From Lagopus muta (Eukaryota; Chordata; Aves; Galliformes; Phasianidae), in assembly GCF_023343835.1 (NCBI RefSeq), contig NC_064444.1:17273219-17337218 (forward strand): 64,000 nucleotides of DNA. The letters run 5' to 3'. The position numbers were made by a program, and so were the translations under genes. Below are positions 1 to 64,000 of the stretch, one piece after another (positions within the stretch are counted from its first letter, which is position 1; each line of letters begins with the position of its first letter). The notes under the pieces were generated by a model. It worked only from the letters and a program-made list of their open reading frames with translations. It had not been told where the DNA came from and did no database searches.

Positions 1-1550
1 CAAGCACAGATCCTGCTTCATTTTGCTTATTTCCTCAGGTTTGCTCCATCCAGAGCCATGTGTGGGTGTCCCTGTGCCTGCAGTCCTCCCTTGCACACTT
101 GGTTGAGGAAGCTCCAGCCCAGCTTGCGGCGTGCCGTGGGCTTGCAGCAAAGTCATGCCTACCAGTCCCCAAAAATGCTTCCTTCTTGCTTGGGGCCCAT
201 CAGAGATGGGGAAATGGCTGAGAAGGGAAGGAAGGACTCACAAAGCCTGTGGGAGGATGAAAAGATGCTTTTGGGGATCAGTAGCATGGGGAACTCATTG
301 CAGCCCATGGAGATGTTGAGTCGCTGGGTTGAACACAAGGCAGGAGGAACAGCACTGTTGTATATAGAGTTATATGACCTATTTAGAAACACACTATTTT
401 TAGTCCAGCCTACCTTGTGCTCCTAGGGTTGCTGGGTTTTTCAAGGTTCCCTATTAGGGTCCTTCACATACGAGCTGACAAAATGTTGCTTTGGGTGTTT
501 TCGGCCCTTTGAGTGATTTTGCAGAGTTGTTAATGAAGAAAGAAGCAGACAGAGTTTCCTCAATGCTTTGGCCAACTGGAGACCCCTGAGAGCTGTTCAA
601 ATTTTATCCAGCATCTTCTCCTTCCAAGTGATTTCTGCACAGGGAGATGTGCACAGACACATGGAATCATGGAACAGCTTGGGTTGGAAGGGCCCCAGAT
701 CATCAAGCTCCATCCCCACATGCATGCTCACAGCAGGATACAAGCACAGGCAGTGATGTGGTGCCCCAAGCTGTGGCTCTGTTTCCCTACTGAAGGATGA
801 GGATCCCCATGTTGCTGGCTGCACGCTCAGGGCTCACAGGCTCTTTCTCCTGGGCTCAGAGTGGGAATGTGTCCTGCTCTGCATCCGCTGACCATCTCCA
901 ATCTGCTGTTCGGTTCTGGCCCTAAAGGACACCAGAAAGGCAAACTTTGAGCCCAAATCCCTGCACTGAAAGAGTGGCAAGTTCATCCTTTAGGTCCCAA
1001 TGGCACAGAAGTTGATGGCATCTCTTGCCATGAGCTTCCTTTGGGGTGGGGCAGCTGGAATGAACATGGCACAGGAAACCCTGACGTGGGGAGGCTGCTC
1101 CTGCATTGCTCTGATCTCTGCTTGTGGCTATGGGATGCAGATTGAGCAGTGGAGACCACTCTACAACGGAGAGTTCATCTGCCTCCAGGTGTTCTTGCAC
1201 CCTTGCATTATGGAGGGGGGATTTTTTATGTTCAAAAGCAAGACTCCAGTCTATCCACCCTTTCTCCTTAACATTTTTCTGGCTCTCAGAAATGCTTCTT
1301 TGTGCATAAGACACAGCATTGCCTTTCTTGTCACCACAAAATCACTCTCAGTGGATTTTGAAGGCCTTTGCTCTCTGCTTCTGTAGAGGAGGATTTCACT
1401 TCCAGCTTTGTGGCTTTCCCACAGGCCAGATTCAACTTACAGAGAAGTGGTCTGAATCCGTTTGTCCTTTCTTTCTAGGGATCATCTCTGTCTGCAGTCT
1501 GAGAGCTGCCACGTGACACGTAAATCCCCTGGCTCTAAGAAAACACACAG
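1..1550. other. upstream flank of chemokine gene, no gene recognised
   Basis: No exon of a known family could be recognised on either strand in this stretch. Open frames of up to about 130 codons exist, but they lack splice-site support or family resemblance. A CR1 tail fragment lies at 661-720. The rest looks like unique intergenic DNA. It may hold distal regulatory sequence for the chemokine gene that starts at 1698. Confidence 0.5.
661..720 (-). repeat. CR1 retrotransposon 3'-end fragment
   Basis: The stretch reads 'ggaatcatggaacagcttgg' followed by 'gttggaagggcccc'. This is the complement of the conserved CR1 3' end, so the element is in minus orientation. Only the last 60 or so bases are recognisable. 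Confidence 0.7.
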
Positions 1551-1554
1551 GGCT

Positions 1555-1575
1555 TTCACTAGAAATTCATCGGAA
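1555..1575 (+). promoter_or_regulatory. two adjacent STAT6-type TTC(N4)GAA motifs
   Basis: TTCACTAGAA occupies 1555-1564 and TTCATCGGAA occupies 1566-1575, with one base between them. Both match the TTC-N4-GAA palindrome preferred by STAT6. They lie about 30-50 bp upstream of a TATA-like box and 123-143 bp upstream of the chemokine start codon. Mammalian CCL17 is an IL-4/STAT6-induced gene with paired STAT6 sites in its proximal promoter, so the arrangement fits the gene identification. Binding is inferred, not shown. Confidence 0.55.
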
Positions 1576-1603
1576 AATTAGCAAAGATGGGGAGGTGCTG
1601 GAG

Positions 1604-1613
1604 AAAATAAATT
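1604..1613 (+). promoter_or_regulatory. TATA-like box of chemokine gene
   Basis: AAAATAAATT sits about 85-94 bp before the ATG at 1698. That would place transcription start near 1635-1645 and give a 5' UTR of about 55-60 nt, usual for CC chemokines. The core is not a perfect TATAAA. Confidence 0.45.
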
Positions 1614-1697
1614 GCAGCAGCTCCCTGCCGAGATAACAGAGCTCCTTAGGAGAGGCACAGCAGCACTGCAGTAAGGAAGAGCCCACGTACAGCTGCA

Positions 1698-1764
1698 ATG
1701 CTCAGCACAAAGCCTCTCCTGCTGCTCCTGCTGCTCCTCAGCATCTCCCAGCACAGCTCCACAG
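1698..1764 (+). CDS. CCL17: CC chemokine exon 1 (signal peptide)
   Basis: This exon encodes 22 full codons plus the first base of an alanine codon. The residues begin 'MLSTKP', followed by a run of eight leucines and 'SISQHSST', a typical cleavable secretion signal ending near the intron. The ATG at 1698 is the only one placed so that the signal peptide reads directly into the GTGAGG donor at 1765. The context 'ctgcaATGc' is moderate. Confidence 0.85.
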
Positions 1765-2051
1765 GTGAGGCTGCAGGAGCCCTGCTCAGGGCTGGGGATG
1801 TCCCATTGGGGAGGATGGGGAAGCCCAGCGGGGACGGGGCAGCCCCGAGGGCTCTTGGTTGGGATGGGACAGCCTGGGCTGGTGGCTTCAGCATGGGGCT
1901 GGTGGGGCACCATCCTGCTGCAGGAGGAGCTCACCTTAAGGTGGCAGCTGCAGGATTTGGGGGACATTGTGTGCATTAACCTTCTTATGAGGATAGGTCT
2001 GAAAGACTTGCTTTCCAAAGCCTGTATTCTCAGTCTCTCTCTCTTCTCCAG

Positions 2052-2163
2052 CCCCATATGCACCTTCAGAATGCTGTTTCACACTCGCAAAAGCTGCACT
2101 CCGGTTCGAAGTGCTGAAGAATTTCTATGAGACTTCCAGTGACTGTCTTCTGAAAGCAATTGT
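2052..2163 (+). CDS. CCL17: CC chemokine exon 2 (CC motif and first beta strands)
   Basis: The acceptor 'ctcttctccag' precedes 2052 and a GTAAGT donor follows 2163. The exon completes the alanine codon, then reads 'PYAPSECCFTLAKAALRF', 'EVLKNFYETSSDC' and 'LLKAI', ending with two bases of a valine codon. It carries the paired cysteines and the third cysteine. A 112-nt core exon is the standard CC chemokine size. Confidence 0.87.
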
Positions 2164-2547
2164 GTAAGTCCTGGCAATTTCCCTACCACCGTGCTGTCTC
2201 CTGGGATGCTGTATGTGCCTTCCCTCCACTCCATCTGGTGACAAATCTGCATGGCCTCCTTCTAAAGGATGGCTTGTGGCAGAGTGGCTGTCTGCAGCGC
2301 AGGGAGGGGAGGACACGACTCTCTGGTCACTTCTATGGGGCAAGGCTATAAGGCCAAGAGTCTAAAGGGGCTCCCAAAGGATGTGCACAGGATTTAGAGG
2401 CTTCAGGACAGCCTGCTCATAGAGCACCATGTGCCTGCTGTAGGGACAAAGAGAAAAGGGAAGAGGTGTGCAGAGAAGGGAGGAGGGGAGAAGCAAGGCA
2501 AGTGCTGATGGCTGTTTCCCACCAACCTTGGCCTTTCGTTTTGGCAG

Positions 2548-2653
2548 GTTTGAGACAAAGGGCGGGATCAAGGTCTGTGCAAAACCAAACGCACCTTGGG
2601 TGAAGAAAGCAATTAAGAATCTTCAGAAAAAGAAGGAACCTCAAGCTGTGTGA
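2548..2653 (+). CDS. CCL17: CC chemokine exon 3 (C-terminal helix) and stop
   Basis: The acceptor 'gttttggcag' precedes 2548. The exon finishes the valine codon and encodes 'FETKGGIKVCAKPNAPWV' followed by a lysine-rich helix and tail, with a TGA stop at 2651-2653. The fourth conserved cysteine is in 'KVCAK' and the conserved tryptophan in 'PWVKK'. The basic C-terminus is of the kind that binds glycosaminoglycans. Confidence 0.87.
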
Positions 2654-2816
2654 TGCAGAGCGGACACCCAAGTCGAGGATCACAGCTTCCTGATGGGAAG
2701 ATTTACACTCAGCCTCCTGCGGAGGTCCCCGATGCTGACAGTGACTCCCCAGAGCCCTGCATGGCACCCGAGGTGCTGCAGCCCTGCCAGCTCCTACCTG
2801 CAGAACACAGCTCCAA

Positions 2817-2822
2817 AATAAA
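2817..2822 (+). terminator. polyadenylation signal of chemokine gene
   Basis: AATAAA lies 164 bp after the stop codon. It is followed by a cleavage-compatible CA at about 2836-2840 and a GT-rich 'ggatggtgtccttttc' element. This gives a short 3' UTR of about 185 nt. Confidence 0.8.
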
Positions 2823-2849
2823 GGTTTATTTCACACACTAAAGAGGGAT

Positions 2850-3285
2850 GGTGTCCTTTTCTCTCTCAGTCTATGCTCTTCTTCAGGCTTCACTGCCTCC
2901 TGAAGCCTTGTTGGTGTTATGTGGGCTGGGCAGGGAGGGAGTGCAGTGGACTGAGAGGCTCTAAGAACACCCATCGCATAATGCAGCCCTGGCTGGAATT
3001 ATTCTGGATGTATACTTGCTGAATTACAGTCTCATCCCTATATGTCATCTTGTTTCCTGGCATCACATCCCCAGCACATCGTTCTTTGCAGCAGCCGCAG
3101 TCCCTGGCTGCCACCCCAACTTCTGCAGAGCTCTACAAAGCAGCATCAGAGCCCAATCCACATTGCTGAGACACCAGCAGCAGCATCCAGGCCCAGCTGA
3201 AGCTGCCACCCAGATGAAAGGGCAGGGCTGGGTAGCCTGTTCCATGCTGGAGGGAGGGGATGGTGCAGTGGCTGCAGCTGGCACG
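2850..3285. other. intergenic, nothing recognised
   Basis: GC-moderate unique sequence between the chemokine polyadenylation site and the duplicated tRNA block. No exon, tRNA or CR1 end could be recognised here. Confidence 0.5.
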
Positions 3286-3330
3286 CTCTCCTACTTCTAC
3301 TCAAGTCTGTGCAAGGCCTCCCAGTGTGCA

Positions 3331-3402
3331 GCCATGATTCTATAGTGGTGAGCAGTCTGTGTTACAGCCACAGCAACCTCGGTCTGAATCTGAGTCACAG
3401 CA
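3331..3402 (+). pseudogene. tRNA-His-derived pseudogene
   Basis: These 72 bases align end to end with the intact tRNA-His at 5973-6044, and the homology continues into both flanks. The acceptor arms no longer pair (GCCATGA against TCACAGC). The B box is altered to GGTCTGAATC. The D arm is changed and the anticodon loop reads TTACAGC instead of TTGTGGC. The anticodon stem still pairs (CTGTG/CACAG). Several differences are CpG-to-TpG/CpA type, as expected of methylated, unselected DNA. Confidence 0.75.
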
Positions 3403-3514
3403 GTGGTTTTGCAGCGATCAGGCTGTGCACAGACAGCACTTTGCAAATGCAGAGGGGGCAGCTGCAGGGAACGGAGGCTTCTGTACCCACAGGGTGGTCG
3501 TTGGAGATGGCAGT

Positions 3515-3552
3515 GGTGGAGATGGAGGAGATGGAGGAGATGGTGAAGATGC
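3515..3552 (+). repeat. GGAGAT-type short tandem repeat
   Basis: Imperfect repetition of 'ggtggagatggaggagatgg' type units lies within the flank of the tRNA pseudogene copy. It explains the apparent Gly/Asp- or Met/Glu-rich frames across it. Confidence 0.7.
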
Positions 3553-3639
3553 ACAGCAGCATCTGAGCCATGTGAGCAAGCATGTGGCCCCTGAGCTGAA
3601 GACCAGATTCTCAGCAATGTCCCTCTGACACCTAATGGA

Positions 3640-4000
3640 AGAGTCCCTGAGGAGTCTGTCTTGTTGCTCCGGATTCAAGCTGGGCTTGGAAGCCAGTTTG
3701 GCTCTAAAGAAGCATGTGGCTCAGAATGCTCTGGCAATTGCCCTGTGGGCTCTGCCCGTGACTGTGCAGCAATCCCAGGAAGAGGAAGTGCTGCTGCATT
3801 GCCACCCTGTTGTGCTGAAGCTGGTTTGCCCAGGGCAGAGGCAGATCTTGCTGCAGCACAGGCAGTGCTGCTGGCTGCAGGGGGAGGTGGACACCAACCT
3901 GGTGGACATAGAAGCCCAGAGGCAGTGTGAGGACCCCAACCCCACCAAGCAGTCCCTGGCCCTGGTGGTGCCATGTTCTCTGTTGCTGTCTGGGACCTGA
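3640..4000 (+). pseudogene. coiled-coil-like coding remnant, family not recognised
   Basis: A frame open from about 3635 to 4000 has a heptad-like, Gln/Leu-rich character, for example 'GQRQILLQHRQ' and 'GEVDTNLVDIEAQRQ', which suggests a former coiled coil. It has no clear start, splice sites or family match. Together with the similar exon-like pieces at 4.3-5.7 kb it may belong to one decayed or fast-evolving plus-strand gene. Other frames are also open here because the DNA is CTG/CAG-rich, so chance is a real alternative. Confidence 0.3.
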
Positions 4001-4087
4001 GACTCCCTGGTGAGCACAGCTGGTGGAATCCACAAGGTCTGGGTCAGGGCTGGGCAGCAGAGCACCCTGGGGAGGAATGGCAGGAGT

Positions 4088-4100
4088 CACACACACACAC
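4088..4100 (+). repeat. short (CA)n microsatellite
   Basis: About six CA dinucleotides in a row. Confidence 0.8.
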
Positions 4101-4343
4101 CTGAACCAGCACCTGGATCACAAGCACCAGGGAACTTCATCCCTTGGAGCTGTCTTTTCCAAGAGAGAGCAGGCTGACCTTCAGGCAGAAGGACCCTTCT
4201 GGCCTCTCCCCTTTCCTGTGGTGCCTCCAGCCCTTCCAAGCACAGGCAGTGTGTCTGCAGGACTGGCAGGGTGGTTGGCTGTGACTGTGCCAGTGGGTTC
4301 ATGTGGGTACAGAGTCAGGGAGAGGAGATGTGTCCATGCTGCA

Positions 4344-4520
4344 GTGCCTGTCCCTCGCTCCAAGCTGCAGCTGAAGGAGGAGGCATGCAGGAAACTCATG
4401 TTTCACACCACCAGAAAATGCCTCCAGATAGAGCTGCATTACCTCTCTGGGGTAATGCAGTGCTCCTTGAAAAAGCTCTCCAGAGGCCATATGAATGCCA
4501 AAGGACCTCTGTAGCCTCGT
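4344..4520 (+). pseudogene. coiled-coil-like exon remnant
   Basis: Following 'catgctgcag', the frame reads 'VPRSKLQLKEEACRKL' and then 'MFHTTRKCLQIELHYLSG'. The amphipathic, charged pattern resembles a coiled-coil segment. It lies upstream of the duplicated exon-like blocks in the same orientation. No functional assignment can be made. Confidence 0.3.
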
Positions 4521-4602
4521 GGAAGCAGCTTATGGCATGCACTGCCTGCCCAGTGGGTTCCCCAGCAGCCCACTGCTGACCTGTGTCTGTGTATTTCCCC
4601 AG

Positions 4603-4710
4603 ATTGGAGACCACCTTCACGCCTGAGGAGCAGCGTGAGATGCTGGAGCTCCACATCCACACAGGAGCTGCAGCTCTATGGGGAGCGTGTGGCAGGGAGC
4701 AGCCATCCCA
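4603..4710 (+). pseudogene. exon-like block, copy A
   Basis: The acceptor-like 'gtatttccccag' precedes 4603 and the donor-like 'gtgagctgtg' begins at 4711. The frame begins 'LETTFTPEEQREMLELHI', then shifts relative to copy B, consistent with a small insertion/deletion. It is a broken copy of the block at 5139-5249. Confidence 0.35.
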
Positions 4711-5138
4711 GTGAGCTGTGCTGGGGCAGGACAGGAGCAGGGCAGCCTTGGAGACCAAGCGAGAAGCCTCAAACTCCTGCACCTGGGCCAACACGGCTCA
4801 AAGAACAGGGCTGGCACTGAGCATGCGCCATGGACAGAGCGTCACCCTGACAGCCTCCATCAGAATGCCTGACTGGGAAAGGAGGCTGATCATCTGGATG
4901 CTGGCATCTGGCCTGCAGGCCACATTCTGCAGTCAAAAATCAAGGCCATGATGATGATCCCCATCTCCTTCCCCTGCATTAGCCCCAGGGAAGCAGAAGG
5001 GCAAGGCAGCGGAGGGACCATGGACTCCCGTTGCATCAACAAGGATGGGAGGCCACATAGTGATTCTGGGGCACGCACTGCCTGCCCAGAGCACTCCTTG
5101 AGAGCGCACAGCCAACCTGTGCCTGTGTACTTACCCAG

Positions 5139-5249
5139 CCAGGATAGCACCTTCATGCTGGAGGAGCAGCGTGAGATGCTGGAGCTCCACATCCGTGCCA
5201 TGAAGCTGCGGTGCCATGGGGAGCACCTTGGCACGGAGCGGCCATCCTG
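5139..5249 (+). CDS. putative coiled-coil exon, copy B, gene unknown
   Basis: The exon-like block lies between 'cttacccag' and a GTGAGC donor. It reads 'QDSTFMLEEQREMLELHI' then 'RAMKLRCHGEHLGTERPS', open throughout and ending with two bases of a codon. The next block at 5403 starts with the one base needed to keep frame. The charged Leu/Glu-rich composition suggests an alpha-helical coiled coil. I do not recognise the family, and it may be a dead gene. Confidence 0.35.
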
Positions 5250-5402
5250 GTGAGCTGTGCTGGGGCAGGACAGGAGCAGGACAGCCTTGGAGAGCAACTG
5301 ACAGGCCCAGAAGTCCAGCACCCAGACCAACATGGCCTGCACAGCAGTGTGTGCTCAGTGCCGTTGCTGTGGACAGGGCTTTGCTCCAACAGCCTCCATT
5401 AG

Positions 5403-5487
5403 GATGCTTGAATGGAAAAGGAAGCAGATCATCCAGGCGATGGAGGCTGGCTTGCAGGCCATGGCCCACAGTCTAAGTCCAGGGATG
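5403..5487 (+). CDS. putative coiled-coil exon 2, copy B, gene unknown
   Basis: After 'cctccattag' the frame reads 'MLEWKRKQIIQAMEAGLQ' and 'AMAHSLSPG'. It ends at a weak donor-like GTGACT. Copy A has the corresponding 'DWERRLIIWMLASGLQA' near 4872. Preservation of the helical pattern in both copies hints at former coding function. Confidence 0.3.
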
Positions 5488-5536
5488 TGACTGCAGTCCC
5501 CATCCCTCAGCACCTCCTTCCCCTGCATCACCCCCA

Positions 5537-5676
5537 GGGAAGCAGAAGGGCAAGGCAGCAGAGGGACCATGGACGCCCATCACATCTGCAAGGATGAGAA
5601 GATCCCGGAGAGATTCTGGGAGGGACAAAAGCATGGAGTCCAAGCAGATGGCTCCTACAACCCCAATAAGGAATAA
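5537..5676 (+). CDS. putative terminal exon with AATAAA, copy B, gene unknown
   Basis: After 'ctgcatcacccccag' the frame that follows from the previous block reads 'EAEGQGSRGTMDAHHICKD' and continues to a TAA at about 5674 that overlaps an AATAAA (5672-5677). Another frame is also open. The AATAAA with a downstream T-rich run suggests this was a 3' terminal exon. No product can be named. Confidence 0.28.
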
Positions 5677-5972
5677 AGTCCAACCTTTTGACCTGCTTGG
5701 GATGCACTGAATGAACAGGAATTGCCTTGGGACAGATACAGAATGTATTATAGAGGTAGTATTTATCTGTAGCAGGACTTGCTTTGTTTGAAAATTAACA
5801 ACAACAAAAACAGAAAACTGGTGAAATATTTGTTTCTGCTTTTGTGATTCTAACAGATCAATGTCAGATTCAATGGAAGTAGCTGCAGTATTCTGCATTG
5901 CTCTTGCCCCAGAGCCAGCCCATGGGCTCTCTCCTCCCTCTGCTCAATCCTGTGCACTGCCTCCCATGTGCA

Positions 5973-6044
5973 GCTGTGATCGTATAGTGGTCAGTACTCT
6001 GCGTTGTGGCCGCAGCAACCTCGGTTCGAATCCGAGTCACAGCA
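5973..6044 (+). tRNA. tRNA-His (anticodon GTG)
   Basis: This is a complete nuclear tRNA. Acceptor arms GCTGTGA/TCACAGC pair fully. The anticodon arm is CTGCG-TTGTGGC-CGCAG with anticodon GTG, and the T arm is CTCGG-TTCGAAT-CCGAG. The B box GGTTCGAATCC is intact and the A-box region 'TATAGTGGTCAG' is close to normal. It has no intron and no encoded CCA, as is usual in eukaryotes. A TTTT run five bases downstream (6049-6052) can end Pol III transcription. Relative to the common vertebrate tRNA-His it has a C3-G70 to T3-A70 pair change, so pairing is kept. It probably decodes histidine CAC/CAU codons. Confidence 0.92.
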
Positions 6045-6048
6045 GTGG

Positions 6049-6052
6049 TTTT
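6049..6052 (+). terminator. Pol III T-run terminator of tRNA-His
   Basis: TTTT five bases after the tRNA 3' end. It is minimal but sufficient in vertebrates. Confidence 0.7.
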
Positions 6053-6129
6053 GCAGGGATAGGGCTGTGCACAGCCCTGCTTTGCAGATGCAGAGGAGGG
6101 AGCTGCAGGGGAGCTCGTGAGGTGTGTTT

Positions 6130-6750
6130 GCAAAGATGCTGTCACTGAGCGGCCACACACGCTAATTCTGAGATGAAATTGTTTCTCATGCACAACCTAA
6201 ACTTCCCCTGGCACCTCATGAGGCTGCCACCTCTCATTCTATTGCTGTTACCTGGGAGCAAAACTGCCTGCGGAATCCTTTTCCAGAAGAAAAGTGGCAT
6301 TGGAATTTGTGGAAAGGTGAGGAAGAGCTAGAAATGACCTTAAAGCTGTGCTGGGAGCTGATAACTTTGATGGTTCTGGGTGGTGCCATGGCCAGCTCTG
6401 TGCTGGGCCATCAGTCTGATGGGCTGCTGCCCACCTCTTCCATAACAGTGTCATCAGCACATTTGATTTTTCTTCTCTTTTCTTCTTCCAGGGAAGCCAT
6501 ACAGATGTAAGTTCAAGGAACTCTTGTTCTCTTCTTGTTCTCTGCTTCTCTGAGAAGCCCTGCCCTTCCTCATCCCATCCCACCCTCCCTCTCACTGCCA
6601 CCCCACGTGGGTCCCCCAGCCACCCCTGGGTGTAGATCTTGATGTAGAAGCTGGGTGCTGCCTTCAGTCCCTGCCCCTCCTGACCTGGGATCAGATCCAG
6701 ACTCAGCTCCCCTGCTGTTATGGCCCCCAAACCACCTGGGAGCTGCAGCA
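6130..6750. other. intergenic, possible tiny exons only
   Basis: No recognised gene. A very strong polypyrimidine tract ending in 'ttcttcttccag' at about 6491 is followed 15 bases later by GTAAGT, an exon-definition-like arrangement without a known host gene. A long minus-strand frame covers 6248-6751 but shows no domain. Confidence 0.4.
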
Positions 6751-6754
6751 CACC

Positions 6755-7131
6755 CTGTGATACGAAAACAGGGGGGTGACCTCATTGCAGCCTTAAAGGG
6801 AGTCTATAAACAGGAGGGGAATCAACTATTTAAAAGGGTAGGTAACTGCAGGACAAGGGGAAATGGTTTGAAGTTGAGGGAGGTGAGATTGAGGTTGGAT
6901 GTCAGGGGAAGTTCTGTACTATGAGAGTGGTGAGGTGCTGGAACAGCTGCCCAAAGGGGCTGTGGATGCCCCGTCCACCCCTGGAGGTGTTCAAGGCCAG
7001 GTTGGATGGGGCCCTGGGCAGCCTGGCGTAGCATTAGAGATGGACATTGGCAGCCCTGCCTGCAGCAGGGGCTTTGGAGCCTCGTGATCCTTGAGGTCCC
7101 TTCCAACCCAGCCCATTCTGTGGTTCCGTGA
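6755..7131 (+). repeat. CR1 element, plus orientation
   Basis: The copy runs from 'aggggggtgacctcattgca' through 'caggaggggaatcaac' and 'ggtgaggtgctggaacagct' to the 3' end 'cttccaacccagcccattct' and 'gtggttccgtga'. It is 5'-truncated, as are most CR1 copies. Confidence 0.93.
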
Positions 7132-9600
7132 TGTGGTTGCAGGATCTGGCACCATTCCCCCCTCCATCTGTGTCAGCATTCAGAGTTGGTGCCTCTACCT
7201 CGGGCTGTTGTGTGGCTCAGTTTCTGTGACCCCAGGCCCCACCAGCAGCTCCTGCAGGCACGGAGCTCCCTGTGAGCTGGGCCCATTTTTCTGCAGCCCC
7301 ACAAAGCACACGGCTCCACACAAGCACTTGCACATGGATGTGTATTTTAATAAAAATAATTCTGTCAATATACAGCAGAATGTTGATTTCTTTGCCACAT
7401 TCCCAGTATATTTTCATAGGCTTTTCTCAGTTAAAATCCCCCCCCCCTTTTTGTTGTTGGTTGTTTTTCTTTTTTTTGAAGTTTTCATGCGAAGCATCAG
7501 ATAACTTAATTCACAACTACTACGCTTAGACTGAACCAACGTGCACAATGTGTGGAACGTCCACGTAGCCGACGTTGTGCCAGAGAGGAGGAAACCCTCC
7601 AACGGCGCTGACAAGCGTGGTGATCTGCTTTGCTGCAGCCCCACTGCAGCCCTCGTTCCCCAGCTCCAGCCGAGCAGTTCATACCTGAGTTTTGAGTTCA
7701 CTGTGCTGCAGGCAACTCCGTGCCTGGCACTGCTGGGTCCTGGCTGGAGAGCCACGGCATGGGAGCAACCTAATGGAAGCGTTCACTTATGCGATGTCCT
7801 TTGTGTGAAAGAGTGACCACGCTTTTGTGCTGAACGTTTTCTTGCTCATCCTTATTATCCTCAAATCTGCCCTGGCTTCTCCTTTTCTCCACGTTGGTGC
7901 TCACAGGGGAAGGAAACGGCCGAAGACCAGCACAGAGGGGTCTGTGTGTCACAGCAGTCCCACGATGCCCATAGGGGGACTCGGCATGCAAAGAGAGGTT
8001 TGCATGGACTCCAGGAATGTTTCTGTGAGTGCAAATCCCACTGCTTTGTGTGCAGGAGTGAAGCCTCCCTTCCTCCTGGAGGTAAAGGAGCTCCTGTTCT
8101 TCAAATCCAAGGAAGGGCAATGGGGAGCAGGTGGGGCCATGATCCCCAATGCCTCACCAACACACCCTCTGTCAGCCTCTGCAATGTGGTGTTACCTGAG
8201 TGTTAAGACTGGTAACAAAGCACAGCAGCACCACAGCAACCCAACAAGGTGTGCTTTGACTGTTCCCTGTGCCTCATGCCCATGGGGAGAAATGGGAAAT
8301 TGGACCCCCCCACCACAGGGCTGATTAAACCAGCTCTGGTTGTTGGCAGTTGTTTGAGGGAGTCTTGGGAACAAAGCTCAAGAAATGGTAATGATGCCTT
8401 AATGAGACTGTGAGACAGATCAGGGCACAGCTGGAAGACAGGCAGAAACAGTGAGAAAGAAATAATCAAAATATGATAAAGCAACAAAACCAGAAGGGGA
8501 CTGGGCAGATAGGGATAATCTGGGTGTGCACAACCACAAGAAGCAATGCTTGTGGAAGGGGCCATTCTTGTGTTGGTCACCATCTCCATCGGTCACACCT
8601 CCATCCCCTGGAGCTCAGCTCAGGTCAGTGCAGCTGAGTGCTCACCAGAGCCTGCAGGTCCCCATTTCTCAGAAGTTCTCAGAAAAACAACTGCTTTGCT
8701 GGTCTCAAACCAAAGCTCATGATGTACACAGGGCTGCAGCTCAGATTTTCACTATGTCCACTTATCCTGACCCGTGAGCAGAACAAGCTCCACGCCAGCC
8801 AGCCTCATGGGATGGAGGTCCTGTGTGCAGTATAACCATATGGGGGCAGGGCTGAGTCCTGGTCACCGTCCCCAGGAGAAGAGATGCCAGCAGGTGCTGC
8901 TGGTGGTACAAAATCACCCCTATGGCTCCACCGATGGAGAAGTGACACTGAGGGGCTGCCCAGACAAAGCTGAGCCTCAGCCCGGCTGTTCTTAAGGCCT
9001 CCCTCCCTCATTCATCTGTTTCTTAGCAAAGCATGAGGCACTTGAAATGAGAAAGCCCAAATCACTTCTAAAATCATTTCTGAGCTTCTATGAAGGCTCT
9101 GCTTATGTTGTAGCCATACTCAAAATTAAAGACCTTCATTCTACTTATTTTTTTTTTAAATGACTGCAACAACCCAAAAATCAACTCTCACTGATATCAT
9201 AACAAGGTTCCAAAATGCAAACCATGAAGGAGCAACCACAAGAACTCAATGCCCAGGAGGCTTTTACACATAAAACCACGGCTATAGGCTGCACGATGCA
9301 CAGCATTGATGGCAGGAGGTGATCCAGCCCTGCCACCACCAGGGACACTCAGCACAGCTTCACTGGGAGACCAAGAGTGAGCCATGACAGAGGTTTGACT
9401 AAAAGGAACCAAAAACCACCCCAAAAAGAAGGAACAGAAAACTCAGAAGGAGACAAAGACGGTGCTGCTGCACAGATGGAAGAGAAGTCTGACTGCTGGA
9501 GACAGCAATGAGCTAAATGACAGCCAACAGCACAGGAATCATCCAAACAGGAAAGCCACCAGGTCCCCTGCTCTGCCTTTATTTCAGACTTCATGCTCCA
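7132..9600. other. intergenic, no gene recognised
   Basis: Unique sequence between the CR1 copy and the next CR1 fragment. It includes a C10 run at 7438-7447 and a CpG-richer stretch at 7540-7660. Frames of 60-165 codons occur but show no splice support or known domain. Two ATTAAA/AATAAA-like words near 7345-7360 could be a 3' end on either strand, but no gene leads into them. Confidence 0.45.
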
Positions 9601-9606
9601 GCAGCA

Positions 9607-9733
9607 AATCACAGCATGGTTGGGTTGAAAGGGGTCTTAAAGCCTATCCAGCCTCAACCCCTGCCCTAGGCTGGGTGCCCCAGAGGCTGCTCAGAGCCCT
9701 CCCATGGCCTTGGGCACCTCCAGGGATGGGGAT
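9607..9733 (-). repeat. CR1 3'-end fragment
   Basis: 'aatcacagcatggttgggtt' followed by 'cctccagggatgggg' is the complement of the CR1 tail region. Confidence 0.9.
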
Positions 9734-9734
9734 G

Positions 9735-10560
9735 ACTCCAAATCACATCTGTAAATGCAGTGAACTCTCAAAGCTCTCAGCTCAGTGGCAGAGTTCTGAC
9801 ACCGACTTTCTTCCTCACATGGCACACCAGTACAAAATACACTTTTAGAAACACTTGCTGGCAGATGGTTTGAATGCCAAAGCCTTAGCAGCACTCAAAG
9901 TCCCTGGACCGCAGCAGTGACATTTTACCATGTCCATCTTACCTGGAGGTTACTCACCCACAGATCCCTGCTGGTCACTTTTGGACCTGGAACTAAAATT
10001 GCATTCTTATTCCTCAAAGAAACATTGCCATTCCTTTCTAAATGGGTAAAAAGATAGCACTGATCCTAACCTGCAGCCTGATCTGAGCATTTGCACCCTG
10101 CAAGGACGAGCACACTTCAAATCAGTAACCTCAAAACAATAGAATGTAGCAGTGATCATTCAGTAAATACTATTGTATAGTCTTAGTAGCAGAGCACTTC
10201 CCTATGGATAAAAACAGGGGTTTTGTGATGCAGCACAAAAACCAACAGCCCAACTTGGCAGCATCCACAGCTCTTCCTTACCATCATCTGCTTCCAGGTG
10301 ACTTCACATTGGTTAGCCCTGTCCCTCTAGCTGCCAGATTTACCCATTTCTCAGAGGCTGAGATGTTTCTACCGTGTGGCCACTGACAAAGGCAATGCCA
10401 AATCTTCTATTTTTCCTAATCACAGAGACAGGAAAGACCGAGTTCCTCCAAATCCAATTCCCATGGTTAGCATAGGACAGGATGCACCTCACTGCGGGGA
10501 TGTGGGAAGCGCGGGGCTGGGCCCAAGCCTCTGGGCAATAAATACATCAGTGACTTTGTG
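9735..10560. other. downstream flank of RANBP10, nothing recognised
   Basis: Unique DNA beyond the probable RANBP10 polyadenylation site. A minus-strand AATAAA (complement at about 9579-9584) could serve as a more distal poly(A) signal, which would place this stretch in an extended 3' UTR. Confidence 0.4.
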
Positions 10561-10576
10561 GAGGTGGAAGAGACCT

Positions 10577-10582
10577 TTTTAA
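10577..10582 (-). terminator. RANBP10: probable RANBP10 polyadenylation signal (ATTAAA)
   Basis: The minus strand reads ATTAAA here, followed by a GT-containing stretch. It lies about 530 nt after the stop codon, just beyond a T-rich tract. A distal AATAAA near 9580 is an alternative. Confidence 0.4.
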
Positions 10583-11113
10583 TAAACAGGATTCAAATAA
10601 AATTAAAAAAAAAAAAAATAATAATCCCTCTGAACTGCCACTGCAAGAAGAGTTCAGGTAGCTAGCACAGAAGATGATGTTGCGTGTGCACGGATGGAGG
10701 AGGGAGGGAAGAAGAGAACAAGGCGTCACCAACTTCACGAGCTTCCTCCGTGAATCAGCAGAAACCAGCTCAGCAAAACTCTCCAGATAAAATACTGGTG
10801 GATCCATGAGAAACAACTCAAATCAAAACAAAGAGAAATCCCTACATTGGAAGGCGCTACATTAGAATAACCAGCGAAATACTGAGTGCCGCCGGAGCCG
10901 CAGCGGTGGCGGGGAGACAAGGTCAGGTCTGCCAGTCACTCCTGGGTCAGGAATGGCCACGTGGTGAGGGAATAGATCCTTTCACAGGCAGTGTGTGTGT
11001 GCTAGAGGGGGTGTTGGTGGGAGCTCAGGCTACAGACGAGGTGGCGTTGTAGTGGCAGCAACGGAGGGTGAAGGGCAGCACTCGACGATGTCAGCTCCAT
11101 CCTGCTCTGGTGG
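10583..11113 (-). other. RANBP10: RANBP10 3' UTR (proposed)
   Basis: Minus-strand sequence from after the TAG to the proposed ATTAAA. It contains a GC-rich CpG-containing patch (about 10888-10915) and a long A tract on the plus strand (about 10603-10618, T run in the transcript). No coding signal is seen. Confidence 0.5.
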
Positions 11114-13327
<2,214 letters not shown>

Positions 13328-13590
13328 TTAAAGAGTGCTCTCTCCCTTCTGCACAAGAAGGCAGGCAGAGTGCTACCTGGAGGGAAGAAGACCATGCAGT
13401 TACCCCTGGAAGGCAGCAGGAGCTTTATTTCTTCTCTCCTGTGCTGAGATCTGGGTCTAGACACTCTGGGTTCACTGACTTTCATCCTCCAACCCCCATG
13501 TAGGCCCCCTCATCCTCACCTGCTGCAGAAATGGGGAACACCCAGAGCTCTATAAGGAAACCCACAATACCAGTCCTGGCCCAGGCTTAC

Positions 13591-13736
13591 CTGAAGCATC
13601 TTTTTGTGCACTGTATTCTTCCCATATTCTCTGCACAGCTGTTCACTCAGCATCTGCAGCTCCCGTCCAAACTGGATCATTCGCTCGGTGGCAGCGTGGT
13701 TCCCTCCGCAGAGCTGCCTCTGGGGACAGCTGTCTT
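13591..13736 (-). CDS. RANBP10: RANBP10 exon (start of CRA region)
   Basis: Between 'gcctttcttctag' and GTAAGC. It encodes '[18 protein letters not shown]', then '[15 protein letters not shown]' and '[15 protein letters not shown]'. Its last full codon (Gln) abuts the next exon in phase 0. Confidence 0.95.
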
Positions 13737-14573
13737 CTAGAAGAAAGGCAGGGGAGAAGAAAAAACTGTCTCATTCCCCACCACTGCTCACTGTGAGGCA
13801 TGCTGCCCTTCCTTAGCCATAACTCCTTCCTTCCCCTTCAGGAGCAGTTACATGCTATTCATCCAAGCAGAAGCTTTTTCTGAGTCCTGCACTACAACAG
13901 TGGGCTGTGGATTTTTCGTAGGGCAGCCCTGAACTCTGTTTAATGCTTGTGGACAACCAACACATCAAGTCCTCTGGTAAAACCACAGGAACCTGCGACT
14001 CCGGCTGTGTTACCCTTTCATGTGTGTAAGGTACTCCACACACCACAAAAAACCTGGTCTAACAAACTCTGGTCTCAGTCAGAGATACCAAAACACCACC
14101 AACTTTCCAATATTTGGTAAATATAAGACACCAGTAATTGGAGGAATTCCAGGTTTCAGAGGTAATGTAGTTGATTTATATCTCCCTCCGGGCTGAAGCA
14201 CCCACAAGCAAAATAGTCCTAGCTGATCAAAGTCCCTTTGTAGCTGGGAATCAGTCAGTCTTTCAGCTCAGTTCATTTCTTCAGGTGTTAGAAGTGCCTG
14301 GGCTGCTCTGTGCTGGAATTCACAGCCAGTGCTGAACAAACCTTTGACTCCTATTGCCTTCCCTGGCCCACAGTATCACCAGCACTACTGCACAACTATG
14401 AAAAGTCAAACCTAGACTCAGTTCTGAGACAGATTTATTTCCCTGGTGAAACTGGTATCTCGAGAACTTCATTCACCAGGACTGGGAAAGAAACCCAAAC
14501 AGTCCAACCACTACTTCAACTCTTGATCCCTGCTCTTTCTATCTCCCATTGCCTCTCCTGCTTGAGGCCCTAC

Positions 14574-14698
14574 CCATGCTGGATTCATCTGTCTGCAGGA
14601 TCTCTTCGTGTTTGTAGGTGCCATTCATTATCCTGGTGGATGAATTTTCCAGCACTCCATTGGGGTAGTGCTCAGCCTCCATTTCCATCTCGCTGTCG
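14574..14698 (-). CDS. RANBP10: RANBP10 exon (acidic linker)
   Basis: Between 'cttttaaccgcag' and GTAGGG. It encodes '[18 protein letters not shown]', '[16 protein letters not shown]' and 'QTDESSM'. This is the disordered acidic linker that joins the CTLH half to the CRA half. Confidence 0.95.
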
Positions 14699-15095
14699 CT
14701 GCGGTTAAAAGAAGAAAGAAAAATCAGATGTTTACCTCAGGGAAGAAATGAAAAGCTCACATGATAAATGATGCCCAGTAATGGCCAGTAAACCACAATG
14801 AGGTGCCAGTTAAACGACAGGAAGCGAGATGGTTTAATTCAGTGCAGTAAAAATCATTGCTGGCTTCTGAAGACAACTGATGAAACGGGTTTCTGTTACG
14901 AAATGAACCTGCAAGCCTGAGCCAGAACAGGGAACTGGAACAGGTCTGTCTCTGCTGGGAACAGAGCAGACCTTGTAGATAGGAAGAGTTACTCTGTTGT
15001 TTAAAAAGAGCAGAACAGATGCTCTTCAGAAAGAGCACCTCACCCTCTCCCACCACCTCACCCTCCTCAGGGACCTACAAGGAAAAAAACTATAC

Positions 15096-15291
15096 CTGGT
15101 TTCTTGGTTACTCGTACTACTGTGCTGCTGAGATTTGGTAGAATCTGTAGAATTGGACTCTGAGTAGTTCACAGATGAGGGGGAGGAGGAGGAGGAAGAT
15201 GACGAAGATGAACTCAGTGTTGGGTATTTACTGTGGCTCTGTTTGCTTTTTGTGGACATGACTCCATTGCTACAGGTAGGGCTATCTGCTC
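15096..15291 (-). CDS. RANBP10: RANBP10 exon with poly-serine tract
   Basis: Between 'taaccttcag' and GTATAG. It encodes '[18 protein letters not shown]', then 'KYPTL', eleven consecutive serines, '[17 protein letters not shown]' and 'SSTSNQET'. The serines use mixed AGT, TCA, TCT, TCG and TCC codons, so the run is not a young pure triplet expansion. The tract is a hallmark of RANBP10. Confidence 0.96.
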
Positions 15292-16008
15292 CTGAAGGTT
15301 AAGAAGGATGGGAAAAATGAGACCAGACTGATGCTGACACTCTACTCTGAAATCAACAGTTTGTCAAGTAGGCCCCAAAAGAAGAAAGCAAAAGACCAAA
15401 GATCTTAATTATCCAGCAATACTAAACTCGTGGGGTTTAGAGAAAGCACAAATCAATGTGGAAAGAACTGCACTGTTCACCATCAACAAGCAAGCTTAAG
15501 GAAGTGCCAGAAATGGGCTGTAAATAAGGGATCGGCAGAACCAGCTCCCACGTGCACAGAATTCACCAAAACAAAACACACTTTCAGCTGTGAGCAGCTC
15601 AAGGCTCAGTGAAACAGCTCAAGCTGTTTTCAGGGGCTCTGCACTGACCTTCAATGCCACAGTCAGAAATTACCTACGCAAGTATCTTGAGATGTCCTGG
15701 TTTACCTTGTTCATTCTACTTAAAATCCTAAAGTTTCACTGCAAGGTAAGTCCATGGGAGAAGCAGCACACATGCAATGCATCCCCCTAACTTTGTGCTA
15801 AACTGGCCAGCAGTGCAACTTCGCTGAGGCTCTGGACTGAATTCTGCAGACTGGAGGGGCCCTAATGGAAAGCAAGTAACATAAGGCAAAGGAGCACTTC
15901 ATAGCAAAATGCACAGAAAGTAGCAGGTGATGCACAGTGCAGCAGTCTACCTTTAATTTCTGCTCTTTTCACTGGAAGACATAGGGGGGGAAAAAGAAAA
16001 GCACTTAC

Positions 16009-16157
16009 CAGTACTATGAACATGTGAGTTGCTGGATCCGTGTCTGGGACTTAAGCTGGGGGACCCAGGGTAACTGTCCTGGGATCTGGGGCTGTGTGCA
16101 CTGAAACAACGGACTTCACTGTCTGTCCCATTCACCATCTCCACAAACTGCCGACAC
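16009..16157 (-). CDS. RANBP10: RANBP10 exon (end of CTLH, Ser/Pro linker)
   Basis: Between 'atgaaatcag' and GTAAGT. It encodes '[18 protein letters not shown]' and '[18 protein letters not shown]'. The first part closes the CTLH domain. The second is a Ser-Pro linker with likely proline-directed phosphorylation sites. Confidence 0.96.
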
Positions 16158-16989
16158 CTGATTTCATGGGAAGGAAGAAGAAAAGGGTGCGTGACAGCCA
16201 GCATGTTCTGCACTGATGTTTCCTCAGTTACTGCCTGCAGAAGTCTTAGGAATTGGATGGGAGTTATTTCTTTGGCTTCCAAAGAGCCGTTTTAGACTCC
16301 TGGTATATTTGCACTGTGAGTGCTCTGATGATGCTACAGCAGGAGAGAGTTCATATAGTGCCACGTGGATGCTAATGAATGCTGAGAACCATACTGAGAC
16401 AGACGTGCAGTATAACAGCAGTCACCCTTCTTTTCAGCCCCACGCCTGGGGGAGCACCAGTACTATCAACACCATGTTCCACCTTGGCAAACACCAGTGA
16501 AAGCAGGGAGAGGATGAGAAAAAGCATTTCAGCATCAATGGGGCCACAAGATCAGAGGTGAAACACTGCACAAATTCAAAACACAGCACATTTCTCACGT
16601 GGCAGGGCTTAGAAACACTCCTCCAGTTAACCAAATGTTCCCAAGTCTGCGCTGCTCTGGACCCAAGAGAATTACTGTGATGCCAAGCCTGCTGTGAGGA
16701 CACATAGTGTTTTGGATGGAGTTTTCTTGGTCCCAAAAAGCAAGTTTATTTCCTTTGTGCTGTTAACATGCTTTCATCTCCACCACCTCTGCAGGTACTA
16801 CAAAACTAGATGGGTTTTTCAGGGCAGGTACTAAAACTGCCAATGAGAGATCCCCCCTCTACTCCATAACTTAGAAATGCTGGTGACCAATGGGACCTCA
16901 GGCAGAATTCAGACCAAGTTGTGCAGCCTCCCTGGCAGCCCCTTATCTCCTTTAGCTTCATTAGGGAGCAGAAAGCTATTCATACTTAC

Positions 16990-17098
16990 TTTAACATGAA
17001 GAGCAGGTTGGGGTTATGTTCTAGGAGGCCAGGATAGAGCTGCTGGGTGGCTTCTATAGCCTCTCCAACTCGGCCTGCTAATACTAGCTTCTGTATTC
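16990..17098 (-). CDS. RANBP10: RANBP10 exon (CTLH domain)
   Basis: Between 'ccttttactttcag' and GTAAGT. It encodes '[18 protein letters not shown]', then '[17 protein letters not shown]'. It is the CTLH helix bundle used for assembly in the ubiquitin ligase. The split first codon appears to give Arg where the mammalian protein has Lys. Confidence 0.96.
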
Positions 17099-17609
17099 CT
17101 GAAAGTAAAAGGAAACCTGTTGACACACAGGGCAGGCCAACAAGAATGGCTGGAACAATTTCAGAGAGAAGTCTCAGGTATGTCACACAGCTCCCCAGTA
17201 GCACCTCACACAAGGGCTAGGGAGAATGGGGAGCACATTGTACTTATTATGGATTAGGATGAAGAAAAGTCTGTGTAAATGTGGGAGAATCTGTTAGGAG
17301 CTCAGAAACACCTGGGTCATCTGAAAGATGAAGTGGGTGCACTGGGTTGGGGTGCTCTGTGCCTTTACTCCTTTAGTCAGAGGAGCTGGACAGCAGTGGA
17401 AAAGACTGAGGACACAACAGCTGGATGGGAGGAAGGAGGATGCTGGGGAAGATAGGATTTCAGAGGGGAAACTGAACCCTGGGTCACTCCATGCTGCATC
17501 CTCTTGCTGGTTCATGCTTGGAACATTACCATATGGCTGACCACCAGACAAGCAATGAATGACTGAAGGGGCCGGAGGCTTAAGCAACACCAATAGGCTG
17601 ATTTTTGCA

Positions 17610-18095
17610 AATCACAGAATCATAGAATGGCCTGAGTTGAAAAGGACCACAGTGATCATCTGGTTCCAACCCCCTGCTGTGTGCAGGGTCACCAACCAGC
17701 AGCCCAGGCTGCCCAGAGCCACATCCAGCCTGGCCTTGAATGCCTGCAGGGATGGGGCACCCACAGCCTCCTTGGGCAACCTGTGCCAGTGCCTCACCAC
17801 CCTCTGTGTGAAAAACTTCCTCCTAACATCCAACCTAAACCTCCCCTGTCTCAGTTTAAATCTATTCCCCCTTGTCCTGTCTCCGTCCACCCTCACAAAC
17901 AGCCATTCCCCCTCCTGTTTATATGCTCCCTTCAAGCACTGGAAGGCCACAATGAGGTCTCCCCAGAGCCTTCTCTTCTCCAAGCTAAACAAGCCCAGTT
18001 CCCTCAACCTTTCTTCATAGAAGAGGAGCTCCAGCCCTCTGATCATCTTAGTGGCCCTCCTCTGGATCCATGCAGAGCACAGCTCAGCAATCCTC
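17610..18095 (-). repeat. CR1 element with an uninterrupted reading frame
   Basis: The minus-oriented copy of nearly 490 bp starts at its 3' end 'atcacagaatcatagaatgg'. The minus strand carries one open frame from 18103 to 17612 with '[20 protein letters not shown]' and '[18 protein letters not shown]'. This matches the C-terminal ORF2 region of CR1, so the insertion is relatively young or little decayed. Confidence 0.95.
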
Positions 18096-18961
18096 ATTAC
18101 CAATCCCCAATAACAATCTGAAACAACTCAGCCTGGCTCCCACTTCTCAATATCTATTTGCTTGTTGTCATAACTGACAGCTGAAACCAAAGACATGGTT
18201 TTCACACCAATCTGTGTAGCAGTCTCCTTCATCCTTTCTGTTCCTTCCACTTCCTTGCACACACCTTTCCACATCTTGCTACTTTTGTCAGCTCTCATCT
18301 TTGCCTTGTTTGGCAGCTTTCACAGATGTCTCTGCCTTTCCTACCTTCCTCTCTTTTTGTTTTCCCATCTGTGCTCTCTTCACACCTTTATTTAAGCCCC
18401 AACTGCAGAGCTCTGTATTCCCTCCCTCCAGGTTGCCTTGCCACCTGTGCTCACAAAGACCAGACTGTGCTGTCTCACACATTGGGAGACCCAAACCAGC
18501 AAGAGCACCAGCTGGGTGAGGGCTGCACAGCCTGGGAAGCAGAGCCCATCAGCACTAACCATACAGAGGCAGCAATGGGCAGCAGCTCCTGTTATTCTAG
18601 GTAATGAGCAAAGTATCCAAACCAACCGAATGCTGGCTCAGCACATGTGATGTATGGAGGGACGACTACAAAGGGGCATGATGCACCTGATGTGTGCTGG
18701 CCACGTGAGGAATGGTTCACAAAGGAAAGGGAAATGCATAGGGCAGGGCAGCCTGCATTCAATGGGAGAATGCAGAAAGCACACCAGTGTTCTGTGACCC
18801 TGTGCTCTCAGTCCATGAATAGAACGGCTAAAAAAGCAGAAGTGCAGCAGGAGAAAACTGCAAGTCTTATTCTACAGGAGCCAGGAGGGGTTAAATGCTG
18901 AGAGATGAACCACTGTGGAGGAAAGAGAAGTATTCAAAGCAGATACAGAATATTATTTCTT

Positions 18962-19145
18962 AGAATTGTAGAATCATTTGAGCTGGAAGGGACTTTTAAA
19001 GGTCATCTAATCAAACTGCCCTGCAATGAGCAGGACCTACAGCTCCACCCAGGACATCTACAGCTTGCACAAAATTTAGAACAGTTCCATTGTAAGGGAT
19101 ATGCAATGATCACTGAGTCCAACTGCATGACCACTTCAGGGCTAA
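18962..19145 (-). repeat. older CR1 fragment
   Basis: 'agaattgtagaatcatttga' followed by 'gctggaagggacttttaaag' is a diverged complement of a CR1 tail from a different subfamily. The right boundary is approximate. Confidence 0.75.
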
Positions 19146-19540
19146 CCAAAAGTTAAAGCATTAATGCCTCTCAAACACTGGCAGGCAGAAGGCAGCTTTC
19201 TACAAAGTCTGTTCTCGTGTCTGACCACTGAATTTACCCAAATGAATACAAAGGGACTGAAAGACTCATTAACTCTGGAAGTTGTAGTTCAAATAGATTT
19301 GTATGTCTGGGTCCCTGTAACCATGCTCATAAAACTGCCTTGCTGCAAAAGTTTGTATGAAGAACCCAAATCCAAAGGAATCTCAGAAGCACAGTGACTT
19401 CAGGTCAGTGCAAGTCCTAGGTGATGAGACTTATTCTCCACCAGTGTGGCACTACCTCTGTCCTGGATAGCAATGCTGCAGTCAAAGGTGTAACACAGTC
19501 AGAATGCTATGTGCTGAGAGTGACCACCCAAGAGACTTAC

Positions 19541-19653
19541 TTTGTCTGTTCCTTATTGAGGTCTGTTCTTCCTGGATTGCAGTGTCTGTGACCCTGGCGA
19601 AGGCAGTTGCTGTTGAACAGTACCCATGATGAACCAAATATGAAGAAACCATA
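19541..19653 (-). CDS. RANBP10: RANBP10 exon (LisH domain)
   Basis: Between 'ttcttgttttctag' and GTAAGT. It encodes '[18 protein letters not shown]' and '[12 protein letters not shown]'. The LisH motif mediates dimerisation. The methionine at its start is internal, not a start codon. Confidence 0.96.
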
Positions 19654-20084
19654 CTAGAAAACAAGAAAACACAAATGGATGAAGAGGCATTGGTACTATG
19701 AAGTAATCCCACTGCAGAAAAGAATCAGTGGAAGTCGTAATTTCAGTGAACAAACTCAGCTCAGCTCATAACCAAGGTCTTAACAAAAACTTCCAGTGTA
19801 TACACAGTACTTATTTATGTAATTACAACTGCCTAAAGGTCATTTGTAAGAGCTCAAGCCATGTAATGCCATTCATGTCTCCTGGCCACACAAGACACAG
19901 CTCCCTCTTCCTTTACAGACAGAAAATCCCAACCTCAAAGAAGCTCATGGCTTTCAGGTAGACCTAAGAAGAACCCCAACATTCTGATTCTTTCTTTCTT
20001 TCCACTCTGGCCCTGACTTTCTGTTATCACTTATTCGGCCAGCAATTATTGGTAATTGCTAGTTGAATCCACTTGTGAATTCTA

Positions 20085-20420
20085 GACATTAAGGAAGGAA
20101 GATGTTAAACAGGACTGGAGCCAGTATTGGCCTTTGGACCCCAACCAGATTCAGCATCAGTGATCACCACCCTCTGGGCTCAGCCAGTTTTCAACCCACG
20201 TCCCTGCCTGCCCACCATCATGCATGAAGACATCAGCAGCTTGTCTGTGAGAATCTGATGAGAGATGGTGTCAAAGGCCCTACTCAAGTCCAAGCAGATA
20301 ATATCCACTGCTCGTCCCTCATCTACCAGGGCAGTCATAGAAGTTTCTGAAGTTGGTCAAGCATGACTTCCCCTTTTGAAGCTATGCTGACTATGCTCCT
20401 GATGATTTACTTGTTCTTCA
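20085..20420 (-). repeat. CR1-like internal fragment
   Basis: 'aacaggactggagccagtat', 'agtccaagcagataatatcc' and 'gaagctatgctgactatgct' match the complement of the internal coding part of older CR1 families. Boundaries are approximate. Confidence 0.65.
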
Positions 20421-20809
20421 TGTACCTGAAAATGGCCATAATTGTATTTTCAGTTTGGCTGGGTTTGCAAGCCTTTGGCTTAGGGCTATTTCTTGCTCTT
20501 TTGATTCTGAATCCAGCTGACTCATGTCCTGACCTTTCTCCTATGATAGGATATTTATGGTTTCCTCTCCACTGCCCTTCGCCCCATGCTTCACCTCAAT
20601 GTGTATTATTGCAAGCTTTCATGCAGACACTAGCTGAAAATTTCTCCAATATCTTTTAGGTTTTAAGCAGCAACAGGATTCACACAGGAAAAGTTATTAA
20701 ACAACAAAAGAGAAAGCAAAACATATGTTAGATTTGAGCAAAATGCAGCTTCTGCCATAAGAAAACAGAAATGGAGATGTAAGAGAACACAAGAAGAATA
20801 GTGACTTAC

Positions 20810-20994
20810 TTCTGCAGCATGGCTTGCCACTCGCCTAGCCTGTCTCCTATGGGAAACCGCTTAATGGTGCTCTGAATCTTTGCTCTCCACTCCCTCATGT
20901 AGTCCTCGATGTCAAACACAAATGGCTGCTGCCCAAAGTTGGCATCCACTATCTCTCCCGGAGTCTGGAGGCCCACCGTAGGGTACAGGTTTGA
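20810..20994 (-). CDS. RANBP10: RANBP10 exon (end of SPRY and linker to LisH)
   Basis: Between 'cttctttcccag' and GTAAGT. It encodes '[18 protein letters not shown]', '[18 protein letters not shown]' and '[15 protein letters not shown]'. It closes the SPRY beta-sandwich and leads into the LisH. Both ends agree in phase with the neighbouring exons. Confidence 0.97.
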
Positions 20995-21479
20995 CTGGGA
21001 AAGAAGAAACATGCATTAAACTCAGCTTTTTCTTGCTGGTTCTGGATACGTGGTTTGGTAAACCAAAGAGCTGCTCTTTACAATGAAACACATAAGAGAA
21101 AAAGAAGGGGCAACAGATCCTTTACAGGTAAATCTCAAGGAACCTCATGACTTACTGTGCAGTTATTAGAATTTATTGCATAAAACCAGAGCAACAAGTT
21201 CAAATTCAAACAGCAAATCTAAGTGTTTTCCACTGTTTCAAATGAACTCACTTATTCCTTGACAAGAGCAGCTATCAAGGTACTTTACATCTCTGATGAT
21301 AAGGGAATGGACTGTAGTGGAGCCAGCCACACAAGAAATTATCATCAGATAATTTATTAAGACACTAAGGCCTTGGAGGGTGACCAAAGAAGGGCAATGA
21401 AGTTGGTGATTATATAGAGGTGAAAATATAAAAGCTGCCATTGTGAAAATACCTCTAAAAGTGAGCTAATAATCCAGAT

Positions 21480-21775
21480 TCCAGAGAAGATGATCTAATT
21501 AAAAGAGGTGGTGAAAGGCCCTGTAGAGGTTCTCTGAATTCAGACTGTTTTAACAACAACCAGGTTGGATATTAGGAACAATTCCTTCTCAGAAGGAGCA
21601 GTGAGGCAGTGGCACAGCTGCCCATGGAGGTGGAGGTCACCATCCCTGCAGGTGTGCCAGAGCTGTGGGGATGTGGCACTGAGGGATGTTGGCAGTGGGC
21701 ACTGTGGGATGGGTTGGGGTTGGACTTGGGGACCTTGGAGGTCTTTTCCAAACTTAATGACTGATTCCATGACTT
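21480..21775 (+). repeat. CR1 element, plus orientation
   Basis: 'ggttggatattaggaacaat' through 'agagctgtggggatgtggca' to 'gaggtcttttccaaacttaa'. This is a subfamily with 'tcttttccaaccttaatgat' type end. The left end beyond 21540 is approximate. Confidence 0.9.
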
Positions 21776-22324
21776 CTATATGGATACAAATTGCATCTCT
21801 GAGCCCACTTTAACATGAAGAGAAATGACACTGGAAAAGGTACAGGTTTGACTGGTTCTCACTCTGCATCACATTTTTTAAGCACACGCTCCATTCACAG
21901 TTACATTACTTTTCTGCAGCACAAACTGCTTTTCTGTTGGCAACACAAGAAAGCTGCATTAATCCTTGAGCATCTACTGACAGCCTGCAAGGCTTAGGAA
22001 GAAATCTCACGGCACTCACGGACAACTTGGTGTCATTATTTTCCACTTTGCTCTAACACATTCAGGACTGTTATGGCCAGAAACCAGGCACTGGGCAGGG
22101 CACAGAGATGCAGCGTGGCACAAAGTGGAATTCAAGCCTGGAAGGTGCCTGGTTGTGCTGTCTTGCTCATGGTTGAGCCTATGTCAAGTGTCAGGAAGGT
22201 AAAAATGTAAACATAACTGCAAAGTTTTCCACTCCCAAAAGGGAGGCGATAAAAAGATGAAAACATTCTTTGCAGAGGTGCTCGGTGAAATGGGCACAAG
22301 TTCTGGGAAGTTCTGATGGGGCAT

Positions 22325-22558
22325 ACAGAACACACTCTTCCTTTTGAGCATGAGTAAGGACTGGAATAAGTTTCCAGAGAGACAACAACATCTCTATTTT
22401 GGAGGTCTTCAAAAGTTAACTGGGTGCAGTACTGCACAACCTGCTCTAGCTGTGACATCAGCCCTGCAGAAAGCAGGGGTTAGGCATGATGACTAGGAGT
22501 TGGACTTGAAGATCCTTACAGGTCCCTTCCAACTTGGGATATTCTGTGGCTCAATGAT
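22325..22558 (+). repeat. CR1 fragment, plus orientation, diverged
   Basis: 'ggacttgaagatccttacag' then 'gtcccttccaacttgggata' and 'ttctgtggctcaatgat' form a decayed CR1 3' end. Confidence 0.8.
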
Positions 22559-24699
22559 CTCTGGAAGCTCCTTCATGCCTAAATTCTTCTAAGATCCCAT
22601 TATTTTGCGGGGTGTGGTGTCAAGATGGTGAAGAGGCAGCCATACAGATGAGCCCAGATGAACTCTCAACATTACAATGTCATGGAGGAACAAAGGAGTC
22701 ACAGCAGCCCCAATAATAACTAGGATCTGTGGCAGGACTGCAACTCCCTGACAGCAAACAGGCTATCAAGACCTGAAAGAAACTCTTCTCATTTTGGAAA
22801 AGACCCAAGGTGACCCTCCCAGCCCCTCCTGTGGGATTACACACAGCCAGACACCAGCTCATCCCAGTTCTCCCTTCTATGTGGAGTTTCACACTTGGTT
22901 CCTCAGTGTCAGGGGATGTGGCTGACACTGTGCCTTCCTGCAATCTCAAATATCAAATGAAAAAAAGAATCTGTAAACACAGGCTGAGAACCAGCATCAG
23001 AAATCAGGGTGACTGCATCACTGCTGGCTCAGCACATCTCCTGCTTTCACATTCTCACACCACGGAAGTCGCTGCACTAGAAGGATGTGCCAGGAAAAGG
23101 CAGCACGATAAATGGTGCCAGAGGAAAAGGTATTTTTGAAGTCAATTTCTACTCTTTCCCACAGACTTTTGACCACCTCTCCCTCAGACTGTTTGTATCC
23201 CCACAGTTCACTTCGATTTGATTGTCCTCCCTTTGTGCCCCTGCAGTCCCACTCTGGGCCATTCCACATTCTTCTTTTTGCACCTCTGCACTCTCACCAC
23301 ACAGCTGCTTTGCTGAGCAGGATCAACCTGATATGGGCTTGTGTAAATAAACAGAGCTAAGTGTAAACACTGATTTATAGAGGGGAAACTCCCTCTGTGG
23401 GATCTCCACTTCCATTTGCAAGCAGTTACTCGTGTATTAACTTCAGCCTGTGCATTTTTTTCCACCAGTGCACACTTGAACAAATGTAAACACTCTTCAA
23501 AAGGAACTGAAATACGGAACAAGCTGAAACAATTATGCTTCAGTGTGTGTCTGAATGATGCCAAGTAAACATGAGTTTCAATTACAAGTCCTCATTTCAA
23601 GTTCCTGCTAATGGCAAATATTGCAAAATGCTGTCTTCCTCACTTGTCTCTGAAAGGGGAACTTTGCAACACACACTTTGAGGATACAATACTGATAATG
23701 TTTTGAAAGGTCATGTCCATTTCTTGTGTAGTCTCACTGCTACGTCAACGCAATCACCCTAAAGGTTACTGAAGCTCAAGAGGTGGAAAAGCAATGGGGC
23801 TCAACCAGCCAACCTTATGCTCCTGCCTGGATCAAAATGTTGTAATAAATGAAAGACATCATTTGCAAGCTGTATCAACGTCCTGTTTTTTACTGCTTCT
23901 CTGGCAATAGTTGCACTATGTAAATATAAAAGCCTGACGTGGCTTTAGGATCTCCTTCCTCAGGAGGGCAGCAGCCTTAACTCTCTAGAATAGCAACCAA
24001 GAAGCAATGGACCAAGGGAGCAGAAAGGGCCAGAATTATATCCTACTGTGGAATACACAGGTGTGTGCAAAAAAGAAGGAAATAATTCAAGGAGAGGAGA
24101 GTGGGACAATGGAAGTCAGGTGCAGACGTCCTTAGGGTGAATCTGGCAGCAGAGCACCTGAGCTATTCAGAACACGGAGAGAAATGTATGAAATCCACAC
24201 TGAGGGAGAAGTTTCCTGACATTGCAGGAGATCAAAGGGAGACTGAGGAACAGCAGGAACAGAGGGATGCCCTTGGGTAAGAGAGGGACAAGCTGAGAAT
24301 AACATCACCGAGCATTTCTGTGCTCTCTGAAGGCAGAACACAAGACCACTCAGTGACTTTGCACATACACTCCCCACACTGGATGCTGCCTTTGCAAGAC
24401 AGTGACCTGCAACACACTCTGACTGCAGGCTTTAATTGCAGGAGAAGGACTGACATATTCTTTGAGGTGGCGAGGGCTCAGAGGAGGTACGTGAGCAGCC
24501 CACAGCCCAGCCCTGGGACTGTGATATTCAGAAAAGACAGCATCCACACCATTCAGCACTGTGTTTTACTATTTCTTTTTTTTTTTTAAACAGACCATGA
24601 GAAGAGCAAGTAAAAAATTAAAAAATTCACATCCCCACAATCTTCCCCTTCCCTTCTGTTTGCAATCTTAGTCAAAATACTATAAAGAGGTGTACTTAC

Positions 24700-24722
24700 A
24701 GGGAGGTCTGTAAAGGCTATAC
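24700..24722 (-). CDS. RANBP10: RANBP10 23-nt microexon (SPRY domain)
   Basis: This microexon sits between the acceptor 'tatttttccccccacag' and a GTAAGT donor. It encodes only 'IAFTDLP' plus the last two bases of a glycine codon. The residues continue 'NGHSLG' from the exon at 30634-30801 and lead into 'SNLYPTVG' at 20994, exactly as in the family. Phase 1 on entry and phase 0 on exit make it obligatory for the reading frame. Confidence 0.93.
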
Positions 24723-25512
24723 CTGTGGGGGGAAAAATATTACAATTAAAAAGACAAAAGATATTTTCCCAGCTTGACAACATCCATATCATGCTACAGA
24801 AAGTTACTACACCTCAATCAGTCCCACCTCTGACCCTGAATTTCACTACTTGTCACATTGATAAAAATCTTCCCTCCTCAACCCTCTCCTCTGGAGAAGG
24901 TCCATGGAAAAGCCTAAACCTTTTATAAATCTCTCCCTAAGATTTAATTTTCCAAAAAGTAGCTCCTCTTTTCTTTGCTTCTCCCTCTGTTACTCTGAAG
25001 GAGATACTTTTCCAGGCACACTTTGGGTTTAGAAACAGAGCTTCACTATCACGTTGCTTTGGGTCGGTCTGTAGCTGCTTCTCCTTACCAGTCAGTCAGA
25101 GACAGGAATGAGAATCCCAATGCTTTGCATTACAGCTGGGGAACATTTTTGCCACTGGACCAAACTACAGCTTGGAACACCTGAGAAATACTGTGCAAAG
25201 AACAGCTTCATCCTCCACGATGCTGTTACAGTTCCAAATACAAGCAATGGAAAAAAAACTGCACGGTTTCCCTTTTTGTTCACTTTGGCATATGGGAAGA
25301 GAAACAGAGCAAAACCTGGTAGATATCACAGCTGGTCATAGCAGGATCCATTTCTGCTCTAACCCACGTCCCACTTCAGCCACCATTTCTTTGCTGCACT
25401 GAAAAGCACGATAGCATGTGTCAAAGCAAGAGGGCACCATTCTCTGATGTTAATGTTATGGCTGTTCTGCTGGAGATTTCAGGTGGTCAACCAGTAAAAG
25501 AAGAGCTGCAAT

Positions 25513-25670
25513 GAATCAAAGAATCATGGAATGGCTGGGTTGGAAGAGACCTCAACACCCACCAACACCCAAGCCCTGCCATGGGCTGGCTGCTTCCCAC
25601 CAGCTCAGGCTGCCCACAGCCCCATCCGTGGCCTGGGGCACCTCCAGACATGGGGCACCCCCAGCTCTCT
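25513..25670 (-). repeat. CR1 3'-end fragment
   Basis: 'aatcaaagaatcatggaatg' then 'gctgggttggaagagacctc' is the complement of a CR1 tail. Confidence 0.9.
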
Positions 25671-25770
25671 GGCAATGTTAACAGATGAGCCTGAAATGGC
25701 CATTTAAACCAAGTTTGGGAGACAACATAGGAAACAATTACCATTTGAAACAGCACAGATCCAAAATCAA

Positions 25771-25985
25771 ATGAATCACAGAATGGTTTGGGTTGGAAGG
25801 GACCTCAAGGATCATGAATCTCCAACCCCCTGCCACATGCAGGGCCACCAACCTCCCCATTTCATAGCAGCCCAGGCTGCCCAGGGCCCCATCCAACCTG
25901 GCCTTGAACACCTCCAGGGATGGATGGAGCATCCACAGCCTCTCTGGGCAGCTGTTCCAGCACCTCACCACTCTCATAGTAGATG
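25771..25985 (-). repeat. CR1 element
   Basis: 'aatcacagaatggtttgggt' to 'tccagcacctcaccactctc' is a minus-oriented copy of the same subfamily as the copy at 58115. Confidence 0.95.
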
Positions 25986-26189
25986 CTCAGAAAAACAAAC
26001 AAACAAACTGGATTTTGATTAAATAGCCAATAATGTTTAATTAACATCATGGCAATTTGCCCCATCTATTGCCTACTTATTCTTTGCCCGTTGTGCGTGT
26101 TCTGCCCTAAATCCATTTTCCACACACTCCCCACCACAGGCTTCACACTTTGCTTCAACCCTTAGACAAGAACGAGGCTTATCTCCTCT

Positions 26190-26900
26190 TTGGAAGAGTT
26201 CCTTGCAGTGTGGGTGGGAATTTGGCTGGATTCTCAGCACTGAAGGGTCAGTAGCACAAAGTCCAAGTGCTGTCCCTCAGGGACCAACGTTAGGGTCAGC
26301 ACAGTTTAACATCTTCACTAATGACCTGGATGGTGGGAGGGTACACGCTCTCAGAAGCCTCACAGGTACCAAGCAGGAGCACGGACAACATGCTGGAGGA
26401 CATACTGCTCTCCAGTCTGCAGAAAGGATCCAGCACAAACCTCATGGAGCTCGGCAAAAGTAGCTGAAGAGCTCTTCTGCTGGCTTTGAGTCCAGCAGAG
26501 GCCAACAAGAAGGGACGCAAAGGGAAAAGGGGTTGTTTGGTCTAAAACATTAGGGGAGACACTTACTGCTGCCTCCAACTACCTAACAGGAGGGTACAGA
26601 AAAGACAGAGCCAGACTCTTCTTGAAGCTGCTTGCTAACAGGAGATGGGAGGAAATAAAAGACAGGCTGCAACATGGGAAATTCTGGTTAGATGCTAGGC
26701 AGGGGAAAAGGTCAGAATGAAAGAACTAAACAATAAAGCAGGGGGCCAGAAAAGCCCCCCTGGGGATCTCCATTCTTGAAGACAGTAAAGTTTGACATGT
26801 TTCTTAGTAACGTGACCTAGCTCTCAGCAGGACTGCGAATGCATGACCTCCAGAGATCCCTCCCAGGGTAAATTGCTCTACAGTTCTGTAAATAAGTTTA
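26190..26900 (+). repeat. CR1 reverse-transcriptase-region fragment
   Basis: One frame reads 'SAVPQGPTLGSAQFNIFTND', the decayed RT motif of a CR1 ORF2. 'ggtagatgctaggcaggg'-like and 'gacctccagagatccctccc' text follows near the tail. This is a longer, older copy; frameshifts break the rest. Ends are approximate. Confidence 0.75.
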
Positions 26901-28917
26901 CTACATTGCCTTTAAATTAAGGCATTTATATGTTTAGTGCCTTCCATTATGAAACTAAGACCAAGAAAATGTTTTAAACATCTAGATCTGTTACACAAAC
27001 ATATCTGAACCTGTACTGCTACATATCTGCATCCAACAAAGTCAACAGCAGAAAGTAAAAGAGCCACAGTTCTAACTAGGCAGCTGAATCTGAAACTGCA
27101 CTCTCTCTCAAAGCCTGGATCCAATGTGAAATAACAAACATTAGAAATTTAAAGATAGAAGAACTGGACAGCTCAACAGGTGACAAAGCAACAGTGTGTG
27201 AAAAGCCTCTTCTGTAGGTCCATGACATCAACCTGATCAGCAAGGCAGTGATAAAAAGGCATTCACTTTAAATGAAGGGTCAGTGCTGGGGAGCAGTGTG
27301 ATCAACACCTTCACCTGCTGTGCTGCAGACTGTAATGAGTGCCAACACATTCAGCAAGATGGGCACCTTAAGGATTATGACATATAGGCCTGTGAAATAC
27401 TGCTGTAAGTTGTTGAGGAGAAGCATTATTATGGCCATGTAGCTCAACGCAGACCTGGAAACAGTCACCATCCAGTTGAGCTACCTGGGTAAAACTGTTC
27501 TTACAGAGAAAGCAGGCTGCAGCTGCATTTGGTGTTTTCTTTCATTTTAAATGTGGTTCATCTGTCAAGTCCTCTTTTAAGCTTCTCAGTGCTCTTGCTC
27601 TCTGTAGATCTGGTTTGAGAACAGACCTGTTAAATTGGGAAAGCTGGAAGGATATCTGTGGGTCTCTGTGACAGCTTTCTTCATTTGCACCAGTGTTCCT
27701 GTTCATCTCTAAACTGGTGGCAAAATGGGTAACCTGGTCTTCTAAGAACCTGCACTCAAATTCAGACAGGAATTTTCCATGCCAGTGCCTCAGAGGGTTG
27801 CATGCTCTTCCCGTAGCCTTGCTGGTCCATTTACCTTGGGTTGCTGTCTAAGTCATGGATTTGAAACCCTCACACATTAGTCCCTGAGCAAACTCGTCCA
27901 CTTAATCACAGAAACCTACAGCAGTCACATTCCCTAATCACATCCTACATCCAAGACCATCTGCTTAATGGCTAGAGCCCCAGCTTTCTCACTCTTTTTC
28001 TCCCAATTCACTCTCATCACACTCCTAGCCCTACCACATCATCTTTTTTTTCACTGCCAGGACTCTGCTCAGAATTTGTCAACAGCACTTAATGATAGCA
28101 GCTGGAAGACACTGAAGACATTTTGCAGAACAGATAATTAAGACTACATACGATGTCAAACAGCTCTCATGTGATGACTCCAAACAAAGTTCGAGACTTA
28201 GCTCCAAACAAACATCCAGAAATTGTGATGGCCAAGAAAACAGTTCCTACACAGTGGTCCTGATGGATCTGATTAAATGAAAAAGTATGGAGATCACAGT
28301 TAAGCAACAGGAAAAAAACTGCAAGGAAAACAAAGGGGGGCATGTATCAAAGCAACAGGCAAAAAGGAGTCGTGATGAAGACAGAATATGATGGAGAGAG
28401 AATATTACGTGTAAGGAAAGACAAAGCTACGGTGCGTTCATTGAAAGTGAGACAAATTAAAATGCCCAAAGGCAGGGCTGTGAAACCTGCTGCCGAGCCA
28501 ACTGTCATCAAAAGGGGGCTCATTAGTCTCATGAATATTCTTCTATCTGCTGCAGCATTATGCAGTGACCTCATTCCCTACAAGGAGAGAGATTCAGCCT
28601 CAGCAGCTGAAGACTTCACGTCAGGGAATGCCAACAAAAAGCACATTCATCCCCTTCCTTACAAACCTTTGCAAAACACACAGCAAAATGTTCCAGTAGC
28701 TTTTGTGGGGGTAAGGACAACAACTGATGGCCTGCTACTCCCCAGTACTTCAATCACTGCTGACCACATCAGCACTCCTCGCTGAATGCAACCATTAGAA
28801 AATGCCACAGCTTCTGTTTGACGCTGTTAGCTGCTGCTCTCACACCTCTACTTATCTTCACAGTACAGAACTGCTCATGGATTGAGTTAATTAAGTTAGT
28901 GATTGGTCTCACTAGGT

Positions 28918-28943
28918 AGTCTTCACCAGAAGTCTTCACCAGA
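28918..28943 (+). repeat. 13-bp perfect tandem duplication
   Basis: The unit AGTCTTCACCAGA occurs twice in direct succession. Confidence 0.9.
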
Positions 28944-29344
28944 AGTGCCAGAGCATCACACACAGTTTTGGCTAGTAAATAGTTACTTCAGAAAAGAAGT
29001 AAAATCACATTCCTAAAGAAACATCCTCAAATCTGAGCAACCCTTCAGGAGGGTTCCCAGAGAAGTCTTTTTTCCCACTTAGGGCTGCAGATCTCAACGT
29101 GTTGCAAAACATGTGGTCTAGATTCTGGGAAGCCACGTGCGTCACTTCTAGGCAACCATCCCCTAAAAATCAACAGACAGTGGGATGAAAGCAGAGGAAA
29201 ATTGAAAACCATTTTTCCAAAGAAGTTCTGTCTGCATCAGCACTAGGGCCTTCTGAATCTGCCTCATGGAACAGATTCTTCTTGAGACAGAGGAGGAGCA
29301 GCCCCATACTGCAGATCCAACTCTCTGCTGCTACAACATAGCCT

Positions 29345-29770
29345 GCTACCTTCGCAGCATCACAGACTGGAGGCAGGCAGGGACTACTGGAGGCCATCTG
29401 GTCCAATCCTCTGCTCCAGCAGGGCCACCCAGAGCTGCATCCAGGACCACAGCCAGGTGACTTCTGAAGATCTCCAAAGACAGGGACTCAATTTTGGGCA
29501 GCCTGTGCCAGTGCTCCAACACCTGTGCAGCCCAGATGTGCTTCCTGATGTTCAGAGGAAGCCTCCTGTATTCCAGTTTGTGCCCACTGCTTCTTGTCCT
29601 GTACCTGGGCACCACTGACAAGAGCCTGGCTTCGTCCTCTTGGCATCATCCTTGTCACTCCCAGCTCTCTCAGCCTTTCCTCATAGCAGAGCTGCCCCAA
29701 TCCCTCGAGCATCTTCATGGCCCTTCGCTGGGCTTGCTGCTGTAGCTCCATCTCATGTAATGGGGACCCC
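29345..29770 (-). repeat. CR1 element of a more diverged subfamily
   Basis: 'cctcatagcagagctgcccc' and 'gcatcttcatggcccttcgc' are the complement of the CR1 region encoding the '[18 protein letters not shown]' type segment. The minus strand keeps partial open frames across 29346-29820. Confidence 0.85.
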
Positions 29771-30628
29771 TGTATTTTTCTTACTGAGAACTCACCAGAA
29801 ATTGTACACATTACAAGCACTCTGGACCTGCTCCTTCCTTCAGCCCAGGCAGTCTGATAACTGCTCTGACCACTCTTTTAACTGGGTATTTTTCTACCAG
29901 CTTCTTCACTGTGATTCAACGAAGTACAACTGACACAGCAAGGAGAAGCAAAGGAAAAGGAGTGCTTGCCCCCTGTTTACTGCATGGCTTATAGAAAAAC
30001 TGACCAGTACTTATCCACATTGGAGAATATGTCCTCCAAGGGAAAGATATTTTAGGTGAAAATGGATACAACTTTTTATTTTAGACAAATCAGATACAAT
30101 AGATGCCTGGAAAACACCTGTGAGACATTCCTTTGGACAAAACCCTTAAGGCCGTAGCTTTAGGAGAACTACTAGAATGACTGTGAAATAAAGCAGCAAT
30201 ATTTCTTATGCTGAATCAACATCTACGTTTGGGAATACTTGGACCAATGCTTATGAATGGACAAGTCCCTTTAAAAAGTGATGATGCTGGTAACTATGGT
30301 TTTACAGCTAGTTGAATAATATACTAAGCTTCCCACTTCTTTATTTCCCTGTTGTCCTGCCATTAGCTGTCTTATCCAATCTTCCATGCAGAAGCAGAAG
30401 AAAGGAGCACAGTCTGGGGACACAATCCTAACCTACTTAAACCGAGCAGCACAGAAACCATTTTAGCTGCCTTGAAGCCAACTTACAATCCTGACTGCAG
30501 CTGAGTGCTCTTTATCTCTCTTGTTTCTTGAAAGTTACCCACAAATGTGGAACAGGAGATAGAGCCCATGAAACTTATCAAGAGTAAACGGCAGCTGAGC
30601 ACCTTCCTCTCGAGAACAACTTTCTTTA

Positions 30629-30841
<213 letters not shown>

Positions 30842-31117
30842 TCAACAGTGAAGAACAACATGGCAACTGTCGGCTTCCAGGACACAATTTTTTCACATTT
30901 AGAAGTGCCCAGTATAACTGATGACTACTGTGTTTTAAATTGACATGGATTGACACAGACTGTGCCAAACTGAAGCAGAAGCACAAGAAGCTCTGACCAT
31001 CTCCTGACCTTACACAACCTGCAAGAGAGAAGGCAACAGGGGACCACAGAACCTGTTAAATGTGGAGCAGCGTTTGGTAAATGGACTACAGAAGAAATGA
31101 AACAACTCCGGGCTGGA

Positions 31118-31300
31118 ATCACAGAATCATAGAGTAAACGAATCACAGAATGGTTGGGTCAGAAGGGACCTCAAAGTCCATCCAGTTCCAACCCCTGCCA
31201 TGAGCTGGTTGTCCCCCACCAGACCAGGATGCCCAGGGCTCCATCCATGGGCTTGGGCACCTCCTGGGATAGGGCATCATCAGAGGACTCCACACACTCA
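31118..31300 (-). repeat. CR1 3'-end fragment
   Basis: 'aatcacagaatcatagagta' followed by 'aatcacagaatggttgggtc' is the complement of a CR1 tail with a duplicated 8-bp end repeat. Confidence 0.93.
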
Positions 31301-32084
31301 TGGCTTCTCAGGAAAAATGTGAATTATTCAGTGGATGTCCAGAGCTTCCAGTTCATTGCACCACAGTTCAGTAATGCCAGGAGAAAAGTCATGGAATGGA
31401 GCAAGACTGAAACGCGGACTTCAGGGCAAAGTCTGGGAGTGAAACTCTGACAGAGTCCTAGCAAACCACAGCCTAGAAATGGTGAATGATTCCCCATTAA
31501 GTCCCAAAAACATACAGGGATAGACAGACATCCCAGCTCCCAGGAGTGGCTCCAAGCAAGCTGTGACACCAGCACCAGTCCTGCGTAATGTCCTCCTAAA
31601 GGATAAGAACAGCAGCACCCTCAGTAAGCTCAAAACCAGCCAAACAAGGCTGCCAAAAACAAAGCAGGGAGTTATACAGGCGCTAGAGTTAACTGCCAAA
31701 ATCCCCCTGCTGACTCTTTCCAGTAAAAATCTCATTCAAATATTAACACGGCTCCTTTCCACTCTCTCTTACATTTTCTCTGTTGTTGATTCACTGCTTG
31801 AGTCTCCTTGAACACAGAGCTGTTAATTGCATGTAAATTCATGATCTCTCAATGAAACGGTTTGTGAATGTCAGCTGGTAACTCTGCTCAGTTTATCTCC
31901 TAAGCCACTTCATCATACAGTCTAAACACAAACTTCTAATCCTGCACACGACTTTGCAGCAATGAAGCAGTCAGATGCTCACATATCCATGCTAGGCACT
32001 GGATAAGGCTAAGTTTGTTGGTATGTATTGCATCAGCACCTGGAAAAAAAGCTTGACATGAAACATCCTGGTTTGGTAGTCACT

Positions 32085-32165
32085 AATAGAACCACAGACT
32101 GATTAAGGTTGGAAAAGGCCTTCAAGACCATCTAGTCCCACCCATCACCACCAATACTACAATTA
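32085..32165 (-). repeat. CR1 tail fragment
   Basis: 'accacagactgattaaggtt' then 'ggaaaaggccttcaagacca'. Complement of the tail of a CR1 subfamily. Confidence 0.75.
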
Positions 32166-32319
32166 AGGAAATCTTGTCCATTCAGCATGCTGCTAATGAT
32201 ATACAGGGTTAATTTCTTCGACTCAGATGTTGTCTAGTGCTGAATTTGGACCTAACACAACAAGACGTGCATTAAATCTGTCAGCCTTAGCAAGTCAGTT
32301 TTCTCTGAGGGTTGTTAGA

Positions 32320-32405
32320 GTTAAGGTAGTTTGGTTTGGTCATGGTTGGACTTGATGATCTTTAAGGTCTTTCCCAATCTAAGCAATTCTGTGATTCTAT
32401 GATTC
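32320..32405 (+). repeat. CR1 tail fragment
   Basis: 'ggttggacttgatgatcttt' to 'aattctgtgattctatgatt'. It faces the fragment at 32085; the two are opposite in orientation and about 160 bp apart. Confidence 0.85.
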
Positions 32406-34784
32406 CACTCATTATAAACACAGATGTGTGGCACTAATTATGTGCCTGACCCTGAGTTATTTATTAACCAAATAACGTATCAGCATTTCTAAAGTACTGT
32501 CCAGACTCACCATCAGGGTAATGGTGTGCAGGTCATTCCAGCACTGGCTGGAATTCTGGAACTCCCTGCCATTCTAAATTAAAATAACCATCAGCACTTC
32601 CAATACTTGTAGGTCAAAGCTATTTGGGCCCCACTGATCTAAACAGCACCTTCAGATGTCTGGCATTCTCTCTGATTACCAGCAGATGGGGAATAACTCA
32701 CCACATGCATGTTTTCAATGCATCCTCTGCCTTCACTCCAGCAGTATTTGCTGAGAACTCGGACGTTTCTGCATCACTTACAATTTACTACTGCCACCTA
32801 GTAAGAAGTCCATGGCATTACAAGCAATTCTTGAGTTCCTCTCACTCGAGAGCATCTTCCTTTACAATGCTAACACTTCAAAAGGGCTGAATGAGGCTTC
32901 CCAGATGACTTCACCACACTTAACTCTGCAGATCCTCTTGGCAGTCTAACCTTGTACTACCCTTACTGAAGCATTTCCAGAAGTTACTGTTGTGACCCAG
33001 CAGGCAGAGATGAGATTTTATCCACGCATTCAGGACATTGGGTCAACCAGGATCCTGTTCAATTGGGATCCTGTTCAACGTGTGGTTGCCTGTGAGACAG
33101 CACAACACAGGACATGAAGTATCATGCTCTTACTGAACGCCTCCCAGCTGTGTGCAGCACAGACACACAGAACCAGATGGAGACTCCGTTCAGTTGGTGC
33201 TCCTCGAAGGATTTTCTTTCTATGGAATTCTCCAGTCCTCCTATAAGCAGGCATAAATACTCACAATATCCACAGAAGCACACAGGGAGGAGTTTGACAG
33301 CATGACTGCAAGCTGTGTGAATCCAGCCTCCTCCTGTTTGGATCTGGTACCCTGCAGTTCTTGCACTGGAGAAGATGGCAAACCATGTATTCATCTCCAG
33401 AATACACATTATTGTATAGACTTCTACAAAATCCTTCACAATTACCCATTTCCAGGCTAGTGAGTCCTTGTCTTTATAGCTATTCCCTGCACTTCTAACC
33501 ATCATCATCTGGACCTTTCCCAGATTTACAGTGTTGCTTTCCAGAACGGAGATGCAGGTGCATCACACGCAAGGGAGGTGGGTTGCAGTTGTTTTCTGTA
33601 CCGTCCCCTGCGAGTTAATCCTAGCATTTTCCCCTTTATTATCCTTTCTACCACTGATGTTTCCATGAAGCCTTTTTTTTTTGTGCAGCCTTTTTATTGT
33701 GTAACCTAAAGGCTCATGCTGAGTCCTAACTGCATCATCACTCCTGCCTGTGAAGGGATGATGCTGCTCTGTCACTGTGCCCACCATGCAGGGCCATCTC
33801 TCGTGGCTCCTCTCCAGCACCTTTCACCTTGCTGCCCATAGCAACTCAGCGTCCTTCACAAAGTGCCTCCTCACTGCTCCATCACTTCTTCCAAGTCATT
33901 ACTGAACACTCCTGGCAGCTTTGCCAAGCCCAACCCTATGGCCACCACCTCCAACACCAAAAACCATTCACCCCATCCCTTTCCTCACTTTCAAACAACT
34001 CAGAATCCCCACTGGCACATCTCCCCTCAGCCTCCCCACCTCACTAAGGGAACTTCCCAGAGGCCTTTTAACTTCCAAGACAAAGACAGCAACCCAAGGG
34101 CCATATCCACGTGCCTGCTGGCTCCCCTTCCCAAAACTCACGTCCTGTTTCTTCATGCACTCATTACATCTGCCCTTCAGTAGAACTCCAAATGCACCTT
34201 CCCACACCAGACGCTGAGGTTCTCACACCCTGTGTTCCCTCACTCCTCTGGAGCCCTGAACAAGAGATGCAACACTTTCTCATGCAGAAGTCATTGAATA
34301 GTCATGCTAGCTGCTGTTTCACGAAGCTCCTCCTGAATAAAACAGATGGAACAGTCTTTCCTTCTAGGAAACCACCTCAGGTTTCACATACTGAAAAGAA
34401 ACCAAAGCAAGGCAGCCTTCTTACATGACAGGCAGCCTGGGCAAAAGCCCAACTCTGGCAGGCTAGCAGATGCTTTAACCTGCACAGCTCGTGCACTGCC
34501 CTCAACATCGGGATTCAAATCAGAGAGCTCTCTATCAGCACTGCCTTATCATGATCAAAATCACCATTTGCTGCTCCAGAGCCACGTGCCTTGCACAGAG
34601 ACAGGGAAGACAGATGGGACAGTCATCTCATGCAAAGGCAATGCTGTGGGAACTAATGCACTATGGTACAGCTACATCTTATTCTTCCATAAAGTAGATT
34701 AGGGACCCCCAGAGGGTCATTACACCAAAAAATCCTAACTCCAAAATCTAGTGAGCCGGTGTGGCTGGCAGGTTCAGTTAGCAC

Positions 34785-34985
34785 AGCTGTTAAGGTTGGC
34801 TATTAGGAACAGTTTCTTCTTCAAAAGAGTGGTGAGGTTTGCACAGTTGGCCAGGGAAGGGAGTCACCATCCCTGGAGGTGTCCCAGAGCTGTGAGGATG
34901 TGGCAATAAGGGACATGGTGGTGATGAGTCAACAGCTGGGCTTGATGATCTTGCTGGTCTTTTCCAACCTTAATGATTCCATGCT
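34785..34985 (+). repeat. CR1 element
   Basis: 'taaggttggctattaggaac' to 'cttttccaaccttaatgatt'. Confidence 0.92.
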
Positions 34986-37934
34986 CACAGCTAGGGACTG
35001 AAGCACACAGCAACAGGCCATATGTATGCCACAGAGGAAAACGGTGATGAATGCTTTAATGTAAATGACCAAGAGCAATATTTTAATCATCCCTTTGCTG
35101 ACCAGATCCTCTTTCCATGCAGAACGCAGAGAGGAATGCAAACTGATGACAATCCCCGCGTGCATCAAGCTTTGAATGTGCCAGACTGGCCAGTGGGCAC
35201 AAAATAACTGGGAAGGCAACATTCATGGGCATCTGTGCTGAGCTCTCCTCTGATGCCGTGCCAAAGGGCAGGTCTGCAAGGCCTATTAATCATGGAAAAA
35301 GGGCTGTTCCAATAAGGCACATCTTGATACCTCTGCCTCCCCCTACTCTGCCATCTGTCATCACTAAAAGGACTGCAGACAGACAGACTGACTTCACCAC
35401 TGACACGTGGACTTCATTCCAGAGGAGAAAAGTGTTCCATGAGGTTTATACCACACATTCATGGTAACCTGTAGCTGGTGCAGAGCTGCTACAAAGGGCA
35501 GGGCCTTAAAGAGATTCCCCAGCAATCTGACCTGTCATCAGGAAACCTGAGACACCTTAAGAGGTAAGTGATGCTGGAGAAATACACACTGGGCCACATA
35601 AAGAAAAGACAGGAGTTCCTCAGAGAAGCTGAAATGAGACGTGTGAACAGAGGGGTTGTGTCCCTAGGGCCCTCTGTAAACTTGGAGGCTGGTTCTTCAG
35701 GACAGACTTGGGTGACTGCTCTGCACAGAACCTCTGCAGCATCTTCCAAATGTTACCTGCACCTATTTTCTTTCTTTGTAGCCGGGGCAGACAAGAATTT
35801 ATGCCAACACAGTGAAATAAACCAAAAAATAACATCAGCAAGACTTAGTGAGTACAAAGCACAGCAGAAGGAGATGCACAAACCTTGCTTGGGGACTGGA
35901 GGCAGCTACAGAGCCTGACTGCTGTACCATCTTGCAGTGCAGTTCACTCTGCCAGTGGATGTGCTTTGATGTCTGTTAGCCCATGTCAGCAAAAGCGTAA
36001 TTTTGCCACTAGCAAAGGGAAGGTTGTGCTCTTGCAGTGTTGGAAGTCAAATGCTTCAAGAAGAGCCTGTTGCCCAAGAAACATCTGTGGTGCTGCAGCA
36101 TCGCAGCTGTAGTTCAATTTTACAATGCCTTATAAAGTTGCATAAACACAGATGCTTGGGTGAGACCAATAGTAGAGCTTTGCTTTTCTTCACTCAATCA
36201 CGCTCAAGAATCAAAGCAACTGTTAGTGTTGCAACACATCCTTGTGCTTCCAAATTCTGACAGCTAAAACATTTGCTCAGTAGCCACAGCAACTTGTGCT
36301 ATAGATTTAGGGTGGTGGGGACATAGCATGCGTGGTCCTGGCCTCATGTTTGGGAAGGTGCAGTCACAACATCAGGATAGGAGCAGGGAGCAGAATGGTC
36401 AGCATCCAAGCACCCTCCTGGCAGAGCTTCCATCTGCCCAGAAAAAATCAGGGGAAAAAACATAACCCCCAAACCCACTTACCTGAGGGAAAAAGAAATG
36501 ATGAAGCCCAAGCTGGGAACACGCCAGCTTTTTATCCATGCACCTCCTTTCCCATAACAGTTTCCACTTCTGCAAGGCAGCCAAATGACTTCAAATGTAG
36601 CACCATGGGATCGGTGCTTATGCAGACACTAAAAACACTTTGCCCCATTGAGGACAAACTTCTCAAGGCAGTGATTGTATGTGGTCAGGTCCTCAGTGCG
36701 TGGTTCTTACAGAGCAACACTGGGTGATGCTTATCAGAGACTGCACAGCTTTTGGCAGGGCTGGGGAGGTTTGGCTCAGGGACCATGTTGTGGTTTTGAA
36801 TCAAGTATTTCCACTTGAAATTGAGAGGCAGACAAAGATTGGACCAAATCTCAATGGCAGAAAGTCTGAACTGTGGCAAGAATCCAAAGGAAAGAAAAAA
36901 AAACACAACACCTACCCCACATCAACAGGGAGCAGCAAGAAAAGGACAAAGCGACTCAGAGATCAAACAGAGTCTAAGACAGACAGGCAGAAGCTCTGCA
37001 TGGGAGACTAGGACTTACAACAAACTGTTCCATCCATCACAATGTGCACAAGCACAAAGTAACACTAAATTTTCCTTTTTAACATAATTGACCTTGCATG
37101 ACAATTCGTAGACCAGATCCTCGACTCCTACCATTTGGCAGCCACTAGATATTAACTAAGCTTCAAAACAACATCAAACCACAGCTGATGCTTAATTAAA
37201 TAAATTGACACAACCCACTGACTCATAGAGAGAGAAAAACAAAACCATAAGCCTCTGGATGGCTGCAATATGGCCATACCTAGTCAACAAGAATGTTCTG
37301 TTCCACCTGCCCCAAAGACCTGTTAATGAATCCACTGCACTATGACTTAGCATGCAGCTTACCACAGAACACAATAACCAAGATAAAATCCTACTTCCTT
37401 AAATGAATAAAGATGGCAAGCCTTCCTGACTTACAAGTTTGAAGGATCAGAGAACTGCAATGGATTGAACGCCTTCTGCCAGCATCAAAACATGATCTAG
37501 TCTTCCCTATGCCAGAGAGGGCCAAGGCATACCACAAGCCACTTATACAGCATAATTAAAGCCTGATTACTAAACAGGTTGGTTTATCTACAAAGGCAGG
37601 GCTCAAAAAGCTCTCTGGTACAGTCACTGTGTACTGCACCCACTGTGTTCCCTGACACTGCACTGGGAGGCAGAGGTGGAAGCACATGGGTCAAGTTGTC
37701 CAAAACAACACAGGAGAGATGAAAAAAATGTTAGGAGTTTTGCCATTGATTATGAAGTGGCAGGGGCAAAGAACGAGCTGGATACAGCAGCTTTTATCAC
37801 ATACAGAGGCTTCAAATCTCATCACACCACATTATTCATATTTATATTCATATGCTGACCTACAGCAGATAGGCAGGAGCACCTTCATAAAATACTAAGG
37901 CACCTTCAGAAAAAGTAACAGGCATGGTTAATGC

Positions 37935-38055
37935 ACAGTGATGGGCTAAAGCAGGCTGGATGGGCACTGAGCACCTGATGGAGCTGAGGGTGTCTCTGTT
38001 CATTGCAGGGGGTTGGACAAGATGGCCTTCAAGGATCATCTTCCAATTCAAACCC
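37935..38055 (+). repeat. CR1 fragment
   Basis: 'gatggagctgagggtgtctc' and 'gcagggggttggacaagatg' are CR1 tail sequence. Confidence 0.82.
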
Positions 38056-38629
38056 TACTGTGAGCCCACAACGAAAAGCCATCTTACAGAGACACTGAGG
38101 CAGAGCAGGTGAATGATTCAGCCAAAAACAGTATTAGAGCTCAGCAGGGAATGCAGGCAGGTAGCACTCTGTTACTATTAAATAATTCCCTGAAAAGGTA
38201 TTTAGGGAGATAAGAAAATAACAACAGAAATATGCATACAAACACAAAACTTCATTGAGAGGGACTTCTTCCAGAAGAGCAGGACTTCATGATGGCAAGG
38301 GCTGAAAGAAGCCCTTCTAGATCAGAAACTGAGGTTCCTTAAGTACCTTTCACATCAATTAATGTAAAGTAATAAGGTTTTCAGAGGAGGATTGTATTTG
38401 TTCACACATCTGAGGTTGCAGGGAAATCTAGCTTTGTGCTGATATTATCTTTTATCTGAGAGGCTCATATAATAAGTACAGCCACTATAAAGACCTTTTT
38501 ATCAGTAAAACCATCAGTACTGGTTACAAAGGGCTGATAATGGCTTTAAAATAACTACAGCAAATGAAAGAGCAGTCATTAACATTGCAGGTTACAAATA
38601 ATGTAAGTGGTGTCTGCACTGCTAGCCAA

Positions 38630-38712
38630 CTCACCGCTGCTACAGCAGCTGGGTGTTGGAATGAGGTGGTCTTGGAGGTCGCTTCCAACCCACAGCCATG
38701 CTATGATTCTAC
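38630..38712 (+). repeat. CR1 tail fragment
   Basis: 'ggtcgcttccaacccacagc' then 'catgctatgattctacg'. Confidence 0.75.
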
Positions 38713-39229
38713 GAGCTCAGCTGTTGTTCTGCCTCCTCACCCCCAAACCGAAGACCTCTGTGCCCAAAAATCAACCTAAGTACAAAGATCAGATCAAAAA
38801 GGGAAGGGCAGGAAAGGAAAAAAGTGGAACAGCACCACTGCATAATGCTGACCCAATGGCTGGCAGGGATTTTCATGGCTGAACAGAGGGCCACCCATAC
38901 AAGTAAACATGAACCAAGGCAGGTCTGAAGGGGGAAAAGGGAGTAACTTCCTACAAACCTAATTTTCATGTAAATAGCTATAAAATGAACCGTGAGATTA
39001 AATCTAACCTAAATTCAGAAGGTTATTTAGCCTCACTCTGCGGCTCAGGAGCTGTTTTTGTTATGCTCCTGCTCTGAACACGGCTGATAGGGAGGACGCA
39101 GCCATCACCCTGCAGACACTGGTGCCCACTATCAGCTCTCTGCAGAAGCCTCGTGTTTAAAACATGTCCCACCTAGACAAATTGTATGCAAGATAACCTG
39201 GTCATGGGGCACACCGACTGCACAGAGCA

Positions 39230-39358
39230 CAGGAAGGCTGGGTGAGGCTGGATGTGGGCAGCTGGGCTGCTGGTTGGTGACCTGCACATAGCAGGGGGTT
39301 GAAACGAGATGATCATTGTGGTCCTTTCCAACCCAGGCCATTCCATGATTCTATGAGT
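39230..39358 (+). repeat. CR1 fragment
   Basis: 'gctgctggttggtgacctgc' to 'caggccattccatgattcta'. Same subfamily as the long copy at 17610. Confidence 0.92.
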
Positions 39359-39799
39359 TAAGCAGTGATAGGTCATATCATGATCCTCGACTGCAGATGC
39401 AGCCGTGGTTCATTTAAAATTTGGGCACATGCAATTGTGAGAGGAGACTAAAAAAGCAGCACCATAAATAGCATAAACAGAAAACGAGTGTTTCTCAGAT
39501 GACTTTCCTATGATGAAATTGTATACAGGCTGAACGCACAAAATTGATTCCATATGAAAAATATCCTTACAACAAAAATACTCAAAAAGCTCAAGTTCCT
39601 TTTGTTTTATTGTAAGACGTACAACTTTCTCATCCATTTCTTCAGTGGACTTAAAGAAAAAAACCCTCAAAGCTGTTTTCTAAGTAGCACGTGGTGCAGC
39701 ACAGGAGTAGACTTGGAGAAAGCCAACAGGCTTCAGCCAGTCTCCAGACACCACATCTCCCCTTTTTTATAATGGGGATGGCAGTATTGGAAACACTGC

Positions 39800-39955
39800 T
39801 CCATCCCTGGAGATGCAAGAGGCCAGGTTGGATGAGGCTCTGAGAAGCCTGATCTGGTGTGTGATTTAGTGTTTGGCAATGCTGTCTATAGCAGGGCATT
39901 GGATCTAGATGACCTGTGAGGTCCCTTGCAAGCCAAGCCATTCTATGACTATACT
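39800..39955 (+). repeat. CR1 fragment, diverged
   Basis: 'catccctggagatgcaagag' to 'gcaagccaagccattctatg'. Confidence 0.85.
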
Positions 39956-42900
39956 CCTACCTTCTATTACTTAGCCCTGGGTGGTGTGCATTAACTGTGA
40001 TTCTAGAGAGCATCTTTCAGATCAGGTTAGAAGAAAGAACAGTAGCACAGCTGAAGATGTGAATCAAAGCACAGCACGTGGTGACAACCAGGAAATTCAC
40101 CTCCCAAATACAGCCCAGTTCCAGCACAGGTCTCACTCAGACAAACTGAAGAAGGCTGTAACTTACAAAGACCAAGCCTCTGTGCAATGCACATCTTTTT
40201 GCTTAATATCCAGCACTGTTTTAAGCCAATAGTTTTCACTGGTCTGGATGAGATCCTTCCAAAAAGTCCCCATGTACAAAAGGATTGCTAGCTCCAGAGT
40301 GGAACTGACACACTGACCCACTTTGCTTTCATTTCTTCCATTACACAGCACCAAAACTTGCTACCAACCCTTTAAGATGTTGAAAGTAAATTATTTTTTC
40401 AGGTCAAAGCCTAGTTAAGTTAGCAGCAGCAAAAAGTGATGTTTTTGGAGCAGTTCTCAAGCTGCTTTGCCTTCTCAGCTCCTACAGCCACCAAAGAACT
40501 TGAGGAAAGGCAGAGGCAGATAGAAAGTAAAGAGCTGCAGGCAGGCAGCCAGGCTCACCCCAGCCCCAGTGCCAGCCTGCAGTCACTGGGATGTGCCTTC
40601 TGAAAACCCATCTGCTATGAGCTGGGTAGCTGTGCACCTCTAATTAAAGCTTTCAGCACACATCTTAGGTGAGTGCAGTATTTGTTGCTATCAAAAATAA
40701 TCTCAGACTGCTGTTACCCACGCATTTCTGCAGAATAAAGCTTCGCAGAGGAGTTGTTTCAACATGCACTACCTGCGTGTTCAACTGGGTCACAGACCAG
40801 ATCCGAGTTAATAATAACCTTAAAATCAAGCAGTGCCCCCCACGCTGTATTATTAACCCAATTACACGGTCCAGTTCTCCTGCAGCCCCACAAACTGGTC
40901 TGCTAGCATAAATGAGAGGGTGATGGAGACGGACTGACACAGCCAGCCTAAGGAACACGTACGTAACTGAGTCCTGGGGGTGCTCAGTCTGGGTCTCAGA
41001 TAATTATACTGAGCAAATAAAGTTCTTGAGAAGTCCAATCTGTTCACAACCAGCAAGAGGAAAGGTTTAAATACAGAGCAGCAAGCCCAATTGGGCCATA
41101 CAAAAACCTGCACTGAGCAACTCCAGCAGGACATGGTATAGACAGCATGGCAATTATCAACCCAACAGAGTAATCTGAGAGATTCTCACTGCCATAACAT
41201 GCATGACACTGAGCAAAGCACTGATTTTGTTACAGCTTTGGTTAAATTTCTCCAGTAACCACTGGAGTTTTATCTTAAAACTCTATCAAAATACTCAAAG
41301 GTTTCCATGGTGCTTAGCAAAGAAGAGGACTCAACAAAGTAGAAAAAATAAAGAAAAGAGGTAAGAAAAAGGGAACTATGAGCAGTGATTATGTACAAGC
41401 AAGTACTCAGAACCCTTCCAGGCAATCAGGAGGCTTCCTTCAGCCATTCTGCAGTAATCTGAGTAGTTTGGTGTAAACTCTCCATGAAGAACCACAACGT
41501 TGAGGTAAACTGAGCTTCTCCAGGCTTCTTTACAGCATTAAGCCTTCCTAATGGATAATAACTGAGGGGAGGAACAGATACCAGCTATGAGTAACTTATG
41601 TTAGAGAACAACTCTTCCTGTATTGGAAATGGGGAGGAAGAGGCAAATCTATGGACTGAAGCCAACAGAGTTGGGAAGAGTGCTGCAATCCAGGATGTGC
41701 TACAGAAGTACTACAGAGACAACAAATGCATTTTTATATAAGACTTTAGTAAGACATCATACGAAAATCCTACGTACCACTTTGGTCAGCTATTTTTAAG
41801 GATAGTTCTAGAAAAGCTTTGCAGCAGAACTTGTACCATAAGGTATTTTAAGACATTGCTTGATCAGCTGCATAAATCCTTAAATAAACTTAACAGAAAT
41901 TACTTAGAAAAATCAAGCTGGGTATCCAAAATGCTGGCTTAGCCAAGAGGATTTGAAAGCACACTGAATCACTATTTGTTTGCCATAAAGCAGTCATGTA
42001 TTTAACCCCACGCTTTCAGGCTTTGGCTGGTTGCTCTAGAAGCCAAGAGGCAGGGTCCTTCTCACCCCATGTAACCACCAGGCCTTTCCTGTCCCCTTCC
42101 CCATTTTCTGCTTAAGCCTTAGAGACTGTGAAAGCTTAGCAAGCGTTTTCCGTTGTCTTGTTTGCAGCACGGGTTAAGAGATGCTTCCTAGCCTTGCTCT
42201 GAATTTTAACATTTTCCTTTACTGTAAGGACAAGGACTGCTTGGTGTATCCAGAGTTAATAAAAGATAAAAACAGCTGCTGCAAATCAAGAGAACACGAC
42301 AAATAGGGACAAGGCAAAGAGCCACAGATGCTTCATGTAGAGAAAAACCCACAAAGCGGTGATAGAGGTCTCCAGGCACACACCTACAAAGGTGTAAGGA
42401 ATTAACTGTTCTCCACCTCCACACGTGAGCGAAGAGCAAGGGACTTCTAACCACACAGGATATTTAATGCAGTCATCAGGAAAGGCTCTCCAACACAAGG
42501 ATGGCATTGGAGGAGGTTGCCAGGAAAGTACTGAAAGACTGGTTTAGGCACGCAGCTGTCAGGCAGGACTGATGGCTAACTGAATTAGCTTCTTATCAAA
42601 AGACGTGGTGAGGTCCCATCTGCTATAATTACTCCACTTACCACTGGGATTTGTGCCCTTTTGCATACATCCTTCATTTGTCACAGGAAGCAAGGACCCA
42701 AAGCGAAAGCTAATTAAAAAAAACCCACAGGTTCTCTAGACACATTGAAAAGCTCACATGGGATGACAACCCCAAGGAAAAAAATGCCAAGAAGGAACCT
42801 CTGGAGCTCTCTAGCCAAACTTCCTGCTGATAGCAGGCACAATTGTCAAGTTAGACCATTACAGCACTGTCCTGATGAGGTTTGAAAATCTCCACGGTGG

Positions 42901-43784
42901 AGCCTCTATGGTAATCTGTACCCAACTCTGACAAGGAACAGTACCTTCTTTGTTTCCCACAAGTTTCCTTTCCTGCAGCTGGTGCCCATTGCCTCCCTTC
43001 CTTCCCAAGAACAGCCTAGGGCTGCGTTATCTTCAGGGTCCTTACAGGGAGTGAAAGGCTGCTACTGGATCCCTTCTCAAGCTCAAAAAGACCAGTTCCA
43101 ACTTCTCACCAGTTCCTACAGCACAACTTCTGCCCAGCCTCTCCCCTCTGAAGAGGGCACACCCGTATGAAAAACCTTTGCCAGTTGCCCTGGGGAAGAA
43201 GCCGACACTTCTTTCATCTCATAGGAAGGAACAGAAAGACAACAGGCTCCTCCAATGCTTCATTCCCCTGCTTCATTTTCTCTGTTAACACGCGAGACGA
43301 TCTGAGAAGAAATAAAAAGTCCTGCCTACAAACATCAAGAGAAACCTATTGGCAAGGGAGGAATGCAAAGCAAACGATCTCCAAATGAAATCCAGATGGA
43401 CAGCGTCAGGTTGGTGGCTTATGGAGGTGAAGTGATGGAGAGGGCATTTATTTTGCTGAACAATGGCACAGCACAGCTGGACAAACTGCTTCGGTTGTTG
43501 CTGATCTGGCTTAAGGCATTACAATCCCAGAAACCAAATCTAGTACAAAGCAAGCCTCTGCACTCCAAATTGTGCTGTTTTGACTGCACACCAACTCAAG
43601 TCTATTAAACACCCTCGAATTTGAAAGCCTGTTCTTCTAACAGGGAGTCTGAATCAAACAAGTAGTGAATAAGCCAAGCAGCATCTTTCAATTATACAAG
43701 TATGGTAAAAAAATAATCAAAAGGTTTCATAAAACAAAGCAGTGGTGAGCAGCACCGCAATCAACAAGTGCAATAGTGCACAGC

Positions 43785-43955
43785 AAGGCAAGGCAATTAC
43801 TGAGCAGAGCTGTGAAGCAGCTGCCCAGGAAGAGTCCCCATCCCTGGAGGTTCCCAGAGCCCTGGGGATGTGGGTGATGGACATGGTGGGATGGGTTGGG
43901 GTTGGGTTTCAGGATTTGAGGGGTCTTTTCCACCCATAATGATTCTGTAATCCAT
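43785..43955 (+). repeat. CR1 fragment
   Basis: 'ccatccctggaggttcccag' to 'cttttccacccataatgatt'. Confidence 0.9.
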
Positions 43956-45869
43956 AATGAATTCTGAAGGAGCCAGCCTGCAAGAAGCCCAACCTAGTAG
44001 AAAAGTGGAGTCCTGCCATGCCTGGCAGCAGCACTGATGGGGCAAAGGATGTGCCAAGTGCCAGAGGGCTTGTTCAAGGGGAAGGAGGACTGTGCAGCTG
44101 GGGGTATGGAGGAGACAGTACTGGGCTGCCCTGCTTTGATGACAGTGAGCTAGATCAGTGCAGCTCCAACGTGAAATTGCATCCTCAGATACCAAAGTGC
44201 TGAGCACAAATGAAAAAAGCCACATTTCCAACCTGAAGACTGAATTTCAAAGCAGAGCTTACAGACACCTTGGAGGGGAGCAGGGAGAGAGGATGGACAC
44301 CTTTTAAAAGCAGCCTGTTTCCAATGATGGGTAGCTGAAGGGAGTGTTTGCCTCGCCCCGGCCACACTTCCAACTCTCAGCCCAATGCTACCCCCATTAG
44401 CACCCAGTTGGGCTGAAAACAAAATAAACTTGGCATAATGCACAAGTGTCCTGAGTTGGAACCTGATATGGCCTAAGTGTTTGTTTTCAGGAAGGGGAGT
44501 TTTGAGCCAGAAGCCAGGACCAATTTCCATACCAGGTTCTGGGCTCCTGAACCATGTAATAGTCATGTCCTGCTTAGAGAAAGTTAATCTGTTAAAGCAG
44601 AAGTGAATTAAGAAAGTCTAAGGAGACAAACCTGGCAGGGTTTTTGGTCACAAAAAGTTAAAATTACGCTTTGACACGAAGCCAAGCCAAGACTCCAAAC
44701 CTATCAGTTCTTTATGAGCTCCTTCTTACTCTGTGCTGTAAAGAACCTGACAACAGCTAAGCATCACACATTTCTAACTTCAGTTATTTGAGCAATATAC
44801 TGTAAAAATGAAATAAGGCTCATTCTCCCATAGCCAGGAAGACAATTACTGAGCTGCAGAACCACGCATTCATTCCATTTCATACAGATGGTAGGAGACT
44901 GATCTAACTTGCAGGATCCCTCCCGGCAACCTAATCTTCAAGTGTTAAAACAAACAACAGGTTTGGAGGATCGAATTTGTACATTTCACTGCTAAATAAG
45001 CACTATCTGAAGTCTCAAGTTCCCTTCACGTTTCTTTTTTTTTTTCCTCCTACTCAAACAAAAGAATTCTGTATTCCATATTCATCACATATGCTCTAGA
45101 AATAATAGTAGTTCACAGGCACTTTGAGTTAAACAAGCCACAAAAAACCTGCTCTTGTGGCTCTTAGACTTTAAGGTTGTTATCAGCAGTGCTTTGGTCA
45201 ATTTTGAGTCCTTGAAGGGAAACAAATCAAAACAGATGTTGGCAGAGCTGTTCAAGAAGTTCAGTTTCAGGACAACACACCATGGCACCCAGGATGCATC
45301 TCCTCAGGTTAGTCTCTAAGGGTTTGATATTAACTGTTATAATCCTAGGAAAAAGAGAGCCAGAGCCCAATGAGCAACCTACAGGCCACACACGAGACAC
45401 CACCATCCATCCTTCCAAGGTGCAAGCTAGGAGCCACATCTTGAACAGAACTTGTATCCTTCAAAGCCAAATAACTCCTCTCTCAAGCAGCCAATCATCT
45501 CAACACTGGGACGAGAAAACTAATGCTTCATCCTATACATGCACACAGCTTACTTGGCTGGGAGGACTGAGGAGGAGACAGACAGGAGCCTGAAAACTGA
45601 GAAATCTATACTTGTTGATGCAGGATCATCTTGATCATCTTCCCTACTTATTTGCAACCAAGCGTCACTTGAGGAAACTGGAAGTGTCCTGACTTCCTCC
45701 TTCCCTGGTCAAGTTCTGAAGGAATAAAGACTCGTGACTCTATTCTCCCTCCAATGGCATATACTGAGCATCTGATACAAACTATTAGCAAATACAGTTT
45801 GCAGTAAGACACAAATTCTTCAAAGCAGCATGGGATTCACTGAAACTGTTCTCCCAAAAATTGGGTTAT

Positions 45870-46020
45870 CATAAAAGCATGGAATAACTTAAGGAAAGGG
45901 ACCCTCAGAAGTCACCTGGTTCAATTCCTGCTCAAAGCAGGTCTAACTCAATCGGGTTGGATGAGACCACGTCCATCTGAGGCCTAAATATCTCCAAGGC
46001 TGAAGGCTAAACAACCTCTG
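45870..46020 (-). repeat. CR1 fragment, diverged
   Basis: 'aaagggaccctcagaagtca' and 'caggtctaactcaatcgggt' resemble the complement of an older CR1 tail region. Confidence 0.65.
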
Positions 46021-46850
46021 TGCACAGGTCAGAAATTACCAGAGAGAAGAAACAAAGGATGGTTGTGGCCATTGCAGACCAGCAGCAATTTAGGCTCGTC
46101 TCTGGCAGTGGCCAAAAGCAGACTCTCAAGATAGACAAAGCAGTCATTTCATTACCCACTACAGCAGCAGATTTACAATTGAAACAGCATGCACCAGAAA
46201 ACTGGCTACTCTCTGAAACCACCCAAGGATCCCATCACCTTTGTGCCCTTTCCCTCACCTGCAGTCTCCGTAGAAACTCAGCTTACAGAAACATTTCAGA
46301 GATCTGTAACAGAGCTGCAAAATCACCTATTCTGCTAACAGAACAGCCAGGCGTTTTGCTCCAATGCTACAACAACACTGGGAACCATCTGCCATTCATT
46401 CTGGCACCTGAAGAACATTCACTTTCTAACAAACATAGAAAGCTCTCAGTTTCAAACCCAACTGAAAGAATTCCTACCACGGAAGTTACGGCATTGATCC
46501 CAACGTAGAAATAAACAGCATGCAATTTATTACCTGAAAATGATAAACTAATATTGTAATTTTTTTTTTTTAAATTTAACTAACCTGGAGGCTAAACTAA
46601 AAATATTAAGAAAAAAAAAGAAGCAACAATGTTATCTGGTCATAGCACTCTGTCATGTATTTCAAGCCTTTTGGTTGGAGGATGGAAAGAAGACAGGAGT
46701 GACTATGACAAGAAACTCCCAGATATAAGACACTCAATCACAGCATTTTATTAACAGAAACACACATTCATCAATTCATACATATGAATGATTTTAAATG
46801 AACATTTAACACAGACTGTAAGCTAAAAAAACACCTTGATAGCGACTTAC

Positions 46851-46903
46851 CAGGAAGCCTGTTCATGTTGACGCCTTGAGCAGAAAGTCCTATTCCCATA
46901 TAC
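46851..46903 (-). CDS. RANBP10: RANBP10 exon (SPRY domain), most 5' exon in window
   Basis: Between 'attctttttttggaag' and GTAAGT. It encodes 'YMGIGLSAQGVNMNRLP' plus a leading G that completes a Gly codon and a trailing G. This is the SPRY strand with the conserved 'GIGLS'. It is 53 nt. The preceding exons, expected to encode residues like those around the N-terminal SPRY start, were not found in the remaining 17 kb. Confidence 0.94.
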
Positions 46904-47189
46904 CTTCCAAAAAAAGAATAAAAAGTACAGCATCAGTCAAGCTCAGAAAGGCCAAGACACAAGATTTCCCACAGCCTGGGGGAGAAACAACGTAAGCAAA
47001 TAAATTAAGGTAAGATTGTTGACTGTTGATTGTTATTCCCCCCAAGAAAGCCATTTTCTACCCATCCAACCCAAACCACATCTTTCATTTCATTGTCCAG
47101 TTACCCGGTACTCTCAGATCAGTCCACAGCTCTTGTGAATGAGCCTTTGTTTTTATGACTATTGTTAGTTTCATACCATCAGCAAAAAT

Positions 47190-47500
47190 CATCATCTCAT
47201 TATTAATTTCACTTCCAGGTTATTCATTAAGGTAGTAAACACCACAGGCTTAGTGCACATCTCTGCAGAGCATCCTCAGCCATGGGGATGAGAGGAAGCA
47301 GAGGCCATTCACTCCTCTGCCCCATTTCCTACCTGTTAACTAATCTAACCATCCAGACACACAGCATTATCCCCTATTTCCATTACCTTCCTTACAGATT
47401 CTCGGGGTTGAACCTGGTCAAACAGCGTTTGCAAATGCAATCAGACAAATCTTAACCTACCTGTGCATTCAACAGGATTGTGAGGCACAGCCATTCTCCA
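47190..47500 (-). repeat. possible old CR1 internal fragment
   Basis: 'tattcattaaggtagtaaac' and 'ctgttaactaatctaaccat' resemble the complement of internal CR1 sequence. The similarity is weak. Confidence 0.4.
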
Positions 47501-47864
47501 AGGCTCCTTCCCCAGTAGGTAATATTTATGCACGTACCCATTTTGTTTCTTCTATTTCTGTTAATTTGCACGATCTGTGATTCTCTTAATATGCCCTGGA
47601 GCCACAGAAACAGCTGCCCTGCTCAGCTTATCTTTAACGAGCTTCACGTTTTTAGGTTACTGAGTCTGAAATTAACAGCTGACTGCATGGCTCCTTGTTC
47701 ACATAAAGTAATAAATCTAAATAGGTTACAGCCAGTGTCCTACTCTTCTTTCGTAGCACCAGCTTTCTTTCTTGCACTGGTTTACCTGCTCCATAAAATA
47801 TTAACCATGTCTAAAAATACTAGTCCTGATTTGTGCCCCAAAGTGACCTCAGCGGTCACAGGCA

Positions 47865-47925
47865 CAGGTTGATGGTTGGACTACGTGATTTTATTGGTCT
47901 TTCCAACCTTAGTGGTTCTATGATT
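47865..47925 (+). repeat. CR1 tail fragment
   Basis: 'gatggttggactacgtgatt' to 'aaccttagtggttctatgat'. Confidence 0.8.
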
Positions 47926-49889
47926 TCTTCAAGGCCTGTGGGTTGAGTCCCATGCAGTAACCACTTTCCATTCTTGCCTTCACTGTCTCCACTATTGCCC
48001 TGATTGGCCCCAAACACCCACCCAGCCACTCTCTCCTCAGTAAGACAAAGGGAGAAGATAAGATTAAAAACTCATGGATCAAAATAACAACCAGGAGATC
48101 ACTCACCAGTCACCATCACAGACGGAACAAATTCCACTTGAGGAAGATTTAGTTCAGGTTTTGCTGCCCTTCACCACCTTTCACCATCACAGGGACCACC
48201 ACCACCACCCCACACATCATTCAGATGCTTTGTGAACGTGGTGCCTTCCAGGCATCTCATAGTACCCATCCCCCTTCAGTTACAAACCCTCATCACCGAG
48301 TTGCTAATTACCCTATGGTTCACCCTTTCTTTTAGCTGATCCCCTGTCCAACCTGGGTTATCTTCAGAGCAGACTGACACATGGTCATCTTTCAATAAGG
48401 AGAATCCATGGCTGGAATTGCATATTTGGATTGAACTTTGACAAATAGGGCCACGGCAGCACCCAACTACAACCAAGAAACACCAACCCAGGTCCTCTAG
48501 CTCTAAGCATGTAGAAAACTACGTAATTACACAAGCACAAGGAAAGCGTTAGCTTTTGATAAAGGAAATAACGGGCCACTGAATCTAGAAAAATCCCCCA
48601 TGGGCTTTGGCAGCAGCCAGTTCAGGAGCAAAAGGTTTGAACTTCCTGACAACATTTAGGTCAAACTAATTTATCTTGGAAACTCTCCAGTTTCAGAGGA
48701 CAGAATCCAGGACATTTGGCTGAATCTCCCATTTCTCATTAGGAAGGATAAAAAGAGATTTGTGAGGGTTTCCAAAATACCTTGGTTATCCATAATCACA
48801 CAGCAAATCTGATGTTCTCTGTGGAAGTGCTAAAAGCCCACAGCCTATCTACAAAAAGAAGAGCTCAGAACACTCTGCTTGTTCAACAGAACACTGGATG
48901 CTCACAGTGGAGATTGGACACAGAGCATGGAGGATCAAATGCTCTGAGTACATTAGGGTTTGCACTGCTCTTCAGACAGGTGAAAGTTTAGTTACAAAAC
49001 TAAACTCTGAATAGCCTATAATATGTCCTGAAATAGAAAGCTCAATGGTAAAGACCAGTATTTCTTCAAGATCTACATGACCCAGTGACAAGCTGAGACC
49101 TCTGGGAGTTCATTTCAAAGCCTAAATTTCCAAAGAACTGCAAAGATGAAAGAACCTCCTCTCCAAACTAGCTGCTCCTCAGCAACTCAGTGTAAACAGA
49201 TAAAAACTGTAAATCTGAGGAGGGATACCATAACTGCTAGTACCTTTATGCCACAGAGTCCAACTGGGAAGACACTGCTTGCTCTTTGGTCTATGAAGTC
49301 CAGGCAGCTCCTTTAAAAATGCAATTAAACAGTGATATGAAGGACAGCACAGTGGCAATTATCATCTAAGACAACAGCAGCTAGTCAACGTCCTGATGAA
49401 AAGTATCAGCAAATGATCACGTCTTTTATTAATTGAGATCAATCGCTGGTGTCCATTTCCCTATTTGAGAACCCTTCTACTCAAGGCAGCAGTTGGACTT
49501 TCCAGCACCAACAACTACCACTGAACATGGGAAAAAACTAAGTGGCACCACAGGCAAAGTATCACTGCTGGAACCCAGAGATGTTTTGGTTAAGGTCCTT
49601 CACCAGAAGATCTTAAAGAAATTATCTTGCTATAAAAAGAAAATCACCACATAGACTATTAACCTCACTGATAAAAGACCAGGGTTAAGAAAAACACTTG
49701 CAGAGTGTTTTTCATGTCAGTCATGAGGTAACATGTCATGAGGTAAAGACAGCAGATTACGGGCTCCAAACCTACGGCCTCGAGACTCAGCAAAGCCAAG
49801 AGATACGGGGGAGAGTAGGGTGGGGGAGCTAACAGAACATGATTAAACTGCACAATAAGGAAGTATTCCAACCAACCACATCCTGAGCT

Positions 49890-50035
49890 GTATTACTGTG
49901 AGTCCCGACTTCCCGGAGCTCACAGTATTTGGATGCTGCTCTCAGATTGAGTTTGGGTCATCCTGAGTAGGGCCAGGGGTTGGACTAACTGATCCCTGTG
50001 GGCTCCTTCCTACTCTAGATGTTCTATGACTGCAA
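49890..50035 (+). repeat. CR1 fragment, diverged
   Basis: 'gccaggggttggactaactg' then 'atccctgtgggctccttcct' and 'gttctatgac'. Confidence 0.75.
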
Positions 50036-50149
50036 TGGGAGATCTTACTGCTGTCCACAGAGGCAAAGGGCCCAGAAAAACACTGAATCTCCACCCTCAG
50101 AGAGGTTCAAAAACGTGACTGCATACTGTTCTGAAGAAGCAGATCTAAC

Positions 50150-50230
50150 CGAAGTTCAGCCTGCTTTCAAGTGGGGATGAACCGGATGACCTACCAAGAC
50201 CCTTTCCAGCCTAAATTATTCAATGATACT
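50150..50230 (+). repeat. CR1 tail fragment, diverged
   Basis: 'gatgacctaccaagaccctt' then 'tccagcctaaattattcaat'. Likely a second, older CR1 tail next to the one at 49890. Confidence 0.6.
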
Positions 50231-52587
50231 TTAACTTCAAGACAATTTTGTTGACAGGCAGCAAACTGTTGGCTACAGAACATAATGCACAATATCAAGC
50301 AAGCTGCGAGAAGACAGGACTTTAATGCACACATGTACATCATGAGCTGATCTGATCCCATCAACTAACTGACCACAGCTTCCTCCTCCCTGGTCATCAA
50401 AGAGAATGAGTTATCCAGGAAAAAAACTTGTTCTTGTAGTTTCTACAGAACAATCCTGAGCTCTCAAAGAGTGCCATGATGACAACTCCTGCCAGGCATG
50501 CTGCCACAAGGACTTGGGCTCATGGTGTCCTGAACCTAGAGCTGACTTGAAGAAAAGCCACATGGAAGGCTCTGCTCTGATGTAGAGAGCTCAAGGATAA
50601 CAGAAAACACTGTGAGAAAGAGAAGAGGAAGCGCTGTGTTATCTCATTCATTGGGATCTCCATTGTATAGATTTCTTTCTCCTCTGAAGTCAAAGCCTTT
50701 TTAAAGATCACATTCTGCAGCTCATGGCTTACCTACTTCATCCTTTAGAACTCTTGAATGAAGACCGCATAACCTATAATGACTCCTTCCTGTGTTTTAT
50801 TGACAAATAACATGATTGTAGTATTAACTCATCAACGGAAGCCAAATCATCCTTTAAATGCAGACTGAAGCAGCCTGGCGTTTGGAAGCCTCTAAACATT
50901 CCTCCACAACGGACACATCTGCAAAGCAATTTATTTCTCTGCTGTGGCCCTACCTTCTCATAGCCCTTCATAAGAAATTCTCCTGAATCACCTCCTGCTC
51001 TTACAGACTCTCTGGCTCGCCTCCTGTACCTGATGTTTCGGGAGGGAAAAGCATTCTTTAACATCTGACTTTGAGCCAAACACCCAGCAAGTCCTTCTGC
51101 TCAACGCTACGGTGCTTTTACACTTCAAGTTTGTTCTTTGCATTTTTCTCATCTAATAAAACTTCAAGCTTTGCTTGAAGTATCCCCTATCCTCTCTCAG
51201 CCTCGTGTCTACTTGTGTCAACTGTATTCACTGTTCATTTTGAGTCTTTCCAATTAGTTCATACCCATGTATTCTGATCCTCCAAGACGAAGCCTGCTTG
51301 AAGAGCCTCCATGCCATCTGAAAGCATTTTACCTTTATGATTCCATCTTTTTAGTAACTTGTCTTAAAGAAGCCTCCTCAATTTTTACAGCATTCATTGG
51401 CTGTAGTTGTTTCTTTTGGAGGAACATGAAAGAATTTGGGTTTGGGGGCCTTTTTAAAGTGCCCCTCAAGGGACGTTAAACACAAGTATTTCTATAATGT
51501 TTTAAAAACCATTTTCTGCACTGCTCAGAGCATGAGTCAGAATTACATCCTCTCATGAGTTCCCTGACTAACCTCTGTGCATCAGTCACTCACAGCATCT
51601 AAAAATTTCGTCTCACACTCCTGTGTGACACACACATGATCCATAAAGAACAAACTATTCCAAAGCTGTGTTTACAGCCTGCCAGGCACAATATGGAAGG
51701 TTTCTCCCCAGAGCTGCAAGGTGATCTCTTGCTTTTCATCGCCCACCTTCTTCAAGCATTGACAGCTCATACAGCATGTTAGCACTTCCATTTTCTTATT
51801 CCTCCTGAGTCTGGAACCCCCTGCTGCTGCAATTTTCCTTGCTACAAAGCAAACTTTGCTGTTTCAGTCTCTTCCCAACTGTGCACACTTGCAGCGAGGA
51901 CCAGAGTCCACAGCTGAAGTTATTCTCCAGCTGTATATTGCTTCAGAGAGCAGTGAGAAGTGCCACCTCTGCCAATTGCTCAGGCCTCGATGAGTTGTGA
52001 TTCAGAGTTCAAGGTCCCAAATTGTCTGGATACACAGCAAAAGCACCATTAAGTCTGAACCATTAATAGCAGAGTGCTTGGCCCTGCCTCTGGCAGGCCT
52101 GAAAACACGCAGCAAGAACCTGTGCAGGAGCAGGCTGCTTGGTTGCACCAGCAGAATGATCCAGCTTCACTGGTATCACAGCTGCAGCACTCTGATAGTG
52201 TCTCTTCTGTCCCCAGCTCTTGCTGGATAATGACACAAAGCAGCTGTAGCACTGCACCGTCACCATTATGGCTGCAATACTGAGCCAAGCGTTGGAAGCT
52301 AAGAAATAGCAACCATCAAACTCAGATAAAATAGGTCATTTCCCACTTCACTTATCCTTGTGAACTTGTATTTTCTATGCAGTTCCATCCTCCCTCTTTT
52401 CAGCATTACAGCAAATCCCGCTCACATAAACAAGGGCAAAATGTGTACAACAGTGTCTTTCCATCTTAGGACAAAACAGCTTTAAATTAGGGCTGGAAGC
52501 TTGTATTTTTATAAGAAGTAAGTACTACAAACCCAGAAGTTCTAAATTTGAGATTACATTTCAATCTAGACACACAACATCACAGAC

Positions 52588-52735
52588 ATCATGGAATCAT
52601 AGAAAGGCTTGGGTTGGAAGGGACCTGAAAGATCATCCAGCCATGGGCAGGGTTGGCAGCCACTAGATCACAGTGCCAGGAACCCATCCAGCCTGGTCTT
52701 CAACGCCTCCAGGGATGGGGCATCCACAACAAAAC
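52588..52735 (-). repeat. CR1 fragment
   Basis: 'atggaatcatagaaaggctt' then 'gggttggaagggacctgaaa' is the complement of a CR1 tail. Confidence 0.93.
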
Positions 52736-53144
52736 ATGAAGATGACCACAAGCCTTCCTGGTTCATAAAATGCTTCTCCTTACAATTAGAACAATCATTA
52801 AAATAAGATTGTAATGACTGTAGAAGTGTACACACAATTTACAGACAATATAAAATATCTTGCTCAGCTTGCTGGATATCACCTCCCCAGCCCACAGATT
52901 ATATCCAGAACTTCACATTGTCACACACTTGATTGCTAGTTATTATTTCAGAAGATGCTAGCTAATTTGCTTTTCCCATCTCCTATCAATTAACACATCA
53001 GAAGTGATGGATGAAATGAGCTTTCAGACCTCCAAAGCCTCACATTATGAAACCCACTCTATTCTTGAAAATTAAGAGAGAAAAACTCATCTCCAGCACT
53101 AAAAGCATCAGTTGCCTCCTGAACTACTTGCGGACAAACTCAAT

Positions 53145-53250
53145 ATGGATGGGGCTCTGAGCATTGGTGGAGCTGTGGGTGTCCCTGCTCACTGCAGGCA
53201 GTGGGACTTCAAGGTCCCTTCCAACTCAAATGAATCGACTATTCTGTGAC
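53145..53250 (+). repeat. CR1 tail fragment
   Basis: 'ggtggagctgtgggtgtccc' to 'tcaaggtcccttccaactca'. Confidence 0.88.
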
Positions 53251-54330
53251 CATTCATCCACTGCAGTCACTTTTTGAGGGACCCAAAGAGACTCGTAGAG
53301 GATGCACAGCTGGTGAGGCACTGATATGGCTGTACAGAGTAAATGTCAGCAAAACAACAGCATCCACCTTCAAAAAAAGATCTCCTGAAACCACCTTCTC
53401 AGTAGCTGTTAGAGGATACTTCCACCTGCCCCCACACCACTCAGAAGCTTCAAAACTGCTCCAGCACTTATTCAGCAGATCAATTCCAAACAGAGCAGAA
53501 AGGCAGACAAAAATAAATGCAGACACATGCCAGTGATTCAACCAGGAGAACAGTTTTGTTTCCCCTCATCAGCAACTTAGGCAGTTACCATAGCACCAAA
53601 CTCCTTCCAACTTCTATTGCACCTCAGCCCTGCCCTGTGGAAACCAATGGCTTTTTAGAAGTTAAATAGGCTCAACCAGCCAAGGTTCAGCAACAAGTAA
53701 TTAAAAAAAATCATTTAAAAAAAACCCTCCCTGGAAGAGAGAGAGCGAGAAAAAGCCAAAGCAATGACTGTACCTCAACATCAACCAGTAACTCTTACAA
53801 AAGACCTCACTCTGACCTGCTGAGTTGGCCAAGAAGCATTACGTGTTGTCACGGGCAGCCACAGATGTTCCGTGGCAGTGACAACATTTCACTAATCCAA
53901 ATTTAAACAAAATGATGTCCTGAGGAGGCTGCTCTTGGTGTTAGGCAGGGCACACTGTGGCATATTCATCCACTAATTCTAGAAGTAATGCTAATCCCTG
54001 CATCATAGCTTGGTAGTCACTCTGCCACCTCGGTAGGAGTCTATCAGACAACCCAAGTCTGTGGTCAGAACATTTCATTTCTCTTCATTCACAGAAACTC
54101 TTAGCAGACTGATTCAATACAGAATTTTAGCAGTAATCACACCACATAATTTTCATTCATTTTCTTAAATGGTTTTGACTTTTTGATACGTACAGTTTGG
54201 GTATTCATAGCCTGGGACATCATAATAATGAGTACCTTGAGTATTTCCCTAACCCTTGAGTTTTGCTTCATGTTGTTAAGTCCCTTTTTAGCCAACTCTT
54301 TGGATGCAGACTGGCCACCTGTGGCTCACT

Positions 54331-54344
54331 GCACACACACACAC
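54331..54344 (+). repeat. short (CA)n microsatellite
   Basis: About seven CA units. Confidence 0.75.
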
Positions 54345-55717
54345 CACAGTGGCAAGTCTTTATCTGACACACAACCAGCGGAGGCCAGGCATCACTGCAC
54401 CATTACTGTACAACCCTGCTTTGCATCCTGTTTACAGAACTTGCACCGTTCACACTTGCTGCACACTCACCATTTCCTACCTGTTCACTTCCACTTCTCC
54501 TGACATTCACATCAGTTAACGGGCAGGGTATGGGGAAGGCTTAGACTCAGATCTGCTGCTTCTCCTTTACTGACCTGCAGAAGGACTGTTCTTCCTCACT
54601 ATCCATGCTGCACAGCCAAGCGAGCAGTGGTGCCTGACACGTGGGCCTCAACACAGCAGTGGGGTGACCACCTCTTCCATGGCTTTGCATCCCCAGGGAA
54701 GCACAGAACCAGGCTGCATACAGCATCGCTTCTCCTTCCATCACAGCACCCACCTTCACCCATCTGACACGTCAGATAAAAGGCAATCAGCACAAGAAGA
54801 GAATCAGACATTGCCAAGCTACCCCTGGAACATGTCTTAGATGCAAGGAATTAACACAGTATAGTGTTCTCTGCCTTGAATGATATGGTCTTTGTAACCA
54901 GTTTGCATTTAGCAAGTACTAGATTTTTAAATTGCCTTTAAGATTTGTGTACATCATTAAGAACGCTGTTGTCCCTGCCCACTGCCTTTTGAAACGACCA
55001 TCCAAGGAAGATCATCCAACACAACCAGCAGAACCCTTCACACCATCTCTAAGGCTGCCCTGAAGGCCTCACAGTCCCATATACACAGCTTCTCAAGGAG
55101 CCAGAGGCAAACAGCCCCCAGCAGCAGCATCCACCCACGTGACAAGCAATTCTTCGAGCTAAAAGATGAAGCTCCAGCACAAGCATGACACACAGACAGC
55201 CTGCCAAACAGCCAGTGTGAGAGTTCTGCTGCTAGTCTAAAGCTGCTTTGTGCAAGCAACCCACAAAAATGCTCATGATCCAGCAGGAGGGCTAAGAACA
55301 GACCTGTTCTTTGACAGCAAGTAACTAACATTGAAGTTCCAGCACCTGGATCTGTTTGGCTTCTGAAGAGCAGGAAGGAAGAACACACAGGTAGTTTGAG
55401 GATGGGGGAAGAACACAGCAACAATAGAATTCACATACACCTGTACCTGTAATCTGTCAGCCTTAAGCATGCCAAGAACCAAGAACATCTCTCTCGAGTG
55501 CCAGAAGAGCACCCAGTGCTTAGGAGGCACTCCTATGCACAAAATAAATAAGGGTGAGTCAGAAGGAGGAAGAAAGCAATTAGTCCGTGGCTGTAACTGA
55601 ACCAGGGCAGTATACTTTGGATGAAAAGAGGTCATTTCTTCACCCAGAAAGCTGCAAGAATTTCTGCAAGAGACCTGAAAGCAGTGCTCAACCCCAATGC
55701 TACTTCTGATTCTTCCC

Positions 55718-55767
55718 TGAAAAGAAAGATATTACAGCTCTCTGAAAAGAAAGACACTACAGCTCTC
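55718..55767 (+). repeat. 25-bp tandem duplication
   Basis: Two copies of a 25-bp unit starting TGAAAAGAAAG and ending TACAGCTCTC. They differ at a few positions in the middle. Confidence 0.85.
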
Positions 55768-58114
55768 CTTAGCGTCCTTCTTACTGCATGGTACTGCAAG
55801 GAACCATGTTGGGATGGCTAAACAATCCCAGCCTCTCCTCTTCTGAAGGCCTGTGAAGCTCAGCAGATAAGAAGAAAGATTTACCCCATTTGAAAGCTGG
55901 GGACACAAAGGCAGGAAAACATGCCAGTTTAGCATTGCTTGGGTCACAAACCTGGAAGCCATTTATGGTGCCCAAACCACGCTGACACAGTGTCACTGCT
56001 TACAGAGTGCCTTGTCTGCATGCTGAGACGCACCGAGGCTCAAACTGAACAACTGGCAACACACAGATGTCAATGAACTTGTTCTGTAGGCCACGACTGG
56101 TAGCAAAGCAGTAGTGAACTAACAACATCACTGTCACACAGCAGAAATTCCTTGGATTGGCGTTTTATTACACAGACCAGCTCAGAGCAAGCAGCCCAAG
56201 TCTGTGATTCAAAGGCTTATAGCAGCCTGCAGCCTCTTCTGCTCTTTCCCAAAGCACCACCACTAGCTGGCAGGACTCCTGCCCTCCCAGCTATCCCCAT
56301 GCTTGCAGTACACACACAGCTACATCTGAAACACTGAAGCAAGATTACACAGTCAGAGATTCATAATGCACCCCGTCACACTGATGGCATTTCAGAGACT
56401 TTTGCAGCATCTTGTGCCAAGCCTTGAACTGCCTGTCTTCTTGTCTGAGGTGGGCCCTGAATTCACGCCAGGTTTAGAGAGTGGAGAGAAATGATAACCC
56501 ATATCAGTTCACCACCTGCAACCTGACATTGTCCCATGGATGGGGGGGAAGGGACACGCTGCTCCAAGGCAGTGACAAACAAGTTAGGCCTGGTTAAAGA
56601 AGTCACCTGTGGTGCATGGATTCCAACTCCTTGGTTGGACGACGAACATTTTGGAACCACACCATCAAGGATCTCTAAAGTGGAAGTGGTTCTGGTTTTA
56701 TTGGTGGATAATGTAATGCTCTGTGGTGGTGCTTCAGAAATAGCACTGACTGGCTCCAGAAAGAATCCCAACTCCCCAAGCTGAGGTCAGGAAAGACAAA
56801 TAATGCAAGGCTGAAAAGAAGCACAGAGGCAAGAAAATAGAATTCTTAAGAGCTGGTTATAAGCAGCCACAAGCATCCTGAGGCTGGACGAGCCTGGCAC
56901 ACATTAAGCCCTCTAAAGGCAAAGAAGCTCTGAAAGACAACGTGCATCAAAGAGACGAGCGAGCAGAACAAAATTAGAGTCAGTAGGCTGCTACCACAAC
57001 ATCTGCTCATCCTTTAATGAGTAAATACTGAAAAAGCAACAGGGAGGAGGAAAACTTTCTTTGCTACCCCAAGGTATGGGATGGCCGGCTCCCTTCCAAG
57101 TGTAGGGTCATGTTCAACTGGTAGGCCAGCTCCAAAAAGGATAAACCTGTCCTTGTCTGTGCGAGTTACCTTCAGGAAAGAAATGGTGTACATTATCACA
57201 TACACGTAGGAATACTGAAAGACAAAATAAAGATGAGAAATGAAGATTTGACTAGAGCATCATTGCAGAAGGAAGGCATAACACAAGCTGAGATCACTGT
57301 TAGGATCTCAGAATAGCGTCTCCATCTGCCCCAAAGCAGGGCCACATCCAAGAGGACCTCAAACTGCACTACACAGTGGTCAAAACCTACAGCCTCTGAA
57401 GCCAGAGTGTCCTACCAAGGCAGTTTTCCAACTTTACGCTTCCACTCTTGCAGTTGACTTCTCAGATCAGCTGCTGCTCAGCAAAGGTCACATAAACCAC
57501 ATCAGTGGCACATACAGCACTCCGGGAGCAGAACAGAGCCCTGCTGATAACAATTCACCCATTATTTATTCTGGTTACACCCAATGAATAAGAAAGATTT
57601 TTGTTCAGCTTGCTATGCAGGTTAACAGAGCTCCCTTCCACACCGTTCAGTGCCACCATTTTTATCCAGTTTATTAGGGCAGCTGAATTCGTTCCCACAA
57701 CCAGAAGGACAGGGCTGGAGATACCACCAATACCCAAAAGAAGGGCATCAAACAGAGGGCAAGTCATAGGGAGGCTGCACCTCCCATACCAGAGCCTAAC
57801 ACTACATTTCAGTCCATTGTAACAGCAAGTCAACTTCAAGCAGCAGCTTGAGCTCCTCTTTTCTCCATTAAAAGACAGGGGGAATGTAGAAGCAATACAC
57901 AAACCAGAAGAATACTTTCTGTTGCCAGGTAGTTTTTCTCTTCAGAGGTATATATACTTCAACATTCACATCAGAACTGCTTTTATTTTAGTTTTGTGGA
58001 AGTGTTGCCTGAAGCTTTGATAGATGTACTTCACGAAATAAGACCATTTGTTCTTTGAAACTGTGGAGAAAATAAATACAACAGAGGGCTGGGGAGAGCA
58101 CCAGGGGTGCAACA

Positions 58115-58550
58115 GCCACAGAACCACAGAATGGCCAGGGTAGGAAGAAACCTCAAGGATGATGAAGCTCCAACCCCCTGCCACATGCAGGACCACCAAC
58201 CTCCACATTTCACAGCAGCCCAGGCTGCCCAGGGCCCCATCCAACCTGGCCTTGAACACCTCCAGGGATGGACGGGGCATCACAGCCTCTCTGGGCAGCT
58301 GTTCCAGCACCTCACCACTCTCATAGTACAGAACTTCCCCTGACATCCAACCTCAATCTGCCCTCCCTCAATTTAAAACCATTTCCCTTTGTCCTGCTGT
58401 TATCTGCCCTTTCAAAGAGTTGACTCCCTCCTGTTTATAGGCTCCCTTTAAAGTACTGAAGGCTGCAATGAGGTCACCCCACAGCCTTCTTTTCTCCAGG
58501 CTGAACAAGCCCAGCTCCCTCCCTTCCAAGCCATCTTGTGGCCCTACCAA
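58115..58550 (-). repeat. CR1 element, about 430 bp
   Basis: It runs from 'accacagaatggccagggta' through 'tccagcacctcaccactctc' and 'ccctcctgtttataggctcc' to 'caagcccagctccctccctt'. It matches the plus-oriented copy at 6755-7131 over its whole length, so it belongs to the same subfamily in the opposite orientation. Confidence 0.95.
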
Positions 58551-59589
58551 TTCACAGACCTTTGTATGTCCACAACAAGGAAGAAAAGAGTCAAAAGTGA
58601 AAACCATCCATACTAAACCTGCAAACAAGAAGGAAGATTTGATTTGTAGTGTGCAAACAGAGACCTGGCTTCACAGCCTGGACACGCTGTAAACCCCACT
58701 GCTAGAAAAGCAGCCAGGAAAATTAACCTGGCAGTAGTCAATGCAATGCCATTAATGCAGGCTTCACAGAGGATGATAAATTCTTCACCAGTTCATCGTG
58801 CTCCACCTTCATCAACAAAGGAAGAAAGAATTCCCCTCAATGACAGTTATGCAACTTGTTTGATTTAATAATTAAACAGAGAATTGCCTGGATGCATAAC
58901 CCCAGAACATTTAAACAACCAGTTCCCATCGTTCTCTAACTTGATTTATAAGCTGTAAGTATATTCTGAAGAACTGAAAAATAACTTCTCACACATATTC
59001 TAAGGACGTCCAGTTTATCCAGTCAGAATTCACTTCTGCTGTATTTCCACCTTCCTGTAGCAGATATTTGGGAACAGCAGGGCTGAGGGGAAGGAAACAA
59101 ATATTTCCTTCAAACTTTTCTTCTTTGCTGTGCAAAATTATTTCACAGATTGTTTTAATGAGATATTTATACTCTACCACTACTACAGCACTTCCATAAA
59201 GCAGCACATTTTGGCTCCTAATTCTTTTTTTTTTAAGAGAGTTATCAGCTGCAAATCAGATATTCCAGTACAGCGACTTGCTTTACATCCACAAAGTTGC
59301 CCTCAGCATTACTTCCTCCTGTGAGAGCTCAGGAGAGCAAAGTAAACTAACAGGTGATGTGAGCTGTCATCTGTCTATCAGCGTGAAGCCTCCAAAGAAA
59401 ATGAAAGGGTCTCTGCACTGCAGAGCAGCAGAGGTTGAGCAGAACAGCAGCCAGGCAGTGGCTGAGCAAGCAAGACTTGCTTGGGCAAGGCTGTTTGCAA
59501 ATGGGAACGAGGTGAGAACTGCTTACTGACTGTGGTTGGGGGTATTTGTGGGTTTTGTTCCAATGAATGTCTGAGGAACAGCATCTATT

Positions 59590-59715
59590 CAAGAAAGGTA
59601 AAAAGTCGGACCCCTTCCTGCTTATAAGCTGCCTTCAATTACTGGAAGGCTGCAGCAAGGGCTCCCCACAGCCTTCTCCTCTCCAAACTAAGCGAGCCCA
59701 GCTCCCTCAGCCACG
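59590..59715 (-). repeat. CR1 internal fragment
   Basis: 'ccacagccttctcctctcca' and 'aactaagcgagcccagctcc' are the complement of the region encoding the 'LSLEKRRLW'-like part of CR1. Its 3' tail is missing, which is unusual for CR1. Confidence 0.8.
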
Positions 59716-60383
59716 AGACAATTTACCTTGCCCCAAAATAATGAGGATAACAAAGCTCAGTTGTCCTCCTGAGTCACAAGGGCCTCTAAGATGTGGGTTG
59801 ATGGCCCTACCCTGATGAGTCTTACAGACACTGCTCCTGTTTACCAAGTGGGGATCACCAACAGGAAAGAGAGGCTGCGAGATGTGCTGACAAGCCAACA
59901 GCAAACAGAAACACCTATTTTACAGAGAGGGAGGGAGGGAGGATAAAAGTTCAGCGCTTCCAATATAGTTAAGGTTGAACTGTGACAGGCATCACCATGA
60001 TGAAAGCACGAGTGATTTGTGGCAGCTCAGGAACACCAGAGTCACGTAGGTGCTGCCAGCCTGCTCAGCTGAGCGATGCTGGGAGCAAGGCAAGAACAGA
60101 ACCGTGGAGAGGGAGCTCCTCCTTCATCCTCCTGCCCAAACAGTAAATAACACCAAATATCCCACAGTCTGGAGTCTGCCATGCAAATGCCACAGCCTCC
60201 CCAGGCACACCATGCCAGGGCTTAGAATTTTCCCATGGAAAACCATTTGCTCACATCCAGCTGGTGTTTCCCTTGCCACAACTTGTGGCTATTGCCCTTC
60301 ATCCCGTTGGACAACGCACGTAATGGCTCAGGAAATTAAGCCCCCAGTAAACCTTCAGAGAAGCGATGGCCTCAAATTGAACC

Positions 60384-60399
60384 GGGGGGGGGGGGGGGG
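60384..60399 (+). repeat. G16 homopolymer
   Basis: Sixteen consecutive G precede a CR1 copy and are followed by TTTGGG. It may be G-quadruplex-forming. Length may be unreliable in an assembly. Confidence 0.9.
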
Positions 60400-60608
60400 T
60401 TTGGGTATGAGGAGCAATTTCTTCTCTCAAAGAGAGGTGATGCATTGGAATGGGCTGCCATGGGAGGTGGGGGATTCAGCATCCCTGGAGGCGTCCCAGA
60501 GCTGTGGGGATGTGGCACTGAGGGACGTGGGCAGTGGGCACAATGGGATGGATTGGGCTCGATGGTCAGGAAGGTCTTTTCCACCCTTCATGACTCTGTG
60601 ATTCTATG
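60400..60608 (+). repeat. CR1 element
   Basis: 'gtatgaggagcaatttcttc' to 'catgactctgtgattctatg'. A well-preserved 3' end. Confidence 0.94.
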
Positions 60609-62129
60609 AAAACTCTTCAACTCCCTGAATTGATCTCCATGAGAGCTGACTCTGACCCTCCATCTGAAAGTAGAACCCTGCTCCCTTATTGGAGAGGGGA
60701 AAAAAAACAGTGATTTCTGACACTGATGTCAACAGATTAAATCATTGCAGCTGCTGTGATGCGGCCAGTTTTCAACCAGTTATCTTCTTGACCCACGAGA
60801 CTGAGTAACAGGCTGTGGGCATGAGAAGGCACACACACATAAGGCAAAGGGAAGGTGACATGGAACTGCTTCCTTTGTGTTCATGGCAGACAGGGAGGTG
60901 AGAACAGGGCTGCAGCTAATCGAGGGGCTGCAAACTGCGTTCCATTCTGAGGATAAGAACCACCTCTCCAAACACGGTATCACAAACCACAGACCCACAC
61001 ACAGATGGATCTGGTTTGTTACATGAAGAATCCAACCCCCTTTCCCAGACAGCTCCTCAGTGGTAACCTGCCAGCCTCTCCTTTAGCAGAAAGGAAAACA
61101 AAACCAACAGACAAATGTGTTGTCTCAACAGCAAAGACTAAAACCATCAATATGAGAACCGACCACTGCTCAGCCAAAAGCAAGTCCCAGTCATCTTTCT
61201 TCAGCTCAGTGAAGGGTGCCCACATCTCATTGCCTGAGCAGTGGAAGATCCCAGCCTAAGAGAAGCTGATAACTCTTACAAGTTTCTTAAGGGCACCAAA
61301 TGGACTCTTTGCACGCTGTGGCCTGGTAGGAGGACATACCCCATAAAAGCAGCATCTCAGACTGCCAGCAACTCATCAGGTTGAGGTTACGTCTCCACTC
61401 AAAGTCACTGGGAGCTTCTAAATTCTTTCTGTTGTACATTAGCACTGCCAGCACCTAGGCTACTTGAGGAAGTCTTTTCAGCAGCCTGAGAGTCCATGTT
61501 TTAAATCTAAATGTGAAAAGCCATCCCAAACTCCAGCATCAGGGACACAGCGAATCCATACCTCGTCGTTCCAAGCAGCACCAATGTGGGACAAGGTACA
61601 AAGCAGACTTGATGCCCAATGAACCTATTCTGAAAATGAGCTCAGCCACACTCCTCTTCCCCTCCCCTTGCTAGAGGGCCTCCAGCTGAGCTCCTAGGGA
61701 CAGACCTTATGACACTTGAAAACTTCCTTTCCAATGCCTTCTCTAGCTTTCTGGCCTTTTATTCCTTTAACTGAAGCCACCACAGTGCAATAAATAGCAG
61801 AGAGCTTCCTAAGAACAGAAATGCCTGTGACACAGTTCAGTATTACAACACACCGGGCCCCAATGGGCTGACTTTAAACTACTAAACATGAGACATACAA
61901 GAGTGAGCTTTATATTTACAGCCACTGCCTGTCACTGAAGTCACAATTACAAAACCCCATTTCCACAGTGCCCAAGATAAAGAACTCTATCAGGAGAAGC
62001 AAAACAAGGCACAGGAGTGGCTGGGACATCAGTCAAGCTCTCCTCAGCTCCCTGCTGCACTGACTCCACACCACGTCTGTATTGCCACAGTGCTAACACA
62101 AACCATTCCTTACAGCCCAAAGAATTCCT

Positions 62130-62197
62130 GGAAAGTAAATGAAGAAAAACAAGAAGAAAAAGTAAATGAAGAAAAAGAAGGAAAAAGAAAGAAAACA
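62130..62197 (+). repeat. A-rich imperfect tandem repeat
   Basis: The segment 'gtaaatgaagaaaaa' is repeated about 26 bp apart within a purine-rich (AAG)n-like tract. Confidence 0.8.
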
Positions 62198-63589
62198 CAA
62201 GGGTGACTCAGCCCAGCATTCATCCTTGTACAGATAACCCTTTATACTTTATTGCAATTACTGCAATCAGTGCAACACAAGTGAAGATCTTTTCCAAAAC
62301 TCTTTTCAAATAGACCAATTCTGAAGTTAATAATGACAGAAAAGGATTTCAACAGTAAAAAACGATGGCTGAAATTTGGTTCCCAGCAGGAACGCTTGCT
62401 GTCCCTCCTTAAGAGCCCTGCAGTGGCCCCAGTTCAAATGTGATTCTTACAGGACTGGATTAATTGCACTCAAGACCTTTCCCAGTGCTGCTTTACCTTC
62501 TGGATGGCTGCAGCTGCAATATTCATCCTTTAGCAAGGAAAAAACTATACATGGGCTCACACAGCAGGTTAATATCTTTACAGTGATTAAAAATTAATCT
62601 ACACCAGCAGCAGAAGCCCAAACCTCGTTAGAAACGCTTTATTTATCGCCTTCCCATCATCCCAAATATGGCTTTAAAGGAACTCCACCAAGGACATCCT
62701 GGACCAGCTGTATTTTGGATCAAAGTAACACCCAACAGAGTGACCACGGGACCAGGTGGGATGCAACATTCACCACCAGGTCAGCGAGGCACTTCTTGGT
62801 GGAGTACAGCTGCTCCTAATGCCACCAGCAGGGTTTGCTGCTCTCACAATTCTTCCCTTCGAAGCAGTACAGGCCAACAGGACAGCCTACAATACTAAGT
62901 GCCACAAAAAGAGCATGTTTTGGTGGGGAATAATGACCAGAATGCACATTTAGCATTCTAGTTCTAGTTTTGTCTCCCAAGCTTGCACAGGTGTGTCACA
63001 GTGCTCTGTAGTATAATCTACCCTGAATGACAAGTCCAAATTCAGGACTTAGACTAGAAACAGTCTAAGTTCCACAGATCCCAGCCTCTATTCACAAACA
63101 CTACAGTGTCCCCTCTATAAAAGAATCTTTATGTTCATCACGGATACGAAGCTTCTAAAAAACAGTCTCAGTTCTCCTTCCAGTGCTCAAGTAACACTAT
63201 GACTCCTCTTCCCCATGCAAACACCCAACAATCCTAAATTAATTTCCAGGTCCCTCCCTTTCCTCTTCATTGCACATCTTGTTTGGATCACAGCTCATGA
63301 TGACTTAGAACACAGCACCCACTGGTTAGATCCCGAGTCCTACATTTTTTTCTCATGAGATAGATTAATGAAAACAGCCATGTGTCATCACCTGACCAAG
63401 GGTTCAGGCACAGGAACTCAGTGATTGGTGGCTCTCATCCTCACCTGTCTTCAGAATTGCTCGCTTTGAAGCCTGCCCACATTTCAGCACATTTCACCAT
63501 ATTTACCTCCATACTGCAGTAGAAAACTAACAAAAGTGAAATCCTTATATTGTTAATTCCATCTGTCTCGAAAGGCACAGACTCTTTGG

Positions 63590-63838
63590 TGCTGGCAAAG
63601 GACAAGAGGAGATGGGTTCAAACTGAAAGAGCTCTCCAGGTTAGATTGGAGATAGGAAGTTCTTTACTAAGGTTGGTGAGGCAGTGGCTGCACAGAGAGC
63701 TGCTGCTGCCCCATCCCTGCAGACAGCCAAGGTCAGGGAACGGGGCTGTGAGCCCTGATGGAGCTGTGGGTGTCTTTGCTCACTGGGACCAGATGGCCTC
63801 TAAGGGGCCCTTCCAATGGAAGCGATTCTAGGACTGAG
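63590..63838 (+). repeat. CR1 element
   Basis: 'ggacaagaggagatgggttc' through 'gatggagctgtgggtgtctt' to 'cttccaatggaagcgattct'. Confidence 0.9.
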
Positions 63839-64000
63839 GGCTAGGTTCCCAGGCAATCTCTATCGTGCCATAATTCTTTGTAATTCCAGGGTTTGAAGCA
63901 TCCAGACCCAGCTAGCAAGGGGAAAAAAATACCATAATTCACATTGCAAGTGACACTCTGAATTTCTAACACTGATGTAACTGCTCATAGCAAACTGCAG

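Follow-up and report, generated by a model that had tools for sequence, protein, structure and literature searches.

Twin TTC-N4-GAA palindromes upstream of a bird CCL17 gene as a possible STAT6-type promoter element

Introduction

The closest described systems are the CCL17 promoters of human and mouse. The published STAT6 consensus is TTC-N4-GAA (PMC1698493), and the N4 spacing is regarded as the STAT6 form, with other STATs taking N3 (PMC3564941). In human CCL17, two STAT6 sites are reported at -223/-213 and -187/-177, counted from the ATG (PMC5592199, citing Wirnsberger 2006), and an NF-kappaB motif lies upstream of them (PMC5592199). The 1.2 kb promoter of mouse Ccl17 is described as containing 11 putative STAT6 sites, five of which contribute in macrophages; the most needed are T1 (TTC-N3-GAA, -148/-140) and T2 (N4, -203/-194), both numbered from the transcription start (PMC1698493). 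Mouse site T6 (TTCAGCTGAA) is a perfect consensus match that gave no STAT6 binding in EMSA, so that a consensus match alone is insufficient for STAT6 binding; mutation of T6 nevertheless removed ~60% of the induction, and the authors suggested that the juxtaposed sites T5 and T6 may stabilise each other (PMC1698493).

Amongst birds, the relevant response data come from chicken fibroblasts infected with Toxoplasma, whose kinase ROP16 mimics IL-4/STAT6 signalling. CCL17 was the top ROP16-dependent gene in these cells. Its level was 21.2-fold higher with wild type than with the rop16 deletion at 5 h, and 399.6-fold higher with Type III than with Type II at 24 h; SOCS1, CISH, SOCS2, and SOCS3 rose alongside it (PMC3192797). 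This represents a strong IL-4-like response of the chicken gene labelled CCL17, a label that comes from the array and is tied to the locus considered here by name alone. Naming of chicken chemokines varies between reports (e.g., ah221 is CCL17 in PMC10720127 and CCL/MCP-L1 in PMC1082905). CCL17 is not named in the main text of a report on chicken marrow cultured with IL-4 (PMC9812659). Among the literature matches listed, none was a study of an avian CCL17 promoter or of CCL17 induction in birds by IL-4 itself, and those for the 10-mers TTCACTAGAA and TTCATCGGAA included none relevant by title.

Results and Discussion

Sequence and placement of the twin palindromes

The window, meaning the whole 64-kb stretch of DNA that was analysed, covers positions 17,273,219-17,337,218 of contig C15 in a bird genome of 1.027 Gb in 165 contigs. 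At window positions 1555-1575, TTCACTAGAA is followed by a single A and then by TTCATCGGAA, both exact TTC-N4-GAA palindromes whose starts are 11 bp apart (Table 1). This 21-mer is unique in the whole genome, and between -2899 and the ATG the two palindromes are the only perfect N4 sites; from -3132 to the ATG there are 0 perfect N3 sites. The twin ends 30 bases before a TATA-like AATAAA. A sequence-only reading of this DNA had placed two such motifs one base apart, directly upstream of a TATA-like box, and its letters and coordinates proved exact.

Table 1. Features of the chemokine locus, in window coordinates
Feature	Position	Strand	Sequence	Distance from ATG	Basis
Candidate STAT6-type site, palindrome 1 (TTC-N4-GAA)	1555..1564		TTCACTAGAA	-143 to -134	direct read and pattern scans
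Candidate STAT6-type site, palindrome 2 (TTC-N4-GAA)	1566..1575		TTCATCGGAA	-132 to -123	direct read and pattern scans
Putative TATA-like box of the chemokine gene	1606..1611	+	AATAAA		pattern scan
CCL17 coding exon 1 (signal peptide; ATG at 1698)	1698..1764	+			gene model
CCL17 coding exon 2	2052..2163	+			gene model
CCL17 coding exon 3 to stop	2548..2653	+			gene model; end read directly
Open frame with RANBP10 exon, downstream neighbour	13519..13770	-			PDB match

The spacer core YYRR is the form preferred by STAT6 in ChIP-seq motifs. Both bird palindromes score 2 of 4 on this measure, the first spacer base being A in each; their quality is thus middling, since 12 of the 29 N4 sites in the window score 3 or 4. 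For comparison, the mouse Ccl17 sites T2, T4, and T6 score 3, 1, and 0, respectively.

Several other readings of the promoter were tried and rejected. Simple patterns for heat-shock elements, NF-kappaB, AP-1, C/EBP, and the ISRE gave 0 matches within 1200-1760; by eye, the twin contains two plus-strand GAAA units (at 1562 and 1573), the spacing of which differs from that of the ISRE, GAAANNGAAA. Origin of the twin by tandem duplication was also rejected, the repeat search having returned no repeat of at least 12 bases there. Pattern scans placed an E-box (CACGTG, 1510-1515) and a GATA-like motif (AGATAA, 1631-1636) on either side of the twin.

The repressor BCL6 binds STAT-like palindromes, and an NFAT-like core, GGAAAA (1572-1577, pattern scan), overlaps palindrome 2. 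It could be argued from these overlaps that the twin serves mainly BCL6, or its second site NFAT or ETS factors, and so acts as a brake or relays a T-cell signal, with no IL-4 switch involved. The overlap is one of generic motifs only, however, and stricter NFAT, ETS, and BCL6-like patterns have 0 matches within 1200-1760, making such a role very improbable.

Identity of the chemokine gene

Joined together, the three coding exons in Table 1 give a CC chemokine of 94 aa (Pfam IL8, E 1.9e-16), the length of human CCL17, with the cysteine spacing CC-X22-C-X15-C (counted by eye on the translation). The same spacing, and a length equal to that of human CCL17, have been reported for chicken CCL17 (PMC1082905). 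A search confined to PDB sequences returned, in order, CCL14 (two forms), CCL13, an XCL1 ancestor, and CCL17 at 46 bits; since this ranking alone does not decide the identity, the ortholog call rests on position.

Just upstream of the window, locus L002 contains an exon (L002:4424-5584) whose chemokine end (Pfam IL8, E 2.2e-6) continues, on the same strand, into a long Ser/Thr/Pro-rich stalk and a membrane span. From this combination of chemokine end, stalk, and membrane span, the L002 gene is read as CX3CL1. Beyond it, on the opposite strand, locus L003 contains MARVEL-type exons, presumably PLLP-like, with a score under the curated cut-off. The order CX3CL1-CCL17 found here is that conserved in mammals. 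On the downstream side, the open frame in Table 1 has its best PDB match in Ran-binding protein 10, with an alignment that covers query residues 1-45 (E 3e-15), followed by RANBP9 (3.1e-13). In chicken, CX3CL1 and CCL17 adjoin on chromosome 11 with synteny reported as retained on one side only (PMC1082905), and the RANBP10 neighbour on the far side agrees with that report; the corresponding mouse locus is named MDC-Fractalkine-TARC (PMC1698493).

By its cysteine spacing, its length, and its place after CX3CL1, the predicted gene is the bird ortholog of CCL17. This was one of two possibilities raised by the sequence-only reading; the other, a lineage-specific duplicate, is disfavoured by the synteny. 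No stray bird CCL17 or relative of the gene was found in a genome-contig collection. Published chicken CCL17 primers (PMC12024107) align with window positions 1693-1712 and 2127-2147, with mismatches at 3/20 and 3/21 bases, and predict an amplicon of 168 bp, equal to the published size; going by the mismatches, the window is probably from a bird other than the chicken reference.

Between CX3CL1 and CCL17 lies a simple-repeat array of HPSI or WMDG units (L002:7963-8395). Between CCL17 and the next gene, a block at 4534-5599 is duplicated ~540 bp apart, with segments 71-88% identical. A tRNA-His (anticodon gtg) is predicted at 5973-6044, and an 83%-identical copy of its region, without a tRNA call, is located at 3325-3432.

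Comparison with the mammalian promoters

The premises that N4 is the STAT6 form and that mammalian CCL17 is controlled through STAT6 sites, both stated in the sequence-only reading, agree with the published consensus and spacing preference (PMC1698493, PMC3564941) and with the descriptions of two sites in human (PMC5592199) and several in mouse (PMC1698493). The bird gene resembles the human one, as described, in being its ortholog and in having two proximal-promoter sites within ~225 bp of the ATG. The differences are in spacing (36 bp from start to start in human versus 11 bp in the bird), in position (-223/-187 versus bird starts at -143/-132), and in the human NF-kappaB motif, for which the pattern scan of 1200-1760 in the bird gave no match. 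With mouse Ccl17, the bird promoter shares the clustering of STAT6-type sites, which in mouse are required for IL-4 induction (PMC1698493); it differs in having only two perfect N4 sites, compared with 11 sites including the N3 site T1 in the mouse description, and in that the bird sites are probably nearer to the transcription start.

In spacing and place (11 versus 36 bp), the bird twin thus does not match the mammalian CCL17 pair in the way that a homolog would. If both lineages use STAT6, the differences in spacing and position imply either turnover of the sites or an independent origin in each lineage. The response itself may be old and only its sites may have shifted. The fuller proposal, in which IL-4/STAT6 control of CCL17 predates the bird-mammal split, the sites have since moved, and STAT6 dimers share or compete for a compact twin, is somewhat unlikely.

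Chance expectation of the twin

The window contains 29 N4 sites (shuffle mean 22.2; at least 29 in 8 of 100 shuffles), among which three pairs have starts no more than 13 bp apart (1555/1566, 28922/28935, and 50967/50978). Random placement of 29 sites yields one or more pairs this close in 12% of trials and three or more in 0.03%. Under Markov models of orders 1-5, a 64-kb stretch is expected to contain between 0 and 0.032 one-base-gap twins, and the chance of any two N4 sites inside 300 bp is ~0.006. On the same contig, 24 loci (L002-L025) comprising 236,087 unmasked bases contain 88 single N4 sites and 0 pairs with starts up to 21 bp apart.

Across the whole genome, one-base-gap twins occur at 204 places versus 278 for a control in which the pattern is read backwards; since the twin pattern equals its reverse complement, hits on the two strands are the same places. 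The resulting frequency is ~1 per 5 Mb, or p ~1e-4 per given 500-bp promoter, and if 17,000 promoters of 500 bp are assumed, ~1.7 twins are expected among them by chance. Given these counts, the twin is rare and its promoter location noteworthy, yet the arrangement shows no enrichment genome-wide. The earlier statement that two such motifs are not expected in 21 bp by chance therefore holds locally and is overstated at the scale of the genome.

The other two close pairs in the window differ in form. A second one-base-gap TTC-N4-GAA twin lies at 50967-50987 (TTCATAAGAAATTCTCCTGAA), and the third pair is formed at 28920-28945, where TCTTCACCAGAAG stands twice in tandem (a 13-bp unit, by eye). 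Two twins inside one 64-kb window have a Poisson probability of ~8e-5, which is odd in itself.

These counts bear on the possibility that the twin arose by chance and does little, bird CCL17 being induced instead through weaker STAT sites, a distal enhancer, or NF-kappaB. The lower genome-wide count relative to the control, the ~1.7 twins in the assumed promoter set, and the second twin at 50967, which has no known reason to be there, are all compatible with this explanation, as is the mouse promoter, in which consensus sites have been reported as unbound and imperfect ones as active (PMC1698493). What weakens it is that a twin has a probability of ~1e-4 in a given promoter, and that the hit would need to coincide with a promoter for which a pair of STAT6 sites had been anticipated. 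A twin of chance origin is accordingly given a substantial, though clearly minority, share of the probability.

STAT genes of this genome

Whether STAT6 could act on the twin depends on its presence in birds, about which published statements have changed. The authors of the 2011 ROP16 study held that chicken had no identifiable STAT6 (PMC3192797); by 2024, chicken chromosome 34 was described as carrying STAT2 and STAT6 (PMC11677356), and STAT6 is also listed in chicken transcriptome papers (PMC12846443, PMC10720127). In the genome examined here, the STAT_bind profile gave four exon-sized matches on contigs C28 and C31 (E up to 0.001). Since STAT1, STAT3, and STAT4 were not recognised among these matches, the list of STAT genes is incomplete. 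The joined pieces of the gene at C31:2976773 score 446 bits against human STAT6 and 294 against STAT5B. Its DNA-binding part includes VVIVHGNQDNNAKAT, identical in human, and an SH2 domain is present, with a downstream motif, GRGYVSTAIKMTVE, which we take to be close to the activating-tyrosine segment of human STAT6. The STAT6_C profile gave 0 matches in the genome, but as it also recognised 0 of 14 controls, this result carries no information. Judged by these features of its predicted product, a STAT6 gene is present in this genome.

The STAT6 gene (L026, L030) lies at about 2975.3-2982.0 kb of C31, a 3.26-Mb contig, in GC-rich DNA (~0.66). A second STAT gene on this contig (L029), 89 kb from STAT6, appears STAT2-like by eye, and the C28 gene appears STAT5-like by eye.

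The twin could be a STAT element with STAT5 or STAT3, instead of STAT6, as its main factor. STAT5 was proposed in the ROP16 study because chicken STAT6 was then unidentified (PMC3192797), and the joint rise of CISH, SOCS2, and SOCS3 with CCL17 reported there, together with the STAT5-like gene on C28, would fit that proposal. However, STAT6 is found in this genome as well as on chicken chromosome 34 (PMC11677356), and the twin has the N4 spacing of STAT6, whereas the N3 form taken by other STATs (PMC3564941) has no perfect match over the upstream interval given above. A main role for STAT5 or STAT3 is consequently improbable.

A possible STAT6-type element as the best single explanation

The genome contains the two sites, an orthologous gene next to them, and a STAT6 gene that encodes an SH2 domain, an activating-tyrosine motif, and a stretch for DNA contact resembling the human one. 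The chicken system resembles this locus in that a gene of the same name is driven very strongly by an IL-4-like signal (PMC3192797), and differs in that its authors regarded STAT6 as unidentified in chicken. Because the twin lies in the expected location, STAT6 is present, and the chicken gene responds to a STAT-activating signal, a proximal STAT6-type element of the bird CCL17 promoter is the best single reading of the twin. It is plausible and unproven, and is placed a little short of an even chance; since the chicken array label is tied to the locus by name alone, this reading is held lower, and a chance origin higher, than they would otherwise be.

Under the STAT6-type reading, IL-4, IL-13, or a mimicking parasite kinase would lead to tyrosine-phosphorylated STAT6, a dimer of which would bind one or both palindromes, 30 bases ahead of the TATA-like box, and raise transcription of CCL17. 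STAT6 would then be the factor, and these two sites would carry the response, provided that the bird of the window behaves as chicken does. The one-base gap would be expected to give either alternate occupancy, with two chances of binding, or a tight cooperative complex. The footprint of a STAT dimer exceeds 10 bp, which makes joint occupancy of sites one base apart doubtful.

Conclusions

If the STAT6-type reading of the twin is correct, a central type 2 immune circuit, leading from IL-4 through STAT6 to CCL17, would be older than the split between birds and mammals, and the cis element responsible for the very strong ROP16 response of chicken cells would have been identified. A published puzzle, namely which of the STATs relays IL-4-like signals in birds, would also be brought closer to a solution.
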